Shown here one piece after another: positions 1 through 64,000 of a stretch of 64,000 nt of DNA. The stretch covers positions 1,674,001 through 1,738,000 of the forward strand of contig NZ_CP119787.1 of assembly GCF_029338255.1 (NCBI RefSeq), written 5' to 3'. This stretch comes from Haloarcula halobia. Its GTDB lineage: Archaea > Halobacteriota > Halobacteria > Halobacteriales > Haloarculaceae. Within the stretch, counting starts at the first letter, position 1, and the number at the start of each line of letters is the position of its first letter. The notes beneath the pieces are model-generated. The model made no database searches. It had not been told where the DNA came from and saw only the letters and a list, made by a program, of their open reading frames with translations. The position numbers were made by a program, and so were the translations under genes.

Positions 1-518
1 CTTGCCTCCTCTTCTTCCTCGTCGCCGTTCTCGCCGTCCTCGTCGTCCTCACCGGCTTCCTCATCTTCGTCGTCCTCGTCGGCTTCCCCATCTTCGCCGG
101 GTTCCGCGGGCGGTTCTATCTGGTCGTCGGCGATGGTGTCGGCTCGCCACCCCTGCAGCGGCGAGGAGAAGGCGTCCACGCCGACCGGGACGCGCCGCCG
201 CATCCCGAACGCCGGGTGGTACGACACAACGTTGTGGTCGGGCGTCGTGAAGACGAACTTCACCACGTCGCCGGGCTGGACGTGGAGCCCGGTGGGCTGG
301 AAGAAGAAGTCCGCCGGCCGCTCTGGGTTCGTCGGCGGGCCGGAGATGAGCGTCCGGACCGTGTGGACAGTCCCCGAACCGTGGTCCATCTCACCTTCCG
401 CTCCCTCGTCGTCGTCTTCCTGGGCCATCGCGGCCCCGCCGAGGACCGACACTGCCGCGCCCGCGCCGATGGTCTTCATCACGTCGCGCCGGTACGGGCC
501 GTGTGTGTCTCTCGACAT
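1..518 (-). CDS. Tat-exported cupredoxin (halocyanin/plastocyanin-like), C-terminus cut by window edge
   Basis: The reading frame starts at an ATG at 518 and runs off the left end, so only about 172 residues are seen. Residues 10-18 (RRDVMKTIG) followed by a hydrophobic stretch ending AMA at residue 32 form a twin-arginine signal peptide; there is no lipobox cysteine. Residues 50-115 look like the first half of a type-1 copper domain, with H95 in the PDHNVVSYHP stretch as the probable first copper ligand. The Cys-His-Met half is not in view. From about residue 130 the chain becomes an Asp/Glu-rich stretch before the domain could be complete, which suggests an acidic insertion. A TATA-like ATATAAC lies about 30 bases upstream at 550-558. 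Copper-based electron transfer outside the membrane is a family-level inference. Confidence 0.8.
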   Translation of the reverse strand, partial: MSRDTHGPYRRDVMKTIGAGAAVSVLGGAAMAQEDDDEGAEGEMDHGSGTVHTVRTLISGPPTNPERPADFFFQPTGLHVQPGDVVKFVFTTPDHNVVSYHPAFGMRRRVPVGVDAFSSPLQGWRADTIADDQIEPPAEPGEDGEADEDDEDEEAGEDDEDGENGDEEEEEA

Positions 519-780
519 GGCGCGTAGGCCGTCGAGCGGGTGATCTATTGTTATATACTTGATATTTTTTGCGCGCCGACAGCGAAGCACCGATTACTCT
601 CGTTCTGCACTCGCTTACCGGTCGACAACGCGCTCTTACCACCGAGACGTCGAAGTACGGTGGCATCTGGGGCGTTCCCACACCGACTGGCGCCCGCTTC
701 GCTGCCGGCTGGAAAGTGGGGCTTTCGGCCCGCCGTGACGCCGGCGCATCACTCAAGCCCCTCGGGACGCAACCGGAAGT
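519..780. other. Intergenic divergent promoter region
   Basis: This 262-base gap lies between two divergently transcribed genes. It contains an AT-rich stretch at 543-571 that stands out from the GC-rich surroundings and fits the promoter of the cupredoxin gene on the minus strand. A weaker ACTCAAG at about 751-757 is correctly spaced for the plus-strand gene at 781. I see no convincing coding sequence in it. Confidence 0.5.
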
Positions 781-1398
781 ATGGCTCCACAGGGGTCCGA
801 CGACCAGGTCTGTGCCGACTGTGGCGAGGCGGTCGACCCGAACGCGGTGCGCTGTCCGGTGTGTGACAGGCCGCTGCTCGCGAACCTCGACCCTGCGGCC
901 GTCACGGCCCGCCTGGACGCGACGGGCGGCGACCTGGAGACGGCGCCGCGCTGGGCCGTGCTGTTGACCGGACTGGCGCTGGGCATCGCCATCGCGCCGC
1001 TCGTGACTTACGCCGTCGTCATCACCGTCGGCGGCGTCCCCCTGCCCCTGCTGGCCACCCTCGCGCTTCTCGGCTGGCTGGTCCCCGCGGCGTACCTCGC
1101 CCGTCTCCCGAACCCGAGCGCCGCGCTCGCCCGTGGCCTCTACCTGGTGGTCGGCGGGGTCGTCGCCGTCCTGGCCGCCGTCGTCGTCGACGCCGGGCGC
1201 GGCCAGTCGACCGTCGAGTCGAACGTCCTCGTCCTCGGCGTCGTCGCGCTGGCGGTACCGGCCGTCCTCGCGCTGGTGCTCGCCCGGCGCGTCGCCGCCC
1301 GTGCGGCCCGACAGGCCCGGGGCGAACCAGGCCGGTTCCACGAACTCGCGGGGCGAGCGCCGAGCGACCGCGATCAGCCCGACGAACCCGACTCCTGA
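781..1398 (+). CDS. Zinc-ribbon protein with four membrane segments
   Basis: A 205-residue protein. The N-terminus carries a small zinc ribbon with C11, C14, C25 and C28 (CADC...CPVC). Four hydrophobic segments follow at about residues 59-82, 88-107, 118-136 and 148-168, and the tail is short, charged and rich in Arg, Asp and Pro. The layout indicates a cytoplasmic zinc-binding head on an integral membrane domain; such zinc_ribbon/membrane proteins are frequent in haloarchaea and mostly uncharacterised. It converges on the helicase gene with a 13-base gap. I cannot assign a function. Confidence 0.7.
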   Translation: MAPQGSDDQVCADCGEAVDPNAVRCPVCDRPLLANLDPAAVTARLDATGGDLETAPRWAVLLTGLALGIAIAPLVTYAVVITVGGVPLPLLATLALLGWLVPAAYLARLPNPSAALARGLYLVVGGVVAVLAAVVVDAGRGQSTVESNVLVLGVVALAVPAVLALVLARRVAARAARQARGEPGRFHELAGRAPSDRDQPDEPDS

Positions 1399-1411
1399 CG
1401 GCTCGCCCGAC

Positions 1412-4246
1412 TCAGCCCCAGAACGATTGCGTCCGGGCGTACTCTCGCTCCTGGCGGAGGATGTCTCGGTAGAACTCGTCCTCGTCCTCGCGCAGGCGGT
1501 TGATGATACGTGCGGCGTTGTGCGGCCCGACCCCGCGGGCCGCCAGCGCGACGACGGCCCGGCGCCCGTGGGACTGGACCAGCGACCCGGCGCGGTAGGC
1601 CCGCTCGGTCATCTTCTCCTGTTCCTCGTCGCGCTCGTCGGCCCGGACCGCCGACACCACCTCGTCGGCCCACGGGTTCAGCGCCGCGATGCGGGTCGAC
1701 CCACACTCCGGGCACTCGGGCTGGTCGCGCACCCGCTTTACCTGCTGTGTGCGGTCCCACCCCTTGCAGTGGAGACAGCACAGCAGGACGCGGTCGTTCT
1801 GGATGCGCTCGCGGACCGTCTGGATGACGCTCGCGTCGGCGTTCTCCGGTGAGAGGAGCTCCCGGCCCGAGGAGCGCCCACCCAGGCCCACCGGCGTGCG
1901 CTCGGCGACCGTCTCGAGGGCGATGTCCCCAGACTGCAGCGCCGCGAGGATCTCCGCGGCCGCGTCGACGGCGAGGTCCTCGTGTTTGACCTCCCGGAGC
2001 GCCTCGTCGTACATCGGCGTGTCCGCCAGCGCCGCCAGCAGGCGGTCCCGGCCGAAGTCGGTCGACCCGCGCCCGCGCCACCGCTTCAGCGACCCGAACT
2101 TGGTGGCGACCTGTGCGAGCTTGAACTTCAGCGCGTCGGCGTTCTTCAGGCTCAGGTCGACCAGCGCCGGGAGGTGGTCGGGGTCGGTCTCCTCTATCAC
2201 CTCGACGACGTCGCCGGCCGTGATGCGCCGCGGGACCTCCAGTTCGATGCGGTACGGGTCCACCTCCATCGCGACCGAGGATCCGGCCCGCTGGCCCAGC
2301 AGTGCCGAGAGGACGCGCCCGAGCGTCTCGTTTATCTTGTGGCCGTAACAGGCGTTGAGCACGACGTCCCGCCCGTGGAACTCGACGAGGACGGTCCCGT
2401 CGTCGGGGATGGGGGCCTCGTGTCGCGCCAGGTCGGCGAGCCCCGTCTCGATCGTCTCGGCGCCCGCGTCGTATCGCGTCGCGAGGTGGGTCGCGACCGA
2501 CACCGCGTCGGCGCCGTCCTGTAACTGGCGGCCGGCGACCCGCCGAACCTCGCCGACCTCCTGCGCGACGGCCCGCGGGACCGGAATCTCCGAGCCGACC
2601 CACGACGGGACCTCGCCGGCGGGGTCCTCGATGGGCGAGACGGTGACCGTCTCCTCCTCCTCGTCGATGGTCGTGATGCGCCACATCTCCCCGCGCTGGA
2701 CGAACACCTCGCCCGGCGTGGCGAAGTTGACGACGAAGCGCTCGTCGAGCGTCCCGACCTGCTTGCCGGAGGCGACGTCCTCGACGTCGTAGGTCGCCTC
2801 GTCGGGGATCATCGAGAGGTTCTGGTAGAAGTACTGCCAGGTGCCCCGGCGCTTCTCGAGGGTGTCCCGTTCCTCGTCCAGCCAGACGACGTTGTTCGCC
2901 GCGAGTTCCCTGACGACGTCCTTGAACGCCGCCTCCCGGAGGTCCCGGAACGGGTACGCGCGGGTCAGTATCTCGTAGGCTTCCATCGCCCGTATCTCCC
3001 CGGTGTCCATGACCAGGCCCGCGACCTGGTTGGCGACCGTGTCGAGGCTGCCGTCGTGTATCTCGGCGGGTTCGACCTCGCCCTCGCGGGCCTGCCGGGC
3101 GATGGCCAGCCCCTCCAGCGTGTCGTCGGCGTGGGTCGTCACGACGGTGCCCGAGGAGACCTGGTCGCTCCGGTGGCCCGCCCGCCCCACGCGCTGGACG
3201 AGCCGCGAGACCTGCCGTGGGCTCCCGTACTGGACGACGTGGTCGACGTGGCCGACGTCGATGCCCAGCTCCATCGACGACGTACACAGCAGCGCGTCGA
3301 GTTCGCCGGCCTTGAAGCGGTCCTCCACGTCGATGCGGGCCTCCTTCGAGAGCGACCCGTGGTGGACCCCCAGGTCCGTGCCCAGTTCCTTGAACCGCGA
3401 GCCAAGCGCCTCGGCGGTCTGGCGGGTGTTGACGAACAGGAGCACCGAGTCGTGGGCCGCTATCAGGTCGTCGATGTAGCGGACGTGACTGGCCGTCTCG
3501 GCGTCGGTGACGAGTTTCTTCGACAGCTGTTCGTCGCGCTCGGTCACCGCCGGGCGGACCACCTCGACGTCGAGACGGCTCCCGATGTCTATCTCGACGA
3601 TGGCACACGCCGACCCGCCCGTGAGGAACTGGCCGACCGCCTTCGGGTCGCCGACCGTCGCCGAGAGACCGATCCGCTGGAACTCCCCGGCGAGTTCGGC
3701 CAGGCGTTCCAGACCGACGGTCATCTGTGCGCCGCGTTTCGACGCCGCGAGTTCGTGCACCTCGTCGACGACGACGTGCGAGACGTCCGAGAGCGCCGTC
3801 CGCAACTTCGACCCGGTGAGCATGGCCTGGAGCGTCTCCGGCGTCGTGACCAGCACGTCCGGCGGGTCGTCGGCCTGCTGCTGTCGCTGGTAGTCGGTCG
3901 TGTCGCCGTGGCGGACGTCGACCTCGAGGCCGAGCGTCTCGCCCCACCAGTCCAGCCGCTGTCGCATGTCCCGGTTGAGCGCCCGGAGCGGCGTGATGTA
4001 GAGCGCGCCGATGCCGAACCGTTCCTCGTCCCGTGCCAGCGCGTCGAGCACCGGCAGCATCGCCGTCTCGGTCTTGCCGGTCCCGGTCGGCGCGACGACG
4101 AGGGTGTCGCGCCCGCTCACCAGCGTCGGAATCGCGCGCCGCTGTGGCTCGGTCGGCGTCGAGAACCCCCGCTCCGAGAGGGCGGCCCGGACCTGCTCGC
4201 CCAGCGCGGTGAACGCCGCCTCGCCCCGCACGGCCCCGTCAGTCAT
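1412..4246 (-). CDS. lhr: Lhr-type DEAD/DEAH-box helicase with C-terminal zinc finger
   Basis: A 944-residue superfamily 2 helicase. Motifs visible: Walker A APTGTGKT at 52-59, DEVH at 161-164, SAT at 195-197, and the motif VI region QRVGRAGHR in the second RecA domain. The conserved Lhr winged-helix and Lhr-specific domains follow. A four-Cys element (CCLHC...CPECG) at about 823-849 precedes a C-terminal helical part ending in a helix-hairpin-like GVGPHNAARI. Lhr proteins are ATP-dependent 3'-5' helicases acting on DNA or RNA-DNA in repair, and in some archaea on RNA. The start is fixed by GTTTAACC at 4271-4278, giving a leaderless mRNA. The gene lies 2.1 kb from the rpa operon, which includes a phosphoesterase; whether it is the aLhr1 or aLhr2 subtype needs a phylogeny. 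Confidence 0.93.
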   Translation of the reverse strand: MTDGAVRGEAAFTALGEQVRAALSERGFSTPTEPQRRAIPTLVSGRDTLVVAPTGTGKTETAMLPVLDALARDEERFGIGALYITPLRALNRDMRQRLDWWGETLGLEVDVRHGDTTDYQRQQQADDPPDVLVTTPETLQAMLTGSKLRTALSDVSHVVVDEVHELAASKRGAQMTVGLERLAELAGEFQRIGLSATVGDPKAVGQFLTGGSACAIVEIDIGSRLDVEVVRPAVTERDEQLSKKLVTDAETASHVRYIDDLIAAHDSVLLFVNTRQTAEALGSRFKELGTDLGVHHGSLSKEARIDVEDRFKAGELDALLCTSSMELGIDVGHVDHVVQYGSPRQVSRLVQRVGRAGHRSDQVSSGTVVTTHADDTLEGLAIARQAREGEVEPAEIHDGSLDTVANQVAGLVMDTGEIRAMEAYEILTRAYPFRDLREAAFKDVVRELAANNVVWLDEERDTLEKRRGTWQYFYQNLSMIPDEATYDVEDVASGKQVGTLDERFVVNFATPGEVFVQRGEMWRITTIDEEEETVTVSPIEDPAGEVPSWVGSEIPVPRAVAQEVGEVRRVAGRQLQDGADAVSVATHLATRYDAGAETIETGLADLARHEAPIPDDGTVLVEFHGRDVVLNACYGHKINETLGRVLSALLGQRAGSSVAMEVDPYRIELEVPRRITAGDVVEVIEETDPDHLPALVDLSLKNADALKFKLAQVATKFGSLKRWRGRGSTDFGRDRLLAALADTPMYDEALREVKHEDLAVDAAAEILAALQSGDIALETVAERTPVGLGGRSSGRELLSPENADASVIQTVRERIQNDRVLLCCLHCKGWDRTQQVKRVRDQPECPECGSTRIAALNPWADEVVSAVRADERDEEQEKMTERAYRAGSLVQSHGRRAVVALAARGVGPHNAARIINRLREDEDEFYRDILRQEREYARTQSFWG

Positions 4247-4270
4247 CGGGGCCGACTAGCCGCCGCAACT

Positions 4271-4278
4271 GGTTAAAC
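4271..4278 (-). promoter_or_regulatory. TATA box of the lhr gene with adjacent hairpin
   Basis: On the minus strand GTTTAACC is centred about 28 bases before the ATG at 4246, the spacing of leaderless haloarchaeal promoters. Directly upstream of it (4286-4306) lies a 9-bp inverted repeat, GTCGACGGC and GCCGTCGAC with a 3-base loop, placed just beyond the BRE position. Confidence 0.55.
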
Positions 4279-4340
4279 ACGTTGTGTCGACGGCGGCGCC
4301 GTCGACGCGAGTACCCGCTACACGAGCTCCGTCGGTGCGG

Positions 4341-4973
4341 TCACTCGCGCCCGTCGCGCTCGTCGTCCGCGTTCCGCTCCTCGCTCTGGTCGTCGTGCTC
4401 GCCCGGGAGCCGCTCGCGGCGCTCCTCGGCGGTCACCTCCACGGCTGTCGCGGTCCGCTTTGCCTCCGCGGCCTCCTCGACGGCAGCGTCCGCCGTCTCC
4501 TTCGCCCCGGTCGTCCTGTCCCGCACCTCGGCTGCCTCCCCGACGTGCTCGCCCGTCTCCTCGATGTCCGCCGCGGCCCCCTCGACCGTCTCCGCGGCCC
4601 CCTCGACCTCTTCGGCCGTCTCCTCTAACTCCGCCGCGGTCTCCTCGAGTTGTTCCGCGGCGTGTTCGAGTTCGGACGCTACCTGAGCGACTTCGGTCGT
4701 CCCGCGCTGGTAGACTCGACCGAGCACCACGAACTCGACGATTCCCGAGAGCACGAGGACAGCCACCGCGACGGCCGTCGCGACCCCGAGCACCGACGCG
4801 GCCTCGCTCCCAAGGGTCACCAGTCCCCCCTGGGCGGCGACGTAGACCACCGCCAGGGCCGCAGCGAGGACGAACATCGCGCGGACGAACAGCCGGTAGG
4901 CCCGTGCTCGCTCCCCGAACAACAGCGCCTCGAACCGGCTCCCGAGCCGACCGAACGGCGAGTCGTCTGGCAT
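4341..4973 (-). CDS. Membrane-anchored acidic coiled-coil protein
   Basis: From the ATG at 4973 this is a 210-residue protein (upstream ATGs at 4991 and 5027 are in frame). I prefer 4973 because a TATA-like TATATAAG lies at 4994-5001, about 25 bases upstream, giving a leaderless message; the upstream ATGs would be at or before the transcript start. Two hydrophobic segments at about 30-50 and 55-80 are followed by a long Ala/Glu-rich heptad region at about 85-180 with repeated LEETAAELEE-like units, then a charged tail. It resembles chemotaxis-like or structural coiled coils only in composition. Function unknown. Confidence 0.7.
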   Translation of the reverse strand: MPDDSPFGRLGSRFEALLFGERARAYRLFVRAMFVLAAALAVVYVAAQGGLVTLGSEAASVLGVATAVAVAVLVLSGIVEFVVLGRVYQRGTTEVAQVASELEHAAEQLEETAAELEETAEEVEGAAETVEGAAADIEETGEHVGEAAEVRDRTTGAKETADAAVEEAAEAKRTATAVEVTAEERRERLPGEHDDQSEERNADDERDGRE

Positions 4974-5086
4974 ACCCTGACTGGAGGCCATCTGTCTATA
5001 TAAGCGTTGGTGGGTATGTCCCGCCACCGGTGGGACGCTGACGGGGCGACCACATGTTCAAGGGCGTCCGGTGTGCACGGATGGTC

Positions 5087-5857
5087 ATGTATCTCGCCGA
5101 CGAGGCCTGGCCGGACCTCGAATCGTACTTCGACACCGAGTCGCTCGCGCTCGTCCCCCTGGGGTCGACCGAACAGCACGGCCCGCACCTCCCCGAGGGG
5201 ACCGACCACATCATCGCCGAGTCCTTCGCCAGGGCCGCCGCCGAGCGGACCGGCTACCTCTGTACGCCGACCGTCGCCGTCGGCGTCAGCCCCCACCACC
5301 GCCAGTTCCACGGCACGATGTGGGCCGACCCGGGCCCGTTCCGGGACTACGTCGAGAGCCTCACCCGCAACCTCGCGTACCACGGCATCGACCGCGTCGT
5401 CTACGTCAACGCTCACGGCGGCAACGTCGAACACCTCCGCGAGGTGGGACGCCGACTCCGCGACGACGGCACGATGTACGCCCTGGAGTGGATGTGGGAC
5501 GAGAGCATCACCGACCGCATCGAGGCCGCCTTCGAGCACCCGGGGCCCCACGGTGGTCCGAAGGAGACGGCGCTCATCCAGCACCTGGCCGACGACCTCG
5601 TCCACGAGGACCGCCTGGAGCAGGCCCGGGACGGTGGCCTCCGGGAGTTCGACGACGGGACGGGGCGCGTCCACGGCGCCCGGACGTTCTACGACGCGAT
5701 CGACAACACGGAAAACGGGGTTCTGGGCGACCAGACGGACGCCAGCGCCGATGTCGGCGCCGAGCTGTTCGATGCCGCACTCGACCACCTCTGTCGGCTC
5801 TGCTCGTGGCTGGACGACCAGCCGGCCGGGGCACTGCTCCCGGCCGACCACGTGTGA
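5087..5857 (+). CDS. Creatininase-family amidohydrolase, probable ArfB-type formamide hydrolase
   Basis: A 256-residue protein of the creatininase family. The metal-binding signature PLGSTEQHGPHLPEGTD gives E29, H31 and D40, the same spacing as Glu34-His36-Asp45 of creatininase, and VNAHGGN supplies another conserved ligand region. In archaea, one family member is ArfB (2-amino-5-formylamino-6-ribosylaminopyrimidinone phosphate deformylase) of riboflavin and F420 synthesis. ArfC (12813) and CofD (29081) in this window make that role plausible, but the family also has other amidases. In-frame starts exist at 5054, 5081 and 5087; the later ones are better spaced from TTCAAG at 5057-5062. Confidence 0.8.
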   Translation: MYLADEAWPDLESYFDTESLALVPLGSTEQHGPHLPEGTDHIIAESFARAAAERTGYLCTPTVAVGVSPHHRQFHGTMWADPGPFRDYVESLTRNLAYHGIDRVVYVNAHGGNVEHLREVGRRLRDDGTMYALEWMWDESITDRIEAAFEHPGPHGGPKETALIQHLADDLVHEDRLEQARDGGLREFDDGTGRVHGARTFYDAIDNTENGVLGDQTDASADVGAELFDAALDHLCRLCSWLDDQPAGALLPADHV

Positions 5858-5921
5858 GACGGTACTGCTCGGGTGACAACCGGCGACAACCCGGACGTGG
5901 TCCCCCTGCCGGATCAGGGCC

Positions 5922-6134
5922 TCACTGGCGACTCTCGACCTGCTTGGAGAGGTCCAGCCGTACCGGGTGCCCGCGAGGAGAGGGCGTCCTGTTCGCCTCC
6001 GGCCGACGCTCGGGAACGGGCGTCTCGGTCATCGAGAACTGCGTGCCACACTTACAGGTCACGCTCCCGCCGTGGTCGATGGTGAGCCAGGTATCGCACT
6101 CGGCACAGTAAATCTCTGTTTTCTCGCGGGTCAT
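5922..6134 (-). CDS. Small zinc-ribbon protein
   Basis: A 70-residue protein with CAEC near the N-terminus and CKCG about 13 residues later, a four-cysteine zinc ribbon, followed by a basic, Pro/Arg-rich tail likely to be disordered. A TATA-like GTATAC at 6164-6169 on the minus strand fits a leaderless start at 6134. No function can be given. Similar stand-alone zinc ribbons of under 80 residues are common in haloarchaea. Confidence 0.6.
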   Translation of the reverse strand: MTREKTEIYCAECDTWLTIDHGGSVTCKCGTQFSMTETPVPERRPEANRTPSPRGHPVRLDLSKQVESRQ

Positions 6135-6348
6135 CGAACGGGTATCGTCCGCCTACGAACGTCAGTATACGCTGCTTACCCCCCCCATTATCTGCGGCAA
6201 AATCTGAACTTCGCCACTTTTCGTCGCGATGTCTCGGCTATCTTTCGCGCCGGTCCCTCCACAGACACGCTCTCCGGATGCGTGCACAGCTGGTACGTGT
6301 TACCGACGAAACTCGCTCTTACTTAGGTCACCGCCAGCGCCCCGTCGG

Positions 6349-7086
6349 TCAGACTCGCTGGTAGGGGCCGAGTCGGGTCCCGTCGAGCAGGAACGCCTCG
6401 GCGCCGTCGAGTGCGGCCGGGAGGAACGGCGCGAGGAAGTCCTGTCCCTCGACGTTCACCCAGATCCCGCCCGAGCGGTCGTTGAACGCCGGAAAGACGA
6501 CGAGGTCGACGTCGGCCCCGACGGGGGCGTCGAAGGGGTCCTGGCCGAGTGGCCCCCGGAGCCAGGCGCGCTCCTTGCGGACGCCACCGACCTCGTCCTC
6601 CAGGCGGACCACCGGGTGCTCGTGGCCCATGCACACCACGTCGGCCGCGAGGACGTCCGGCGACGGCCAGGTGTGGCCGTGGACGAACCCCACGTCGCCG
6701 AGTCGCACGCCGTGGGCCGGCGCCATCGTCACGTCCGCGCCGATGACGTCTAGCACCCCCTCCAGGTCGCCGTCGTGGTTGCCCTTCACCAGCGTCACGG
6801 GGACGGCGAGCGCGTCGAACAGCGCGGTCAGTTCGGCCCGTTCCTCGGCGAACGGGTCACCGATAGCGTACCCGAGGTCGCCCAGGACCACGACGCGGTC
6901 CGGGGCCGTCCGGTCGACGAGGCCCGTCAGGCGGCGCCGCCGGTCCTCGGCCGCCGACGCGAGTTCGACCCCCTCGTAGCGCAGGCCGGCCTCGATGCCG
7001 GCGTGGTAGTCGGCGACGACGAGCAGTCGCTCGCCGTCGGCTTCGACCGTCGCTGCGGGGACGTCGGGGAGCGGTTCGACCGCCAT
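6349..7086 (-). CDS. rpe: Calcineurin-like phosphoesterase Rpe of the rpa1 operon
   Basis: A 245-residue metallophosphoesterase with the full motif set: D26-x-H28 (DYHAG), GDLGYA, GNHDGD, VHGH and GHEHP, which bind a two-metal centre. It is the last gene of an rpa1-rpap1-rpe operon like that described in Haloferax volcanii, where rpe stands for rpa operon phosphoesterase. Its substrate is unknown; the archaeal SbcD-related/PdeM-like family it resembles includes nucleases. The ATG at 7086 is preferred over the GTG at 7107 because it lies about 30 bases after a CTTTTC box, although the operon promoter upstream of rpa1 could also drive it. Confidence 0.88.
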   Translation of the reverse strand: MAVEPLPDVPAATVEADGERLLVVADYHAGIEAGLRYEGVELASAAEDRRRRLTGLVDRTAPDRVVVLGDLGYAIGDPFAEERAELTALFDALAVPVTLVKGNHDGDLEGVLDVIGADVTMAPAHGVRLGDVGFVHGHTWPSPDVLAADVVCMGHEHPVVRLEDEVGGVRKERAWLRGPLGQDPFDAPVGADVDLVVFPAFNDRSGGIWVNVEGQDFLAPFLPAALDGAEAFLLDGTRLGPYQRV

Positions 7087-7126
7087 CGCCCGGACGTTGG
7101 CGGGCACGCGAGAAAAGCGCCGCGTC

Positions 7127-8863
7127 TCAGATCGGGGTCAGCTTGCCGTCTTCGGGTTCGTAGCAGCGACCGCCCATCAACGCGTCCTGGATGGCGGCCT
7201 CGACGGCCGCCGGGTCGGCGCCGTGGCGGTCGGCGACGGCCGCGACCAGGTCCTCCCGGTCGGCGCCGCTGCCGTCGTCGAGGTCCGACATCGCCTCCAT
7301 CACGGCGTCCTCGAGGTCGACGTCGTCCGCGTCCACGGTCTCCGAACCCGCCGCGTCCGCGGGTGCATCGTCGGTCGCCGGGTCGTCTGCCGGCACGTCC
7401 TCGCCCCCCGACTCCGGCGTGGCGCTTTCGTCCGTCGCTACAGTCGAGTCCTCGGCCGATTCGGCCGCGCGTTCGACCTCCTCCGCGCTCGGCGTCTCGA
7501 TGTCGGCCTCCCCGGGGTCGTCGACGTCCGTCCCGCTCTGGAACTCCGTCCCGAACTCGGATTCGATCTGCTCGCGTTCGTCCTCGTCGAGTTCGAACTC
7601 GGGTTCGAAGTCCCCCAGGTCGTCGTCGGTTGCCGGTTCGTCCCCGGTGGTCGACTCGCCGGCGACGCCTGTGTCGGTCTCGTTCGCGGTCCCCGCATCG
7701 TCCGTTCCGGTGGCCGATTCCGGCGCGGAGTCGTCGCCCGTCTCGGTCCCGGGACTTCTCGCTGCCGTCTCGACCGACTCGTCCGCCCCGCCCGCCGAGG
7801 CCGGTTCCGTGGCCGATTCGGACGCGGTGGCGGCGGGTTCGCCGGGCTCGGCGTCGTGCTCGCTGTCCGCCGTGGGAGTCTCGGCACTCGCCCTCTCGTC
7901 GGTGGTCGTCGTCTCGGTGCCCGTCGCTTCGACGGGACCGGTGTCGGCTGCCTCGGCCCGGTCGCTCGCTGTGGATTCGGCCGAGGTCGGTTCCTCCGGA
8001 CTCGACGCCGGCTCTGCACTCGACTCGAGCGCCTCCGCGTCGCTGGTCGAGACGGTCACCGATTCACTGCCGTCGGCCGTCGGCGCGGCCGGCTCGGGCT
8101 CCAGGTCCGCCTCGCCGTCCGGTACCGATACCTCGACATCGGCGAGCAGCGGAATCGGGTCGTCAGTGCCGTCGTCGGGGCGCATCGACACGCCGCGGGC
8201 CTCGTCTCGCTCGCCGGTGACGACGCGGGCCGCGTCGAGCGCCGTCTCCCGGAGCGCCTGGAGGTACTCGCCCGTGGTGCCGTAGTGGTCGAGCGCCAGC
8301 GTGACGCCGGCGGCCTGGGCCTCGGTGTACCCGCTGTTCTCGAGGGCCGTCCGCAGCTGGCCGCCTGCGAGGCCGGTCTGCTTGGCGCTGGCCAGCAGGC
8401 CGACGCGCTCGACGGTCTGCTCGGCGGCCTGGACCACCCAGCGGTCACGCGTCTCGGCGTCGACCTCGCTGATGCTCTCCGGGCGAATCGAGGTGTACAC
8501 CCGGTCGCTGTCGTCCGGTTCGAAGGTCCGTGCCTTGCCCGTCACCGCGACGAACAGCGGCGGCTCGGCCGACTCGAGGAACCCCAGCGCCTCGGGCTGG
8601 TACTGCCCGGCGTAGACGACGAAGGCGCCGGTCGAGTCGGCGACCCGCGCGCGGAGCACCTCCTGGTTGACGGACTCGACTTCGGTCAGCACCCCGACGG
8701 CGAACAGGCGGTTGACCCGCGCGCCGGTCGGCGTGACGACGTAGTTGGGGGCGCGCTCCTCGTCCGATTCGGAGTACGAGAAGTCGGCGTCGTCGAACTC
8801 CGTGGCGAACAGGCGGCAGGCGACCTCTCGCAGTCGCGGCTGGTCGTCGCCGTTCGCGCTCAT
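7127..8863 (-). CDS. rpap1: RPA-associated protein RPAP1
   Basis: A 578-residue partner of replication protein A. The N-terminal 130 residues resemble an OB fold (VNRLFAVGVLTEVESVN... VYAGQYQPEAL), followed by a helical region to about 240. Residues 245-510 are a low-complexity Asp/Glu/Ser/Thr-rich linker. The last 65 residues (DLEDAVMEAMSDLDDG...) look like a small winged helix. Start overlaps the rpa1 stop by 4 bases (ATGA), indicating translational coupling. In Haloferax volcanii RPA-associated proteins bind their cognate RPA; the same role is inferred here from synteny and architecture. Confidence 0.87.
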   Translation of the reverse strand: MSANGDDQPRLREVACRLFATEFDDADFSYSESDEERAPNYVVTPTGARVNRLFAVGVLTEVESVNQEVLRARVADSTGAFVVYAGQYQPEALGFLESAEPPLFVAVTGKARTFEPDDSDRVYTSIRPESISEVDAETRDRWVVQAAEQTVERVGLLASAKQTGLAGGQLRTALENSGYTEAQAAGVTLALDHYGTTGEYLQALRETALDAARVVTGERDEARGVSMRPDDGTDDPIPLLADVEVSVPDGEADLEPEPAAPTADGSESVTVSTSDAEALESSAEPASSPEEPTSAESTASDRAEAADTGPVEATGTETTTTDERASAETPTADSEHDAEPGEPAATASESATEPASAGGADESVETAARSPGTETGDDSAPESATGTDDAGTANETDTGVAGESTTGDEPATDDDLGDFEPEFELDEDEREQIESEFGTEFQSGTDVDDPGEADIETPSAEEVERAAESAEDSTVATDESATPESGGEDVPADDPATDDAPADAAGSETVDADDVDLEDAVMEAMSDLDDGSGADREDLVAAVADRHGADPAAVEAAIQDALMGGRCYEPEDGKLTPI

Positions 8864-10140
8864 GTGTCCACCTCCGCGAGGAAGGCCGCGGCACGTTCGG
8901 CCGGGTCCTCGGCGGCCGCCTCGAACGACGAGGCGTTGTGGTTGACGCCGTACTCGTCGATGGACAGCGACCCGCGGACGACGAACTCCCGACCCACGAT
9001 GCGGTCGGCGATGCGGTCCGCGACGACGGACTTGTCCATCGCATCGCGTGCGTGGTCGCGCGCCTCGTCGATGTCACCGCCGTAGACGGTCGCCGTCAGG
9101 TCGGCGTCGAGGATGACCGTCGCGGTGGCCGTCCCGTCGTCGAGGATGGCCTTCGTCCGGAGGTCGTCCTCGCCCTCGACGGTGCCGTGGGTCCGACACT
9201 GGTCGTTCTGGATGACGCGACCACACTCCGGACAGCGCTCGATGAGGCCCGACCCGTCGCGCACCTCGATGACGTTCCCTCGCAGTTCGACGTCGAACAG
9301 CCCGCCGCTGTCGACGGCCTCGCGGATGGGCATCCGCGGGGCGCTGTCGGTGGCGTTCATCGGCGTCTCCAGCGCCGTGACCGTCGAGAACTCGGAGAGG
9401 TTGATCGCCGGTGCGCTGCGGAACTCGCGGACGAACGACTCCTCGATCCGGACCGACGCCCCCTCGCTGAGCTCGTCGTGGGGCTGCCAGTCGGTGAAGG
9501 GCGTCCTGGCGCTCTCGTCGCCGAGGACGCCGCTCAGGATGGTCGTCTCGCCGTCGCGGCCGTCGATGACCTTCTCCTCGCACTCCAGTACTTCGACCTC
9601 GACGTTGATGCCGCGGTCCCCGGGCGTGACCTCGCTCAGCTGCCGGTCGCCGCCGACGCGGGCGTCGACCGTGAGGTCGTCCTCGGGGACCGTCGCCCGC
9701 GTACCGTCGCCGAGGTTGAGCTCCGGCTGGCCCTCGTACTCGCGGAGGCTGACGTTCTCCAGCCTGAGCGTCTGCCCCGGCTCCAGGTCGCCCTCGAACC
9801 CGTCCCAGGCCGTATAGGAGATGGTCCCGGTCTCGTCGGCGAGTTTGCCCTCGCGGATGACGTGTTCCTCGTCGTTGTACTGGATGGTCCGGTGGCCGGC
9901 GGTCAACACGACCGCGGTGACGGTCACGTTCGAATCGCCGGGGGTCACGTCCGCGATGGGCTTGCGCTGCCCGGCGCCGTCGCTGCTTCCGGCCCCGCTC
10001 CCGTACTTCCGACGGACGCTCTGTTTGGCCTCGTCCATCGGTACCGAGTAGCTGACGAGTTTCTCTAAGTGCTGTGTGACCTCCTCTTTGTCGACGCCGA
10101 GGTCGGAGGCGAGTTCCTCGGCATGGTCTTCGAGAGACAT
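8860..10140 (-). CDS. rpa1: Replication protein A, RPA1 type (single-stranded DNA-binding)
   Basis: A 426-residue protein, close to the length of haloarchaeal RPA1. An N-terminal helical segment (MSLEDHAEELASDLG) is followed by three OB-fold repeats at about 60-155, 160-265 and 275-400, each with an introductory ADVTPGD/SEVTPGD-like motif in the first two. A zinc finger, CPECG followed by CRTHG, sits near residues 300-320. It coats single-stranded DNA in replication, repair and recombination. First gene of the operon; CCCTTTTCC upstream of 10140 is the likely TATA element. Confidence 0.93.
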   Translation of the reverse strand: MSLEDHAEELASDLGVDKEEVTQHLEKLVSYSVPMDEAKQSVRRKYGSGAGSSDGAGQRKPIADVTPGDSNVTVTAVVLTAGHRTIQYNDEEHVIREGKLADETGTISYTAWDGFEGDLEPGQTLRLENVSLREYEGQPELNLGDGTRATVPEDDLTVDARVGGDRQLSEVTPGDRGINVEVEVLECEEKVIDGRDGETTILSGVLGDESARTPFTDWQPHDELSEGASVRIEESFVREFRSAPAINLSEFSTVTALETPMNATDSAPRMPIREAVDSGGLFDVELRGNVIEVRDGSGLIERCPECGRVIQNDQCRTHGTVEGEDDLRTKAILDDGTATATVILDADLTATVYGGDIDEARDHARDAMDKSVVADRIADRIVGREFVVRGSLSIDEYGVNHNASSFEAAAEDPAERAAAFLAEVDT

Positions 10141-10305
10141 CGAACGGTGGTTCGGCGGGGGCAGGGAAAAGGGTTTGCGAGGCTGTCTGGCCGTCGGTGG
10201 CGGTGGCTGGCGGCGCGGCCCACAACGGCAGCGACCCGACGAACTACTGTCGACCGACGTACCAGTTTCCCCTACGCTTATTTACCAGAATGGCATCGCT
10301 GTGCG
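10141..10305. other. Divergent intergenic region
   Basis: Promoter space between rpa1 (minus) and the plus-strand genes. CTTATTTA at 10277-10284 is the strongest TATA-like element, and it is about 25 bases before the ATG at 10306 rather than before the larger downstream gene. Confidence 0.5.
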
Positions 10306-10405
10306 TATGGGTCACACGTGCAACCCGGCCCGGGTCACCTGGGTGTGCACCGGAAGCGACGGCGATTCCAGCGACGGCAGACCGGACGGGCGCCGGGGGG
10401 ACTGA
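10306..10405 (+). CDS. Possible leaderless short ORF ahead of the 10407 gene
   Basis: A 32-codon frame starting MGHTCNPARVTWV and ending in TGA at 10403-10405, one base before the GTG start of the next gene. Its ATG is 25 bases after the TATA-like CTTATTTA, exactly where a leaderless transcript would begin. The product is short, with a Gly/Asp/Arg-rich end, and is not recognisable; it may be a translated leader that couples translation of the downstream gene, or simply an untranslated leader with a chance frame. Confidence 0.3.
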
Positions 10406-10406
10406 C

Positions 10407-10865
10407 GTGGCCGGAATCTTCGGATCGAAGCCGTCGGACGCTCACGTCATCTGGCGGACCGGCCGGGACGACGACGGCACGAAGAAGTTCGACTTCGAGT
10501 ACCTGCGTCTCTGGGCCGCCCACTACGGGGTCGACTACGAGCAGTGGACGCGGACCGACCACGAGCGGAGCGACGAATCCCGGGCCCAGCACGCCTGCGT
10601 GTTCAACTGGTCGACGACCGGCGGCCAGGAGATAACCATCGGCGACTCGAACTGGTCGATGGGCCAGCAGCGCAAACCCCGGACGTTCGTCGAGATCGAC
10701 GAGGCTGGCGTCGCTCGCATCCAGGGCTGGTCGACCGAGGCCATCCTCGACGTGGGCGAACTCGTCGTCGACGGGCCGACGTTCGACCTGAAGACGGTCG
10801 ACGGGGCGGTCAAGACGCTGGACGCGACGGTCCTGGCGGACCCGCCCGACACCGACTCCGAGTGA
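10407..10865 (+). CDS. Conserved-looking hypothetical protein
   Basis: A 152-residue protein read from GTG at 10407 (AGIFGSKPSDAHVIW...). It is rich in Trp, Asp and Gly, with no signal peptide or membrane segment, and ends in an acidic tail; beta-rich composition is likely. An in-frame ATG at 10290 would add 39 residues of Cys/Thr/Pro-rich sequence but lies only 6 bases after the TATA box, so I reject it. I do not recognise the family. Confidence 0.6.
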   Translation: MAGIFGSKPSDAHVIWRTGRDDDGTKKFDFEYLRLWAAHYGVDYEQWTRTDHERSDESRAQHACVFNWSTTGGQEITIGDSNWSMGQQRKPRTFVEIDEAGVARIQGWSTEAILDVGELVVDGPTFDLKTVDGAVKTLDATVLADPPDTDSE

Positions 10866-10928
10866 GACCGGCCCGGGGGCGGCGGTGAACCGGCACCTTT
10901 GTGTGTGCCGTATGCGGATGGCCCACGT

Positions 10929-12506
10929 ATGTCGCGAGGTGACGAGAACGAACAGAGTTCGGTGGAGGACTCGCTGGACATCGACGTCGGTGAGAGGCCG
11001 GACGGGGGCCCCGACATCGAGTTCTACGGTGGCACGCTGGTCAGCGGACTGCCGATAGGATTGTTCATCGTCTGGGCCATCGTCCAGAGCGGCCTGTTTG
11101 GCATCTCCGATACTACGGGACTGGTCGCGGGGATGTTGCTCGCGCTCATCGTCGGCATGTTCTTCGTGAAAGGCGACTGGAAGACCTACGCGAACACCAT
11201 CTTCGAGGGGATGACCCAGCGGGTCGCGGCGACGGCCATCGTCGCCTGGCTGTGGGCCGGGATGTTCTCGGCGACCATCCAGGCCGGCGGGTTCGTCGGT
11301 GGCCTCGTCTGGGCGGCAAACGCGATCGACATCGGCGCGGCGCTGTTCCCCGCCGCGACGTTCGTCCTGGCCGCGCTGCTGGCGACGGGCATCGGCACCG
11401 GCTACGGGACCACCGTCGCCTTCACGACGCTCTTTTTCCCGGCGGGCATCCTCCTGGGGGCGAGCCCGGTGCTCGTCTTCGGGGCCATCCTCTCGGGGGC
11501 CGTCTTCGGCGACAACCTCGCGCCCGTCAGCGACACCACCATCGTCAGCGCCGTCACCCAGGACTCGGATATCGGCGGCGTCGTTGCCTCGCGGTTCAAG
11601 TACGCCATCCTCCCGGCCATCGTCGCGCTCGGGGCGTACGTCGTCGCCGGGTCCGTGATGCCGGGCATCGACGTCGCCGGCGACGCGCGACAGGTGTTCG
11701 TCGAGAGCGCCACCCCGGCCGGCTTGCTCCACCTGGTCTCGATGGGCGTCGTCATCGCCACGGCCGTCAGAGGCCGCCACATCGTCGAAGCCATCTCGTG
11801 GGGTCTGGTCGTCGCCGTAGCCGCGAACCTCGTCTTCGGCCTGGCGAGCATCCCCGAGATGCTCGTCTTCCGGGCCCCGGCGCGCTCGGGCGTCGCCCAG
11901 TCGCTCTCGTCGCTCCCAGTCGTGGAAATCGTCGACGCCAGCGCCTCGCCGAGTGTCGGCGGCAGCATCTACACCGGCGCGCAGGGGTTCTTCCCGCTCA
12001 TCGTCCTCACCCTGCTCATCGTCGCCGGCGCGCGCATCATGATTCGCGGCGGCGGGTTCGCCGCCCTCCAGGACTGGCTGCTCGACCACGTCGCGACGAC
12101 GGTCACGCGCGCCGAGACCACCATGGTCCTGGGGACGGCGACGGTCAACGCGATGATCACGATCAACACGGCCGCCGAGATCGCTATCGCGCCCTACGTC
12201 TCGACCATCGGCCGGCGGTTCAACCTCAACGGCTACCGCCGGGCGAACATCCTGGACGCCAACACCTCGGCGCTCGGCTACATCTTCCCGTGGGCCGGCG
12301 GCGTGCTGGTCGGTATCGCGGCCATGCAGGGCCTGCCCGACGCCTACCCGTGGTTCGAGACGTCGATGCTGGTCAACCCGGTCGCCGTCGTGCCCTACGT
12401 CTTCCACGGGTGGTTGCTCCTGGTGACCTTCCTGCTTGCCGCCTGGACCGGGTTCGGCCGCGAGTACGTCTCCGACCGCGAGTCCGAGGAGGTCGCGCGG
12501 GTATGA
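10929..12506 (+). CDS. nhaC: NhaC-family Na+/H+ antiporter-like transporter
   Basis: A 525-residue integral membrane protein with about 11-12 hydrophobic segments, read from ATG at 10929 (a GTG at 10899 would add ten residues). Features of the NhaC/ion transporter superfamily are visible: a GTGYGTTVAF-like stretch, GAVFGDNLAPVSDTT in the first half, and ANTSALGYIFPWAGG in the second half. Family members exchange Na+ for H+ or move organic acids or amino acids with Na+; the exact substrate cannot be read. An acidic 35-residue N-terminal tail precedes the first segment. Confidence 0.85.
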   Translation: MSRGDENEQSSVEDSLDIDVGERPDGGPDIEFYGGTLVSGLPIGLFIVWAIVQSGLFGISDTTGLVAGMLLALIVGMFFVKGDWKTYANTIFEGMTQRVAATAIVAWLWAGMFSATIQAGGFVGGLVWAANAIDIGAALFPAATFVLAALLATGIGTGYGTTVAFTTLFFPAGILLGASPVLVFGAILSGAVFGDNLAPVSDTTIVSAVTQDSDIGGVVASRFKYAILPAIVALGAYVVAGSVMPGIDVAGDARQVFVESATPAGLLHLVSMGVVIATAVRGRHIVEAISWGLVVAVAANLVFGLASIPEMLVFRAPARSGVAQSLSSLPVVEIVDASASPSVGGSIYTGAQGFFPLIVLTLLIVAGARIMIRGGGFAALQDWLLDHVATTVTRAETTMVLGTATVNAMITINTAAEIAIAPYVSTIGRRFNLNGYRRANILDANTSALGYIFPWAGGVLVGIAAMQGLPDAYPWFETSMLVNPVAVVPYVFHGWLLLVTFLLAAWTGFGREYVSDRESEEVARV

Positions 12507-12763
12507 GTCTTCTCGAGAAGTACTTCGCCGGCTGGCGGTTCCGGTCGAAGACGCCGGACTTCGACCGGGGGAGCGAACTCGTCGCCTTCGTCACGCGCTC
12601 CGACGGCGAGACGAGCGTCGTCCGCATCGGTGACTCCCTGCTCACGCTGGACCGGCACGTCCCCGCGGACACGCGGGTTCGCCTCCGCGTCACCGAGTTC
12701 GACACCGCGTCCCACGAGGGGCGGGCCGAGCTGCTCGAGACGCTCGACACCGCTACCTTCTGA
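12503..12763 (+). CDS. Small TRAM-like haloarchaeal protein
   Basis: An 86-residue protein whose ATG overlaps the transporter stop codon (ATGA), so it is co-translated with it. The central part (SLLTLDRHVPADTRVRLRV) alternates hydrophobic residues and resembles the TRAM/OB-like beta barrel that haloarchaea carry in many small proteins; this is an inference from pattern. No catalytic motif. The tight coupling to the antiporter gene may mean co-expression only. Confidence 0.65.
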   Translation: MSLLEKYFAGWRFRSKTPDFDRGSELVAFVTRSDGETSVVRIGDSLLTLDRHVPADTRVRLRVTEFDTASHEGRAELLETLDTATF

Positions 12764-12812
12764 GACGCCCGGAACCGAAAGGCGGTTTTGAGACAGGGTG
12801 GTACGGTCCGGT

Positions 12813-13472
12813 ATGCACGTCGTCGTCAACGCCGCGATGAGCGCCGACGGGAAGCTCTCCTCGCGGCGTCGCGAGCAGATCGCCATCTCCGGCCCCGAGG
12901 ACTTCGACCGGGTCGACCAGCTGCGGGCCGACTGCGACGCCGTGATGGTGGGCGTCGGGACCGTCCTCGCCGACGATCCCTCGCTGACGGTGGAAGACGC
13001 CGACCGGCGGGCCGGGCGCCGCGAACGCGGCGACCCGTCGAACCCCGCTCGTATCGTCGCCGACTCCCACGTCCGGACGCCGCCCGAGGCGACGGTGCTG
13101 GACGGCCGGGCCGAGACCTACCTGCTGGTCAGCCGTGCCGCCCCGACCGACTTCGTCGAACAGATGGAGGAGGCGGGCGCGTACGTCCTCGCGGCGGGCG
13201 AGGACCGGGTCGACCTCACCACGGCGCTGGGCAAACTCGAGGGCGAGGGCATCGAGACGCTGCTGGTCGAGGGCGGCGGCGAGCTGATATTCGGTCTCGT
13301 AGAGGAGGGACTGGTCGACGAGCTCTCGGTGTTCGTGGGGCCGACACTCATCGGTGGCCGGGATGCGCCGACGCTGGCCGACGGCGACGGGTTCACCGAG
13401 GGGTTCCCGGAACTCGACCTCGAGAGCGTCCAGCGCCTCGACGACGGCGTCCTGCTGACCTGGTCGGTCTGA
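12813..13472 (+). CDS. arfC: 2,5-diamino-6-ribosylaminopyrimidinone 5'-phosphate reductase (riboflavin synthesis)
   Basis: A 219-residue RibD_C-type NAD(P)H-dependent reductase. The N-terminal NAAMSADGK, the cofactor loop VGVGTVLADDPSLT and the C-terminal LLVEGGGELI and GPTLIGG motifs match the archaeal stand-alone reductase that converts the ribosylamino intermediate to the ribitylamino form in riboflavin and F420 synthesis. The ATG at 12813 gives the conserved N-terminus; a GTG 15 bases upstream is unlikely. It is a single gene here, apart from the possible ArfB at 5087. Confidence 0.9.
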   Translation: MHVVVNAAMSADGKLSSRRREQIAISGPEDFDRVDQLRADCDAVMVGVGTVLADDPSLTVEDADRRAGRRERGDPSNPARIVADSHVRTPPEATVLDGRAETYLLVSRAAPTDFVEQMEEAGAYVLAAGEDRVDLTTALGKLEGEGIETLLVEGGGELIFGLVEEGLVDELSVFVGPTLIGGRDAPTLADGDGFTEGFPELDLESVQRLDDGVLLTWSV

Positions 13473-13754
13473 GGGTCACTCGAACACCGGAGGGTCGGCG
13501 AACCCGGTGGTACCCAATGGCCACAGCCGTGGCCATGCCGACCGATGTCGATGCCATCGACCGGGCCGGCAGGCGCGCGGCGTACCTCTCCGCGGAGTGA
13601 TCCACCGACCCGGTGGTACCGCAGACCCAGGCGCTCTGCTACGTCGGGGTACAGCTCGAACGGATCGCAAACGCATTGGAGACCGACGGCGGGACTGACT
13701 CACGGCCCGTCGGGTGGCGATACGTGGCCGACTGCGCTGTCCGGGTGACCCCGC
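13473..13754. other. Non-coding or decayed spacer with a 13-bp direct repeat
   Basis: A 282-base stretch between convergent genes. ACCCGGTGGTACC occurs at 13502-13514 and again at 13608-13620. Between the copies a 27-codon frame (13517-13600, starting MATAVAMPTDVDAIDR) is open. After the second copy a frame from 13613 reads VPQTQALCYVGVQLERIANALE, which looks protein-like but runs without a stop into the antisense gene. The third-base GC content is lower than in neighbouring genes. It may hold small genes or relics. Confidence 0.35.
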
Positions 13755-14042
13755 TCAGTGGTCGTGGCCGGTCAGCTCACCGAAGGTGGTCCCGAACCGC
13801 TCCTCGAACAGGTCGAGCGTCTGTTCCTCGAGGGCGGCGATCTCCGCGTCCGGTTCGCCCTGGGCGTGGTGGACCGCGCTGTGGATGCGCTGTGCGAGGC
13901 CGAACATCGCGAGGTCGCCGATGACCTGGGGGTCCGACTCGCCCGGTTCCTCCCGCAGGATCTCGAGGAGGTCGGCCGGGACCGTCAGCTCGTCTGTGGC
14001 GTCGTCCGTCTCGATCGTCAGCGTGACAGTGTCGCTTGCCAT
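13755..14042 (-). CDS. Small acidic haloarchaeal protein
   Basis: A 95-residue acidic protein (MASDTVTLTIETDDATDELTV...) that begins with a beta-rich half and continues with a helical half (LAMFGLAQRIHSAVHHAQGE). The His-containing helix and the C-terminal LTGHDH could bind metal, but no known motif is evident. The start ATG is preceded by an ACCCTTCCG box about 27 bases upstream. Probably a haloarchaea-specific conserved protein; function unknown. Confidence 0.65.
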   Translation of the reverse strand: MASDTVTLTIETDDATDELTVPADLLEILREEPGESDPQVIGDLAMFGLAQRIHSAVHHAQGEPDAEIAALEEQTLDLFEERFGTTFGELTGHDH

Positions 14043-14105
14043 GGCCGTCGGTTCGCGGACCCGACGGAAGGGTCTGTCGGGTGCGAGGCCGGCGACCGGC
14101 GCCCG

Positions 14106-14573
14106 TCAGGCCGTGACCGGGTCGACCTCGGGGTCCGTCGCGACGGTCCCGTCTTCGATGCGGGCCCGCAACGCCTCGTTCATCTGTTCGAAGCCCTCGG
14201 TGACGTCCGCGGCATCGAGGAACAGGCCGACGAGGACGCCGGAGAACGACTCGCGGTGGTGGACTCGCGTGTGGTCGTCGTCGACGCGTTCCAGGCGGAA
14301 CTCGTGGCGCCCGTCGAAGAGGCCGGGGACCAGCAGGTGGCCGAGCCACTCGAGGCGCTCGCCCGGCACTGCCGCCGTCACGCGCGGCTTGAAGGTCATG
14401 GTGCGACCGTCCGGCGGGTCGAGGCGGACGCGCAGTCGCTCGCCCTCGGCGACGGTCCCCGAGATTTCTCTGACGAACGGGTTCCAGTCGCCGTAGGATC
14501 CGAAGTCGGTCAGCACGTCCCAAACGGCCTCGGTCGGCGCCGCGATGTCGATACTCGTTTCGATGGTATTCAT
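14106..14573 (-). CDS. SRPBCC (START-like) domain protein
   Basis: A 155-residue protein with the SRPBCC/polyketide-cyclase signature: IETSIDIAAPTEAVWDVLTDF at the start, YGDWNPFVREI, LRVRLDPPDGRTMTF, and HEFRLERVDDDHTRVHHRESFSG, ending in a long helix that includes GFEQMNEALRARIE. The fold forms a deep hydrophobic cavity for lipids or other ligands. A TATA-like ATTTATC about 30 bases upstream (14600-14606) supports ATG 14573 over 14582. Ligand unknown. Confidence 0.82.
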   Translation of the reverse strand: MNTIETSIDIAAPTEAVWDVLTDFGSYGDWNPFVREISGTVAEGERLRVRLDPPDGRTMTFKPRVTAAVPGERLEWLGHLLVPGLFDGRHEFRLERVDDDHTRVHHRESFSGVLVGLFLDAADVTEGFEQMNEALRARIEDGTVATDPEVDPVTA

Positions 14574-14654
14574 GTCGTCCAAGACGACCGCCGAGGAGAT
14601 AAATCAGTAGTGAGAGCGATTCGCAGTGCGCGTCGGTCGGCGGGCAACCGGTCG

Positions 14655-15704
14655 TCAGTCGTCGGCCTGCGCCGCCGCTTCCGACTCCGCTCCAGCCTCG
14701 GTCGCCTCGAGGTCCTCGAGGTAGTCGTCGGCGTCGAGTGCGGCCTTCGAGCCGTCGCCGGCGGCGGTGACCGCCTGTTGGTAGTGGAAGTCGACGACGT
14801 CCCCGGCTGCGAAGATGCCCTCGACGTCCGTGGCCGTCTGTCCGGCGCCCTTGCCGCCCTTCGCGACGACGTAGCCCGTCTCGTCGAGTTCGACGCCGGT
14901 GTCCTCGAGGTACTCGGTGTTGGGCGTGTGGCCGATGGCGACGAACACCGCGCCGACGTCCAGCTCGTACTGCTCGGTCGCCGGGTCGTCGAGCTTCTCC
15001 GACGGGTAGCCCTCCGGGTTCTCGGCGAGGGTGACGTGGTCGACGCCCTCCTCGGCCGAGCCGTGGACCTCGAGCAGCTCCGTGTCGCGGAGGAGCTCGA
15101 TCTCGCCCTCGTCGACCTTCGCCTGGACCTTGTCGATCCAGTAGTCCTCGGCGCGGAAGTTCTCGCGCCGGTGGGCGACGTACACCTTGTTCGCGAACTT
15201 CGTGAGGAAGTGGGCCTCCTCCATCGCGGCGTCGCCGCCGCCGACGACCAGCATGTCCTCGCCCCGGAAGAACGCGCCGTCGCAGGTCGCACACGTCGAG
15301 ACGCCGTAGCCCATCAGCTCGTCCTCGCCGGGCACGCCCAGCGTCCGCGCGCTGGCTCCCGACGCGGCGATGAACGCGTCGGTCGTGTAGACGGTCCCGT
15401 CGCGCAGCTCGACGCGGAACGGGCGCTCGCTGTCGTCGATGTCGGTGACGATGCCGTGGTCGATCTCGGTACCGAACCGCTTGGCCTGTTCTTTCATCCG
15501 GTTGATGAGGTCCGGGCCGGAGAGCCCCTCGGGGAACCCCGGGTAGTTCTCGACTTCGCTCGTCAGGGTCAGCTGGCCGCCCGGTTCGTCGCCCTCGAGG
15601 ACGAGCGGGTCGTTGTTGCTTCGCGCCGCGTAGATGGCGGCTGTCAGCCCTGCGATTCCCGACCCAGCGATGATGAGCCGTCGGTGGTCGACTTCCTCGG
15701 TCAT
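14655..15704 (-). CDS. trxB: Thioredoxin-disulfide reductase (NADPH, FAD)
   Basis: A 349-residue flavoprotein. FAD-binding GSGIAG lies at 14-19, the redox-active CATC at 138-141, the NADPH-binding GGGDAA at 155-160 with the NADPH-type HRRENFR about 20 residues further, and the second FAD motif GIFAAGDV near 298. It reduces thioredoxin or a related acceptor. The acidic, Ala-rich C-terminus (AGAESEAAAQADD) is a halophilic addition. A TATA-like CAAAATAG lies about 30 bases upstream on the minus strand. Confidence 0.92.
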   Translation of the reverse strand: MTEEVDHRRLIIAGSGIAGLTAAIYAARSNNDPLVLEGDEPGGQLTLTSEVENYPGFPEGLSGPDLINRMKEQAKRFGTEIDHGIVTDIDDSERPFRVELRDGTVYTTDAFIAASGASARTLGVPGEDELMGYGVSTCATCDGAFFRGEDMLVVGGGDAAMEEAHFLTKFANKVYVAHRRENFRAEDYWIDKVQAKVDEGEIELLRDTELLEVHGSAEEGVDHVTLAENPEGYPSEKLDDPATEQYELDVGAVFVAIGHTPNTEYLEDTGVELDETGYVVAKGGKGAGQTATDVEGIFAAGDVVDFHYQQAVTAAGDGSKAALDADDYLEDLEATEAGAESEAAAQADD

Positions 15705-15806
15705 AGGACTCAGTACTCTCTACGCCGGTAACTATTTTGCGCTGTCCTGTCGGCCCCACACACGGCCGCCGACACGCTTAGGCGCCGTCGCCCGTTCGCT
15801 GTGGGT

Positions 15807-16091
15807 ATGGCTGCCGATCTCGAGGAGAAGACCGACCGCTACGAGGGACTGCTCGCCGAGGCGCTCGATGCCGCGGACGTCGCGCCACCGGAGGGAACGC
15901 CGATGCACGACGCCGCCCTCGAGTGTGTGGAGATGGCGGCCTCCTACCTCGAGGACGGTCGCCACTTCCGGGCCGACGACGACCCGGTCAACGCGCTCGC
16001 TGCCTTCTCCTACGGCCACGCCTGGCTCGACGCCGGCGCACGCATCGGTCTGTTCGACGTGCCGACAGAGGGCCACCTGTTCACGGTCTGA
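15807..16091 (+). CDS. DUF357 family protein
   Basis: A 94-residue all-helical acidic protein. The pattern CVEMAASYLEDGRHFRADDDPVNALAAFSYGHAWLDAGAR matches the archaeal DUF357 family (small helical bundle with a conserved Y.DG..F...D...ALA..SY..GWLDAG pattern). Start at ATG 15807; GTG 15801 is also in frame. Function unknown across the family. It is divergent from trxB and precedes tfb. Confidence 0.82.
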   Translation: MAADLEEKTDRYEGLLAEALDAADVAPPEGTPMHDAALECVEMAASYLEDGRHFRADDDPVNALAAFSYGHAWLDAGARIGLFDVPTEGHLFTV

Positions 16092-16192
16092 GCTGCTGTG
16101 GGCCGTCCGGCTCGGGTCGTCCGTTCCGGCGGCGGTGCCGGGACGGTGTCCGTCGAAACGGTTTCTGTCGTGCGGTTTGTTATCACGGGGAA

Positions 16193-16207
16193 CGAAAGGT
16201 TTAAAAG
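16193..16207 (+). promoter_or_regulatory. Strong BRE/TATA promoter of tfb
   Basis: CGAAAGGTTTAAAAG combines a purine-rich BRE with a near-perfect archaeal TATA box. Transcription should begin about 16232, leaving an untranslated leader of roughly 58 bases before the ATG at 16290, unlike the mainly leaderless genes around it. Confidence 0.8.
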
Positions 16208-16289
16208 TCTTTCTCCCTAACTACAGGTAAGAAGCCAACGGGGAGTACTTATTACCATTACGCCCCCGGCAGGATGTGAGTCCCCAATC

Positions 16290-17261
16290 ATGAGTGAATC
16301 ACCAGTACGCACCAACACGCAGGAAAAGCCCAACGAACAGGAGGTCGAACGCGAAGAGTCTGAGCGGATAGACGTCTGCCCGGAGTGTGGCGGCAACGTC
16401 CTCACGGACGCCGAGCACGGAGAGACAGTCTGCCAGGACTGCGGCCTCGTCGTCGAGGAAGACGAGATCGACCACGGACCCGAGTGGCGGGCCTTCGACT
16501 CCGCGGAGAAGGACCGCAAGTCTCGCGTCGGCGCGCCGACGACGAATATGATGCACGACAAGGGCCTGTCGACCAACATCGGTTGGCAGAACAAGGACGC
16601 CTACGGGCGGTCGCTCTCCAGCGAGCAGCGCCAGAAGATGCAGCGCCTGCGCACCTGGAACGAGCGGTTCCGCACGCGTGACTCCAAGGAGCGCAACCTC
16701 AAACAGGCGCTGGGCGAGATCGATCGCATGGCCTCCGCGCTGGGCCTGCCACAGAGCGTCCGTGAGACGGCCAGCGTCATCTACCGCCGGGCCCTCAGCG
16801 AGGACCTGCTCCCCGGCCGGTCTATCGAGGGCGTCGCGACGTCGGCGCTGTACGCCTCGGCCCGCATGGCGAGCAACCCCCGCTCGCTCGACGAGATGGC
16901 CGTCGTCTCCCGCGTCGACAAGATGGAACTGACCCGGACCTACCGCTACATCGTCCGGGAACTCGGTCTGGAGGTCAAGCCCGCCGACCCGGAGCACTAC
17001 CTGCCTCGATTCATCTCGGAGCTAGACCTCAGCGACGAGTCCGAGCGCCAGGCACGTGACCTCATCGAGAACGCGCGGGAGGCCGGCCTGCTCTCCGGGA
17101 AGTCGCCCGTGGGCCTGGCCGCGGCGGCCGTCTACGCCGCCGCACTGCTGACAAACGAGAAGGTCACCCAGAGCGAGGTCAGCGAGGTGGCCAACATCTC
17201 CGAGGTCACCATCCGAAACCGGTACAAGGAGCTGCTCGAGGCCGAGAACGTCCCTGCGTGA
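16290..17261 (+). CDS. tfb: Transcription initiation factor IIB (TFB)
   Basis: A 323-residue TFB. The N-terminal zinc ribbon has C30, C33, C48 and C51 (CPECG...CQDCG). The B-reader/linker follows (PEWRAFDSAEKDRKSRVGAP), then two cyclin-like repeats at about 125-220 and 225-318, the second ending in a helix-turn-helix (TQSEVSEVANISEVTIRNRYKEL) that reads the BRE. TFB bridges TBP-TATA and RNA polymerase. Haloarchaea usually have several tfb paralogues, so this is one member. Confidence 0.97.
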   Translation: MSESPVRTNTQEKPNEQEVEREESERIDVCPECGGNVLTDAEHGETVCQDCGLVVEEDEIDHGPEWRAFDSAEKDRKSRVGAPTTNMMHDKGLSTNIGWQNKDAYGRSLSSEQRQKMQRLRTWNERFRTRDSKERNLKQALGEIDRMASALGLPQSVRETASVIYRRALSEDLLPGRSIEGVATSALYASARMASNPRSLDEMAVVSRVDKMELTRTYRYIVRELGLEVKPADPEHYLPRFISELDLSDESERQARDLIENAREAGLLSGKSPVGLAAAAVYAAALLTNEKVTQSEVSEVANISEVTIRNRYKELLEAENVPA

Positions 17262-17357
17262 GCAGGCCCCGCTCGGCGCGGCTGCTCGCCGCCGCCCACG
17301 TCGCGGGCCGCAGACGGCAAACCTTTATACGGAACCCAGTGTGTGTCATTATCAGAC

Positions 17358-17537
17358 ATGGAAGAAGCGTACGTCCGACTGCTGTGCCCCGAGTGCAAGA
17401 AGGACTGGGAGTCGACGCCCAGCCAACTGCCGCCCCACACTTCCACGTTCCACTGTCCCAACTGCCACGCGAGTCGTCGGTTGGCGGAGTTCACGCGGAC
17501 AGACCGCGATCTCCAGACCCTGAAGGGGTTACAGTAA
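17358..17537 (+). CDS. Small double-CxxC zinc-binding protein
   Basis: A 59-residue protein with CPECKKDW near residue 10 and CPNCHASRR near residue 35, a zinc ribbon. TTTATAC at 17324-17330 lies about 31 bases upstream of the ATG at 17358, leaving little or no leader. The stop codon at 17535-17537 abuts the stop of the aIF2-beta gene on the other strand with no base between. Function unknown; RNA or protein binding is only a guess from the fold. Confidence 0.75.
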   Translation: MEEAYVRLLCPECKKDWESTPSQLPPHTSTFHCPNCHASRRLAEFTRTDRDLQTLKGLQ

Positions 17538-17942
17538 CTACTCGCCCGTCGGCGTTCGCGCCCCACAGGCCTCACACCGCAGAATCTCGGCCCCCTGCTC
17601 CCGCTCGAGTCGCGTGTCCGGCAGGCCACACTCCGAACACAGGACGTACCCCTGGAGGTACGTGTCGATGGCTTCGCCGATCCGGTCACTCCCGAAGGAC
17701 CCGGTGAGTCGCGCGCGCCCGCTCTCGTCGATGTGACCGCTGGTCCCCATCTCCGTCTGGAGGTGTTTCATCACGTGTTCGGGGTCCCTCTCGAGGCGGT
17801 CACAGACCTGCTGGAAGTTCTCGAACACAGTGACCTTGCCCTCCTGGCGGACCTCCGGGTCGGGCACCTCGAACCGGTCGTCCGTGCCGTCGATTTCCGG
17901 CGTCTCGTCGAGCGCCTTCTCGAGCTGGTCCTCGTAGTCCAT
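17538..17942 (-). CDS. eif2b: Translation initiation factor aIF2 subunit beta
   Basis: A 134-residue protein, normal length for archaeal aIF2-beta. It has the N-terminal helix that binds the gamma subunit (MDYEDQLEKALDETPEI), the central alpha/beta domain (VTVFENFQQVCDRLERDPEHVMKHLQTEMGT) and a C-terminal zinc ribbon (CSEC...CEAC). It is part of the aIF2 trimer that brings initiator tRNA to the small ribosomal subunit. The start at 17942 excludes 25 upstream in-frame codons that lie across the CTTTTTC promoter element. Confidence 0.95.
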   Translation of the reverse strand: MDYEDQLEKALDETPEIDGTDDRFEVPDPEVRQEGKVTVFENFQQVCDRLERDPEHVMKHLQTEMGTSGHIDESGRARLTGSFGSDRIGEAIDTYLQGYVLCSECGLPDTRLEREQGAEILRCEACGARTPTGE

Positions 17943-17987
17943 ACGTGCCGTACGGTCGCTGGCAGAAAAAGTTCTTTCAAACCGCCC

Positions 17988-18048
17988 GTGACGCGTCACC
18001 GTGGGTCTCAGTCCCACGCCACTCAGCCCGCCGTAGCGGGGCTGAGTG
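17988..18048. repeat. Three consecutive inverted repeats in a divergent promoter region
   Basis: In order: a perfect 12-bp palindrome GTGACGCGTCAC (17988-17999), a 5-bp stem GTGGG/CCCAC with a 7-base loop (18001-18017), and a 10-bp perfect stem CACTCAGCCC/GGGCTGAGTG with a 9-base loop (18020-18048). They lie upstream of aIF2-beta on one side and of the 18129 gene on the other. They could be operator sites, structured RNA, or the end of a lost IS200/IS605-type element, whose ends are hairpins. Confidence 0.7.
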
Positions 18049-18128
18049 TAACGATTGATGATTCTAGTAGTGTGTTAACCTTCGTCAGAGTAGTACTATA
18101 AACTTCCAGTCGTTACACCTTGGTGACC

Positions 18129-18365
18129 ATGAAAAAGCAGGAGCTCATCCATCTGCACGGCCTGCTTGCACAGGTACAGAATCACTACGAGGCGGAGACC
18201 GGGTCCGACGTAGACCACGACGAATACGCGACACTCGGCGTCAAGCCCACATCGATCCACAAGTCGAAGACGGACCACAAGGCAGCCGTCTTCGCCCTTG
18301 TCGACGGCATCACGTCGGAGATGACCGAGGACGTGAAAGAACCCGTTTCTGCCGCTGCGGACTGA
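18129..18365 (+). CDS. UPF0058 family protein
   Basis: A 78-residue protein (MKKQELIHLHGLLAQVQNHYE...) matching the small archaeal UPF0058 family: a helical N-terminal half, a TLGVKPTSIHKSKTDHKAAVF core and a helical end. CTATAAAC at 18096-18103 is about 30 bases before the ATG. The family is near-universal in haloarchaea and has no established function. Confidence 0.88.
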   Translation: MKKQELIHLHGLLAQVQNHYEAETGSDVDHDEYATLGVKPTSIHKSKTDHKAAVFALVDGITSEMTEDVKEPVSAAAD

Positions 18366-18446
18366 ATCCCTCTCTTTCCCCGCTGAAGAGACCTGTATAG
18401 CGAGAGTCTTCTCTCCCGACGTGGGCCCGCTCGGGCCGCGTCCGGC

Positions 18447-18917
18447 TCACTCGTCGATGAGCTCCTCGAACTCGGGCAGGACCTCGTCGGCCGACTCGTC
18501 GCCGGCGACATCGCCGGCCGCGACCGAGGACTCCGCCTCGTCTGCCTCGTCTTCCTCCGCTTTTGCCTCGTCTTCCTCCTCGACGATCTCCTCGATCTCG
18601 ACGACGTCGAGCGGGATGCTCTCGAGTCGCTGGCCGATCTCCTTGCGCGCGATTCGGGCCGCGTGCTCGTCGCGTTCGACGTTGAACACCGTCATCTCCA
18701 GCTCGAGGGCGACCAGACTCTCGTCGGCAGCGATGAACGCCGGTTCGAGCGAGTCGCCACAGTGCGGGCAGTGGCGCTCGCTCATGTTTATCTCCACGTA
18801 GTTGAGATCCGGATTCAACATCTCACCCGTCTTCGAGATGGCGATGCGGACCGCCTCGTCCGGATTCGAGACGTCGTAGACGGGGACTGCCGCCTCAACG
18901 ACAACTCTACAGTCCAT
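18447..18917 (-). CDS. UPF0212 (DUF555) family protein
   Basis: A 156-residue protein beginning MDCRVVVEAAVPVYDVSNPDEA, the conserved start of the archaeal UPF0212/DUF555 family, with the typical ISKTGEMLNPDLNYVEI and a zinc-binding CPHCG. The C-terminal 45 residues are an acidic, low-complexity tail (EEIVEEEDEAKAEEDEAD...) that halophiles add to many proteins. No function is established for the family. Confidence 0.88.
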   Translation of the reverse strand: MDCRVVVEAAVPVYDVSNPDEAVRIAISKTGEMLNPDLNYVEINMSERHCPHCGDSLEPAFIAADESLVALELEMTVFNVERDEHAARIARKEIGQRLESIPLDVVEIEEIVEEEDEAKAEEDEADEAESSVAAGDVAGDESADEVLPEFEELIDE

Positions 18918-18985
18918 ACAGGTATGTTTGTTGTCCTATATTATGAAGGTTGGCCCGCGATCACACACGACAGCCACGGGGCCGG

Positions 18986-19609
18986 TCAGCGGACCCGCCA
19001 GAGGTCGTCTCCGGGGAGGAACCGGCCGAGTTCGGCCTCCTGGCGGTAGTCTGTCTCGAGTAGGGCCTGCAGGCTCTCGACGAGCGCCGCCTCGTCGTCG
19101 TCGCTCCACTCCGCCGGGTCCTTGATCGGGAAGACGAGCCACCCGCTGCCCTTGACCTCGGTGGCGTGGAGCGCCGCCATGTCGACGTCGTCGGCCGGCT
19201 CGGCGGTCATGTTCCTGAAGACGTACTTCGTCGCCCGTTCGCCGACCGGGAGCAGGACGTGGGACGTGATGGCCCGGACCTCGGTATCGAACATCGGTTC
19301 GTGGTCCGCGTAGTCGTCCTCGGTCGGCGTCCGGTCGCCACAGAGAAAGAGATACGAGAGATAGGTCTTCTCGACGGTCGGCGGCGTCCCGGCCGCCGCC
19401 AGCAGGCCGCCGTCCACGAGCGCCCGCTGGAGCCGGTCGGCGGCTGGCGTCCCGGTGAACGGAACCCCGGACTCGTTGCCCCCGTGGACGCCGGGGTGGT
19501 CGCCGACGACGTGGAAGTCGGCGTTCGCGTCGCCGTACCCGGGCACGAACGGCTCACACGGCGGCTCGAAGCCAAACGGGTTGTGCTGCGTTGCCGTGAT
19601 GTTCTTCAC
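18986..19609 (-). CDS. Uracil-DNA glycosylase superfamily protein
   Basis: Read from the GTG at 19609, 207 residues. NPFGFEPPCEPFVPGYGDANADFHVVGDHPGVHGG corresponds to the substrate-binding motif of the UDG superfamily (GexPG), followed by SGVPFTGTPAADRLQRAL and a distal TSHVLLPVGERATKYV strand-helix. Such enzymes remove uracil from DNA. The motif differs from classic family 4 (D and H in place of E and A/G), so the exact family and specificity are uncertain. The frame is open far upstream antisense to pccB; the GTG fits the conserved N-terminus. Confidence 0.8.
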   Translation of the reverse strand: MKNITATQHNPFGFEPPCEPFVPGYGDANADFHVVGDHPGVHGGNESGVPFTGTPAADRLQRALVDGGLLAAAGTPPTVEKTYLSYLFLCGDRTPTEDDYADHEPMFDTEVRAITSHVLLPVGERATKYVFRNMTAEPADDVDMAALHATEVKGSGWLVFPIKDPAEWSDDDEAALVESLQALLETDYRQEAELGRFLPGDDLWRVR

Positions 19610-19723
19610 GAGCGGAGGCAGGGCAGGGGCGGGCAAAACTCCGACGGATTCCGTTCGGGTAACGCTTTTCTCGGATGCCCACCACGGGACCGGTATGTTC
19701 TGGTCCTGGAGCCGTGATGTCGC

Positions 19724-21274
19724 GTGACCCACGACGAACGCGTCGAGGACCTCCGCGAGCGGAAGGCGGAGGCGGAACGCGGGGGCGGCGAGGAACGCAT
19801 CGAGGCCCAGCACGAGAAGGGCAAGCTCACCGCCCGCGAGCGCATCGACTACTTCCTCGACGACGACACCTTCGTCGAGATAGACGCCCTGCGCGAGCAC
19901 CGCTCGACCAATTTCGACATGGCCGAGAAGCACGCCCCCGGCGACGGCGTCGTCGTCGGGTACGGCGAGGTCAACGGCGAGCGCGTCTACGTCTTCGCCC
20001 ACGACTTCACCGTCTTCGGCGGGTCGCTCGGCGAGGCCTTCGCCCAGAAGGTCTGTAAGGTGATGGACAAGGCCATCGAGAACGGCGCGCCGATAATCGG
20101 GCTCAACGACTCGGCGGGCGCGCGCATCCAGGAGGGCATCGACTCCCTGGCCGGCTACGCCGACATCTTCCATCGCAACCAGCAAGCCAGCGGCGTCGTC
20201 CCCCAGATATCGGCAATCATGGGGCCGTGTGCCGGTGGCGCGGTCTACTCCCCAGCGATTACGGACTTCGTCTACATGGTCGAGGAGACCAGCCACATGT
20301 TCATCACGGGCCCCGACGTCATCGAGACGGTCACCGGCGAGGAGGTGGGCTTCGACGAACTCGGCGGGGCCGAGACCCACGCCAGCGAGTCCGGGGTCGC
20401 CCACTTCACCGCGGCCGACGAGAAGGCCGCGATGGACGAGATCCGCTATCTCCTCTCGTATCTCCCCCAGAACAACGTCCAGGACCCACCGAGCGTCGAC
20501 CCCTGGGACGACCCCGAGCGGCGGGACGAGAGCCTGATCGAGACGGTGCCCGACGCGCCACAGAAGCCCTACGACATCGTCGACGTCGTCGAGGGCGTCG
20601 TCGACGAGGACTCCTTCTTCGAGGTGGCCGAGGCCTTCGCCCGCAACATCGTCACCGGGTTCGCCCGGCTGGACGGCCACAGCGTCGGCGTCGTGGGCAA
20701 CCAGCCCCGTGTCAACGCGGGGACGCTGGACATCGACGCCTCGCGGAAGGGGGCCTGGTTCGTCCGCTTCTGTGACGCGTTCAACATCCCCATCCTCACG
20801 TTCGTCGACGTCCCCGGGTTCATGCCCGGGAAGGATCAGGAGCGAAACGCCATCATCAACCACGGCGCGAAACTGCTGTACGCCTACTCCGAGGCGACGG
20901 TCCCGCTGCTTACGGTCATCACGCGCAAGGCCTACGGCGGGGCCTACGACGTCATGGCCTCGAAGCACATCGGCGCGGACATGAACTACGCGTGGCCGAC
21001 CGCCGAGATCGCCGTGATGGGGCCGAAGGGCGCGGTGAACGTCCTCTACGACGACGAACTCGCCGACGCCGACGACGTCGAGGCCCGCCGCCAGCAGCTC
21101 ATCGACGAGTACCGCGACGCCTTCGCGAACCCCTACATCGCCGCCAAGCGCGGGTTCGTCGACGACGTCATCGAACCGCAGGACACCAGGCCGCGACTCA
21201 TCGAAGACCTCGACCTCCTTCGAGGGAAGCGAAAGGACCAGCCCGACCGGAAACACGGGAACATCCCATTGTAA
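19724..21274 (+). CDS. pccB: Acyl/propionyl-CoA carboxylase carboxyltransferase subunit
   Basis: A 516-residue carboxyltransferase of the biotin-dependent acyl-CoA carboxylase family, starting GTG. The two crotonase-like halves are visible, with [33 protein letters not shown] and [12 protein letters not shown] in the first and [28 protein letters not shown] and [10 protein letters not shown] in the second; these form acyl-CoA and biotin sites. It transfers CO2 from biotin on PccA to propionyl-CoA (or acetyl-CoA), feeding methylmalonyl-CoA metabolism or the 3-hydroxypropionate-type reactions. It is followed 2 bases later by pccX. Confidence 0.93.
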
Positions 21275-21276
21275 TC

Positions 21277-21576
21277 ATGGCGACAGACACAGCACCCGAC
21301 GCCGTCGACACCGACATCGTCGAAGCGATAGCCGACGCGCTCCCGGACGCCTCCACGGACGAGGCGGCTGCCATCGCCGTCGCCATCGGGGCACACGTGA
21401 CCGACCAGCAGCGTGCCGCGGCCGCCGCTGCCGCCGCGAGCGACGAACCGACCTGGGCGGGCAAGGAGTGGCTCTTCTCGAACCGGGTCAGGGACACCCA
21501 GAAGCGTCACGTCGAGGTCCCGGCCGACGCCCCGACAGACCCCTGGAGTGCCGCCGGGCGCGTCGACCGGATGTAA
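21277..21576 (+). CDS. pccX: Small third subunit of propionyl-CoA carboxylase
   Basis: A 99-residue protein with an Ala-rich helical half followed by [36 protein letters not shown]. The end (W...G R) matches the short epsilon-like/PccX subunit; in Haloferax mediterranei PccX is essential for PCC assembly and activity. The ATG is 2 bases after the pccB stop, so the two are co-transcribed. It contains no catalytic motif and probably serves as an assembly partner. Confidence 0.85.
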
Positions 21577-21584
21577 CCGCCGGG

Positions 21585-22499
21585 TCAGCGGCCCTGTTCT
21601 GCCAGTCGCTCCGCGAGGGTCCCTGCCTCCGTGCGAACCGTGAGTTCTTCGAGCCACGTCTCCGGAAGGCTCTCCGCGCCGTACCGGGCGCCGGCGACGG
21701 CCCCCGCGACGGCGCCGACGGTGTCGGTGTCGCCGCCGTTGTTGACTGCCGTGACGATCGCCTCCTCGGCCGAGTCCGCCAGCAGGGCGTGCCCGACGCC
21801 CGCCTCGAGCGTATCGACGACGTACCCGGTCACTGGGAGCATCGTCGGGTCCGTGGCCGCCTCAGCCTCCTGTACGGCGACGGCCACGTCGGTCGGTGCC
21901 TCCCCGTCCAGTCGGTCGAGCGCCGCCGACACAGGGCTGTCCTCTCCCCGGAGGTACCCGGCGACAACCAGATTCAGCGCCGCACAGCCGTGGGTGCAGC
22001 GGGGGTCCCAGTGGGTCAGGCGCGAGGAGGTCACGCTCGTCTCGACCAGCGTCGCCGGGTCGTCGGTGTAGCGTATCGCGAGCGGCGCACACCGCATCAC
22101 GCTCCCGTTGCCGGCGTTGTGTCCCTCCGGGCTCTGCGTCCAGACGTGTTTTGCGGCCCGGTCCCAGGGTTCCCCGGTCGCGACGCGAGCGAGGGCCCGC
22201 CTCGTCATCCCCCCGATCCCCGTCGGGTCCCCCTCGAACCACGTCGCGAAGCGCCGGGCGGCGTCGTCCGCGTCGAAGCCGTCGGACTCGACGATGCTCC
22301 GGGCCAGACACAGCGCCAGTTCCGTGTCGTCGGTCACCGCGCCGGCCGGCAGGTTGTGGGCCCCGCGGGCCTGCATCTCCGTCAGGCGGCCGTGTTCGCT
22401 GGCGATGCGTGACCGGGGCCACCCTTCGACCGGCCGGCCCAGCGCATCGCCACAGGCCAGGCCGAGCAACGTCCCGCGAGCGCGTGCTGTATCGTCCAT
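21585..22499 (-). CDS. ADP-ribosylglycohydrolase (DraG-like)
   Basis: A 304-residue protein of the ADP-ribosylglycohydrolase superfamily. The metal-binding motifs are intact: GDALGRPVE near the start, TDDTELAL near residue 56, and NNGGDTDTVGAVAGAVAGA near 258-276, whose Asp residues hold the two Mg2+. Members remove ADP-ribose from proteins, nucleic acids or small molecules. The gene sits on the opposite strand between pccX and pccA, ending 9 bases after pccX; a link to carboxylase control is possible but unproven. Confidence 0.9.
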   Translation of the reverse strand: MDDTARARGTLLGLACGDALGRPVEGWPRSRIASEHGRLTEMQARGAHNLPAGAVTDDTELALCLARSIVESDGFDADDAARRFATWFEGDPTGIGGMTRRALARVATGEPWDRAAKHVWTQSPEGHNAGNGSVMRCAPLAIRYTDDPATLVETSVTSSRLTHWDPRCTHGCAALNLVVAGYLRGEDSPVSAALDRLDGEAPTDVAVAVQEAEAATDPTMLPVTGYVVDTLEAGVGHALLADSAEEAIVTAVNNGGDTDTVGAVAGAVAGARYGAESLPETWLEELTVRTEAGTLAERLAEQGR

Positions 22500-22575
22500 A
22501 GCAATCGTCTCTACACGAGAGACGAGGCAGCGGCGACATTACAGTTCCGCCTAGTTTTATGAGGTGAGTACCGGT

Positions 22576-22582
22576 AAGGAGG
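22576..22582 (+). promoter_or_regulatory. Shine-Dalgarno-like AAGGAGG before pccA
   Basis: AAGGAGG ends three bases before the pccA ATG at 22586; the spacing is short. A TATA-like TTTTAT at 22555-22560 would place the transcript start close to this site, giving at most a short leader. Confidence 0.5.
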
Positions 22583-22585
22583 CAT

Positions 22586-24417
<1,832 letters not shown>

Positions 24418-24421
<4 letters not shown>

Positions 24422-24484
24422 CTTTTTCCTTCGGGGGTGCCCTCGCGACGCCGTCGCTGCGGGCATCCCTTCGCAAAAAGTTAG
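24418..24484. repeat. 67-base imperfect hairpin at the end of pccA
   Basis: Outer arms CTAACTTTTT (24418-24427, overlapping the pccA stop) and AAAAAGTTAG (24475-24484) are perfectly complementary. Inside them GGGTGCCC pairs with GGGCATCCC (one bulge) and GCGAC with GTCGC, so the whole segment can fold as one long hairpin. Transcript termination or RNA stabilisation of pccA is the simplest role. Confidence 0.75.
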
Positions 24485-24580
24485 GATAAAAAGCCGCGAG
24501 CGCCGGCCGGCGCTCGCGGTGAAACCGTGCCTCGCTCCGCTCGCCACGGTACGCTGACGGCCTCCGGCCGCTTTTTATCC
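24484..24580. repeat. 97-base cloverleaf-like inverted-repeat element upstream of birA
   Basis: Outer arms GGATAAAAAG (24484-24493) and CTTTTTATCC (24571-24580) enclose three further inverted repeats: a perfect 26-bp palindrome at 24494-24519, a stem ACCGTG/CACGGT at 24524-24550 and CGGCC/GGCCG at 24558-24570. The 3' arm also carries the TTTTTAT that is correctly spaced (about 27 bases) to be the birA TATA box. It could be an operator for BirA, which has a DNA-binding domain, or a structured RNA. Confidence 0.7.
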
Positions 24581-24601
24581 CCGCCTGTCGAACGCTCGGG
24601 C

Positions 24602-25531
24602 ATGAACGAGACGCGACACGCCGTGCTGGAGGCGCTGGCGGAGGGGCCGGTCTCCGGGCCGGCGCTGGCCGAGGAGCTTGCCGTCTCCCGCGCGGCGGTC
24701 TGGAAGCACGTCGAGGGGTTGCGCGAGAGCGGCTTCGACGTCGAGAGCGGGGACGACGGGTACCGGCTGGCGTCGGTCCCCGAGTTCGGGGGCGCGGCGG
24801 TCGAGTACGGCCTCGACGCCCCCTTTACGGTCGAGTACCACGACAGCATCCCGAGCACGAACGCTCGCGCGCGAGACCTGGCGGCCGACGGGGAGCGCGA
24901 CGTGGTGGTGCTGGCCGACGAACAGACCGGCGGGCGCGGGCGACTCGACCGCGCGTGGTCCTCGCCCAGCGGCGGCATCTGGCTCTCGATTCTGTTCCGA
25001 CCGGACGTCCCGATGGCCCACGCACCGGTGTTCACGCTCGCGGCGGCCGTCGCGGTCACCCGTGCGGCTCGCGAGACAGGCGTCGACGCCGGCATCAAGT
25101 GGCCCAACGACGTGCTCGTCGGTGATCGAAAGCTCGTCGGGATACTCACCGAGATGGAGGGCGAGGCCGACCGTATCTCCTGGATCGTCGTCGGCGTCGG
25201 CATCAACGCCAACGTCGACCCGGCGTCGCTCCCCAGCGAGGCCGCCCCGACGAGTCTCGAGGCCGAACGCGGAAGCCCGATCGACCGGCGCCGGTTCACC
25301 CAGCGCGTCCTGGAAGAGTTCGAGGACCTCCGGCGGTCGCCCGAGGCTATCGTCGACGCCTGGCGGGAGTACGCGACGACGCTGGGCCGACGAGTCCGTG
25401 TCGAGACGTCGGACGGGACCATCGAGGGTGAAGCCGTCGACGTCAGGTTCCCGGGGTCGCTCGTGGTCGAGACGGCGGACGGCCAGGTGACCGTCGCGGC
25501 CGGTGACTGCGACCACCTCCGACCGGCCTGA
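24602..25531 (+). CDS. birA: Biotin-[acetyl-CoA-carboxylase] ligase with N-terminal repressor domain
   Basis: A 309-residue bifunctional BirA. Residues 1-60 form a winged HTH (VLEALAEGPVSGPALAEELAVSRAAVWKHVEGLRE), the type II arrangement in which the ligase also represses genes. The catalytic domain has the biotin-AMP loop GGRGRLDRAWSSPSGG and KWPNDVLVGDRKLVGILTE, with a C-terminal SH3-like domain. It biotinylates K577 of PccA. ATG 24602 gives a leaderless message; the longer frame from 24527 would cross the inverted repeats and is rejected. Confidence 0.93.
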   Translation: MNETRHAVLEALAEGPVSGPALAEELAVSRAAVWKHVEGLRESGFDVESGDDGYRLASVPEFGGAAVEYGLDAPFTVEYHDSIPSTNARARDLAADGERDVVVLADEQTGGRGRLDRAWSSPSGGIWLSILFRPDVPMAHAPVFTLAAAVAVTRAARETGVDAGIKWPNDVLVGDRKLVGILTEMEGEADRISWIVVGVGINANVDPASLPSEAAPTSLEAERGSPIDRRRFTQRVLEEFEDLRRSPEAIVDAWREYATTLGRRVRVETSDGTIEGEAVDVRFPGSLVVETADGQVTVAAGDCDHLRPA

Positions 25532-25553
25532 CTGGGGAGGACGCTGGCACCTG

Positions 25554-26030
25554 CTAGTTCGCGGCCCTGACCGACGAGGGTGGCTCCTCGCGCTGCTCGC
25601 CCCGCCGGACCGGCACCGTCACGACCGGCACGTGTGACTGGCGGATGACCCGCTCGGCGACGCTGCCAAGCAGGAGTCTGTCGATGCCCCCGCGACCGTG
25701 GGTCCCCATCACGATGACGTCGCAGTCGGCCTCGTCGGCGTACCGGAGAATCTCTGTCGTCGGGTCGCCCTCGACCATGTGGCCCTCGACGCCGACGCTC
25801 CCCGCGTCGTAGGCCTCCAGCTCGTCGAGGGCCAGCTCGCCCTCTTCCCTGAGCATCTGGGTGACGCCCTCCCAGGAGTTGCCGACCGGCAGCGACGCGA
25901 ACCGGCCGGTGTCGACGACGTAGAGTCCCTGGACCGTGGCGCCGTGGGTCGTCGCCAGCGAGACGGCGTGTTCGATGACGTACTCCATCTCTTCGGACCC
26001 GTCGGTCGGTAGCAGTATCCGGTCGTACAT
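25554..26030 (-). CDS. Universal stress protein (UspA family)
   Basis: A 158-residue UspA-fold protein, MYDRILLPTDGSEEMEYVIEHA at the start and GTHGRGGIDRLLLGSVAERVIRQSHVPVVTV at the end. The G-x2-G-x9-G-S pattern is present, so it probably binds ATP. A 17-residue Ser/Arg/Glu tail is appended. The ATG at 26030 is chosen over 26057 because it yields the conserved YDRILLPTDGS start. Specific role unknown. Confidence 0.9.
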   Translation of the reverse strand: MYDRILLPTDGSEEMEYVIEHAVSLATTHGATVQGLYVVDTGRFASLPVGNSWEGVTQMLREEGELALDELEAYDAGSVGVEGHMVEGDPTTEILRYADEADCDVIVMGTHGRGGIDRLLLGSVAERVIRQSHVPVVTVPVRRGEQREEPPSSVRAAN

Positions 26031-26086
26031 GCCATAGTGTAGACAGGGTAACAGCATAGGTGTTTGGTGCCTGTTAGCACAGTCGC

Positions 26087-27109
26087 CTACGACTCGGGCA
26101 GGACGACCCGTTTGACGTCGCTCGTCCCCGCGCGCCGGACGACGGCCCGGACGACGTTCTGGGCGCCGGCGAGGTTGTCGGACTCGCCGTCGAGCACGGT
26201 CAGCCGCGCCGGGCGCCCCGGTTCGACGACGCCGCAGTCCAGTCCCGCGAGTTTGGCCCCGTTGACCGTCGCCATCGCCAGCACCTCGCGGGCGGTCACG
26301 TCGTACAGCTTCGCGGTGAACTCCATCTCGCGGAACATCGACGGGCTGTTGAGGAAGACGTTGTCCGTCCCGAGTGCCACCGTCGTCCGCTCGTGGAGGT
26401 CCTCGACGGGCGGGAGGCCCACGTCGGTGACGAGGTTCGAGCGGGGACAGACCGCCACCGGCACCTCGCTGTCGGCGACCCGCGTGAGATGGAGGGGTTC
26501 GGCGTGGACCATGTGCACGAGGAAGTCGGGATCCAGGTCCAGTGCCGGGTTGATGTCGCTGCTGTCGACTTCGCCAGCGTGGATGCCGAACTGCTTCCCG
26601 GCCTCCCTCGTCGCCTGCCGCTCGCTGCCGAAGTCGGCGTCGTTGGCGCCGCTGGCGCCGAACCCGTCGGCGACGTCCAGCACGTCTACGGACTCGCGAC
26701 CGAGGACGACGCGCTCGAGGCGCGAGTCCTCGAGCGCCGCGGCAAGCGCCCGGACGCCCTCGACGCCACCCTCGCGGAACTCGACGAACGCGCCGGTCCC
26801 GGACTGTTCCATGTACGCGAGACTGCGCGCCATCGCCGCCACCAGGTCGCTCCGGTCGGCCTCCCGTAGCAGGCGGTGTTTCAGTCCGTCGGGCGGGGCG
26901 ACCAGCTCCTCGAGTGTCAGTCCCTCGCCGGCCTCCTTCGCGATGGAGTCGCCGACGTGGGTGTGGGCGTTGACGAACGCCGGGACGACGATGTCGTCGC
27001 TGTACACCTCGGCTTCTTCGATGGCGACGATACGGCCGTCCTCGACGACGACCCGTCCCTCGACTGGATCGAACGACCGGCCACGGAGGATGGTGCCTTC
27101 GAGTATCAT
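26087..27109 (-). CDS. Amidohydrolase family protein (cytosine/adenosine deaminase-like)
   Basis: A 340-residue TIM-barrel metal-dependent hydrolase. Metal ligands are seen in VNAHTHVGDS, in HAGE near residue 183, in VHAEPLHL and in LGTDNVFLNSP. N- and C-terminal beta segments (MILEGTILRGRSFDPVEGRVVVEDG, GVVEPGRPARLTVLD) form the usual composite domain. Related enzymes deaminate or hydrolyse nucleobases and analogues. A GTTTAATT box at 27131-27138, inside the end of the upstream HD gene, fits a leaderless start at 27109. Confidence 0.87.
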   Translation of the reverse strand: MILEGTILRGRSFDPVEGRVVVEDGRIVAIEEAEVYSDDIVVPAFVNAHTHVGDSIAKEAGEGLTLEELVAPPDGLKHRLLREADRSDLVAAMARSLAYMEQSGTGAFVEFREGGVEGVRALAAALEDSRLERVVLGRESVDVLDVADGFGASGANDADFGSERQATREAGKQFGIHAGEVDSSDINPALDLDPDFLVHMVHAEPLHLTRVADSEVPVAVCPRSNLVTDVGLPPVEDLHERTTVALGTDNVFLNSPSMFREMEFTAKLYDVTAREVLAMATVNGAKLAGLDCGVVEPGRPARLTVLDGESDNLAGAQNVVRAVVRRAGTSDVKRVVLPES

Positions 27110-27129
27110 AGCTAGTGGTCTCCCGTCGC

Positions 27130-28353
27130 TCAATTAAACTCGTCGAGGGTCGCGTGGATGCCCTGTCGTACGTCCCGAACGCGCGCGCCGTCCATGTCGA
27201 GACCGAGCTCGCGGACCGCGGCCTCGCCGACCCGCTCGCTGTCGGACTCGGGCGCGTAGACGCCGAGTCGCCACTGGTCGCGCTGGGCCGCCCGTATCGC
27301 GTTGACGAGCGTCGACTGCTCGCCGAGGCGGCGGACCTCGCCGTTGATCAGAACCCGGCTCGTCGACTCCTTCATCGCCGGTTCGGCGGGGACGTCGAGG
27401 ATGACCGCGTCGGGGTCGACGTTGGCCGCCTCCGCGATGGCGTGTTCCCGGGCGCGGAGGTCCCGGTAGTCCGCGGTCAGCAGTCCGTCGGGGACCGCGG
27501 AGCGTTCGGCCCACACCGACCGCTTGTAGAGGTCGCGCTCGCCCAGGCGGCGTGCGTACTCCGCGGTCTCGTCACAGCGCCGGAGCCGAACCAGGAGGTC
27601 CTTGTCGTCCCAGCGCCGCAGGTCGTCGGCCGTCCAGTTGGTCGCCGCGAGCAGGCGGTCCGTCGCGCGCCGGAGCATCGACTTCGCGATGCGTGCGACG
27701 TGGTGCTGGTAGACGGTGGGGTTCATCAGCGCCCTGGCGAGCAACAGTGACTCCGCCGTCTGGACGTTCCCCTCGTCGAGCACCAGTTCCCCGTCGACGA
27801 AGCGCAGTTCGCGGATGAGACGCTCGTGGTCGATGGTGCCGTACGGGACGCCCGTGTGGTGGGCGTCGCGCACGAGGTAATCCATCCGGTCGACGTCGAG
27901 TTCCCCGGAGACCAGCTGGCCGAGTTCGCCGTCGCCGGCGACCAGGGCCGCGACCCGGTCCGGGTTGAGGCCGTGGTCGGTCAGGACTCGGGCGACGGCC
28001 CCACGGTCCAGCAGCTCCCGGACGTCGTCGTGGTACTTCCCGGTCTCGCGGTGGACGACGGCCTCGACGTTGTGGCTGTACGGCGAGTGACCGACGTCGT
28101 GGAGCAGCGCCGCCGCACGGACGCGCTCGGCCTGTTGACCCTGGATGCCCAGCTCGGAGAGGGCCCTGTCGGCGAGGTGGTAGACCCCCAGCGAGTGCTC
28201 GAACCGCGTGTGGTTGGCTGACGGGTAGACGAGCGTCACCGTCCCCAGTTGCGTGACGTGGCGCAACCGCTGGACGGGCGGCGTCTCCAGGAGGTCCTCG
28301 GCGACGCCCTCGACCGCGATGTGGTCGTGGACGCTGTCCTTGATGGTGGTCAT
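27130..28353 (-). CDS. HD-domain phosphohydrolase (dNTPase-like)
   Basis: A 407-residue HD-superfamily metal hydrolase. The H...HD...D set is visible: HTRFEHSLGVYHLADRA, LLHDVGHSPYSHN and ELDVDRMDYLVRDAHHTG, typical of the dNTP triphosphohydrolase-like proteins of archaea and bacteria. It probably hydrolyses a nucleotide. The stop codon is 20 bases upstream of the amidohydrolase start, so co-transcription is likely, with an additional promoter for the second gene. Confidence 0.9.
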   Translation of the reverse strand: MTTIKDSVHDHIAVEGVAEDLLETPPVQRLRHVTQLGTVTLVYPSANHTRFEHSLGVYHLADRALSELGIQGQQAERVRAAALLHDVGHSPYSHNVEAVVHRETGKYHDDVRELLDRGAVARVLTDHGLNPDRVAALVAGDGELGQLVSGELDVDRMDYLVRDAHHTGVPYGTIDHERLIRELRFVDGELVLDEGNVQTAESLLLARALMNPTVYQHHVARIAKSMLRRATDRLLAATNWTADDLRRWDDKDLLVRLRRCDETAEYARRLGERDLYKRSVWAERSAVPDGLLTADYRDLRAREHAIAEAANVDPDAVILDVPAEPAMKESTSRVLINGEVRRLGEQSTLVNAIRAAQRDQWRLGVYAPESDSERVGEAAVRELGLDMDGARVRDVRQGIHATLDEFN

Positions 28354-28395
28354 CTGTTCGCGCTACGGTGGCCGGTCTCAAAACGATACTGACGG

Positions 28396-28935
28396 CTACA
28401 GTCGCGCCACCGACGCGAGCAGGGCCGTGAGGTCCCCGGGGTCGGCGTTGCCGACCTCGATGGCGTCGCGTGGCTCACGGCCCATCTCCCTGACCGTCTC
28501 GACGGCGCGGTCCGGTCCGTAGTCGCGGTTGTACACGAGCCACGCGGCCAGTACCTGTCCGGTCCGGCCGATGCCGGCCAGGCAGTGGACGACCGTGCGC
28601 TCCTCGGCGTCCCTCGCGTCCGCGAGGAAGGGCAGAATCTCCCCGTGTAACCGCTCCTCGGACACGAGGTGGTGGTCCGGGACCGGCGCGTGACATACCT
28701 TCGACTCGCCGAAGACAGACTCGTAGCGGTCGACGTTCAGGCCGGTGGCGTCGAGTTGCCGACCGGAGAGGAGACAGCAGACGCGCTCGATACCCTGATC
28801 CTGCACGTAGTCGAGCCAGTCGTTCAGTGCCACCTCGTGGCCGGCGGCCGTGTGCCAGCCGGGTGCACAGGACCCGAAAACGTAGTCCTCGTCGGGCGCG
28901 GCGGGTGCGAACCGGTGTGGGTTCAGGCCCTGCAT
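28396..28935 (-). CDS. Dual-specificity/tyrosine phosphatase-like protein
   Basis: A 179-residue protein with the cysteine phosphatase P-loop [12 protein letters not shown] (C118, R124) and a general acid region near APVPDHHL. The layout (N-terminal beta half, [17 protein letters not shown]) fits archaeal PTP/DSP-like phosphatases acting on phosphotyrosine, other phosphoproteins or phospholipids. The start at 28935 fits GTATAC 24 bases upstream; the in-frame extension upstream is antisense to cofD. It is divergent from cofD. Confidence 0.85.
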
Positions 28936-29050
28936 GACAGCGGGTATACAAGGGCTATCAGTCGACCGACTTGAATCTGTTCGCTCAGTTCTCAGGACTG
29001 ATTCTCCAGTGTCGCGTCGGGTCCACCCTCGACTCCCGGACAGGGCCACG

Positions 29051-29056
29051 TTTATA
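29051..29056 (+). promoter_or_regulatory. TATA box of the cofD operon
   Basis: TTTATA 25 bases upstream of the ATG at 29081 indicates a leaderless transcript for the whole cofD - Dus-like - CitG-like - DUF447 set. Confidence 0.6.
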
Positions 29057-29080
29057 CAATCGGTTCCCCCACGTCGGCGT

Positions 29081-30073
29081 ATGGTGACGTTCCTCGCCGG
29101 CGGGACGGGCACGCCGAAACTCCTCGCCGGCGCCGACGACGTGTTCCCGCCAGCCGAGACGACAGTCGTCGCCAACACCGGCGACGACGTCGAGCTCGGC
29201 GGCCACCTGGTCTGTCCGGACCTGGACACGGTCCTCTTCCTGGAGGGCGGCGTCCTCGACCGGGAGACGTGGTGGGGCATCGCCGACGACACGGCCGAGA
29301 CACACGACGAGCTTCACCGACTCGCCGACGCCGCGGGCCTGGCCGGGGGGCCACAGTATCTGCCGGACGAGCGACAGACCGACGGTCGCGACGTCGCCGC
29401 GTGGCGCCGGTTCTCCGGCGTCGCCGAGTTCATGCACATCGGCGACCGCGACCGCGCGGTCCACGTGACCCGTACCTCCCTGCTCGATTCGGGCCACTCG
29501 CTGACCGAGGCCACCAGCCGGCTCGCCGACGCCTTCGGCCTCGAGCGGACGCTCCTGCCGATGAGCGACGACCCCGTCGCGACCATCGTCCACACCGACG
29601 ACGGCCCGATGCACTTCCAGGAGTGGTGGGTCGGCCGCGACGGCGACCCGGCGGTTCGCGACGTCGAGTTCAGGGGTGCGGCGACGGCCACGCCGACCGA
29701 CGCGGTCCGGACTGCACTCGAGGCACCCGTCGTCGTCGGTCCGTCGAACCCGGTCACCTCCATCGGGCCGATGGTCGCCGTCGACGGCATCGAGCGCGCG
29801 CTCGCCGACACGCCGGTCGTAGCCGTCTCGCCGTTCGTCGAGGACGAGGTGTTCTCCGGGCCGGCCGCCACGCTGATGGCCGGGACCGGCCTGGAACCGA
29901 GCACGGCGGGCGTCGCCGAGGCGTATCCCTTCGCCGACGCGTTCGTCCTTGACGAGGCAGACGGGACGGACCTCGGCCGGCCCGTCGTCCGGACCGACAC
30001 GACGCTGGACACCGACGCCGACGCCGCACGGGTGGCCCGAGCCGTCGAGACGGCGCTCGGGGAGGTGGCCTGA
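29081..30073 (+). CDS. cofD: 2-phospho-L-lactate transferase (F420 biosynthesis)
   Basis: A 330-residue CofD. The N-terminal [37 protein letters not shown] and the later [13 protein letters not shown] motifs bind the activated phospholactate-GDP and the deazaflavin Fo. The reaction makes coenzyme F420-0. The TGA overlaps the ATG of the next gene by one base. ArfC-type riboflavin synthesis elsewhere in the window supplies the shared pyrimidine precursor. Confidence 0.94.
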
Positions 30074-30819
30074 TGTTCCGCCCCCGCCTCGCGCTGGCGA
30101 GTCTCAGCGGCGAGGCCGACGCCGACTGGGCCCGCGACGGGGCCGCACACGTCGGGTGTGCGTTCCTCGGCGGTGTCTCGCTGGACGAGCCGACGCGCGC
30201 GGCCGCCCGTCGGCTCGTCGACAGGGACCGCTCGGAGTTCCTCCCGACGGACCCCGTCGCCTTCGTGGACGCCCAGCTCGGGGCGCTGGTCGACGTCCCG
30301 ATCCGTCCCGCGTTCAACGTTCGGACCACGTCGCTGGCGGCGACCGAGCGCGCCGCGCAGGTCTGTGCCGACCACGACGCGATGCTCGAAGTGAACGCCC
30401 ACTGCCGACAGGACGAGATGTGTGCCGCCGGCGCCGGCGAGGCACTGTTGCGACGGCCAGACCGACTGGCCGACCACGTTCGTGCGGCCAGCGACACGGG
30501 GGCTGCCGTCTCGGTGAAGGTCCGGGCCGAAGTCGACGGCGTCGACCTCCCGGCCGTGGCCGCGGCCGTCGACGACGCGGGTGGCGCCGCCATCCACGTC
30601 GACGCGATGGACGCGGAACCGGTCGTGGCCGACGTGGCCGACGCCGCCTCGCTGTTCGTCGTCGCCAACAACGGCGTGCGCGGCCGACCCTCTGCCCGGG
30701 AGTACTTCGAGTACGGGGCCGACGCGGTCAGCGTCGGCCGGGCAAGCGACGACGTGGGGGTCCTCCGGGCGGTCAGGGCCGAGGCCGAGGAGTGGGTCGG
30801 CCGGGAGGTCACCCGGTGA
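30073..30819 (+). CDS. Archaeal Dus-related TIM-barrel protein
   Basis: A 248-residue TIM barrel related to tRNA-dihydrouridine synthases (the archaeal NifR3-related group). It has the flavin-binding beginning (LALASLSGEADADW), an NAHCRQDEMCAAGAGEALL stretch that aligns with the NCGCP...GG.G.ALL catalytic region of Dus, and SVKVRAEVDG. The exact catalytic Cys-Pro is not kept (HCRQ), so activity on tRNA is doubtful. It is shorter than Dus and lacks the C-terminal tRNA-binding domain. It overlaps cofD and the next gene by one base each. Confidence 0.75.
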   Translation: MFRPRLALASLSGEADADWARDGAAHVGCAFLGGVSLDEPTRAAARRLVDRDRSEFLPTDPVAFVDAQLGALVDVPIRPAFNVRTTSLAATERAAQVCADHDAMLEVNAHCRQDEMCAAGAGEALLRRPDRLADHVRAASDTGAAVSVKVRAEVDGVDLPAVAAAVDDAGGAAIHVDAMDAEPVVADVADAASLFVVANNGVRGRPSAREYFEYGADAVSVGRASDDVGVLRAVRAEAEEWVGREVTR

Positions 30820-31655
30820 TGGCTCGGGACGTCGCCCAGAACGCCGAGCTGGCGCTCCTGCTCGAGGTCACCGGGACGCCCAAGCCGGGCAACGTCGACC
30901 GCGAGCGCGAGTACGACGACCTCCGGTTCGAGCACTTCATGGCCGGCGCCGTGGGCGCACGGCCGGGGCTCGAACGCGCGGCGGACGGCGAGCGGGTCGG
31001 GCACGCCTTCGAACGGGCCGTCGCCGGGATGGCCCAGCAGTCGGCCGGCAACACGCAGTTCGGCGCGCTGTTGCTGCTGGCGCCGCTGGTCGCCGCCGCG
31101 AGCGACGACGCACTCTCGCCGGCGGGTGCCGACGCCGTGGTCCGGGCGACGACGGTGGCCGACGCCGCGGACTTCTACCGGGCGTTCGAGCACGTCGACG
31201 TCGCGGTCGAGGACCCGCCCGAGGGGCTGGAACCGCTCGACGTCCGGCGCGGGAGCGACGCGGTTCCCGCGCTCGAAGCGCGCGACCTCACGCTGTTCGA
31301 CGTGATGGAGCGCAGCGCCCCGGTCGACGGTGTCGCTGCCGAGTGGGTCGGGGAGTTCGAGCGTGTGTTCGACGCGGCCGCGTCGGTTCTCGACGGTGAC
31401 GGGCCGGTCCCGGACCGCGCCGCTCGCGCGTTCCTGGAACTGCTGGCCGACGAACCCGACACGTTCGTGGTCAAGCGCCAGGACCGGGCGACGGCCGAGG
31501 AGGTCCAGCGACGCGCGCAGGCGGTCCTCGACGGCGAGGAGGACGCGACGGACCTGGCCGATGCGTTGGTCGCGCGCGACGTCAACCCGGGGACGACGGC
31601 CGATCTGATCGCCGGGGCGCTGTTCGTCGCGCTCGAACGGGGGCTGGTCGTGTGA
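30819..31655 (+). CDS. CitG-like (triphosphoribosyl-dephospho-CoA synthase family) protein
   Basis: A 278-residue all-helical protein of the CitG/MdcB family. TGTPKPGNVDREREYDDLRFEHFMAG corresponds to the family's conserved Pro-Gly-Asn-Val-Asp segment and AGNTQFGALLLLAPL is typical. The true CitG makes the prosthetic group of citrate lyase from ATP and dephospho-CoA, but no citrate lyase is present. In archaea and methylotrophs the family is linked to C1/pterin or F420 clusters, and its substrate there is unknown. Overlaps both neighbours. Confidence 0.75.
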   Translation: MARDVAQNAELALLLEVTGTPKPGNVDREREYDDLRFEHFMAGAVGARPGLERAADGERVGHAFERAVAGMAQQSAGNTQFGALLLLAPLVAAASDDALSPAGADAVVRATTVADAADFYRAFEHVDVAVEDPPEGLEPLDVRRGSDAVPALEARDLTLFDVMERSAPVDGVAAEWVGEFERVFDAAASVLDGDGPVPDRAARAFLELLADEPDTFVVKRQDRATAEEVQRRAQAVLDGEEDATDLADALVARDVNPGTTADLIAGALFVALERGLVV

Positions 31656-32254
31656 GCGACGACGTGCCCGACGACGCGGCGCCGTGGCCGGCCGCCCTGG
31701 CCGGCGTCACCGAGACCGTCGTGACGACTCTGGGACCGAACGACCGCTGGAACGCCGCGGCGCTCGGCGTACACGAACCCGCCGACGACGGCGTAGCGAC
31801 GGCGACGACGTGGGGCCGGACCCGGACCTGGCGGAACTTCTCGGAGCGCGGCGAGGGCTACGTGCAGTTCACCCGTGACCCGGTCGACTTCGTGGAGGCC
31901 GCTCTCTCCGTGCGCGAGGAGACTGAGCCGGTGCTCGACAGCGCGGACGCGTGGGCCAGAGTGACGGTCAGCGAGCGCGAGGACGGGACCGACGCGGGCA
32001 CCCAGTGGGTGACGTGGGCGCTCCGGCCCGTCGAGTCCGCAGTGTGCCGTCGCGTCGTCCCGACGACCAACCGCGGGCACGCGGCCGTCGTCGAGGCGAC
32101 GGTGGCGGCGTCGCGACTCGACGTCGCTGCCTACGACCGCGAGGCGCTGCTGGACCGGTTGCGCTACTTGGAGTCCGTGGTGGAGACGGCCGGGAGCGAG
32201 CGCGAACGGACCGCATTCGAGCGACTCGAGACCCTCGTGGACGCGGAGTGGTAG
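31652..32254 (+). CDS. DUF447 family protein
   Basis: A 200-residue protein starting GTG, overlapping the CitG-like stop by four bases. [50 protein letters not shown] and [24 protein letters not shown] are the conserved parts of DUF447, which adopts a flavin-reductase-like split barrel. In methanogens and C1-metabolising bacteria it accompanies the CitG-like gene. The order here suggests a shared pathway with CofD, which remains inference. Confidence 0.85.
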
Positions 32255-32466
32255 TGAACAGGCGACACGACCGGCAGGCGACGTGCTGTGTCGCGCGACC
32301 GCGGAACACGCCGCCTCGGGAGGTCAGGACATGGCCCGTGCTTGCCCCGGTTTCAGTCTTGAATCTTCGCCCGTGCGGGCGAGGAACCGTAACTGGTTCC
32401 AGACCGAGAACTGGCGTCGGAAGACGTTTCGAACCCTTTTTGAGTGCCACCAAGCAAGGAACGCGC
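32255..32466. other. Intergenic region with two adjacent hairpins
   Basis: No gene is seen. Two 6-bp inverted repeats lie side by side: TCGCCC/GGGCGA (32367-32382) and GGAACC/GGTTCC (32383-32400). They are about 37 bases upstream of the CTTTTTGAG box (32437-32445) of the S17e gene. They could end the cofD transcript or regulate S17e. Confidence 0.4.
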
Positions 32467-32658
32467 ATGGCAATCAAACCCGCCTACGTCAAGAAGACAG
32501 GGCGACTGCTGATGGAACGATACCCGGACGCCTTCGGCGCCGACTTCGAGCACAACAAGGACGTCGTCGAGGAGCTGACCAACATCGAGTCCAAGGGCGT
32601 CCGCAACCGCATCGCAGGCTACGTCACCAGCAAGCAGAACGCCGCCGTCGAAGCGTAA
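32467..32658 (+). CDS. rps17e: 30S ribosomal protein S17e
   Basis: A 63-residue archaeal/eukaryotic-type protein. [48 protein letters not shown] matches the conserved S17e core. CTTTTTGAG at 32437-32445 is about 27 bases before the ATG, giving a leaderless message. It is a stand-alone gene converging on mrp. Confidence 0.95.
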
Positions 32659-32691
32659 CCCGTCTCTTCTCCGCTACTCGCGCCCCGGTAG

Positions 32692-33759
32692 TCACTGCTC
32701 CGTCTCGGCCGCGGCCTGGGCCGCCTCGGACTGGTTTCGCCGGTGGACGATGCCCTGCATGTTGGCGACGCGACCGGCGATGTCCCGGAAGGCGCCGCCG
32801 GTCTCGCTGTCCTCGTCGAGGACGATGGGCCGGCCGCCGTCGCCGCCCTCGCGCACGGACGGGTCCAGGGGCACCTCCCCGAGGAAGGGCATGTCGGTCT
32901 CCGCGGCGAACTCGCGGCCGCCGCCGCTCCCGAAGATGTCGTGGTCGCCCCCACAGTCCGGACAGACGAACGTCGACATGTTCTCGACGATGCCGAGCAC
33001 CGGCGTCTCGTGGCGGCCGAACATGCGCAGTCCCTTGCGGGCGTCGTCCAGCGCCACCTCCTGTGGCGTCGTGACGATGACCGCCCCCGAGACGGGCACG
33101 CGCTGGAGCATCGTCAGCTGCGTGTCGCCGGTACCCGGGGGCAGGTCGACGATCATGTAATCTAAGTGGCCCCAGCGGACGTCGTTCCACAGCTGGGTGA
33201 GCACGTTGTCGACCATCGGCCCCCGGAAGATGACCGGGTCGTCTTTCCCGACGAGGAAGTCCATGCTCATCAGGCGGAGGCCGTGCTTCTCGACGGGGAG
33301 GATCTCCTCGTCCTCGGTTGCCTGCGGGGACTCGTCGGCGCCGAGCATCCGCGGGACGTTCGGCCCGTAGACGTCGGCGTCGAAGAGGCCCACGCGCGCG
33401 CCCAGCTGCGAGAGGCCGGCCGCGAGATTCACGGCGACGGTGGACTTCCCGACGCCGCCTTTCCCGGAGGCGACGGCGATGATGTTCTTGACCGTCGGGA
33501 GCGGGTCGCCCTCCTCCGGGACGCCCCGGTCGACGCTCGCCGAGAGGTCGACCGTCCGGTCGAGGTCCGACAGCGCCTCGCGGACCTCGCTGGCGATGGC
33601 AGTCTCCGTCGGGGAATAGGGCGCCCCCAGTGCGAGGTCGACCCGGACCTCGTCGTCGGTGACGTCGATGCTGTTTACCAGTCCCAGGGTGACCAGGTCG
33701 TCGCCGAGGTCCGGGTCGTCCACGGTACGGAGTCGCTCCCGGACGTCGTCTTCGTTCAT
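32692..33759 (-). CDS. Mrp/NBP35-type Fe-S cluster carrier ATPase
   Basis: A 355-residue P-loop protein. Residues 1-75 are a MIP18/DUF59-like domain (VRERLRTVDDPDLGDDLVTLGLV). The deviant Walker A GKGGVGKST is at 99-107, followed by DADVYGPNVPRML and VDLPPGTGD. CPDCG near residue 265 is the Cys pair that holds the bridging [4Fe-4S] cluster. These dimers carry Fe-S clusters to target proteins. The ATG at 33759 is preferred; a start at 33801 adds a Leu-rich extension outside the family. Confidence 0.92.
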   Translation of the reverse strand: MNEDDVRERLRTVDDPDLGDDLVTLGLVNSIDVTDDEVRVDLALGAPYSPTETAIASEVREALSDLDRTVDLSASVDRGVPEEGDPLPTVKNIIAVASGKGGVGKSTVAVNLAAGLSQLGARVGLFDADVYGPNVPRMLGADESPQATEDEEILPVEKHGLRLMSMDFLVGKDDPVIFRGPMVDNVLTQLWNDVRWGHLDYMIVDLPPGTGDTQLTMLQRVPVSGAVIVTTPQEVALDDARKGLRMFGRHETPVLGIVENMSTFVCPDCGGDHDIFGSGGGREFAAETDMPFLGEVPLDPSVREGGDGGRPIVLDEDSETGGAFRDIAGRVANMQGIVHRRNQSEAAQAAAETEQ

Positions 33760-33822
33760 GCATGCGGGTAGGCCACGGAGGAGCGATAAGGATTGTGACA
33801 CCCGGAGCGGTGACTGGCGCCG

Positions 33823-34137
33823 TCAGGGGCGGCGGAACACGTACGTGGTTGTCCCGTTGGGCCCCAGCGCGTGGGTCACCCGGAGTTCGCCGTCCTCGTG
33901 GTCGAACTCGAGTCGGTCGGCGGGGCCGCGGAAGGCGTGCAGCGGCATCTCCGCTTCGACGCTGCCGTCGGCGGTCACGGTGACCCGCGTGCGCCCGCCG
34001 AAGGTCGCCTGGAGGTGACCCTCGCCGGTCGCCTCGACGGCCGATTCCCCGGCGAAGCGCTCCAGCTGGCGCCGGACGGCCACGCGGTCCGCCGGATCGA
34101 CGACGGTCCCGCCGTCTGTGCGTGTACGTTCGTCCAT
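33823..34137 (-). CDS. Small haloarchaeal protein
   Basis: A 104-residue protein with Arg- and Asp-rich start (MDERTRTDGGTVVDPADRVAVRRQLERF) and a beta-rich remainder (HLQATFGGRTRVTVTADG..., DGELRVTHALGPNGTTTYVFRR). The composition fits a small alpha/beta protein. ATG 34137 is three codons inside the longest frame. I do not recognise a family. Confidence 0.55.
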   Translation of the reverse strand: MDERTRTDGGTVVDPADRVAVRRQLERFAGESAVEATGEGHLQATFGGRTRVTVTADGSVEAEMPLHAFRGPADRLEFDHEDGELRVTHALGPNGTTTYVFRRP

Positions 34138-34256
34138 ACCGGACACGTTGTCACTGGAGCGGCAAGTCGGTTCTGGGCCCGTCGGACACCTGTCCCCGTG
34201 TGAGTGCGCTACAGGGTGTCTGTGGCCCTGTCACGTGTGGCGCTTGCTTCGTTGCG

Positions 34257-34264
34257 TTTAAATA
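34257..34264 (+). promoter_or_regulatory. TATA box for tRNA-Ser and the ribosomal operon
   Basis: TTTAAATA, about 90 bases upstream of the tRNA, would start the transcript near 34290. No other strong promoter is visible between the tRNA and S13, so the tRNA may lead the ribosomal operon transcript. Confidence 0.55.
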
Positions 34265-34351
34265 CAACCCCGGAATATGGACAGGTACACTCGTGTAGGG
34301 GGAGCGCCCCCGAGTCCGTGCGACGCGGGCGCGAGTTTCCAGACAGCGCGT

Positions 34352-34436
34352 GTCGTGGTAGCCAAGCCTGGCCCAAGGCGCAGGGTTGCTAACTCTGTGG
34401 CGTACAGCCTCCTGGGTTCGAATCCCAGCCACGACG
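34352..34436 (+). tRNA. tRNA-Ser(GCT)
   Basis: An 85-base type II tRNA. Acceptor stem GTCGTGG/CCACGAC closes the ends and a G discriminator follows at 34436. The anticodon stem CAGGG/CTCTG encloses TTGCTAA, giving anticodon GCT (serine codons AGC and AGT). A long variable arm follows (about TGGCGTACAGCCT), and the T arm holds GGTTCGAAT. The CCA is not encoded. No intron is seen. It lies 22 bases before rps13. Confidence 0.95.
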
Positions 34437-34458
34437 CTCACCCAACGATTACCCACAT

Positions 34459-34989
34459 ATGAGTGCAGAAGACCCCACCCCGGACGAGGACGCGGATGCC
34501 GAAGAGGAGGACATCCGCTACTTCGTCCGCATCGGACAGACCGACCTCGACGGGACCAAGTCCGTCGAGCGAGCGCTGACAGAACTGAACGGCATCGGCC
34601 ACCGCGCCGCTCGCGTCATCGCCCAGACGGCGGGCGTCGACCGGCGGGCGGTCTTCGGTAAACTCGACGACGACGTCATCGACGACGTGGTCGAGGCCGT
34701 CGAGAACTACGCCGACGAGGTCCCCGAGTGGATGACCAACCACCAGAAGGGCTACTTCTCCGGTGAGACCACCCACGAGACGGGCAACGACCTGCAGCTC
34801 ACCCGTCGGCAGGACATCAACCGCATGAAGATGATCGACTCCTACCGCGGCGTCCGCCACAAGCGCGGCCAGAAGGTCCGCGGGCAGCGAACCAAGTCTA
34901 CCGGCCGAACGGAGGGCACCATCGGTGTCAACGTCGAGGCCATCAAGGAAGAGCAGGCCGAGGAAGCCGCCGCGGAGGATGACGAATAA
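34459..34989 (+). CDS. rps13: 30S ribosomal protein S13
   Basis: A 176-residue S13 with a 20-residue acidic N-terminal extension and an acidic C-terminal tail. IRYFVRIGQTDLDGTKSVERALTELNGIGHRAARVI is the helix-hairpin-helix region and the basic RGVRHKRGQKVRGQRTKSTGRT is the rRNA-binding stretch. The stop overlaps the rps4 ATG by one base, in the standard archaeal order S13-S4-S11-RpoD. Confidence 0.97.
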   Translation: MSAEDPTPDEDADAEEEDIRYFVRIGQTDLDGTKSVERALTELNGIGHRAARVIAQTAGVDRRAVFGKLDDDVIDDVVEAVENYADEVPEWMTNHQKGYFSGETTHETGNDLQLTRRQDINRMKMIDSYRGVRHKRGQKVRGQRTKSTGRTEGTIGVNVEAIKEEQAEEAAAEDDE

Positions 34990-35504
34990 TGGCGCTCGGG
35001 TCCAATACCAAGTTCTACGAGACGCCCAACCACCCGTTCCAGGGCGAGCGCATTGCCGACGAGAAGAACCTCAGCGGGCGCTACGGCCTGAAGAACAAGG
35101 AGGAGCTGTGGCGCGCACAGTCCGAACTGCGCGGCTACCGCCGTGAGGCCCGGAAGCTGCTGGGTCGCGCCGGCGAAAACGAGACAGAGGCCGAGGAGTT
35201 CCTCGCCCGCCTCCAGCGCTACGGCATCCTCAGCGAGACGGACGCGCTGGACGACGTCCTGTCGCTGGACGTCACCGACGTCCTCGAGCGCCGACTCCAG
35301 ACGGTCGCCTACCGCAAGGGCTACGGCAACACGCCCGAGCAGGCCCGTCAGTTCATCGTCCACGGGCACATCGTGCTGGACGGCCAGCGTGTCACGCGCC
35401 CGTCGATGAAAGTCGAGGTCGCCGTCGAGGACACCATCGGCTTCGACGAGAACAGCTCGCTGTCGGACGAACTCCACCCCGCCCGAGCGGAGGCCCAAGA
35501 ATGA
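34989..35504 (+). CDS. rps4: 30S ribosomal protein S4
   Basis: A 171-residue S4. Conserved parts are [20 protein letters not shown], a central helical region and the S4 RNA-binding domain ([42 protein letters not shown]). S4 is a primary 16S rRNA binder. It overlaps S13 and S11 by one and four bases. Confidence 0.97.
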
Positions 35505-35890
35505 GCGACGAGACAGACGACATCTGGGGCATCGCCCACGTCCACGCATCGTTCAACAACACCATCATCACCATCACCGACCAGACCGGCGCGGAGACGC
35601 TCGCGAAGAGCTCCGGCGGGACGGTCGTCAAGCAGAACCGCGACGAGGCATCGCCCTACGCGGCCATGCAGATGGCCGAGGTCGTCGCCGAGAAGGCGCT
35701 CGACCGCGGCATCGAGGGCGTCCACGTCCGCGTCCGGGGCCCCGGCGGGAACCAGCAGACCTCCCCCGGACCGGGTGCGCAGGCGACCATCCGAGCGCTG
35801 GCCCGTGCCGGCCTCGAGATCGGCCGCATCGAGGACGTCACGCCGACGCCCCACGACGGCACCCGCGCACCAAAGAACTCCGGGTTCTAA
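35501..35890 (+). CDS. rps11: 30S ribosomal protein S11
   Basis: A 129-residue S11 with [95 protein letters not shown], all standard. It is in the S13-S4-S11-RpoD operon, overlapping rps4. Confidence 0.97.
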
Positions 35891-35893
35891 CCA

Positions 35894-36673
35894 ATGACAC
35901 AGGACTACGAGGTCGAGTTCGTCGAACGCGGTGAGCGCGAGAGCCTCGTGCTCGTACGCGGCATCACGCCGGCGTTCGCCAACGGCATCCGCCGGGCGAT
36001 GATCGCCGACGTGCCGACCTTCAGCATCGACACCGTCCGCGTCATCGAGAACACCAGCGTGATGTTCAACGAGCAGATCGGCCTCCGACTGGGGCTGGTC
36101 CCGCTGACCACCGACCTCGACGACTTCGAGATCGGTGACGAGGTGACGCTGTCGCTGTCTGTCGAGGGGCCCAACACGGCCTACTCCAGCGACCTCGTCT
36201 CCAGTGACGCGATGGTCGAACCCGCCGACGACAACATCCCGATCATCGACCTGAAGGAGGGCCAGCGCCTCGAAGTCGAGGCCGAAGCCGTCCTCGACAC
36301 CGGTCGGGAACACGCGAAGCACCAGGGCGGCGTGGCCGTGGGCTACCGCCACCTGCAGCGCGTGTCCGTCGTCGGCGACAAGGGCGAGTTCGAGGACGAC
36401 GACCCGAACATCCTTCGGGGCGTCATCGAGGAGCAGGCCGCCGAACACGCGGCCGTCGACGCCACGAACGGCGATCTCGTCCGGACCGCCGAGTTCGACA
36501 ACGACCTCCGGAACCGCTATCCGGGCAAAGACCTCGAGGTGGAGGACGTCGAGAACGCCTTCGTGTTCCACGTCGAGACCGACGGATCGTTCACCACCGA
36601 CGAACTGGTCCTGCGCGCGGTCGAGACGCTGCGTGACCGCGCGACGGAACTGAAAGACGCGATCCAGCTATAA
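35894..36673 (+). CDS. rpoD: DNA-directed RNA polymerase subunit D
   Basis: A 259-residue Rpo3/subunit D, homologous to bacterial alpha NTD and eukaryotic Rpb3. [49 protein letters not shown] is the assembly core, and the C-terminal [30 protein letters not shown] is conserved. I see no Fe-S-type Cys set in the middle domain, as expected for haloarchaea. It dimerises with subunit L to nucleate RNA polymerase. Confidence 0.96.
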
Positions 36674-36735
36674 GTACAGATGCCCCGTAACACACCCACG
36701 CCGCCGATGACCGCCCGCCCCCCGAGCGCGAGGAC

Positions 36736-36750
36736 CGAAAGGGGTTTTAC
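36736..36750 (+). promoter_or_regulatory. Promoter-like element before tRNA-Leu
   Basis: CGAAAGGGGTTTTAC combines a BRE-like and a TATA-like half about 25-30 bases upstream of the tRNA-Leu start, so the tRNA and the L18e-L13-S9 half of the operon may have their own promoter. Confidence 0.5.
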
Positions 36751-36776
36751 GGGGCACGAAAAACGCAGTAATGCAC

Positions 36777-36861
36777 GCAGGGATAGCCAAGTCTGGCCAA
36801 CGGCGCAGCGTTCAGGGCGCTGTCCCGTAGGGGTCCGCAGGTTCAAATCCTGCTCCCTGCA
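36777..36861 (+). tRNA. tRNA-Leu(CAG)
   Basis: An 85-base type II tRNA. Acceptor stem GCAGGGA/TCCCTGC with an A discriminator at 36861. The anticodon stem CAGCG/CGCTG encloses TTCAGGG, giving anticodon CAG (leucine CTG, the main leucine codon at this GC content). A variable arm with TCCCGTAGGGG follows and the T arm holds GGTTCAAATC. The CCA is not encoded; no intron. It lies inside the ribosomal operon between rpoD and rpl18e. Confidence 0.95.
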
Positions 36862-36872
36862 CTTTTCCTACA

Positions 36873-36879
36873 AAGGAGG
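36873..36879 (+). promoter_or_regulatory. Strong Shine-Dalgarno site of rpl18e
   Basis: AAGGAGG with a 6-base spacer before the ATG at 36886. It is one of the few perfect SD sequences in the window, which fits a gene that sits downstream of a tRNA within a long transcript rather than at a leaderless start. Confidence 0.7.
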
Positions 36880-36885
36880 AACGCT

Positions 36886-37236
36886 ATGAGCAAGACGAAT
36901 CCGAGACTCAGTAGTCTCATCGCCGACCTGAAGTCGGCCGCCCGGTCGTCGGGCGGCGCCGTCTGGGGCGACGTCGCCGAGCGCCTAGAGAAGCCCCGGC
37001 GCACACACGCGGAAGTCAACCTGGGCCGCATCGAGCGGTACGCACAGGAAGACGAGACCGTCGTGGTGCCGGGCAAGGTGCTTGGCTCCGGCGTCCTGCA
37101 GAAGGACGTCACCGTCGCCGCCGTCGACTTCTCCGGAACCGCCGAGAAGAAGATCGACCAGGTCGGAGAGGCTGTATCACTGGAACAGGCAATCGAAAAC
37201 AACCCCGAGGGCTCACACGTCCGGGTGATCCGATGA
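36886..37236 (+). CDS. rpl18e: 50S ribosomal protein L18e
   Basis: A 116-residue L18e (related to bacterial L15). [49 protein letters not shown] and [24 protein letters not shown] are conserved. It overlaps rpl13 by four bases. Confidence 0.96.
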
Positions 37237-37670
37237 GCGTCGCAGAGTTCGACGCGGACGTCGTCGTCGACGCCCGCGACTGTATCATGGGTCGCGTCGC
37301 CTCGCAGGTGGCAGAGACGGCACTCGACGGCCAGACGGTGGCCGTCGTCAACGCGGAGCGGGCCGTCGTCACCGGCAGCGAGAACCAGATCAAAGCGAAG
37401 TACAAGAAGCGCGTCGACGTCGGCGACGACAACGCGTACTTCTACCCGAAGCGACCGGACGGCATCCTCAAGCGCTCGATCCGCGGCATGCTTCCCCACA
37501 AGAAGGCCCGCGGTCGCGAGGCCTTCGAGAACGTCCGCGTCTACGTCGGCAACCCGTACGACGAGGACGGGGACGTACTGGAGGGGACGTCGCTGGACCG
37601 ACTGTCGAACATCAAGTTCGTCACGCTGGCAGAGATCAGCGAGACGCTCGGAGCGAACAAGACATGGTAA
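37233..37670 (+). CDS. rpl13: 50S ribosomal protein L13
   Basis: A 145-residue L13 with [43 protein letters not shown] and the basic [25 protein letters not shown]. Order L18e-L13-S9-RpoN-RpoK is standard in archaea. The stop overlaps the start of rps9 by seven bases. Confidence 0.96.
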
Positions 37671-38062
37671 CGAACACGTCAGGCAAGAAGAAGACGGCCG
37701 TCGCCCGCGCGACCATCCGCGAGGGCGAGGGGCGTGTGCGTATCGACTCCCAGCCGGTCGAACTGGTCGAACCGGAGCTGGCCCAGCTGAAGATGCTGGA
37801 GCCGTTCCGCATCGCCGAGGACGACCTGCGCGACGAGATCGACGTCGAGGTGACCGTCGAGGGCGGCGGCGTGATGGGGCAGGCCGACGCGGCCCGGACC
37901 GCCATCGCTCGCGGCCTCGTCGAGTTCACCAACGACGCCGAACTCCGCGACGCGTACATGGAGTTCGACCGTTCGCTGCTGGTCAACGACGTTCGACAGT
38001 CCGAACCCAAGAAGTGGGGCGGCCCCGGCGCACGGGCCCGCTACCAGAAATCGTACCGCTGA
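37664..38062 (+). CDS. rps9: 30S ribosomal protein S9
   Basis: A 132-residue S9 with [53 protein letters not shown] and the conserved C-terminal tail [14 protein letters not shown], whose last residues reach the P-site tRNA. Confidence 0.96.
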
Positions 38063-38074
38063 GGTGATGCAGGT

Positions 38075-38275
38075 ATGATGGTACCGGTTCGGTGTTTCAC
38101 CTGTGGTAACGTCGTCGCCGAGCACTGGGAGGAGTTCAAGGCGCGCACGCGAGAGGCCGAAGAGCCCGAGGATCCCGAGATGGTCCTCGACGAGCTCGGC
38201 GTCGAGCGGCACTGCTGTCGCCGGATGCTCGTCTCGCACAAGGACCTCGTCGACATCGTCGCACCCTACCAATGA
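38075..38275 (+). CDS. rpoN: DNA-directed RNA polymerase subunit N
   Basis: A 66-residue Rpo10/subunit [21 protein letters not shown] and the [20 protein letters not shown] end supply the four zinc-binding Cys residues. Two ATGs are adjacent; the one at 38078 matches the family start (MVPVRC). It is overlapped by rpoK. Confidence 0.96.
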
Positions 38276-38451
38276 ACGCACAGGAAAGCCGATACGAGAA
38301 GGCCCGCAAACTCGGCGCACGAGCGCTGCAGCTGGCCCACGGTGCACCCGTGCTCATCGAGACGGAGCACACGCAGCCGATACTCATCGCTGCCGAAGAG
38401 TACGACGCTGGCGTGCTCCCGTTCACGGTCAGACGAGGTGACCACAAGTGA
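38272..38451 (+). CDS. rpoK: DNA-directed RNA polymerase subunit K
   Basis: A 59-residue Rpo6/subunit K (omega homologue), ATG overlapping the rpoN stop. [22 protein letters not shown] and [19 protein letters not shown] are the conserved segments; it stabilises the polymerase core. The stop overlaps the GTG start of the enolase gene. Confidence 0.95.
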
Positions 38452-39653
38452 CACGCATCACGGACGTCCGACTCCGCCGCATCCTCGACTCGCGTGGCAA
38501 CGCGACCGTCGAGGCCGACGTCATCACCGAGAGTGGTGGCTTCGGGCGCGGCAAGGCACCGAGCGGCGCAAGCACCGGCGAGTACGAGGCCATCGAACTC
38601 CCGGCCAACGAGTCCATCGCGAAGGCCCGCGAAGAGGCCGTCCCGCGACTCGTCGGGGAGGTCCACGCCGGGAACCAGCGCGACGTCGACGCGGCCCTGC
38701 ACGCCGCCGACGGCACGGACGACTTCTCGGGCATCGGCGCCAACAGCGCCGTCGCCATCTCCATGGCGGCCGCGAAGGCCGGTGCCGACGTGCTGGGCGC
38801 CCCCCTGTTCCAGCACCTCGGTGGCACCTTCCGTGGCAACGAGTTCCCGACGCCGCTGGGGAACATCATCGGCGGCGGCGAACACGCCGCGGACGCCACC
38901 AACATCCAGGAGTTCCTCGCGGCCCCCGTCGGCGCGCCGAGCGTCGAGGAGGCCGTCTTCGCCAACGCCGCGGTCCACCAGGAGGTCCACGACATCCTGA
39001 TGGAACGCGACCTGCCTTCGGGCAAGGGCGACGAGGGCGCCTGGGCACCCTCGATCTCGGACGACGAAGCGTTCGAGATCATGGACGAAGCCGTCGAGAC
39101 GGTGGCCGACGAGTTCGGCTTCGCCATCTCCTTCGGCCTCGACGTCGCCGGCGCGGAGCTGTACGACGACGAGGAGGGCGGCTACGTCTACGACGACCAG
39201 GTCCGCTCCACCGGGGAGCAGATCGAGTACATCGCCCAGAAGGTCCGGGAGTACGACCTCGTCTACGTCGAGGACCCCCTCGACGAGAACGACTACGAGG
39301 CTTTCGCCGACCTCACGGACGAGGTGGGCGACCAGACGCTCGTCTGTGGCGACGACCTCTTCGTGACGAACGTCGAGCGCCTCCAGCGCGGCATCGGCGT
39401 CGGTGCTGGCAACTCCATCCTCATCAAGCCCAACCAGATCGGGACGTTGACCGACGCGGTCGACGCTATCGAGCTGGCGACCGAGGACGGCTACGAGTCG
39501 GTCGTCTCCCACCGCAGCGGCGAGACCGAGGACACGACCATCGCACACCTCGCCGTCGCGACCGCGGCCCCGTTCATCAAGACGGGCGCGGTCGGCGGCG
39601 AACGCACAGCCAAACTGAACGAACTCATCCGTATCGAAGACAACGCAGTATGA
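38448..39653 (+). CDS. eno: Enolase
   Basis: A 401-residue phosphopyruvate hydratase, starting [33 protein letters not shown], the metal and substrate sites [42 protein letters not shown], and [20 protein letters not shown] are all present. It interconverts 2-phosphoglycerate and phosphoenolpyruvate. Placement within the ribosomal operon, coupled by overlaps at both ends, is the common archaeal order RpoK-enolase-S2. Confidence 0.97.
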
Positions 39654-40450
39654 GCGGCAACGAAAAAGAAGGGCTCGACGCGGCGGACTCCGACTACGAC
39701 CCGTCCAGCGAGGACGAGGCAGCGGACGCCGACGCCGACCCCGAGACGGCCGACGAACAGGTCGCCGACGCCGAGGACAGTCCCTCGGCCGAGGCCGAAG
39801 AAACAACCGAGGACGACGCCGACGCGGGCCCACAGCTCGACGAGGACGTCATGCCCGGCGAGCAGGAGGAAGCGGACCTCCTCATCCCCGTCGAGGACTA
39901 CCTTGGCGCCGGTGTCCACATCGGGACCCAGCAGAAGACCAAGGACATGGAGCGGTTCATCCACCGCGTCCGGACCGACGGGCTCTACGTGCTGGACGTC
40001 TCGATGACCGACGAGCGCATCCGCACGGCCGCGGACTTCCTGGCCAACTACGAGCCCGAGCAGATCCTCGTGGCTTCGTCGCGCCAGTACGGCCGGTTCC
40101 CGGCCGAGAAGTTCGCCGACGCCGTCGGTGCTCGTGCTCGAACGGGCCGGTTCATCCCCGGCACGCTGACGAACCCGGACTACGACGGCTACATCGAACC
40201 CGACGTCGTGGTCGTCACCGACCCGATCGGTGACTCCCAGGCCGTCAAGGAGGCCATCACGGTGGGCATCCCGGTCATCGCGATGTGTGACTCCAACAAC
40301 ACCACGTCGAACGTCGACCTGGTCGTCCCGACGAACAACAAGGGGCGCAAGGCGCTGTCGGTCGTCTACTGGCTGCTGGCCAACGAGACGCTCGACCGCC
40401 GCGGTGCCGAGCCGTCGTACGGACTCGACGACTTCGAGTCCGAGATCTGA
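39650..40450 (+). CDS. rps2: 30S ribosomal protein S2 with long acidic N-terminus
   Basis: A 266-residue S2. The first ~70 residues are an acidic low-complexity extension (many Asp, Glu and Ala), absent from non-halophilic homologues. The S2 core starts at [41 protein letters not shown] and continues with [16 protein letters not shown] and [38 protein letters not shown]. Translationally coupled to eno. Confidence 0.95.
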
Positions 40451-40550
40451 CGCCCGATTCTCACGATTCGTCCTCCGGTGTGCCTGTCCAGTGGCGACAC
40501 CTGTCAGCCCGAGCAAAAGACATAGATGCCCCCCACGAGAACGCCAGTCC

Positions 40551-40931
40551 ATGGCAGAAGGCGATTCCCTCCTCAACGCGGCCATCGGGGCCGTCGCGAC
40601 AGCCCTCCTCAGTGGATTCGTCCCCTTCGCACCGGTCTTCGGTGGCGCACTCGCCGGCTACCTCGAGGGCGGCGAGCGAAACGACGGACTCAGAGTGGGC
40701 CTCGTCTCCGGGCTCATCGGCCTCGTGTTCGCGGCAATCCTGTTCGTCCTCTTTTTCGTGGTATTCGTCGTGTTCCTCGGCTTCGCCGGCGCGCCCCGCG
40801 GGTTCGGTGCGTTCGGCCTCCTCGTGTTCGTCGTCGGTGGCCTGTTCGGGGCCGTCTACATCGTCGGGCTGAGCGCGCTGGGCGGGTGGCTGGGCAACTA
40901 CGTCAAGAACGACACCAGCCTCGGCAGCTGA
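40551..40931 (+). CDS. DUF5518-like membrane protein (first of a tandem pair)
   Basis: A 126-residue protein with about four hydrophobic segments. The pattern SGFVPFAPVFGGALAGYLEGGERNDGLRVGLVSGLIG at the N-terminus and the Gly-rich GLSALGGWLGNYV at the C-terminus matches small haloarchaeal DUF5518 proteins. It has the same length (381 bases) as the next gene and the same layout. Function unknown. Confidence 0.75.
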   Translation: MAEGDSLLNAAIGAVATALLSGFVPFAPVFGGALAGYLEGGERNDGLRVGLVSGLIGLVFAAILFVLFFVVFVVFLGFAGAPRGFGAFGLLVFVVGGLFGAVYIVGLSALGGWLGNYVKNDTSLGS

Positions 40932-40984
40932 GTCCGGCTTCGGGAGCAACTATTTTGCTCCTGCCGACGAGAGTGCGTCCAGAG

Positions 40985-41365
40985 ATGCGAGAGCCGCTCG
41001 TCGACGCCGGGTGGGGGGCCCTGGTGACGCTGGCGCTGTCGGTCGTCCCGTTCTCGACGGCGCTGGGCGGGGCCGTCGCGGCCACCCGGCACGGTGGCGG
41101 GTACGGGACGGGCCTGGCACTCGGGACGCTGGCGGGCATCGTCGCGATGGTGCCCCTCCTCGTGCTGTTTGTCCCGGCGCTGTTCCTCGCCGGGCAGCTC
41201 GGGCTCGGCATCCCGCCCGGGGCGCCGGGCTACGAGCTCTTCCTCGCGCTGGTCGCCGCGTTCTTCCTGACGTACACCGTCGGCCTGAGCGCTCTTGGCG
41301 GGCTGGGCGGCGCGTGGGCCGCGACCCACACCGACTGGGACCTCGACCCGGCGCGCTGGCTGTGA
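40985..41365 (+). CDS. DUF5518-like membrane protein (second of a tandem pair)
   Basis: A 126-residue protein paralogous to its upstream neighbour, with the same landmarks: SVVPFSTALGGAVAATRHGGGYGTGLALGTLAG, a hydrophobic middle, and TVGLSALGGLGGAWAATHTDWDL. Sequence identity is limited to the conserved landmarks, so the duplication is old. Probable integral membrane protein of unknown role. Confidence 0.72.
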   Translation: MREPLVDAGWGALVTLALSVVPFSTALGGAVAATRHGGGYGTGLALGTLAGIVAMVPLLVLFVPALFLAGQLGLGIPPGAPGYELFLALVAAFFLTYTVGLSALGGLGGAWAATHTDWDLDPARWL

Positions 41366-41424
41366 GGGTGGGGCCAAACGAGTTGGCACATGATTCAAAC
41401 GTATCCGGTCCTACTTCTCCCTCG

Positions 41425-42762
41425 ATGACAACTCTGCCGCCCGGCCCGAAGGGCGAACCCCTGTTCGGGAGCAGTCGGACGTACGCGCGCGACCCGTTCC
41501 GGTTCATCTCGGCCCTGGAGCGGGCCTACGGGGACGTGACCCGCTTCGACATGGGGCCGATGGACACCTACATGATCTGCGACCCGACGGCCATCGAGCG
41601 CATCCTCGTCTCGGAGGCCGACCGGTTCCGCAAGCCGGACTTCCGGGGCGACGCGCTGGGGGACCTGCTGGGCGAGGGGCTGCTGTTGAGCGAGGGCGAG
41701 ACGTGGGAACGGCAACGCCAGCTGGCGAACCCGGCGTTCTCGATGTCACGGCTCTCGGGGATGGCCGACCGCATCACCGGCCACGCGACGGACCGGCTGG
41801 AAGGGTGGGACCCGGGCGACGTCGTCGACGTCGAGCGGGAGATGACACGGACGACGCTCGACGTCATCCTCGATCTGATGATGGGCGTCGAGCTCTCCGA
41901 GGAGCGGGTCCGGACCATCGAGGAGCAGCTCGTGCCGCTGGGCCAGCGCTTCGAACCGGACCCCATCCGCTTTGCCGCCCCGCGGTGGATGCCCATGCCC
42001 GACGACGCGGCCTTCGATTCGGCCGTCGCGACGCTGGACTCGGTTCTGGACGACGTCATCGCCGTCCGTGAGGAGACCGTCGGTACCGACGCGGACGGCC
42101 CGATGGACTTCCTCTCGATTCTCATCCGCGCTCGCGACGACGGCGTCGAGTCCCCCGAGCAGCTGCGCGACGAGATGATGACGATGCTGCTGGCCGGCCA
42201 CGACACGACGGCGCTGACGCTGACCTACACCTGGTTCCTGCTCTCGGAACACCCCGAGGCGGAACGGCGGGTCCACGAGGAACTCGACGCGGTGGTCGGC
42301 GACGCCGAACCGGGGATGGAACACGTCCGCGACCTCGAGTACTTAGAGTGGGTCATCCAGGAGGCGATGCGCCTGTACCCGCCCGTCTACACCATCTTCC
42401 GGGAACCCACGGAGGACGTGACGCTGTCGGGCTACCCCGCCGAAGCTGGTACGACGCTGATGCTCCCCCAGTGGGGCGTCCACCGCTCGGCGCGGTTCTA
42501 CGACGACCCGGAGACGTTCGACCCCGAGCGCTGGCGGCCGGAGCGAGCCAAGCAGCGCCCACGGTTCGCGTACTTCCCGTTCGGCGGCGGCCCGCGTCAC
42601 TGCATCGGCAAGCACCTGGCGATGCTCGAGGCACAGCTCATCGTCGCGGCCACGGCGCAGCGCTTCCGCCTGGAGTTCCTCGGTGAGACGCCGCTGGAAC
42701 TGCTGCCCTCGCTGACGGCCCACCCACGCCAGGAGATGCAGATGCGTGTGGTGGAACGCTGA
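41425..42762 (+). CDS. Cytochrome P450
   Basis: A 445-residue soluble-type P450. The I-helix AGHDTT (oxygen activation), the K-helix EAMR (ExxR), the PERW motif and the heme loop [12 protein letters not shown] with C393 as the axial thiolate are all intact. No N-terminal membrane anchor is visible. It monooxygenates an unknown substrate using electrons from a ferredoxin or another partner. Haloarchaea carry related P450s (CYP174-like). No partner redox gene is adjacent; the window's ferredoxin is 9 kb away. Confidence 0.94.
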
Positions 42763-42810
42763 CGTCGCCGGTCCGAAAACACCTAACACGCAGGGCGTTC
42801 ACGGGCGGGT

Positions 42811-43794
42811 ATGGTCACGTCGAGCGCTCCCGGGAAGGTGTACCTGTTCGGGGAGCACGCAGTCGTCTACGGTGAGCCGGCGGTCCCCTGTGCCATCGAG
42901 CGCCGGGCCCGCGTGACGGCCACCGAGCGAGCAGAGGGGTTGCGCATCCACGCCGAGGACCTCACACTCGACGGGTACACCGTCGAGTACACCGGCGCGG
43001 AGGGGGACCGACCGGACATCGACGTCTCGGACTCGCTGGTCGAGGCCGGCATCGGCTACATCCAGGCGGCCGTCGAGCAGGCCCGGGACGCGGCCGACCG
43101 GCCCGACGCCGGGTTCGAGATCGTCGTCGAGAGCGACATCCCGCTGGGTGCGGGACTTGGCTCCTCGGCGGCCGTCGTCGTCGCCGCCATCGACGCCGCC
43201 ACGCGGGAACTGGGCGTCGAACTCGCCCCCGAGGAGATCGCCGAGCGCGCCTACCAGGTCGAGTACGAGGTCCAGGACGGTCAGGCCTCCCGGGCCGACA
43301 CCTTCTGCTCGGCGATGGGCGGCGCCGTCCGGGTCGAGGGCGACGACTGCCGGCGCATCGAGGGCGTCGACGCGCTCCCCTTTGTCATCGGCTACGACGG
43401 CGGCGCCGGTGACACCGGGAAACTCGTCGCGGGCGTCCGCGAGCTGCGCGAGGAGTACGACTTCGCGGCCGACACGGTCGCGGCCATCGGCGACGTGGTC
43501 CGCGAGGGAGAGTCCGTCCTCGGGACGAGCGACTACGAGACGCTGGGCGAGCTGATGGACTTCAACCACGGCCTGCTCTCGGCGCTGGGGGTCTCCTCGC
43601 GCTCGCTGGACGCGATGGTGTGGGCCGCCCGCGACGCCGACGCGCTGGGCGCGAAGCTGACGGGCGCCGGCGGCGGCGGGTGTATCGTCGCCCTCGACGA
43701 GACCGACGAGACGCTGACGGCGCTGCGCTACACCCCCGGCTGTGCCCGGGCGTTCCGCGCCGAGCTGGCGACCGACGGAATCTGCAAGGAATGA
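42811..43794 (+). CDS. mvk: Mevalonate kinase
   Basis: A 327-residue GHMP kinase. SAPGKVYLFGEHAVVYGEPAVPCAI is the N-terminal motif, IPLGAGLGSSAAVVVAAIDA the phosphate-binding loop and KLTGAGGGGCIVAL the C-terminal motif. It phosphorylates mevalonate to 5-phosphomevalonate for archaeal lipid synthesis. The ATG of ipk overlaps the stop by four bases. Confidence 0.95.
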   Translation: MVTSSAPGKVYLFGEHAVVYGEPAVPCAIERRARVTATERAEGLRIHAEDLTLDGYTVEYTGAEGDRPDIDVSDSLVEAGIGYIQAAVEQARDAADRPDAGFEIVVESDIPLGAGLGSSAAVVVAAIDAATRELGVELAPEEIAERAYQVEYEVQDGQASRADTFCSAMGGAVRVEGDDCRRIEGVDALPFVIGYDGGAGDTGKLVAGVRELREEYDFAADTVAAIGDVVREGESVLGTSDYETLGELMDFNHGLLSALGVSSRSLDAMVWAARDADALGAKLTGAGGGGCIVALDETDETLTALRYTPGCARAFRAELATDGICKE

Positions 43795-44549
43795 CCGTCG
43801 TCCTGAAGCTGGGCGGGAGCGTGGTGACCGAGAAGGACCGCCCCGAGACCGTCGACGACGGGGCGCTCGCGCACGCCGCCGATGCCGTCGCGGCCGCCGA
43901 CCACGACATAGTCCTCGTCCACGGCGGCGGGAGCTTCGGCCACCACCACGCCGCCGAGTACGGCGTCAGCACGACCGAGGGGACCCGCGACCCAGAGGGC
44001 GTCCGAGCCATTCACGGCGCGATGAGGCGCCTCAACGACGCCGTCGTGAGCGCACTCGCCGAGCGAGACGTCCCGGCGGTCCCCGTTCACCCGTTCTCCG
44101 CCGGCGCTCGCGACGCCGCGGGCGACCTGACGTTGCCGACCGCCCAGGTCCGGACGCTGCTCGCAGAGGGCTTCGTCCCCGTCCTCCACGGCGATCTCGT
44201 GGCCCACGCGGGGCGAGGTGCGACGGTGCTCAGCGGCGACGAACTGGTCGTCGAACTGGCGCCGGCGGTCGACGCTGACCGCGTCGGGGTCTGTTCGACG
44301 GTCCCCGGGGTCCTGGACGAGGCGGGCGACGTCGTCGAGCACATCGCGGCCTTCGAGGACGTGGCGGCCGCTCTCGGCGGGAGCGACGCGACGGACGTCT
44401 CGGGTGGGATGGCTGCGAAGGTCAGGGCACTCCTCACACTTGACGCGCCGGCACAGGTCTTCGGCCCCGACTCGCTTGGGGCCTTCCTCGATGGCGAGTC
44501 GCCGGGGACGACCATCGAGGGCGGGCACCCAGGCGCCGGCGCGGAGTAA
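43791..44549 (+). CDS. ipk: Isopentenyl phosphate kinase
   Basis: A 252-residue amino-acid-kinase-fold protein. VVLKLGGSVVTEKDRPETVD, VLVHGGGSFGHHHAAEYG (the His-containing catalytic loop), LHGDLV and VSGGMAAKVRALL are the family features. It phosphorylates isopentenyl phosphate to IPP, the last step of the archaeal mevalonate pathway. Coupled to mvk. Confidence 0.94.
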   Translation: MTVVLKLGGSVVTEKDRPETVDDGALAHAADAVAAADHDIVLVHGGGSFGHHHAAEYGVSTTEGTRDPEGVRAIHGAMRRLNDAVVSALAERDVPAVPVHPFSAGARDAAGDLTLPTAQVRTLLAEGFVPVLHGDLVAHAGRGATVLSGDELVVELAPAVDADRVGVCSTVPGVLDEAGDVVEHIAAFEDVAAALGGSDATDVSGGMAAKVRALLTLDAPAQVFGPDSLGAFLDGESPGTTIEGGHPGAGAE

Positions 44550-44592
44550 GGTCGGCGTAACCTATTTCAGCGGCGTTATCGATTGTGGACCC

Positions 44593-45789
44593 ATGACCGC
44601 TGTTGGCCTCGCTGACCTCTACCGCTACGGTACTCGGTTTCTGGGCGCCCTCCTGGTCGTACTGCTCGCGAGTGCGCTCCTGGCCGGTGCCGGCGTCGCT
44701 CTCGTCGGCACCGGGCAGCTCGCCTCGCTCTCCGGCGGTGGCGGGAGTCGCGCGATAGCGGGCGTCGTGCTCATCGCGCTGGGCGCCCTGGTCGCCCTGT
44801 CTGGCCTCGTCGGCCTCGGACACAAGCTCATCGCAGACGCCGTCATGGTCGGGACGGCGGCCGCCGCTGTCCGGGACGGACCGGCCGCCGAAGACACGCC
44901 GGCCGCCGACGAGTCGTCGGCGGACGCGGCCGAGACGGCTGCGAGTGCTGCCGCAGCGGGCGCAGCGGCCCGCAGCGACAGCGAGGCCACGGCCGGGGAG
45001 ACCGCGGCCGAGCCAGCCGACTCGGGTCCGGACTCGTCGCCCGACCACGCGACCGACCCGTCGAGTTCCCACACCCACGCGGACCCGTCGAGTTCGGCCC
45101 CCACCGCCGACCCGGTCAGTACGGACCAGTCGTCTCCCGACTCGCAGGCAGCGCCCGGAGACGACACACCCGCCCCTGGGGCGACCGACGATGGTCCCGC
45201 TCAGCCACCGGCGGCCGAAGCGGCGTCGGACGAGGCGCACGACGCCGACGAGGGTGCTGCCGGTCCCGCCGGCGACGACTCGTCGGCGGCCGACCAGTCG
45301 GTGGCGGACCTGAAGGCGGACGACTTCCAGCCGAAAGTGTCGACCGAGTCTGTCGACGCTGACGGCGACACCGACGGCTCTGTGTCACCCGAGGCGTCCG
45401 GGAGTGAGTCAGACACGCCCGTGGACGCGACTCCGGGGACCGACGAACCCGAGGAGTGGACGCCGCCGGACCCCGCCGAGTTCGAGGCGGCGGGCGCCGA
45501 CGAGCCGACGTCGGCCCGGGACGACCCGGCGGCCGCCTCGGACCGGGATGCGGACGACGGGTCCGGCGCCGACGACCACGCCGAGTCGGTCTCGAGGCCC
45601 CGGACAGCCGAGGATCTGTTCGGGGACGGGAGTTCCGACGGGGACGCCGATGCGGCGGACGACGACGCTGAGGCCGGAGCCCTCGAGGACCAGTCCGACG
45701 ACGACCAGACGCTCGCCGACGAGGGCGTGAGCGGCTTCCAGCCGGCGAGCGAGGAGGACCCTCTCTCGGATGCCCTCGACGACGAGTAG
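44593..45789 (+). CDS. Membrane-anchored acidic disordered protein
   Basis: A 398-residue protein with two hydrophobic segments at about 15-38 and 50-75, then 300 residues of Ala, Asp, Ser, Pro and Glu with almost no hydrophobic clusters. Short recurring phrases such as VADLKADDFQPKVS and VSGFQPASEEDP near the C-terminus may be binding motifs. It lies between ipk and RNase J; no catalytic domain is seen. A cell-surface or tethering role is a guess. Confidence 0.7.
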   Translation: MTAVGLADLYRYGTRFLGALLVVLLASALLAGAGVALVGTGQLASLSGGGGSRAIAGVVLIALGALVALSGLVGLGHKLIADAVMVGTAAAAVRDGPAAEDTPAADESSADAAETAASAAAAGAAARSDSEATAGETAAEPADSGPDSSPDHATDPSSSHTHADPSSSAPTADPVSTDQSSPDSQAAPGDDTPAPGATDDGPAQPPAAEAASDEAHDADEGAAGPAGDDSSAADQSVADLKADDFQPKVSTESVDADGDTDGSVSPEASGSESDTPVDATPGTDEPEEWTPPDPAEFEAAGADEPTSARDDPAAASDRDADDGSGADDHAESVSRPRTAEDLFGDGSSDGDADAADDDAEAGALEDQSDDDQTLADEGVSGFQPASEEDPLSDALDDE

Positions 45790-46052
45790 CGCGGCCGAAC
45801 CCACACCGTTTTAAGAACCGACGTTGTATGCTCGGATAACCGAGCGCACGGCCGTTCGCGAACGCGGTTCGGCGGCCGGCAGACGGCGGGTGTCGTCGTC
45901 AGGACGAGAGTCCTTCCACTGCGTCGCCAGGGCTACGGGCGTACCCGGTCGGCCTTGGCGACGACGCGGAACCGAGACGCCGTTGCACAGCTGCTACCGT
46001 CGCTGCCTCCCCCGACCGCTCTCCGCGACCGGCTCTACTCGGACCTACAACT
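45790..46052. other. Intergenic region with promoter and hairpins, leader of RNase J
   Basis: CCGTTTTAAG at 45807-45815 is a good TATA box, so transcription should start near 45838, leaving a leader of about 215 bases before the RNase J ATG. A hairpin GCTCGG/CCGAGC (loop ATAA, 45830-45845) straddles the start, and a palindrome GTTCGCGAAC is at 45854-45863. No convincing gene is seen. Confidence 0.5.
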
Positions 46053-47399
46053 ATGGAAGTCGAAATTGCGACAATCGGCGGTTACGAGGCTGTTGGCCGA
46101 CAGATGACGGCTGTCCGTGCAGGTGACGACGTCGTCATCTTCGACATGGGCCTCAACCTCTCGAAGGTACTGATTCACGACAACGTCGAGACCGAGCGGA
46201 TGCACTCGCTGGACCTCATCGACATGGGTGCCATCCCGGACGACCGCGTCATGTCCGACCTCGAGGGCGACGTGAAGGCCATCGTGCCGACGCACGGTCA
46301 CCTCGACCACATCGGCGCCATCTCGAAGCTGGCCCACCGGTACGACGCGCCCATCGTGGCGACGCCCTTTACCATCGAGCTGGTCAAACAGCAGATCAAG
46401 GGCGAGGAGAAGTTCGGCGTCCAGAACGACCTCGTGAAGATGGAGGCCGGCGAGCGGATGGACATCGGCGACAAGAACGAACTCGAGTTCGTCAACGTGA
46501 CCCACTCCATCATCGACGCCATCAACCCCGTCCTCCACACGCCGGAGGGCGCGGTCGTCTACGGCCTGGACAAGCGGATGGACCACACGCCGGTCATCGG
46601 CGACCCCATCGACATGGAGCGGTTCCGCGAGATCGGCCGCGAGGGCAACGGCGTCCTCTGTTACATCGAGGACTGTACGAACGCGGGCAAGAAGGGGCGG
46701 ACGCCCTCCGAGGCCGTCGCTCGCCGACACCTGCGGGACGTGATGGAGAGCATCCAGGACTACGACGGCGGCATCGTCGCCACGACGTTCTCCTCGCACA
46801 TCGCCCGCGTGAAGAGCCTCGTGGAGTTCGCCGACGACATCGGCCGCCAGCCGGTCTTGCTGGGCCGCTCGATGGAGAAGTACTCCGGCACCGCAGAGCG
46901 GCTGGACTTCGTCGACTTCCCGGAAGACCTCGGGATGTACGGCCACCGCAAGTCCGTCGACCGCACGTTCAAGCGGATCATGAACGAGGGCAAGGAGAAC
47001 TTCCTGCCCATCGTCACCGGACACCAGGGCGAGCCACGGGCGATGCTCACCCGCATGGGCCGCGGCGAGACCCCCTACGAACTGGACGACGGCGACAAAG
47101 TGCTGTTCTCGGCCCGGGTCATCCCGGAGCCGACGAACGAGGGCCAGCGCTACCAGTCCGAGAAGCTGCTGGGCATGCAGGGCGCCCGTATCTACGACGA
47201 CATCCACGTCTCGGGCCACCTCCGGCAGGAAGGGCACTACGAGATGCTCGACGCCCTCCAGCCCCAGCACGTCATCCCCGCCCACCAGAGCCTCGAAGGG
47301 TTCGCGCCCTACGTGGACTTAGCGGAGAACCAGGGCTACAAGGTGGGCCGTGACCTGCACATCACCCGCAACGGGAACATGATCCAGCTCACGGACTAA
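46053..47399 (+). CDS. rnj: Archaeal RNase J (metallo-beta-lactamase/beta-CASP nuclease)
   Basis: A 448-residue protein. The metallo-beta-lactamase zinc motif HGHLDH is at 81-86, with [19 protein letters not shown] before it, and the beta-CASP motifs include [15 protein letters not shown] and [13 protein letters not shown]. It is a 5'-3' exoribonuclease of archaeal mRNA decay. The gene sits in the isoprenoid cluster between ipk and idsA, a conserved haloarchaeal order. Confidence 0.94.
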
Positions 47400-47403
47400 C
47401 GCA

Positions 47404-48444
47404 ATGTCCGAACGCCATCAGCAGGTCGAAGACGCCATCCTCGCCCGGCGCGAGCGGGTCAACGCGGCCCTCCCCGAGGACCTGCCGGTCCAGAAACCGG
47501 AGCACCTCTACGAGGCGACCCGGTACCTGCTGGACGCTGGCGGCAAGCGACTCCGTCCGACGGTCCTCCTGCTGGTCGCGGAGTCGCTGCTCGACGTCGA
47601 CCCGCTGTCGGCGGACTACCGTGAGTTCCCGACGTTGGACGGCGGCCGCGCCGACGTGATGGCGGCCGCACTGGCCATCGAGGTCATCCAGACGTTCACG
47701 CTCATCCACGACGACATCATGGACGACGACGACCTCCGCCGCGGGGTCCCGGCCGTCCACAAGGAGTACGACCTCTCGACGGCCATCCTGGCCGGCGACA
47801 CGCTCTACTCCAAGGCGTTCGAGTTCCTGCTGTCGACCGGGGCCGCGGACGACCGGACCGTCGCTGCCAACCGGCGACTGGCGACGACCTGCACCCGCAT
47901 CTGCGAGGGGCAGTCGCTCGACATCGAGTTCGAGGACCGCTCGGCCGTGACGCCCGACGAGTACCTCGAGATGGTCGAGCTCAAGACGGCGGTGCTCTAC
48001 GGCGCGTCGACGTCCGTCCCGGCGACGCTGCTCGGCGCCGACGAGGAGACCGTCGAGGCACTGTACAACCACGGCCTCGACGTCGGCCGGGCGTTCCAGA
48101 TTCAGGACGACCTGCTCGACCTGACGACGCCATCGGAGAAGCTTGGCAAGCAGCGCGGGTCGGACCTGGTCGAGAACAAGCAGACGCTCGTGACACTCCA
48201 CGCACGCCAGCAGGGCGTCGACGTGGAGAACCTGGTCGATTCGGACTCGGTCGATGAGGTCTCGGAGGCCGAGATCGACGCCGCGGTCGAACGCCTCCGC
48301 GAGGCCGGATCCATCGAGTACGCCCGCAACCGGGCCCAGGAGCTGGTCCAGAGCGGCAAGGAGAACCTCGAGGTCCTTCCGGACAACGAGGCCCGCGACC
48401 TGCTTTCCGGCATCGCGGACTACCTCGTCGAACGCGAGTACTGA
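47404..48444 (+). CDS. idsA: Geranylgeranyl/farnesyl diphosphate synthase (short-chain prenyltransferase)
   Basis: A 346-residue polyprenyl synthase. GGKRLRP near the start, the first Asp-rich motif LIHDDIMDDDDLRRG and the second QIQDDLLDL are present, with KTAVLYGASTSVPA before the second. It condenses IPP with allylic diphosphates to make the C20 (or C25) chains of ether lipids. The ATG is 4 bases after the RNase J stop, so the two are co-transcribed. Confidence 0.95.
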   Translation: MSERHQQVEDAILARRERVNAALPEDLPVQKPEHLYEATRYLLDAGGKRLRPTVLLLVAESLLDVDPLSADYREFPTLDGGRADVMAAALAIEVIQTFTLIHDDIMDDDDLRRGVPAVHKEYDLSTAILAGDTLYSKAFEFLLSTGAADDRTVAANRRLATTCTRICEGQSLDIEFEDRSAVTPDEYLEMVELKTAVLYGASTSVPATLLGADEETVEALYNHGLDVGRAFQIQDDLLDLTTPSEKLGKQRGSDLVENKQTLVTLHARQQGVDVENLVDSDSVDEVSEAEIDAAVERLREAGSIEYARNRAQELVQSGKENLEVLPDNEARDLLSGIADYLVEREY

Positions 48445-48529
48445 GTTCCTGTCCTTTCTCGGCGTCTTCGGTGACCGCTAGCGGCCGCGCTGGCGTGGAC
48501 CGACATATCTCTCGGCCGAACAGGACGCC

Positions 48530-48668
48530 GTGACACGACTCGTCCTCTAAGGCGGGAAAGGCGGCGTCGGGAAGACGACCGTCGCGGCGCCCACGGGCCT
48601 CCGATTCGCCGCCGCGGCGAGGAGACGCTGGCCGTGTCGGCGGCGACCCGGTCGAGACCCGACGCCGT
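48530..48668 (+). pseudogene. Remnant of an ArsA-type ATPase gene
   Basis: Reading from GTG 48530 gives TRLVL, then TAA (48548-48550) where a Tyr codon TAC or TAT would stand, then the ArsA deviant Walker A GGKGGVGKTTVAA (48551-48589) and TGLRFAAAA. After a frameshift near 48615 the text continues GEETLAVS (48616-48639), which matches the next family segment. Nothing of the remaining ~300 residues follows before gltX. So it is a truncated, decayed copy with a stop and a frameshift. Confidence 0.75.
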
Positions 48669-48696
48669 TTTGACCGGGGCGGTGTCAGGTGCGTGT

Positions 48697-50430
48697 ATGG
48701 ACGACGCCCTACGGCAGCGCATCGAGGAGGCCGCCGAGACCAACGCCCTCCTCAACGCGGTCAAACACGACAGCGAGGCACAGGTCGGGGCCATCATGGG
48801 CCCGCTCATGGGCCAGAACCCCGACTTCCGTGAGTACGGCGACGAGATTCCGGGTGTCATCGCGCCGGTCGTCGACCGGGTCAACGAGATGGACGCCGCC
48901 GAGCGACGCGCCCGATTGGCGGAACTCGCCCCGGAGAAACTCGCGGAACTGGAGGCCGAGGACGAGGGCGAGGACCACCCGCTGCCCGACTTGCCGGGCG
49001 CAGAGGACGTCGAGACGGTCCGGATGCGCGTCGCGCCGAACCCCAACGGCCCGTGGCACATCGGCCACGCGCGGATGGCCGCCGTCGTGGGCACCTACAA
49101 GGAGCGCTACGACGGCGAGTTCGTCTGCCGGTTCGACGACACCGACCCCGAGACCAAGCGGCCCGACCTCGAGGCCTACGACCAGATCCTCCACGCCATC
49201 GACTACCTGGGCTTCGAACCCGACGACGTGGTCCGGGCGAGCGACCGGGTCGAGACGTACTACGAGTACGCCCGGGACCTCATCGACGCCGGGGGAGCCT
49301 ACACCTGCTCGTGTCCACAGGGCGAGTTCTCGGACCTGAAGAACAGCGGCGAGGCCTGCCCGCACCGCGAGAAGGACGCAGCGACCGTCCGCGAGGAGTT
49401 CGACGCGATGGTCGACGGCGAGTACGACAGCGGCGAGATGGTCCTGCGGGTCCGGACCGACATCACCCACAAGAACCCCGCGCTGCGTGACTTCGTCGCG
49501 TTCCGGATGATCGACACGCCCCACCCCCGCGAGGAAGCCGCCGAGTACCGCTGCTGGCCGATGCTGGACTTCCAGAGCGGGCTGGACGACCACCTGCTTG
49601 GGGTCACCCACATCATCCGCGGCATCGACCTGCAGGACTCCGCGAAGCGCCAGCGGTTCGTCTACGACTACTTCGACTGGGAGTACCCCGAGGTCGTCCA
49701 CTGGGGGCACGTCCAGGTCGACGAGTACGACGTCTCGCTGTCGACCTCGACGATCTCCGAACTCGTCGCCGACGGCGAACTCGACGGCTGGGACGATCCG
49801 CGCGCGCCGACGGTCGCCAGCCTCGAACGCCGGGGCATCCGCGGCCAGGCGCTGGTCGAGGCGATGGTCGGACTCGGCACCTCCACGTCGAACGTCGACC
49901 TCGCGATGTCCTCGGTGTACGCCAACAACCGCGACATGATCGACGACGAGACCGACCGCGCGTTCTTCGTCCGCGAGGACGACGACCACGGCGGCCTCGT
50001 CGAGCGGATGGTCGTCGGCGGTCCCGACGAGGGCCACCCGCCGGTCCATCCGGACCACGAGGACCGCGGCGAGCGCGACATCTCCGTCGCGAACGGCGTC
50101 GCCATCGAGGGCGACGACCTGCCACCCCACGGCGAGCGCGTCTGGCTGAAGGGCTACGGCTGTGTCCGCCACACCCGCGACACCTTCGAGTACGCCGGCG
50201 ACGACATCAGCGCGGTTCGCGAGGAGGGCGTCGACGTGGTCCACTGGGCTCCGGCCGACGGCCCCGACCTCCGCTTGCGGACGATGGACGGCGACGTGAC
50301 GGGCCGGGTCGAACCGGGCGTCCTCGAGTACGACCCGGACGACCTGCTCCAGTTCGAGCGCATCGGGTTCGCCCGCCTCGACGCCGTCGACCCCGACGGC
50401 GAGTCGGTCGCGTACTTCGCACACCCCTGA
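48697..50430 (+). CDS. gltX: Glutamyl-tRNA synthetase, archaeal type
   Basis: A 577-residue class I synthetase. The archaeal N-terminal helical region is followed by RVAPNPNGPWHIGHAR (the HIGH motif) near residues 110-125. The KMSKS counterpart is replaced by VSLSTSTI, the haloarchaeal form. The C-terminal beta-barrel (VWLKGYGCVRHT...) reads the tRNA anticodon. As archaeal GluRS it may be non-discriminating, charging also tRNA-Gln. GTTTTGAC about 27 bases upstream supports leaderless initiation at 48697. Confidence 0.95.
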   Translation: MDDALRQRIEEAAETNALLNAVKHDSEAQVGAIMGPLMGQNPDFREYGDEIPGVIAPVVDRVNEMDAAERRARLAELAPEKLAELEAEDEGEDHPLPDLPGAEDVETVRMRVAPNPNGPWHIGHARMAAVVGTYKERYDGEFVCRFDDTDPETKRPDLEAYDQILHAIDYLGFEPDDVVRASDRVETYYEYARDLIDAGGAYTCSCPQGEFSDLKNSGEACPHREKDAATVREEFDAMVDGEYDSGEMVLRVRTDITHKNPALRDFVAFRMIDTPHPREEAAEYRCWPMLDFQSGLDDHLLGVTHIIRGIDLQDSAKRQRFVYDYFDWEYPEVVHWGHVQVDEYDVSLSTSTISELVADGELDGWDDPRAPTVASLERRGIRGQALVEAMVGLGTSTSNVDLAMSSVYANNRDMIDDETDRAFFVREDDDHGGLVERMVVGGPDEGHPPVHPDHEDRGERDISVANGVAIEGDDLPPHGERVWLKGYGCVRHTRDTFEYAGDDISAVREEGVDVVHWAPADGPDLRLRTMDGDVTGRVEPGVLEYDPDDLLQFERIGFARLDAVDPDGESVAYFAHP

Positions 50431-50503
50431 CTGCGGGCAGGACGGCCGCCTCGCTGTGGCGGCGCCCGAACCCTTTTTTACGGGGACGGTCGGATTCACC
50501 GAC

Positions 50504-51759
<1,256 letters not shown>

Positions 51760-51963
51760 TCGCGCACCGCACTCGCCGTCCCGCGTGGTAGAGGCGCGGT
51801 CCGCCGGACGCGTTCGCAATCTGGCCCGCCCAGCGACTGGTGTCCCATCGTAGAGTCGTCAGTCGCCCTCGATACCGGCAACCCTCTCGTGTCATCGGGT
51901 TTTGTAAACATAAGTTTATTACCGACCCGAATGTGACATACGGCCACGAGGGTCGTGAGAACT
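51760..51963. other. Promoter region of the ETF operon
   Basis: 204 bases without a gene. AGTTTATTA at 51913-51921 is a TATA-like box; the transcript would begin near 51945 with a short leader. The stretch TTTTGTAAACATAAG just before is unusually AT-rich. Confidence 0.5.
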
Positions 51964-52818
51964 ATGCACACTGTAGTCTTGACGAAAGGTGTCCCCGACT
52001 TCCGTGAAGGACAGGTCTCCTTCGACGAGGACGGGCATCTCGAACGCGGGAAGACACCGACGGTGATGAATCCGAACGACAAACACGCGCTCCGGGCGGC
52101 GTTCCAGACGAAGGTCAGGAACGGCGGGACGGTCTCCCTGATGAGTATGGGTCCACCGGGGTATCAGGAAGTCCTCCAGGAGGGGATGCGGGACGTCTAC
52201 GCCGACGACCTCTATCTCCTCTCCGACCGGGAGATGGGGGCCGCAGACACCTGGGCGACGGCCATGACCGTCGCAACCGGCCTCGAGAAGCTCGAGAACC
52301 CGCCGGACCTCGTGTTCGCGGGATTCAAGACCGCGGACGGAGAGACCGGCCACACCGGCCCCCAGACCTGCTGGTGTCTCGACTGGCCGATCATCACCCA
52401 CGTCATCTCGCTGGACATCGACGAGGACGAGCAGGTGGTGCGGGCAAAGCGCCTGGTCGACGGCGACATCTCGGAGATAGAGACCGTCGAGGCGCCGATG
52501 CCGTGTTTCATCGTCGCCGACCCCGAGTTCGAACCGACCTACCGGCGGGCCGAACACCGCCTGAAGCACAAGGACCTCCGCGAGGAGACACAGGAGCGGG
52601 CCGAGAACTACGAGGACCTGGTGACGGTGTGGGACCACGAGGACCTCAACCTCGACCCGGACTACATCGGGCTGGACGGCTCGCCGACCATCGTTGCCGG
52701 CGTCGACCCCATCCCGAAGGCACCCTCCGAGCGGGAGGCGACACACGTCGAGGCCGACGACGACGCGGCGATGGAAGCGGTACTCGACGAACTGACCCCC
52801 TACGCGGCAGGTGACTGA
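51964..52818 (+). CDS. etfB: Electron transfer flavoprotein subunit beta (FixA-like)
   Basis: A 284-residue ETF beta. MHTVVLTKGVPDFREGQVSFDEDGHLERGKTPTVMNPNDKHALRAAF is the family N-terminus, and LVFAGFKTADGETGHTGPQTCWCLDWPIITHV resembles the adenine-nucleotide/AMP-binding region. It pairs with EtfA and accepts electrons from dehydrogenases. Two bases separate the stop from the etfA ATG. Confidence 0.9.
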   Translation: MHTVVLTKGVPDFREGQVSFDEDGHLERGKTPTVMNPNDKHALRAAFQTKVRNGGTVSLMSMGPPGYQEVLQEGMRDVYADDLYLLSDREMGAADTWATAMTVATGLEKLENPPDLVFAGFKTADGETGHTGPQTCWCLDWPIITHVISLDIDEDEQVVRAKRLVDGDISEIETVEAPMPCFIVADPEFEPTYRRAEHRLKHKDLREETQERAENYEDLVTVWDHEDLNLDPDYIGLDGSPTIVAGVDPIPKAPSEREATHVEADDDAAMEAVLDELTPYAAGD

Positions 52819-52820
52819 CG

Positions 52821-54479
52821 ATGGCCGACATAGACCCAACAGAACACGAGATAGCGGACCTCGGACCGAAGATCAAGGACGTCGACGACCCGGACGAGCT
52901 CCGGGAGATGCTCGAACTCGAGGAAGGCGGCGAGGACCGGACGCCGGTCAAGACGCTCATCGAGAGCCGCATCGAGAAACTCGAAGCCGAGGACGAGGTG
53001 GGAGACCCCGAGACGGTCGACCTCTCGGACCTGACCATCGCCGACATCGCGAACATGGTCCGGGACGTCGACGACGGCGACGTCCTCCGTGACATCCTCG
53101 AACGCGAGAAAGACGGCGAGAACCGCAAGGGCGCCATCAGCCAGATCGAGAGCCGCATCGAGTCTGTCGAGGGAACGGAGGAGGACGAGGACGCCGAGGA
53201 GGTCGAGTACGTCCCGCCCGAGGAGAAGTACCCCGAGCTCGACCACCCGACCAACGACAAGCAGTGGGTCGAGGGGACCGCCGGCGCGGAGTACCGCGAC
53301 ATGTGGGTCTACTGTGAGACCCAGGCCGGCGAGCTCGTCGACGTCTCGAAGGAGATGCTCGGGAAGGCCCGCCAGCTGATGGACGACTACAACGACGACT
53401 ACGACGAGGACGAGCAGGTCGTCGCCGTCCTCATCGGGGCGGACGCGAGCGAGCACGTCGACGAAGTGGTGGCTCACGGCGCGGACCTGGTCCTCTACCA
53501 CGAGGACGACCGTCTGGAGCGGTTCCGACACAAGCCCTACACGGAGATATTCTGTGACATGGCCCGTGCCGGCGGCGACCTCGCCCACGAGGACCGCCAG
53601 GAGGTCGACTGGAAGGACTACCACGAACCGCGCTACACGCTGTTCCCGGCGACGAACAACGGCCGGGACCTCTCGGCGCTGGTCCAGGGCGAACTCGACT
53701 CCGGACTGGCCTCGGACTGCTCGGGGCTGTACATCGAGAACGCGATGATATCCAACCCCGCGAAGGTCGGCAACGCGGGCGACAAGAAGGAGTTCGAGAA
53801 GGTCCTGCACATGAAGCGCCCGGACTTCTCCGGGTTCGAGTACTCGACTATCCTGTGTATCGACAAGCCCAACCGGGACTTCCACCCGCAGGGCGGGTCG
53901 GTCATCCCGGGAAGCTTCGACATCCAGGAACCCGACTTCGAGCGCGAGGCGGAGGTCGTCGACTACGAGATGGAGCTGGACGAGGACTGGTTCTTCGTCG
54001 ACGTCACGGAGTTCGACCAGCTCTCGGGCGGCGTGGACCTCACCGGCAACGAGGTGGTCGTGGCCGTCGGCCGCGGCATCGGCGACGACCCGACGCAGGG
54101 CGTCGAACTCGCGCTCGACCTCGTCGACGCCTTCGAGGACGCCGACCTCGGGCTTTCGCGCGGAGTCATCACGTCCTCGTACCAGTTCGACGGCCACGTC
54201 GAGCAGTACATCACCGAGGAGCGCCAGATCGGCGAGTCCGGCCAGGAGGTCGAACCGGCCGTCTACATCGCCGCCGGCATCTCCGGGGCAATCCAGCACA
54301 AGGTCGGTTGTGACGAGTCCGACACCATCATCGCCGTCAACACCAACCCCGATGCCGACATCGCCGACTTCTCCGATTACGTCATCGAGGGCGACCTCTT
54401 CGAGGTGCTGCCGCGACTGACGGAGGCCGTCGAGTCGGGCGACCTCGCCGCGGCGCTCCAGGAGGTCAGCGATGACTGA
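52821..54479 (+). CDS. etfA: Electron transfer flavoprotein subunit alpha (FixB-like) with duplicated N-terminal extension
   Basis: A 552-residue ETF alpha, far longer than the usual ~320. Residues 1-135 are an acidic extension containing a duplicated unit: IADLGPKIKDVDDPDELREML... (about 11-55) and IADIANMVRDVDDGDVLRDIL... (about 73-115). The ETF domains follow; the C-terminal FAD-binding segment is conserved (LTGNEVVVAVGRGIGDD, TSSYQFDGHVEQYITEERQIGESG, YIAAGISGAIQHKVGCDESD). Overlaps the next gene by 8 bases. Confidence 0.93.
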   Translation: MADIDPTEHEIADLGPKIKDVDDPDELREMLELEEGGEDRTPVKTLIESRIEKLEAEDEVGDPETVDLSDLTIADIANMVRDVDDGDVLRDILEREKDGENRKGAISQIESRIESVEGTEEDEDAEEVEYVPPEEKYPELDHPTNDKQWVEGTAGAEYRDMWVYCETQAGELVDVSKEMLGKARQLMDDYNDDYDEDEQVVAVLIGADASEHVDEVVAHGADLVLYHEDDRLERFRHKPYTEIFCDMARAGGDLAHEDRQEVDWKDYHEPRYTLFPATNNGRDLSALVQGELDSGLASDCSGLYIENAMISNPAKVGNAGDKKEFEKVLHMKRPDFSGFEYSTILCIDKPNRDFHPQGGSVIPGSFDIQEPDFEREAEVVDYEMELDEDWFFVDVTEFDQLSGGVDLTGNEVVVAVGRGIGDDPTQGVELALDLVDAFEDADLGLSRGVITSSYQFDGHVEQYITEERQIGESGQEVEPAVYIAAGISGAIQHKVGCDESDTIIAVNTNPDADIADFSDYVIEGDLFEVLPRLTEAVESGDLAAALQEVSDD

Positions 54480-56130
54480 GCACGAACACTACGAGGCCGT
54501 CGTCGTCGGCTGTGGCCCCGGCGGGGCCGCCGCCGCGGCGAACCTCGCGCGCAACGGGGTCGAGACGCTCGTGCTGGAACGGGGCGTCGACGCGGGTTCG
54601 AAGAACGTCTCGGGCGGGCTCATCTACGCCGAGGAGTCCGCACCCTACACCATCGACAGCCTGTTCCCCGAGTTCCGCGAGCAGGCCAGCGAGCGGCCGG
54701 TGACCGAAAACTACATCCACAACATCGCCGGCGACCGGGTGAAATCGTTCGACATCGGCGGCCTGCACCACCACGACACGGAGTGGGCAGACGCCGTCCT
54801 GCGCCGGAAGATGGACTCCTGGCTGGCCCAGCGGGTCCACGAACTCACCCGAGAGACGGGCGGGGGCCTGCTGACCGAGGTCCGAGTCACCGGTCTGCTG
54901 CGTGACGGCGGCGAGATAGTCGGCGTCGAGACGGCGGAACTCGAGCCCATCGAGGCCGACCTGATCGTCGCCGCCGACGGTGTCAACTCCGAACTGGCCC
55001 GCGACGCCGGCCTGATGGACTGGGAGGACCCCGAGGAGTGGTTCCAGGGCGTGAAAGCCACCGTGGAGATGGACCCCGAGACCATCAACGAGCGCTTCGA
55101 CGTCGACGACGACGAGGGCGTGGCCCACCTGTTCTCGGGCGACCTGTTCGACGGCGTCCGCGGCGGCGGGTTCCTCTACACCAACGAGTCGTCGCTCTCT
55201 ATCGGGACCGTCTTCCACCTAGATTCCATCGCCGACGAGCGGGCCGAACCCCACGAGCTGCTTAACAACCTGCTGACCCACCCCCTGCTGGCCCAGTGGC
55301 TGGGCGACGAGTACGAGGAACTCGAGTACAGCGCGAAGCTCGTGCCGGACTCGAAGAAGGTGGCCCACACGTCGCCCCACGAGGGCCGCCTCGTCCTCGT
55401 GGGGGACGCCGCCGGCCAGATGCAGGCCCAGGGCCCCATCATCAAGGGGATGAACCACGCCGTCACGGCCGGGGCGTTGGCCGCCGAGGCCTTCGCCGAC
55501 GCGAAGTCCCGGGGGTCGCCCCACCAGGCCGGCGAGCTCTACGAGTCGAAACTGTACGACGAGGGCGTGATGGACAAACTGCGCCCCTCGAACTACAACA
55601 TCTTCGGCAAGCTGGGCGAACTCGAGGCCGTCGACAACGTCTCGAACTCGCTCGTGAAGTCCACCCTCGGCCGGGTCGGCATCAAGCTGACGGGCGGCCT
55701 GCTCGAGCGGGCCTACTCCTCGCCGACGCTCGTCTCGATGATCCCCGACACGAAACTGCCCTACGTGACCCTGCCGACGGTCATCGCGGAGGAACTGGGC
55801 GACCGGGTGACCGACACCAACACGGTCGAACCGCCGGAGCTCGACGACCGCATCGGCGACCTGACCTACGACGTCGGTGACCCGCACATCGAGCTGCTGG
55901 ACAACTCCTTTGCCGCGTCGGGTACGGCGGTGACGGCCTGTCCGGTCAGCGCGAAGGACTTCGGCGGCGGGTGTTACCGCGACGAGCGGGTCAAGACCAA
56001 CGGCTCCGAGGAGCACCTCGTGAGCCTCGACACCCAGCCCTGCGTCGAGTGTGGTACCTGTGCCGTCGTCGCCGACACCCACTGGGAGCACCCGGCCGGC
56101 GGGAAGGGCGTCGACTACGAGCAGGGGTAG
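54472..56130 (+). CDS. fixC: FixC-FixX fusion: ETF-quinone oxidoreductase-like flavoprotein
   Basis: A 552-residue protein. Residues 1-480 are a FixC/ETF-QO flavoprotein: VVVGCGPGGAAAA (13-18 dinucleotide fold), GSKNVSGGLIY, VLVGDAAGQMQAQGPIIKGMNHA. The last 70 residues add a FixX-like ferredoxin, with C490, C501 and CVECGTC (C524, C527, C530). In FixABCX, electrons from ETF pass through FixC-FixX to quinone or ferredoxin. The fusion and the neighbouring ETF and ferredoxin genes form one electron-transfer module. Confidence 0.92.
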   Translation: MTEHEHYEAVVVGCGPGGAAAAANLARNGVETLVLERGVDAGSKNVSGGLIYAEESAPYTIDSLFPEFREQASERPVTENYIHNIAGDRVKSFDIGGLHHHDTEWADAVLRRKMDSWLAQRVHELTRETGGGLLTEVRVTGLLRDGGEIVGVETAELEPIEADLIVAADGVNSELARDAGLMDWEDPEEWFQGVKATVEMDPETINERFDVDDDEGVAHLFSGDLFDGVRGGGFLYTNESSLSIGTVFHLDSIADERAEPHELLNNLLTHPLLAQWLGDEYEELEYSAKLVPDSKKVAHTSPHEGRLVLVGDAAGQMQAQGPIIKGMNHAVTAGALAAEAFADAKSRGSPHQAGELYESKLYDEGVMDKLRPSNYNIFGKLGELEAVDNVSNSLVKSTLGRVGIKLTGGLLERAYSSPTLVSMIPDTKLPYVTLPTVIAEELGDRVTDTNTVEPPELDDRIGDLTYDVGDPHIELLDNSFAASGTAVTACPVSAKDFGGGCYRDERVKTNGSEEHLVSLDTQPCVECGTCAVVADTHWEHPAGGKGVDYEQG

Positions 56131-56142
56131 CGACGACCAGCG

Positions 56143-56502
56143 ATGACCCAGCAGTACGTCGACCGCATCGCAAGCCTCGAACGCCGGGCCGAGGCGGTCC
56201 GCGCCTCGTTCGACCCTGACCCGCCGGACGACGAGCGGGCGATGGACCTCGTCAGGGACGGTTTCGGCCCGACCGTCTCGCTCTACTGCGAGGCACGCAC
56301 CGGGGACTCGTGGGTCCGCTTCGACGACGACGCCTTCACCCGCCTCGAGGGGGTCATGAACGACTGGCTCGACCTGTACGCGGCGTGTTACGGCGTCGGG
56401 TTAGACGGCACCTACGGCATCCGCGAGGCCGCCGAACTCCTGGTCGACACACACAACGCCCGTGACACCGCCCAGGTGCTGACAGGTGTGCCCGACCGCT
56501 GA
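56143..56502 (+). CDS. Haloarchaeal hypothetical protein downstream of fixC
   Basis: A 119-residue helical acidic protein with IASLERRAEAVRASFD, EARTGDSWVRFDDDAFTRLEGVMNDWLDLYAACYGV and a C-terminal TYGIREAAELLVDTHNARDTAQVL. The gene lies 12 bases after fixC, in the operon, so it may assist the ETF module. No motif or family is recognised by me; the Trp/Tyr-rich middle is distinctive. Confidence 0.65.
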   Translation: MTQQYVDRIASLERRAEAVRASFDPDPPDDERAMDLVRDGFGPTVSLYCEARTGDSWVRFDDDAFTRLEGVMNDWLDLYAACYGVGLDGTYGIREAAELLVDTHNARDTAQVLTGVPDR

Positions 56503-56582
56503 CTCGTCGGGCGGTAACCGGCGCCTTCCACACGAGTCCTATATGATAAAACGTTAAGTACTGGCCTGTGGTAACAGTGCTC

Positions 56583-57314
56583 ATGGAACTCACGGAACCG
56601 CTCCAGTTCGACCACGACGACCGGAAAGACATCTACGAGTACATCGAGTCACACGGCTCGGTCAAGCCGGAGGTCGCCCGGCAGGCGCTCCAGATGGACC
56701 CCCGGCCGTTCGGCCACCACGTCGCGCTCCTGAAACGCGACGGCGTGCTCGAGGAGCGAGCGGGCGAACTCCGGGTCGCCTACGAGGGTGCCGTCGAGGA
56801 GGAGTTCCGCGCCGACGACCTGGAGTTTACCATCCGGCAGGCACGCCAGGAGGACCTCACAGGTCTCGTCGGGGCGATCCGCGAGGCCATCGGTGGCGGG
56901 GGCTACGTCGACGCAGAGACCGTCGCGGACGTCGTCGACAGCGAGGGCGTGTTGCTCCGCCACAACGAACTCGAATCGCGCATCTTCTTCGTGGCCTGCG
57001 TCGACGACGACGTCGTCGGCTGGGTCCACCTCAAACACCCCGAGAGCAAGAAACTGCGACACACCGCCGAGCTCACGCTGGGCGTCCTGGAGCGCTATCG
57101 CGGCCACGGCATCGGGTCGCACCTGCTGGAGCGTGGTACCGCGTGGGCCGCCTCGAACGGCTACGAGAAGCTCTACAACTCGATTCCGGCGTCCAACGAG
57201 GACGCCATCGAGTTCCTCCAGGCCCACGGCTGGGAGGTCGAGGCCGTCCGGGAGAACCACTACAAGTTCGAAGACGAGTACGTCGACGAGACGATGATGG
57301 CCAAGGCGCTGTAG
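56583..57314 (+). CDS. GNAT acetyltransferase with N-terminal winged-helix domain
   Basis: A 243-residue two-domain protein. Residues 1-60 (DDRKDIYEYIESHGSVKPEVARQALQMDPRPFGHHVALLKRDGVLEER) form a winged helix, then a GNAT domain from about 82 with the acetyl-CoA loop ERYRGHGIGSHLLERGTAWA and the C-terminal FLQAHGWEVEAVRENHYKF. It may be a regulator that acetylates a target or senses acetyl-CoA. Start ATG at 56583 follows a TTAAG box at 56553. Substrate unknown. Confidence 0.85.
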   Translation: MELTEPLQFDHDDRKDIYEYIESHGSVKPEVARQALQMDPRPFGHHVALLKRDGVLEERAGELRVAYEGAVEEEFRADDLEFTIRQARQEDLTGLVGAIREAIGGGGYVDAETVADVVDSEGVLLRHNELESRIFFVACVDDDVVGWVHLKHPESKKLRHTAELTLGVLERYRGHGIGSHLLERGTAWAASNGYEKLYNSIPASNEDAIEFLQAHGWEVEAVRENHYKFEDEYVDETMMAKAL

Positions 57315-57315
57315 G

Positions 57316-57480
57316 TCAGCGAAACTCCGCGTCGAAGTCGTCCAGTGGTTCCGGGACGACGCCGTCCTTCTGCGCCCAGACGCGAGCGTGGGCCGTACAG
57401 ACTGCTCTGTTTGCGTCCCACGGGATGTGGAGCTCGACCGTGGCCTCCCGCTCGCAGTCCGGCTCTGTACACTCGGTCAT
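57316..57480 (-). CDS. Small Cys/His-rich protein
   Basis: A 54-residue protein: MTECTEPDCEREATVELHIPWDANRAVCTAHARVW. Two Cys near the N-terminus (C4, C9) and a Cys-x2-His pair (CTAH) fit a small zinc finger of treble-clef type, seen in many haloarchaeal mini-proteins. It overlaps the start of the DUF456 gene's stop by a few bases and converges with the GNAT gene 1 base away. Confidence 0.6.
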   Translation of the reverse strand: MTECTEPDCEREATVELHIPWDANRAVCTAHARVWAQKDGVVPEPLDDFDAEFR

Positions 57481-57968
57481 AGCAGTGCGACCACCACCAT
57501 CGTGACGAGTATCGTCCCGGTCAAAAGCGCCTGGACGACGCCCGACGCGAGCATCCCGACCGTCGTCACCAGCGCCGCCTTCGCGCCCTTGCGGGCGTCC
57601 TGCTGGCGACGGAGCTCGACGAGGAAGACGGTGGCCGTGACGCCGAGGATCATGCCCAGCGGCCCCGTGAGAAAGAAGAGGACGAGGCCGACGAGGCCGG
57701 CGAGGACGGCCGTCAGGTTCGACGCGCCACCCACGCGGGCGGCGACGGCCCCGCCGGCGACGTCGACGACCCACGTGAGGACGGCGACGAGGAGCAGACC
57801 GGCCAGCAGCAGCGTGCCGGGCTCGCCCGTCGCGTACCAGTAGAGGGCGACGCCCAGCAGCGAGAGCAGCGCTCCCGGGACCTGCGGGACGAGACTGCCG
57901 ACGACGGCCCCCACCAGCAGCGCGAACGCGACGAGGACCAGGACCAGCGAGAGACCGGACGATATCAT
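57477..57968 (-). CDS. DUF456 family membrane protein
   Basis: A 163-residue protein with five hydrophobic segments and the Gly-rich MLASG, TGPLGMILGVTATVFLVELRRQQDARKGAKAAL segment typical of DUF456 proteins, which have a repeated membrane hairpin. The start overlaps the tmcA stop, so it is translationally coupled. Function unknown. Confidence 0.85.
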   Translation of the reverse strand: MISSGLSLVLVLVAFALLVGAVVGSLVPQVPGALLSLLGVALYWYATGEPGTLLLAGLLLVAVLTWVVDVAGGAVAARVGGASNLTAVLAGLVGLVLFFLTGPLGMILGVTATVFLVELRRQQDARKGAKAALVTTVGMLASGVVQALLTGTILVTMVVVALL

Positions 57969-60205
57969 GCGTGGCGGTCGACTTCCTCCTGTACCCAGTC
58001 GTCGCCGTAGAGGCGCGTCAATCTTTCGACGGCTCTCCCCAGCGCCCGCATGCACTCACGGCGCGAGACGAAAGAGCGGTCGTCGGTCACCGTCGACCAG
58101 GCGTCCGCTTGCAGGACCTTCCCGACGAGCAGGCGCTCCTGGTCGGCCGTCAGCGCGTCGGGGTCGGCCGGGTCGACGAGGTGCCGGAGCGTCAGCGCCC
58201 GGAACGGCGCCGGGTCGGTGTCGAGTATCGACGCCCCGCCGGGGACGCCCGCGACGAGTCGCCACTCCAGGTCCGAGAGCGGGACGTCGGGCGTCGCCGC
58301 GATGGCCCCGAGGGCCGTCCGGACCACGTCCGGGTCGCAGTCGTCCAGCGCGTCGGTGAGCACGGACGGGACGCGGTCACAGAACCACTCGGCGTGACGG
58401 GTCGCCAGTGCCTCGCCCGCCGCCGACGTCGGCTGGAGCATCACCGCCGAGTACTCGCCGCTCGTGTCGTTGCGCGTCGTCGAGAGGTGGACCGTGTGGT
58501 AGCCGTTCGCGTGCCAGAATCGCACCAGCTCGGGTGTCGCGCCGTAGCCGACGCCCAGCCAGTCCACGTCGTCGGCGAACTCCGCGCGTACCGCCCCGAG
58601 CAGGTGCGATCCGAGGCCACGCGAGCGCACCGCCGCGTGCGTCGCGATGCGGAGGACGCGCTGGCCGACGGGGACGCCCGCCGCCTCGTCGCGCAGCTGG
58701 GTGGTCAGCACGTCGGGGACCATGTTCCCGCGGATGCGCCCGCCGCCGTACATCGTCTCGCGAGTCTCGGCCGAGAGGTCGCCCTCGCGGGCCAGGAGCG
58801 CGACGCTGACGACGTGGTCCTCGTGGGTGAGCGCCCGGACGGTGAGGTTGGGGGCGTCCAGCATCCGGGCGAGATCCGCCGGTTCCGTACGGTAGTGAGC
58901 CAGCACCAGCAGGCCAAAGACCTCCCGGAGCAGGTGTTCGTCGGCCAGCAGGTCCGCGGTCGAGAGGCGGCGGTAGGTCACCGTCTCCGGCGTCGCACCC
59001 TCGACGAGCGGGTCGACCGGCGGCCGGGCGTCCAGCAGCAGCGCCCGGAAGGCCCACACCTCCACGGGGTCGGCCGCGCCGTAGCGAATCGGCGCCGTCA
59101 TCGTCACGTCCGTCACTTCGTGGTCGCTCTCCGCGAGTCGGTCACGGAAGCGGACCGAGAACCCTCTGCCCGCTCCCTCGTAGCCGTGGACCGTCGTCGT
59201 GAACGCGACGGCCGGCGCGGCCAGCAGCGCTTCCAGGCGGCGGACCGGGAGCGCGGCCGCCTCGTCGACGACGACCACGTCCGGGTCGCCCGGCAGCGCG
59301 ACGGCCTCGGCCGGCGGCGCGAACCGAATCCGGCCTGACTCGTCTGCGACGGTCAGCGTCCGCGGGTCCTCGTCTCTGTCCCTGGTCACGGCGACGCCGA
59401 GCGTCTCGAAGAGCGACGCCGCCCGACCGAACACCTCCCCGGCGCTCCGGTAGGTCGGCGCGGTCACGAGCACGTCCCGCCCCTCCAGGGCGAGGTTCGC
59501 CGCTGCGAGGCCCGCTGCACTCGATTTCCCCCGGCCGCGGTCGGCCTCGACGACGAGGGCCTGCCCACGCTCTCGAAGGTGCTCGAAGGCGTGGACGGCG
59601 TCGACCTGGTCGGCTGTCCGACAGGCCGCGTAGGTCTCGCCGCGGAAGGTGGCGTCGGCCGGTGGCCCGGGCGGACCAGCGTCCACGCGCGGCGGCGGGT
59701 CGGTGAGGCCGCGTTTCACGACGCGGTCGGCGTCGACGTCGACCAGCGCGATTCCGCGGTGGGCCCGGAGCGTCCCGACCAGTCGCCGGCGGAAGTGACC
59801 GGTGACGTCACCGACGGTGAACGGGGGCACCGCGATCGTCTCGTCGAAGGCGTCGCGCTCGTCCGGCCAGTCCCCGAGCGGCGGCGTCAGCAGGACGAGC
59901 AGGCCGCCGCCGTCGACGGCGCCGACGGCACGCCCGAGCGCGTTCGGCCGCAGTTCGTCGTGGGCGTCCAGTACGACGGCCGTCTGTGTCCGCCCGAGCA
60001 GTTCGACCGAGCGGGCCTGCCGGTGGTGCTCACAGCCGAGCCAGTCGGCCGGGCCGAGCGCCGTCGTCTCCTCGCGGGGGACCGCCGCCGCGTCCAGTGC
60101 CGCCCTGGCCCGCTCACGGGCCTCCTCACGGTCACCCGACAGCACCAGGAGTCGACGCTCGTTCGACCGGCGTGCTTCGGCACGGAGCGACCGGGCGAGT
60201 TCCAT
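57965..60205 (-). CDS. tmcA: tRNA(Met) cytidine acetyltransferase TmcA
   Basis: A 746-residue protein. The DUF1726-like N-terminus leads to an ATPase core with Walker A EADRGRGKSS near 245 and DPDVVVVDEAAALPV as Walker B. A GNAT acetyltransferase domain follows with VLRIATHAAVRSRGLGSHLL and, later, a tRNA-binding region. TmcA forms N4-acetylcytidine in tRNA and, in archaea, other RNAs. ATG 60205 is 27 bases after the TATA-like GACATACTG; the longer frame crosses the promoter. Confidence 0.93.
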   Translation of the reverse strand: MELARSLRAEARRSNERRLLVLSGDREEARERARAALDAAAVPREETTALGPADWLGCEHHRQARSVELLGRTQTAVVLDAHDELRPNALGRAVGAVDGGGLLVLLTPPLGDWPDERDAFDETIAVPPFTVGDVTGHFRRRLVGTLRAHRGIALVDVDADRVVKRGLTDPPPRVDAGPPGPPADATFRGETYAACRTADQVDAVHAFEHLRERGQALVVEADRGRGKSSAAGLAAANLALEGRDVLVTAPTYRSAGEVFGRAASLFETLGVAVTRDRDEDPRTLTVADESGRIRFAPPAEAVALPGDPDVVVVDEAAALPVRRLEALLAAPAVAFTTTVHGYEGAGRGFSVRFRDRLAESDHEVTDVTMTAPIRYGAADPVEVWAFRALLLDARPPVDPLVEGATPETVTYRRLSTADLLADEHLLREVFGLLVLAHYRTEPADLARMLDAPNLTVRALTHEDHVVSVALLAREGDLSAETRETMYGGGRIRGNMVPDVLTTQLRDEAAGVPVGQRVLRIATHAAVRSRGLGSHLLGAVRAEFADDVDWLGVGYGATPELVRFWHANGYHTVHLSTTRNDTSGEYSAVMLQPTSAAGEALATRHAEWFCDRVPSVLTDALDDCDPDVVRTALGAIAATPDVPLSDLEWRLVAGVPGGASILDTDPAPFRALTLRHLVDPADPDALTADQERLLVGKVLQADAWSTVTDDRSFVSRRECMRALGRAVERLTRLYGDDWVQEEVDRHA

Positions 60206-60315
60206 GGCGGTGGTCACAGGCCCGGCAGTATGTCGTTGACGGTCGGTCTGCTCCCGCTGCCACGCCCCGACTGCGACCGTGTGCCGGGCTGGCACGGGAT
60301 TTCGCCTTCGAAAGC
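60206..60315. other. Divergent promoter region between tmcA and rpl7ae
   Basis: No gene is seen. The tmcA promoter lies at about 60228-60236 on the minus strand and the rpl7ae promoter CGAAAGCGCTTTTAG at 60309-60323 on the plus strand. Confidence 0.5.
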
Positions 60316-60472
60316 GCTTTTAGGGCTGGTGGCACAGAAACGGGTACAGCCTGCGCCGGGTTGATGATGCTCCCAGCCTTCTCAGGAAACCGCGCACCAG
60401 CGTGGTGCGCCGCGGCTCCGGCCGCGTCACGGCGGGGGAGCGTGAGCCCGCGCGCAGGAGGTGACCACACAA
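60316..60472 (+). promoter_or_regulatory. Promoter and structured leader of the rpl7ae operon
   Basis: TATA-like GCTTTTAG at 60316-60323 places the transcript start near 60346, leaving a leader of about 127 bases, long for haloarchaea. It contains the box-C-like TGATGA (60362-60367), two perfect hairpins (8-bp stem 60392-60410, 6-bp stem 60411-60426) and the Shine-Dalgarno-like GGAGGTGA at 60457-60464. GGT...CTCC around TGATGA can pair with GGAG...ACC around the SD. Confidence 0.55.
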
Positions 60473-60835
60473 ATGCCAGTATACGTAGATTTCGACGTTC
60501 CGGCCGACCTCGAGGACGACGCCCTCGAGGCGCTGGAAGTCGCACGAGATACAGGAAGTGTCAAGAAAGGAACCAACGAGACGACCAAGTCCATCGAGCG
60601 TGGCTCGGCGGAACTCGTCCTCGTCGCCGAGGACGTCCAGCCCGAGGAGATCGTCATGCACATCCCGGAGCTCGCCGACGAGAAGGGCGTCCCCTTCATC
60701 TTCGTCGAGCAGCAAGACGACCTGGGCCACGCCGCCGGTCTCGAGGTCGGCTCGGCCGCGGCCGCCATCGTCGACGCCGGCGAGGCCGAGGCCGACGTCG
60801 AGGACATCGCGGACAAGGTCGAGGAGCTCCGCTGA
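60473..60835 (+). CDS. rpl7ae: 50S ribosomal protein L7Ae
   Basis: A 120-residue L7Ae. [70 protein letters not shown] is the full kink-turn-binding domain. It is both a ribosomal protein and the core of C/D and H/ACA RNPs and RNase P, and in several archaea it controls its own mRNA through a leader K-turn. Start at ATG 60473. Confidence 0.97.
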
Positions 60836-60846
60836 GGTGACCACGG

Positions 60847-61074
60847 ATGAGCGCTGAGGAATCCGAAGGCAGCGGCGCCACGCCCGCAGAGGTCATCGAA
60901 GTCGTGGGCCGGACGGGGATGCACGGCGAGGCCATGCAGGTCAAGTGCCGCATCCGCGAGGGCGAGAACCAGGGTCGCATCATCACCCGCAACGTGCTCG
61001 GCCCGGTCCGCGAGGGCGACGTCCTCCAGCTGCGCGAGACGGCGCGCGAGGCCGACTCCATCGGAGGTCAGTAA
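60847..61074 (+). CDS. rps28e: 30S ribosomal protein S28e
   Basis: A 75-residue S28e: [56 protein letters not shown] matches the OB-fold of S28e, with a short acidic N-terminus. Follows rpl7ae by 11 bases; L7Ae-S28e-L24e-Ndk is a common archaeal order. Confidence 0.96.
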
Positions 61075-61077
61075 CCG

Positions 61078-61446
61078 ATGCCCCGAACACGCGAGTGTGA
61101 CTACTGCGGTGCTGACATCGAGCCCGGTACGGGCACGATGTTCGTCAGCAACGACGGATCGACCACGCACTTCTGTTCCTCGAAGTGCGAGAACAACGCC
61201 GACCTCGGTCGCGAGCCCCGGACGCTCGAGTGGACCGAATCCGGTCGCGGCCCCGAGGGGACGGCCGGCGAGGACGACGAGGCAGACGAGGAAGCCGAGA
61301 CGGCAGCCGCCGAGGACGAGGCCGACGCCGCTGCAGAGGACGAGGCCGACGAGGAAGACGCCGCGCCCGACCTCGAAGCGGCCGAAGAGGACCTCGACGA
61401 CGACGCCGACGAGGACGACGAGGAAGCAGAGGAGGCTGAAGCGTAA
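61078..61446 (+). CDS. rpl24e: 50S ribosomal protein L24e with long acidic tail
   Basis: A 122-residue protein. Residues 1-57 are L24e with the zinc-binding C7, C10, C33 and C37 (CDYC...CSSKC), then 65 residues of nearly pure acidic/Ala repeats ([20 protein letters not shown]...). The tail is far longer than the normal ~60-residue protein. The stop codon shares its final A with the ndk start codon (TAATG). Confidence 0.94.
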
Positions 61447-61910
61447 TGGCCGACACCGAGCGCACCTTCGTGATGGTCAAGCCCGACGGGGTCCAGCGCG
61501 GCCTCATCGGGGACATCGTCTCCCGGTTCGAGGACCGTGGCCTGAAGCTGGTCGGCGGCAAGTTCATGCAGATCGACCGGGAGCTGGCCGAGGACCACTA
61601 CGGCGAACACGAGGACAAGCCGTTCTTCGACGACCTGGTCGAGTTCATCACGTCGGGTCCGGTCTTCGCGATGGTCCTGGAGGGGCAGGACGCGGTCAGT
61701 CAGGTCCGCACCATGATGGGCGAGACCGACCCCGCCGAATCGGCACCGGGCACCATCCGCGGTGACTACGGGCTGGACCTCGGTCGGAACGTCATCCACG
61801 GCTCCGACGACGAGGATCCCGGCGCGAACGAGCGCGAGATCTCGCTGTTCTTCGACGAGGACGAGCTCGTCGACTGGGACCGCATCGACGAGACCTGGCT
61901 CTACGAGTAA
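61446..61910 (+). CDS. ndk: Nucleoside-diphosphate kinase
   Basis: A 154-residue kinase. [38 protein letters not shown], the active-site NVIHGSDD (the phosphorylated His in IHGSD), and the C-terminal [20 protein letters not shown] are standard. It balances NTP and dNTP pools. Linked to rpl24e by a one-base overlap. Confidence 0.96.
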
Positions 61911-61969
61911 GCCCGGCCCGGTCTTCGCCGAGCGCAACCACCTTGAGGGACCCGCCCCTACCGGCGGGT

Positions 61970-62209
61970 ATGAGTCGCACACTCTACCAGCTCGACGGGT
62001 GCCCGTACTGCGAGAAGGTCGCCGACCGGCTGGACGAGCTCGACGTCGAGTACGAGACGGAGTGGGTCGAGGCGCTCCACTCGAAGCGCAACGAGGTCAA
62101 ACGCGTCTCCGGCCAGCGGGGCGTGCCGGTCCTCGTCGACGAGGACCACGGCGTCACGATGGCCGAGTCGGAACGAATCCTCGAGTTCGCCGAACAGACC
62201 TACGCCTGA
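61970..62209 (+). CDS. Glutaredoxin-like protein
   Basis: A 79-residue protein with YQLDGCPYCEKVADRL (CPYC active site) and RGVPVLVDEDHGVTMAESERILEF, in which a cis-Pro is present (GVPVLV). Start ATG 61970. Haloarchaea use gamma-glutamylcysteine rather than glutathione, so the thiol partner is uncertain. It overlaps the next minus-strand gene's end by a few bases. Confidence 0.88.
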   Translation: MSRTLYQLDGCPYCEKVADRLDELDVEYETEWVEALHSKRNEVKRVSGQRGVPVLVDEDHGVTMAESERILEFAEQTYA

Positions 62210-62940
62210 TCGTCGTCGCCCGGTCCCGCGGTACCCGACTCGCCGCCGGCGTCGCCGTCGCCCGGTGGCCCGACCACGTCGTCAGTCGAGGACCGGCGGG
62301 AGGCGGCCGTCGCTGCACCCAGGGTGACGAGCACCATCGGGAACAGGAAGAAGGCCACGAGCGTCACCGACAGCAGCGGGCGCTGTGTGGCCGTGCCGAC
62401 CGTCTCTTCCTGGACCTCGAGAGCCCACCTCTGGACCAGGACGAACGTACCCACGACTCCACACAGGACGTAGCCGACGGTAACACCCGTTCCGACGAGC
62501 GCGCTCTCTTCGAGGATACTCTCGGCGGGCGTCCCCGGTCGGTACGTCTCGAACAGCGCGCCGGCGGCGAAAAGCGCCACGACGGGCACGAGGAAGAACA
62601 CGACCGGCGGGACCGAGGCCCCGGTCGCGAAGTAGAGGTCGTTCCCGAACGGCGACCCACCTATCTGGATGGTCGCGCGGGTCACCGTCGGCACGTGGTG
62701 GGCGTTGAACAGGACGTGCCCGTACTGGATGGCGACGTCGCCAGCGGCGTTGATGGGCGCCGCGCCCCGGTCGACCGACGACGGGCCGACGACGAAGATA
62801 GCCGCGATCACGAGGTACTCGACGAGGAGGGTGGCGACGGCCGCAAGCCCCGCCGGGAGCCACGGGAAGGCCCGGACCGATGGCGCGAGCAGGTGGTCGT
62901 CGGTCGATGCGTCGGCTGGCTCGGCGTGGTCTGTGGTCAC
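62200..62940 (-). CDS. Five-segment membrane protein
   Basis: A 246-residue protein starting GTG. Hydrophobic segments at about 30-50, 73-90, 108-128, 146-168 and 190-212, with a large polar, charged C-terminus (SSTDDVVGPPGDGDAGGESG...). The loop between segments 1 and 2 (SSVDRGAAPINAAGDVAIQYGHVLFNAHH) is polar and His-containing. Probably a haloarchaeal transmembrane protein of unknown function. Confidence 0.7.
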   Translation of the reverse strand: MTTDHAEPADASTDDHLLAPSVRAFPWLPAGLAAVATLLVEYLVIAAIFVVGPSSVDRGAAPINAAGDVAIQYGHVLFNAHHVPTVTRATIQIGGSPFGNDLYFATGASVPPVVFFLVPVVALFAAGALFETYRPGTPAESILEESALVGTGVTVGYVLCGVVGTFVLVQRWALEVQEETVGTATQRPLLSVTLVAFFLFPMVLVTLGAATAASRRSSTDDVVGPPGDGDAGGESGTAGPGDDDQA

Positions 62941-63026
62941 AGCGCAACTCTATCCCTGTGACCGTCACACACCACCGAAAGCGTTGCGGTGGATTCGGCG
63001 GCCTCCTGTCGGCCCCCCTGGTGGTC

Positions 63027-63437
63027 TCACTCGTCGTCGGGCACGAACTCCAGCGCGGCGCCGTTGATGCAGTACCGTTTGCCCGTCGGGTCGGGGCCGT
63101 CGTCGAAGACGTGTCCCAGGTGGCCCTCGCAGGTCGCACAGACGACCTCCGTGCGGCGCATCCCGTGGCTGGTGTCGCGTCGCGTCTCGACGGTGCCCGT
63201 CTCGAGCACGTCCCAGAAGCTCGGCCACCCGGTGCCCGACTCGAACTTCTCCCCGCTGTCGAACAGCTCGGCGCCACACCCCGCGCAGGTGAACACGCCG
63301 CCGTCCTTGACATCGAGCAGGTCGCTGCTGAACCGCGGTTCGGTACCCGCCTCGCGGAGGATGCGGTACTCCTCGTCGGTCAGCAGTTCGCGCCACTCGG
63401 CGTCGTTCTCCGGGAGTTCTCCCTCGGATTCACTCAT
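63027..63437 (-). CDS. msrB: Peptide-methionine (R)-S-oxide reductase
   Basis: A 136-residue MsrB. Zinc ligands appear in CAGCG and CATCEGHLGH, with GTGWPSFWD and the catalytic Cys in KRYCINGAAL. Reduces methionine-R-sulfoxide. CTTATGTCC about 27 bases before the ATG fits leaderless translation. No partner msrA is adjacent. Confidence 0.94.
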   Translation of the reverse strand: MSESEGELPENDAEWRELLTDEEYRILREAGTEPRFSSDLLDVKDGGVFTCAGCGAELFDSGEKFESGTGWPSFWDVLETGTVETRRDTSHGMRRTEVVCATCEGHLGHVFDDGPDPTGKRYCINGAALEFVPDDE

Positions 63438-63534
63438 AGGACAGTATTGGTGCTGGGTGGACATAAGCGCCCGGCGAGTAGTGGCTTCTTTCCGGGGACC
63501 CCGGTCCCGGAATCGACCGACCGACACGCCTGAC

Positions 63535-64000
63535 TCACCGCTCGGGCGCGGACGTATCGGCCGGGCGGGTACTGTCCCCGTCGGACTCGACGAGGTGGCA
63601 CGCCGCCCGGTGGTCGTCGTCGACCCACGTCTCCGGCGGTGCCTCGCGGGCACACACCGTCGGGAACGCCTCGAGGAGGCGCTCGTGGGCCCGGTCGTCC
63701 GCCCCGTCGACGACGAGTTCGAGCGCGTCGCGCAGAACCGCGTCGGCCTCCGGGTCAGCGAGGCTGGCCGGAATGTCGAACTCCTCGCGGACGGCGTCGC
63801 GGACCTGGCCGTCGGTGACCGCCTCGACGGGGACTCCAGCCGACGCGGCGACGAACTCGCGGACGCCAGCCTGGTCGATCCCCACCGACGCGAGGCGCTG
63901 ACGGAAGTCGAGGACGGCCCGCCAGGCGGACTGCTCGAGGTCGTACCCCTCGGGCGGGATGACCTTCGGACAGCGGGTGTGGAACCGGCACCCGCTCGGA
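63535..64000 (-). CDS. C-terminal part of an oligopeptide/dipeptide ABC transporter ATPase
   Basis: The frame enters from the right edge with PSGCRFHTRCPKVIPPEGYDL, the typical oligo/dipeptide-ATPase C-terminal domain (SGC.FH.RCP), followed by about 130 residues of acidic, partly helical sequence to the stop at 63535. The Walker and signature motifs would lie outside the window. The long C-terminal extension is characteristic of haloarchaeal members. It would energise uptake of peptides or other solutes. Confidence 0.8.
   Translation of the reverse strand, partial: PSGCRFHTRCPKVIPPEGYDLEQSAWRAVLDFRQRLASVGIDQAGVREFVAASAGVPVEAVTDGQVRDAVREEFDIPASLADPEADAVLRDALELVVDGADDRAHERLLEAFPTVCAREAPPETWVDDDHRAACHLVESDGDSTRPADTSAPER

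Follow-up and report, generated by a model that had tools for sequence, protein, structure and literature searches.

The RFAP synthase family catalyses the first committed step of methanopterin synthesis and, to our knowledge, several of the enzymes leading from there to finished methanopterin are unassigned. The closest described systems to the locus treated here are the proteobacterial tetrahydromethanopterin/methylofuran clusters, comprising mptG, mch, orf5, orf7, fae and orf17, as well as orf19, orf20, afpA, orf21 and orf22. Nine of the 19 proteobacterial CitG loci found were examined, and RFAP synthase and mch lie close by in all nine, DUF447 being also present in seven, with all four genes occurring in the Azoarcus KH32C locus. 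By gene order against the available part of PMC3615186, CitG corresponds to Orf7 and DUF447 to Orf19. Their equation with Orf5 and Orf9, respectively, proved wrong, as the accessible portion of PMC8141765 identifies the former as an ATP-grasp ligase and the latter as a homologue of MfnF; it also states that every cluster gene is essential on methanol and warns of secondary mutations and incomplete complementation in the earlier mutant work. A literature search of partial coverage found no role for the CitG-like and DUF447 genes of these clusters.

A second relative is E. coli CitG (b0613), the ATP:dephospho-CoA triphosphoribosyl transferase, and a third is the Dus/marker 9-CitG-DUF447 block seen outside the haloarchaea in other members of the phylum, presumably mostly methanogens, where homologous genes stand in the same order as in haloarchaea. 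There, the counterpart of the haloarchaeal Dus-like protein is the N-terminal portion of a larger protein. The one from locus L096, the only longer homologue scanned with NCBIfam, ends in a methanogenesis marker 9 domain (TIGR03277), which the haloarchaeal protein does not have the length to contain. The 20 non-haloarchaeal loci (L096-L115) were chosen from genomes having CitG and DUF447 together and carry no count.

The window, a stretch of 64,000 nucleotides of Haloarcula halobia, holds four + strand genes: CofD (29081-30073), a Dus-like FMN-type TIM-barrel protein (30073-30819; PF01207), a CitG-like protein (30819-31655; PF01874), here proposed as a ribosyl or triphosphoribosyl transferase acting on an RFAP-derived side chain, and its partner DUF447 (31652-32254; PF04289 and PF20766). 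The coordinates bear out the overlaps of 1, 1 and 4 bases described from the sequence alone, leaving zero intergenic gaps. A TATA-like box (TTTATA, + strand, 29051-29056), located 25-30 nt 5' of the CofD start, is a probable single promoter for the whole block, judging from its sequence, and the CofD transcript is probably leaderless. The start methionine of CofD is an invariant column in an alignment of seven haloarchaeal sequences.

The order CofD-Dus-CitG-DUF447 is retained in 71 of 80 named CofD loci of haloarchaea, which are the best-scoring among at least 217 confirmed ones, and this conservation exceeds chance. Two of the nine loci without the full order, L165 and L176, end at a contig end. 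Within the stretches read, CofD-Dus stands without the pair in three Halobellus (L160, L188, L195) and two Natronococcus loci (L206, L210), and CofD stands alone in L205. In two g14 loci, ribosomal protein S17e lies directly 3' of Dus, at the site expected for CitG-DUF447. The reverse arrangement also occurs, since L080 and L090 keep CofD-CitG-DUF447 with Dus absent from the locus; a whole-genome search of G003, which carries L080, gave no TIGR00736 match, and for G010, which carries L090, the locus itself was read. Moreover, CofD and Dus are kept without CitG and DUF447 in G012, G039 and Halobacterium salinarum. Consequently, a joint requirement for the four products, as read from the sequence alone, finds no support, and a single inseparable four-gene unit is rejected. 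As for the co-occurrence of the four families, CitG and DUF447 are a tight pair within the block, adjoining in 97 of the 110 genomes of the phylum having both, from which CofD and Dus are separable; the Dus-like gene adjoins CitG in 54 of the 70 phylum genomes that carry these two. These adjacency counts use one best match per genome (112 DUF447, 114 CitG and 73 Dus), leaving out second matches and a 20-bit Dus match of G127.

Regarding the pair, the CitG-like protein scores 233.3 bits against PF01874 (gathering score 27), and its KPGxV and PGxxAD motifs recur in E. coli CitG and in two proteins of the bacterial clusters. DUF447 has both domains of its family (DUF447_N and DUF447_C, 87.8 and 64 bits), is homologous to the solved chains 2iml, 2ptf and 2nr4, and is presumably a protein of the FMN-binding split-barrel type. 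Cannula formation by DUF447, found in the available part of PMC13140500, gains no support from the distribution observed here.

The distribution of the pair follows that of RFAP synthase. Of 293 haloarchaeal genomes with a completeness of 90% or more, three lack CitG: G012, G039 and G163, the last being H. salinarum DSM 3754 (CofD 100% identical). DUF447 is missing from the same three and from G252 (92% complete, in 360 contigs), and RFAP synthase from the same three and from G185 and G333. The hypergeometric probability of this co-loss is 2.4e-6, or 1.4e-4 with the two losers of the same genus taken as one, both values being made optimistic by relatedness. In the genome sample, 11 others from the genus of H. 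salinarum match CitG and RFAP synthase, and therefore at least two separate losses took place, if the genera are sound. Among 14 control genomes, S. acidocaldarius, M. jannaschii, H. volcanii and M. acetivorans have CitG, DUF447 and RFAP synthase, while E. coli matches CitG and neither of the others. The association has its mismatches: G185 and G333 keep CitG and DUF447 without RFAP synthase and, in the draw from the phylum, so does G141; there, RFAP synthase occurs with DUF447 and no CitG in G130 and G139, with CitG and no DUF447 in G074, G092, G099 and G143, and without either in G148.

Compared to the proteobacterial clusters, haloarchaea likewise have genes of the RFAP synthase and CitG families, together with the DUF447 seen in seven of the nine bacterial loci. 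However, RFAP synthase is inside the bacterial cluster and 1.39 Mb away from the block in the genome of the window, CofD and the Dus-like gene are haloarchaeal additions, and a methanopterin-type DHPS does not rise above cut-off in 20 haloarchaea. The co-loss with RFAP synthase and the presence in bacterial tetrahydromethanopterin clusters favour, for CitG and DUF447, the C1-pterin type of step that had been suggested from the sequence.

The explanation preferred here, which as a whole we hold to be slightly better than an even bet, is that the block is a cofactor-biosynthesis operon of separable modules, where CitG and DUF447 serve a methanopterin-type side-chain branch and the CitG-like protein acts as a ribosyltransferase. 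The parts of it that were observed are the constant gene order, the co-loss, the clustering in bacteria, and the folds and motifs. CofD would make F420-0, and CitG with DUF447 would form a second module, in which an enzyme of the RFAP synthase family joins p-aminobenzoate with PRPP, the ribosyl-arylamine is altered in a flavin-dependent step that DUF447 may catalyse, and the CitG-like protein takes a ribosyl 5-(tri)phosphate from ATP, in analogy to the reaction of CitG with dephospho-CoA, to build the alpha-ribosyl bond in the side chain. Taken separately, it is likely that CitG and DUF447 belong to a methanopterin-type pathway, and the ribosyl transfer by the CitG-like protein is plausible, at somewhat under even chances. 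From these observations we infer the presence of such a compound in haloarchaea, the formation of RFAP by their enzyme of the RFAP synthase family, and the reactions ascribed to DUF447 and to the CitG-like protein.

The trio of RFAP synthase-like, CitG-like and DUF447 proteins could instead work together on another cofactor of C-nucleotide or arylamine type, one that is not methanopterin and carries no C1 units, having been repurposed after the switch to folate; we consider this unlikely, yet it accounts for several observations that also weigh against the methanopterin-type explanation. The trio is lost together and Mch is not, being kept in all 24 haloarchaea tested, losers among them, and for this reason the product may differ from the C1 carrier that Mch uses. 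The two haloarchaeal RFAP synthases scanned reach the subfamily TIGR00144 (158 and 162 bits, cut-off 113.5), whereas they stay under the equivalog NF040726 (171 and 170 bits, cut-off 328), and in the haloarchaeal sequences shown D19 is replaced by Asn (numbering of MTH0830, PMC6787355), a mutation that retains partial activity according to the part of that paper available. In addition, TIGR00284, the methanopterin-type DHPS relative, is above cut-off in none of 20 haloarchaea tested (five weak matches, 18-26 bits) versus five of five other genomes of the phylum. Folate is the cofactor assigned to haloarchaea in the accessible sections of PMC8305020, which argue that HVO_2628 is not an RFAP synthase and state that methanopterin-specific enzymes are absent from these organisms. 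Against repurposing, the haloarchaeal sequences shown retain R26, the residue that binds p-aminobenzoate, almost all of them have the GLGSGTQ phosphate loop, and the haloarchaeal enzymes group in the tree with those of the bacterial clusters (support 1.0, one further archaeal sequence included). The neighbours of the haloarchaeal RFAP synthase gene gave no hint of its pathway. A KaiC-like ATPase lies downstream of it in seven of nine loci, with a transcription factor S gene further on.

An accessory role in F420 synthesis, in which CitG, DUF447 and the Dus-like protein would modify F420 or a precursor after or beside CofD, is improbable. It would fit the position of CofD, a 2-phospho-L-lactate transferase of F420 biosynthesis (TIGR01819, 379.9 bits, equivalog cut-off 257.45), at the head of the haloarchaeal block, as well as its proximity to CitG in L101, L107, L108 and L114, where CofE is also upstream. 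However, CofD is retained in all three losers of CitG and DUF447 (G012, G039 and H. salinarum), and S. acidocaldarius matches CitG, DUF447 and RFAP synthase with no match to CofD; an F420 step, the other possibility raised from the sequence alone, is thus thought unlikely for the pair. Furthermore, the annotated bacterial CitG loci sit among methanopterin genes.

The Dus-like protein poses a question of its own. tRNA-dihydrouridine synthases have a catalytic motif of the form GCP and a C-terminal helical tRNA-binding domain. The protein of the block shares the TIM-barrel fold of DusB, DusC, DUS2 and dihydropyrimidine dehydrogenase (Z about 20-23; pLDDT of the model, 95.8) and belongs to PF01207 (31.7 bits, cut-off 20.4). 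Like those synthases it has a cysteine at the GCP position; unlike them it reads HCR there and consists of the catalytic barrel alone. The CP of the motif had been described as lost, which is true of the proline, and the glycine is likewise replaced, but the cysteine is kept: in the window's protein the motif is ExNAHCRQ, and Cys111 in E-x-N/D-A-H-C-R-Q is conserved in 30 of 31 aligned homologues, the exception being L104, and in all 39 haloarchaeal proteins. Its 248 amino acids include no RNA-binding domain; the Dus chains, which have 290-324 residues, can be superposed on it only as far as about their residue 256. Its best NCBIfam match is TIGR00736, the MJ0144 family (103.2 bits, below the curated cut-off of 218.7); the 11 genomes above that cut-off all belong to family f21, where the member is located away from CitG.

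A reading of the block as housekeeping neighbours with unrelated roles, in which the Dus-like protein reduces tRNA uridine and the clustering is historical, is highly improbable. The Dus fold with its one conserved cysteine, the occurrence of S17e in the stretch read around 62 of the 80 named haloarchaeal loci, and the loss and retention of Dus independently of the other block genes are in line with it. Nevertheless, the protein scores 23 bits against the DusB equivalog (cut-off 293), it lacks the C-terminal RNA-binding domain, and the gene order is constant in the 71 loci mentioned above. H. volcanii, a control genome, matches TIGR00736, below the cut-off, though dihydrouridine is not present in its tRNAs according to the available portion of PMC2584109. 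The missing domain and the tRNAs of H. volcanii agree with the non-tRNA role already suspected from the sequence, and action of the Dus-like protein on tRNA is improbable. Under the explanation of separable modules, it would be an FMN-dependent reductase acting on a small molecule, linked to the block yet dispensable to it. Finally, a role of the CitG-like protein in making the prosthetic group of citrate or malonate lyase, for which its PF01874 membership speaks, is scarcely credible and is rejected on its scores against the CitG and MdcB equivalogs (40.9 and 43.4 bits, cut-offs 272.3 and 282.35), in addition to its 24% identity to E. coli CitG, the position of the archaeal sequences, all except L114, in one clade excluding that enzyme, and the absence of cit, citrate lyase or malonate lyase genes from the nine genes of the window that were scanned.

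In its fullest form, which we rate as less likely than not, the methanopterin-type explanation would have nearly all haloarchaea, not H. salinarum, make a hitherto unrecognised methanopterin-like cofactor beside folate, comparable to Methylobacterium, which has both. The CitG homologue would then be the alpha-ribosyltransferase still to be assigned in methanopterin synthesis, in methanogens and methylotrophs as well as in haloarchaea, using ATP as donor and setting the 5-phosphate for the later phosphodiester to 2-hydroxyglutarate, in the manner of CitG/CitX. The co-loss in haloarchaea makes the gap among the methanopterin enzymes testable in H. volcanii, a genetically easy organism, with H. 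salinarum as a natural knock-out for CitG, DUF447 and RFAP synthase. It may be that most haloarchaea have retained the synthesis of a methanopterin-like cofactor that they supposedly lack. If this is true, the statements in the accessible part of PMC8305020 that haloarchaea have no methanopterin-specific enzymes and that HVO_2628 is probably not an RFAP synthase would need revision, and gene families now named for citrate lyase and as a DUF would gain a role.

The four genes are found on the forward strand, encoding CofD (29081-30073), a Dus-like protein (30073-30819), a CitG-like protein (30819-31655) and DUF447 (31652-32254), and a direct check confirmed these positions and the overlaps of 1, 1 and 4 bases. 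CofD matches its equivalog model (379.9 bits), the CitG-like protein matches PF01874 (233.3 bits) and DUF447 matches both of its Pfam domains, while the Dus-like protein passes PF01207 weakly (31.7 bits) and scores 103 bits against TIGR00736, under the cut-off of 218.7. Among the best 80 of 217 confirmed haloarchaeal loci, obtained by a contig search with a CofD alignment, the order CofD-Dus-CitG-DUF447 is present in 71, CofD-Dus alone in eight, two of which end at a contig edge (L165 and L176), and CofD alone in one. The gene of ribosomal protein S17e (32467-32658) follows the block and was also present in 62 of the 80 loci, in the stretches read.

The sequence-only reading, which regarded the four products as probably needed together, is improved by a second, unlinked gene that ties CitG and DUF447 to the RFAP synthase family, responsible for the first committed step of methanopterin synthesis. 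Of the 293 haloarchaeal genomes with a completeness of 90% or more, three are without CitG, four without DUF447 and five without RFAP synthase (TIGR00144), and the three CitG-less genomes (G012 and G039 of genus g14, and G163) lack all three genes. Single absences concern DUF447 in G252 (360 contigs, 92% complete) and RFAP synthase in G185 and G333 (170 and 70 contigs). The probability of this nesting is 2.4e-6 assuming independent genomes, a figure made optimistic by relatedness, and 1.4e-4 with G012 and G039 counted as one, still optimistic for the same reason. As RFAP synthase lies 1,386,401 bases from CitG in the genome of the window, a single deletion of neighbouring genes does not explain the co-loss there. 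The three losers retain CofD, the Dus-like gene and Mch, the latter present in 24 of 24 haloarchaea checked, so the single functional unit does not hold. In both g14 loci the Dus-like gene is followed directly by S17e, and tblastn (E up to 1) detected no CitG or DUF447 in the Dus-S17e interval of H. salinarum. G163 is Halobacterium salinarum DSM 3754, its CofD being 100% identical to that of NZ_VRYN01000007.1, and it is a natural knock-out of CitG, DUF447 and RFAP synthase. The genome (locus L137 8001-11192) lacks these genes, while 11 other Halobacterium genomes drawn match CitG and RFAP synthase. Mismatches in the phylum-wide draw, several of them incomplete assemblies, comprise CitG and DUF447 without RFAP synthase (G141), RFAP synthase and DUF447 without CitG (G130, G139), RFAP synthase without either (G148), and RFAP synthase and CitG without DUF447 (G074, G092, G099, G143).

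A tblastn search of plasmids with the CitG of L098, from a member of the phylum, gave 20 matching records, of which 19 come from Proteobacteria; in the nine proteobacterial loci examined, RFAP synthase and mch are always near CitG, with DUF447 within the stretch read in seven. At a tenth bacterial locus (L122), RFAP synthase and DUF447 accompany fhc genes. By annotation, the bacterial orders are mch-RimK ligase-CitG-fae-HisA-like and DUF447-DUF6513-flavoprotein. Aligned to the orders mch-orf5-orf7-fae-fae-orf17 and orf19-orf20-afpA, as given in PMC3615186, they equate CitG with Orf7, DUF447 with Orf19 and DUF6513 with Orf20, the last having pterin-binding matches all under their cut-offs. According to PMC8141765, methylofuran requires Orf5, OrfY and Orf17, and every cluster gene is essential on methanol, with a caution about secondary mutations in older mutants.

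The block had also been read as pointing to an unassigned step, perhaps in F420 or C1-pterin metabolism. The F420 part is unlikely for the pair, which is separable from this cofactor: CofD occurs without CitG in the three losers, and the S. acidocaldarius control matched CitG, DUF447 and RFAP synthase with no CofD match. The pterin part is favoured by the RFAP synthase co-loss and the bacterial clusters, and CitG and DUF447 are rather likely members of a methanopterin-type pathway.

Within 120 genomes of the phylum, DUF447 is present in 112 and CitG in 114, their best matches adjoining in 97 of the 110 having both (haloarchaea 16/16, others 81/94); 11 of the 13 exceptions belong to family f22, mostly on separate contigs of fragmented assemblies. 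Of the 70 genomes that encode both CitG and a TIGR00736-type protein, 54 have the two side by side; the other 16 include 13 of family f21, and 11 of these 13 carry a member above the TIGR00736 cut-off. CitG with CofD nearby is also found in L101, L107, L108 and L114, the last (7665-10737; non-haloarchaeal family f26) reading CofE-CofD-CitG-DUF447 on a single strand.

At 158 and 162 bits, the two haloarchaeal RFAP synthases scanned belong to the TIGR00144 subfamily; against the equivalog NF040726 they score 171 and 170 bits, under the cut-off of 328. Aligned to MTH0830, with residues as in PMC6787355, the pABA-binding R26 is kept and D19 is replaced by Asn, and the HVGLGSGTQ loop is retained in nearly all aligned sequences. 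In a FastTree phylogeny of 38 sequences (two pairs being one gene fetched twice), the haloarchaeal enzymes group with the bacterial ones and a further archaeal sequence in a single clade (support 1.0), which excludes six weak paralogues from other phylum genomes. Since R26 and the loop are kept and the clade is shared with bacterial enzymes, the haloarchaeal protein may well make RFAP. Several non-haloarchaeal genomes of the phylum encode such a weak protein (about 60-84 bits), and the six read (L222-L226, L232) have no pABA-binding Arg at the aligned position. The haloarchaeon G309 carries an extra RFAP synthase-like protein (L238 552-1577; 287.8 bits) in addition to its 161-bit copy, with a score closer to those of other phylum members. 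In 7/9 haloarchaeal loci (e.g., L136 10829-11668), the gene 3' of RFAP synthase encodes a KaiC-like ATPase and has the same orientation. The methanopterin-type DHPS relative TIGR00284 exceeds its cut-off in 0/20 haloarchaea and in 5/5 other phylum genomes. Weak matches (18-26 bits) occur in all three losers and in 2/17 other haloarchaea (G003, G193); the losers would perhaps hold a more ordinary DHPS.

The Dus-like protein was thought to have lost its catalytic cysteine, which is in fact kept, with ExN/DAHCRQ replacing the GCP form. Its AlphaFold2 model (pLDDT 95.8, pTM 0.93, 39 sequences) folds as a TIM barrel. Its closest structural matches, tied at the top, are dihydropyrimidine dehydrogenase over its C-terminal part (Z 23.4), the catalytic domains of Dus enzymes (Z 20-23) and several dihydroorotate dehydrogenases (Z 20-22). 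Fold comparison of the model revealed no RNA-binding domain, and dihydrouridine is absent from H. volcanii tRNA, according to PMC2584109. The predicted fold and the GADxVxxGR stretch kept in aligned proteins suggest FMN binding, and the evidence reaches no further than a possible FMN-dependent reductase acting on a small ring. The protein has no fixed place in the branch, as it survives in the losers and is lost in G003, which keeps CitG, DUF447 and RFAP synthase. The non-haloarchaeal Dus-like neighbour of CitG is a larger protein, with frames of 370-413 aa at most loci read; the one scanned with NCBIfam (L096 7861-9027) has a C-terminal methanogenesis marker 9 domain (TIGR03277, 168 bits), thus tying marker 9 to CitG and DUF447. 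In G127 (L104 8399-9376), the gene 5' of CitG encodes a strongly diverged Dus-like protein, with the AHCRQ motif gone and no Pfam match.

CitG transfers 5-triphosphoribosyl from ATP onto a hydroxyl, forming an alpha bond and releasing adenine; a phosphodiester is next made by CitX. Methanopterin bears an alpha-ribosyl 5-phosphate on deoxyribitol and a phosphodiester to 2-hydroxyglutarate. The window protein is 24% identical to E. coli CitG, and the KPGxV and PGxxAD motifs are common to the E. coli enzyme and the CitG-like proteins. Because these linkages match, the CitG-like protein is tentatively proposed as a ribosyltransferase of the methanopterin-type branch, a role given slightly less than an even chance. 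The literature, as partially covered, joins methanopterin neither with triphosphoribosyl-dephospho-CoA nor, as tetrahydromethanopterin, with CitG, and names no pterin role for DUF447. Taken jointly, membership of the pair in the methanopterin-type side-chain branch and ribosyl transfer by CitG are favoured by a narrow margin over the contrary. F420 and methanopterin are both built on a ribityl 5'-hydroxyl and both serve C1 metabolism, and the recurring CofD-CitG neighbourhood may reflect this common basis and role of the two cofactors.
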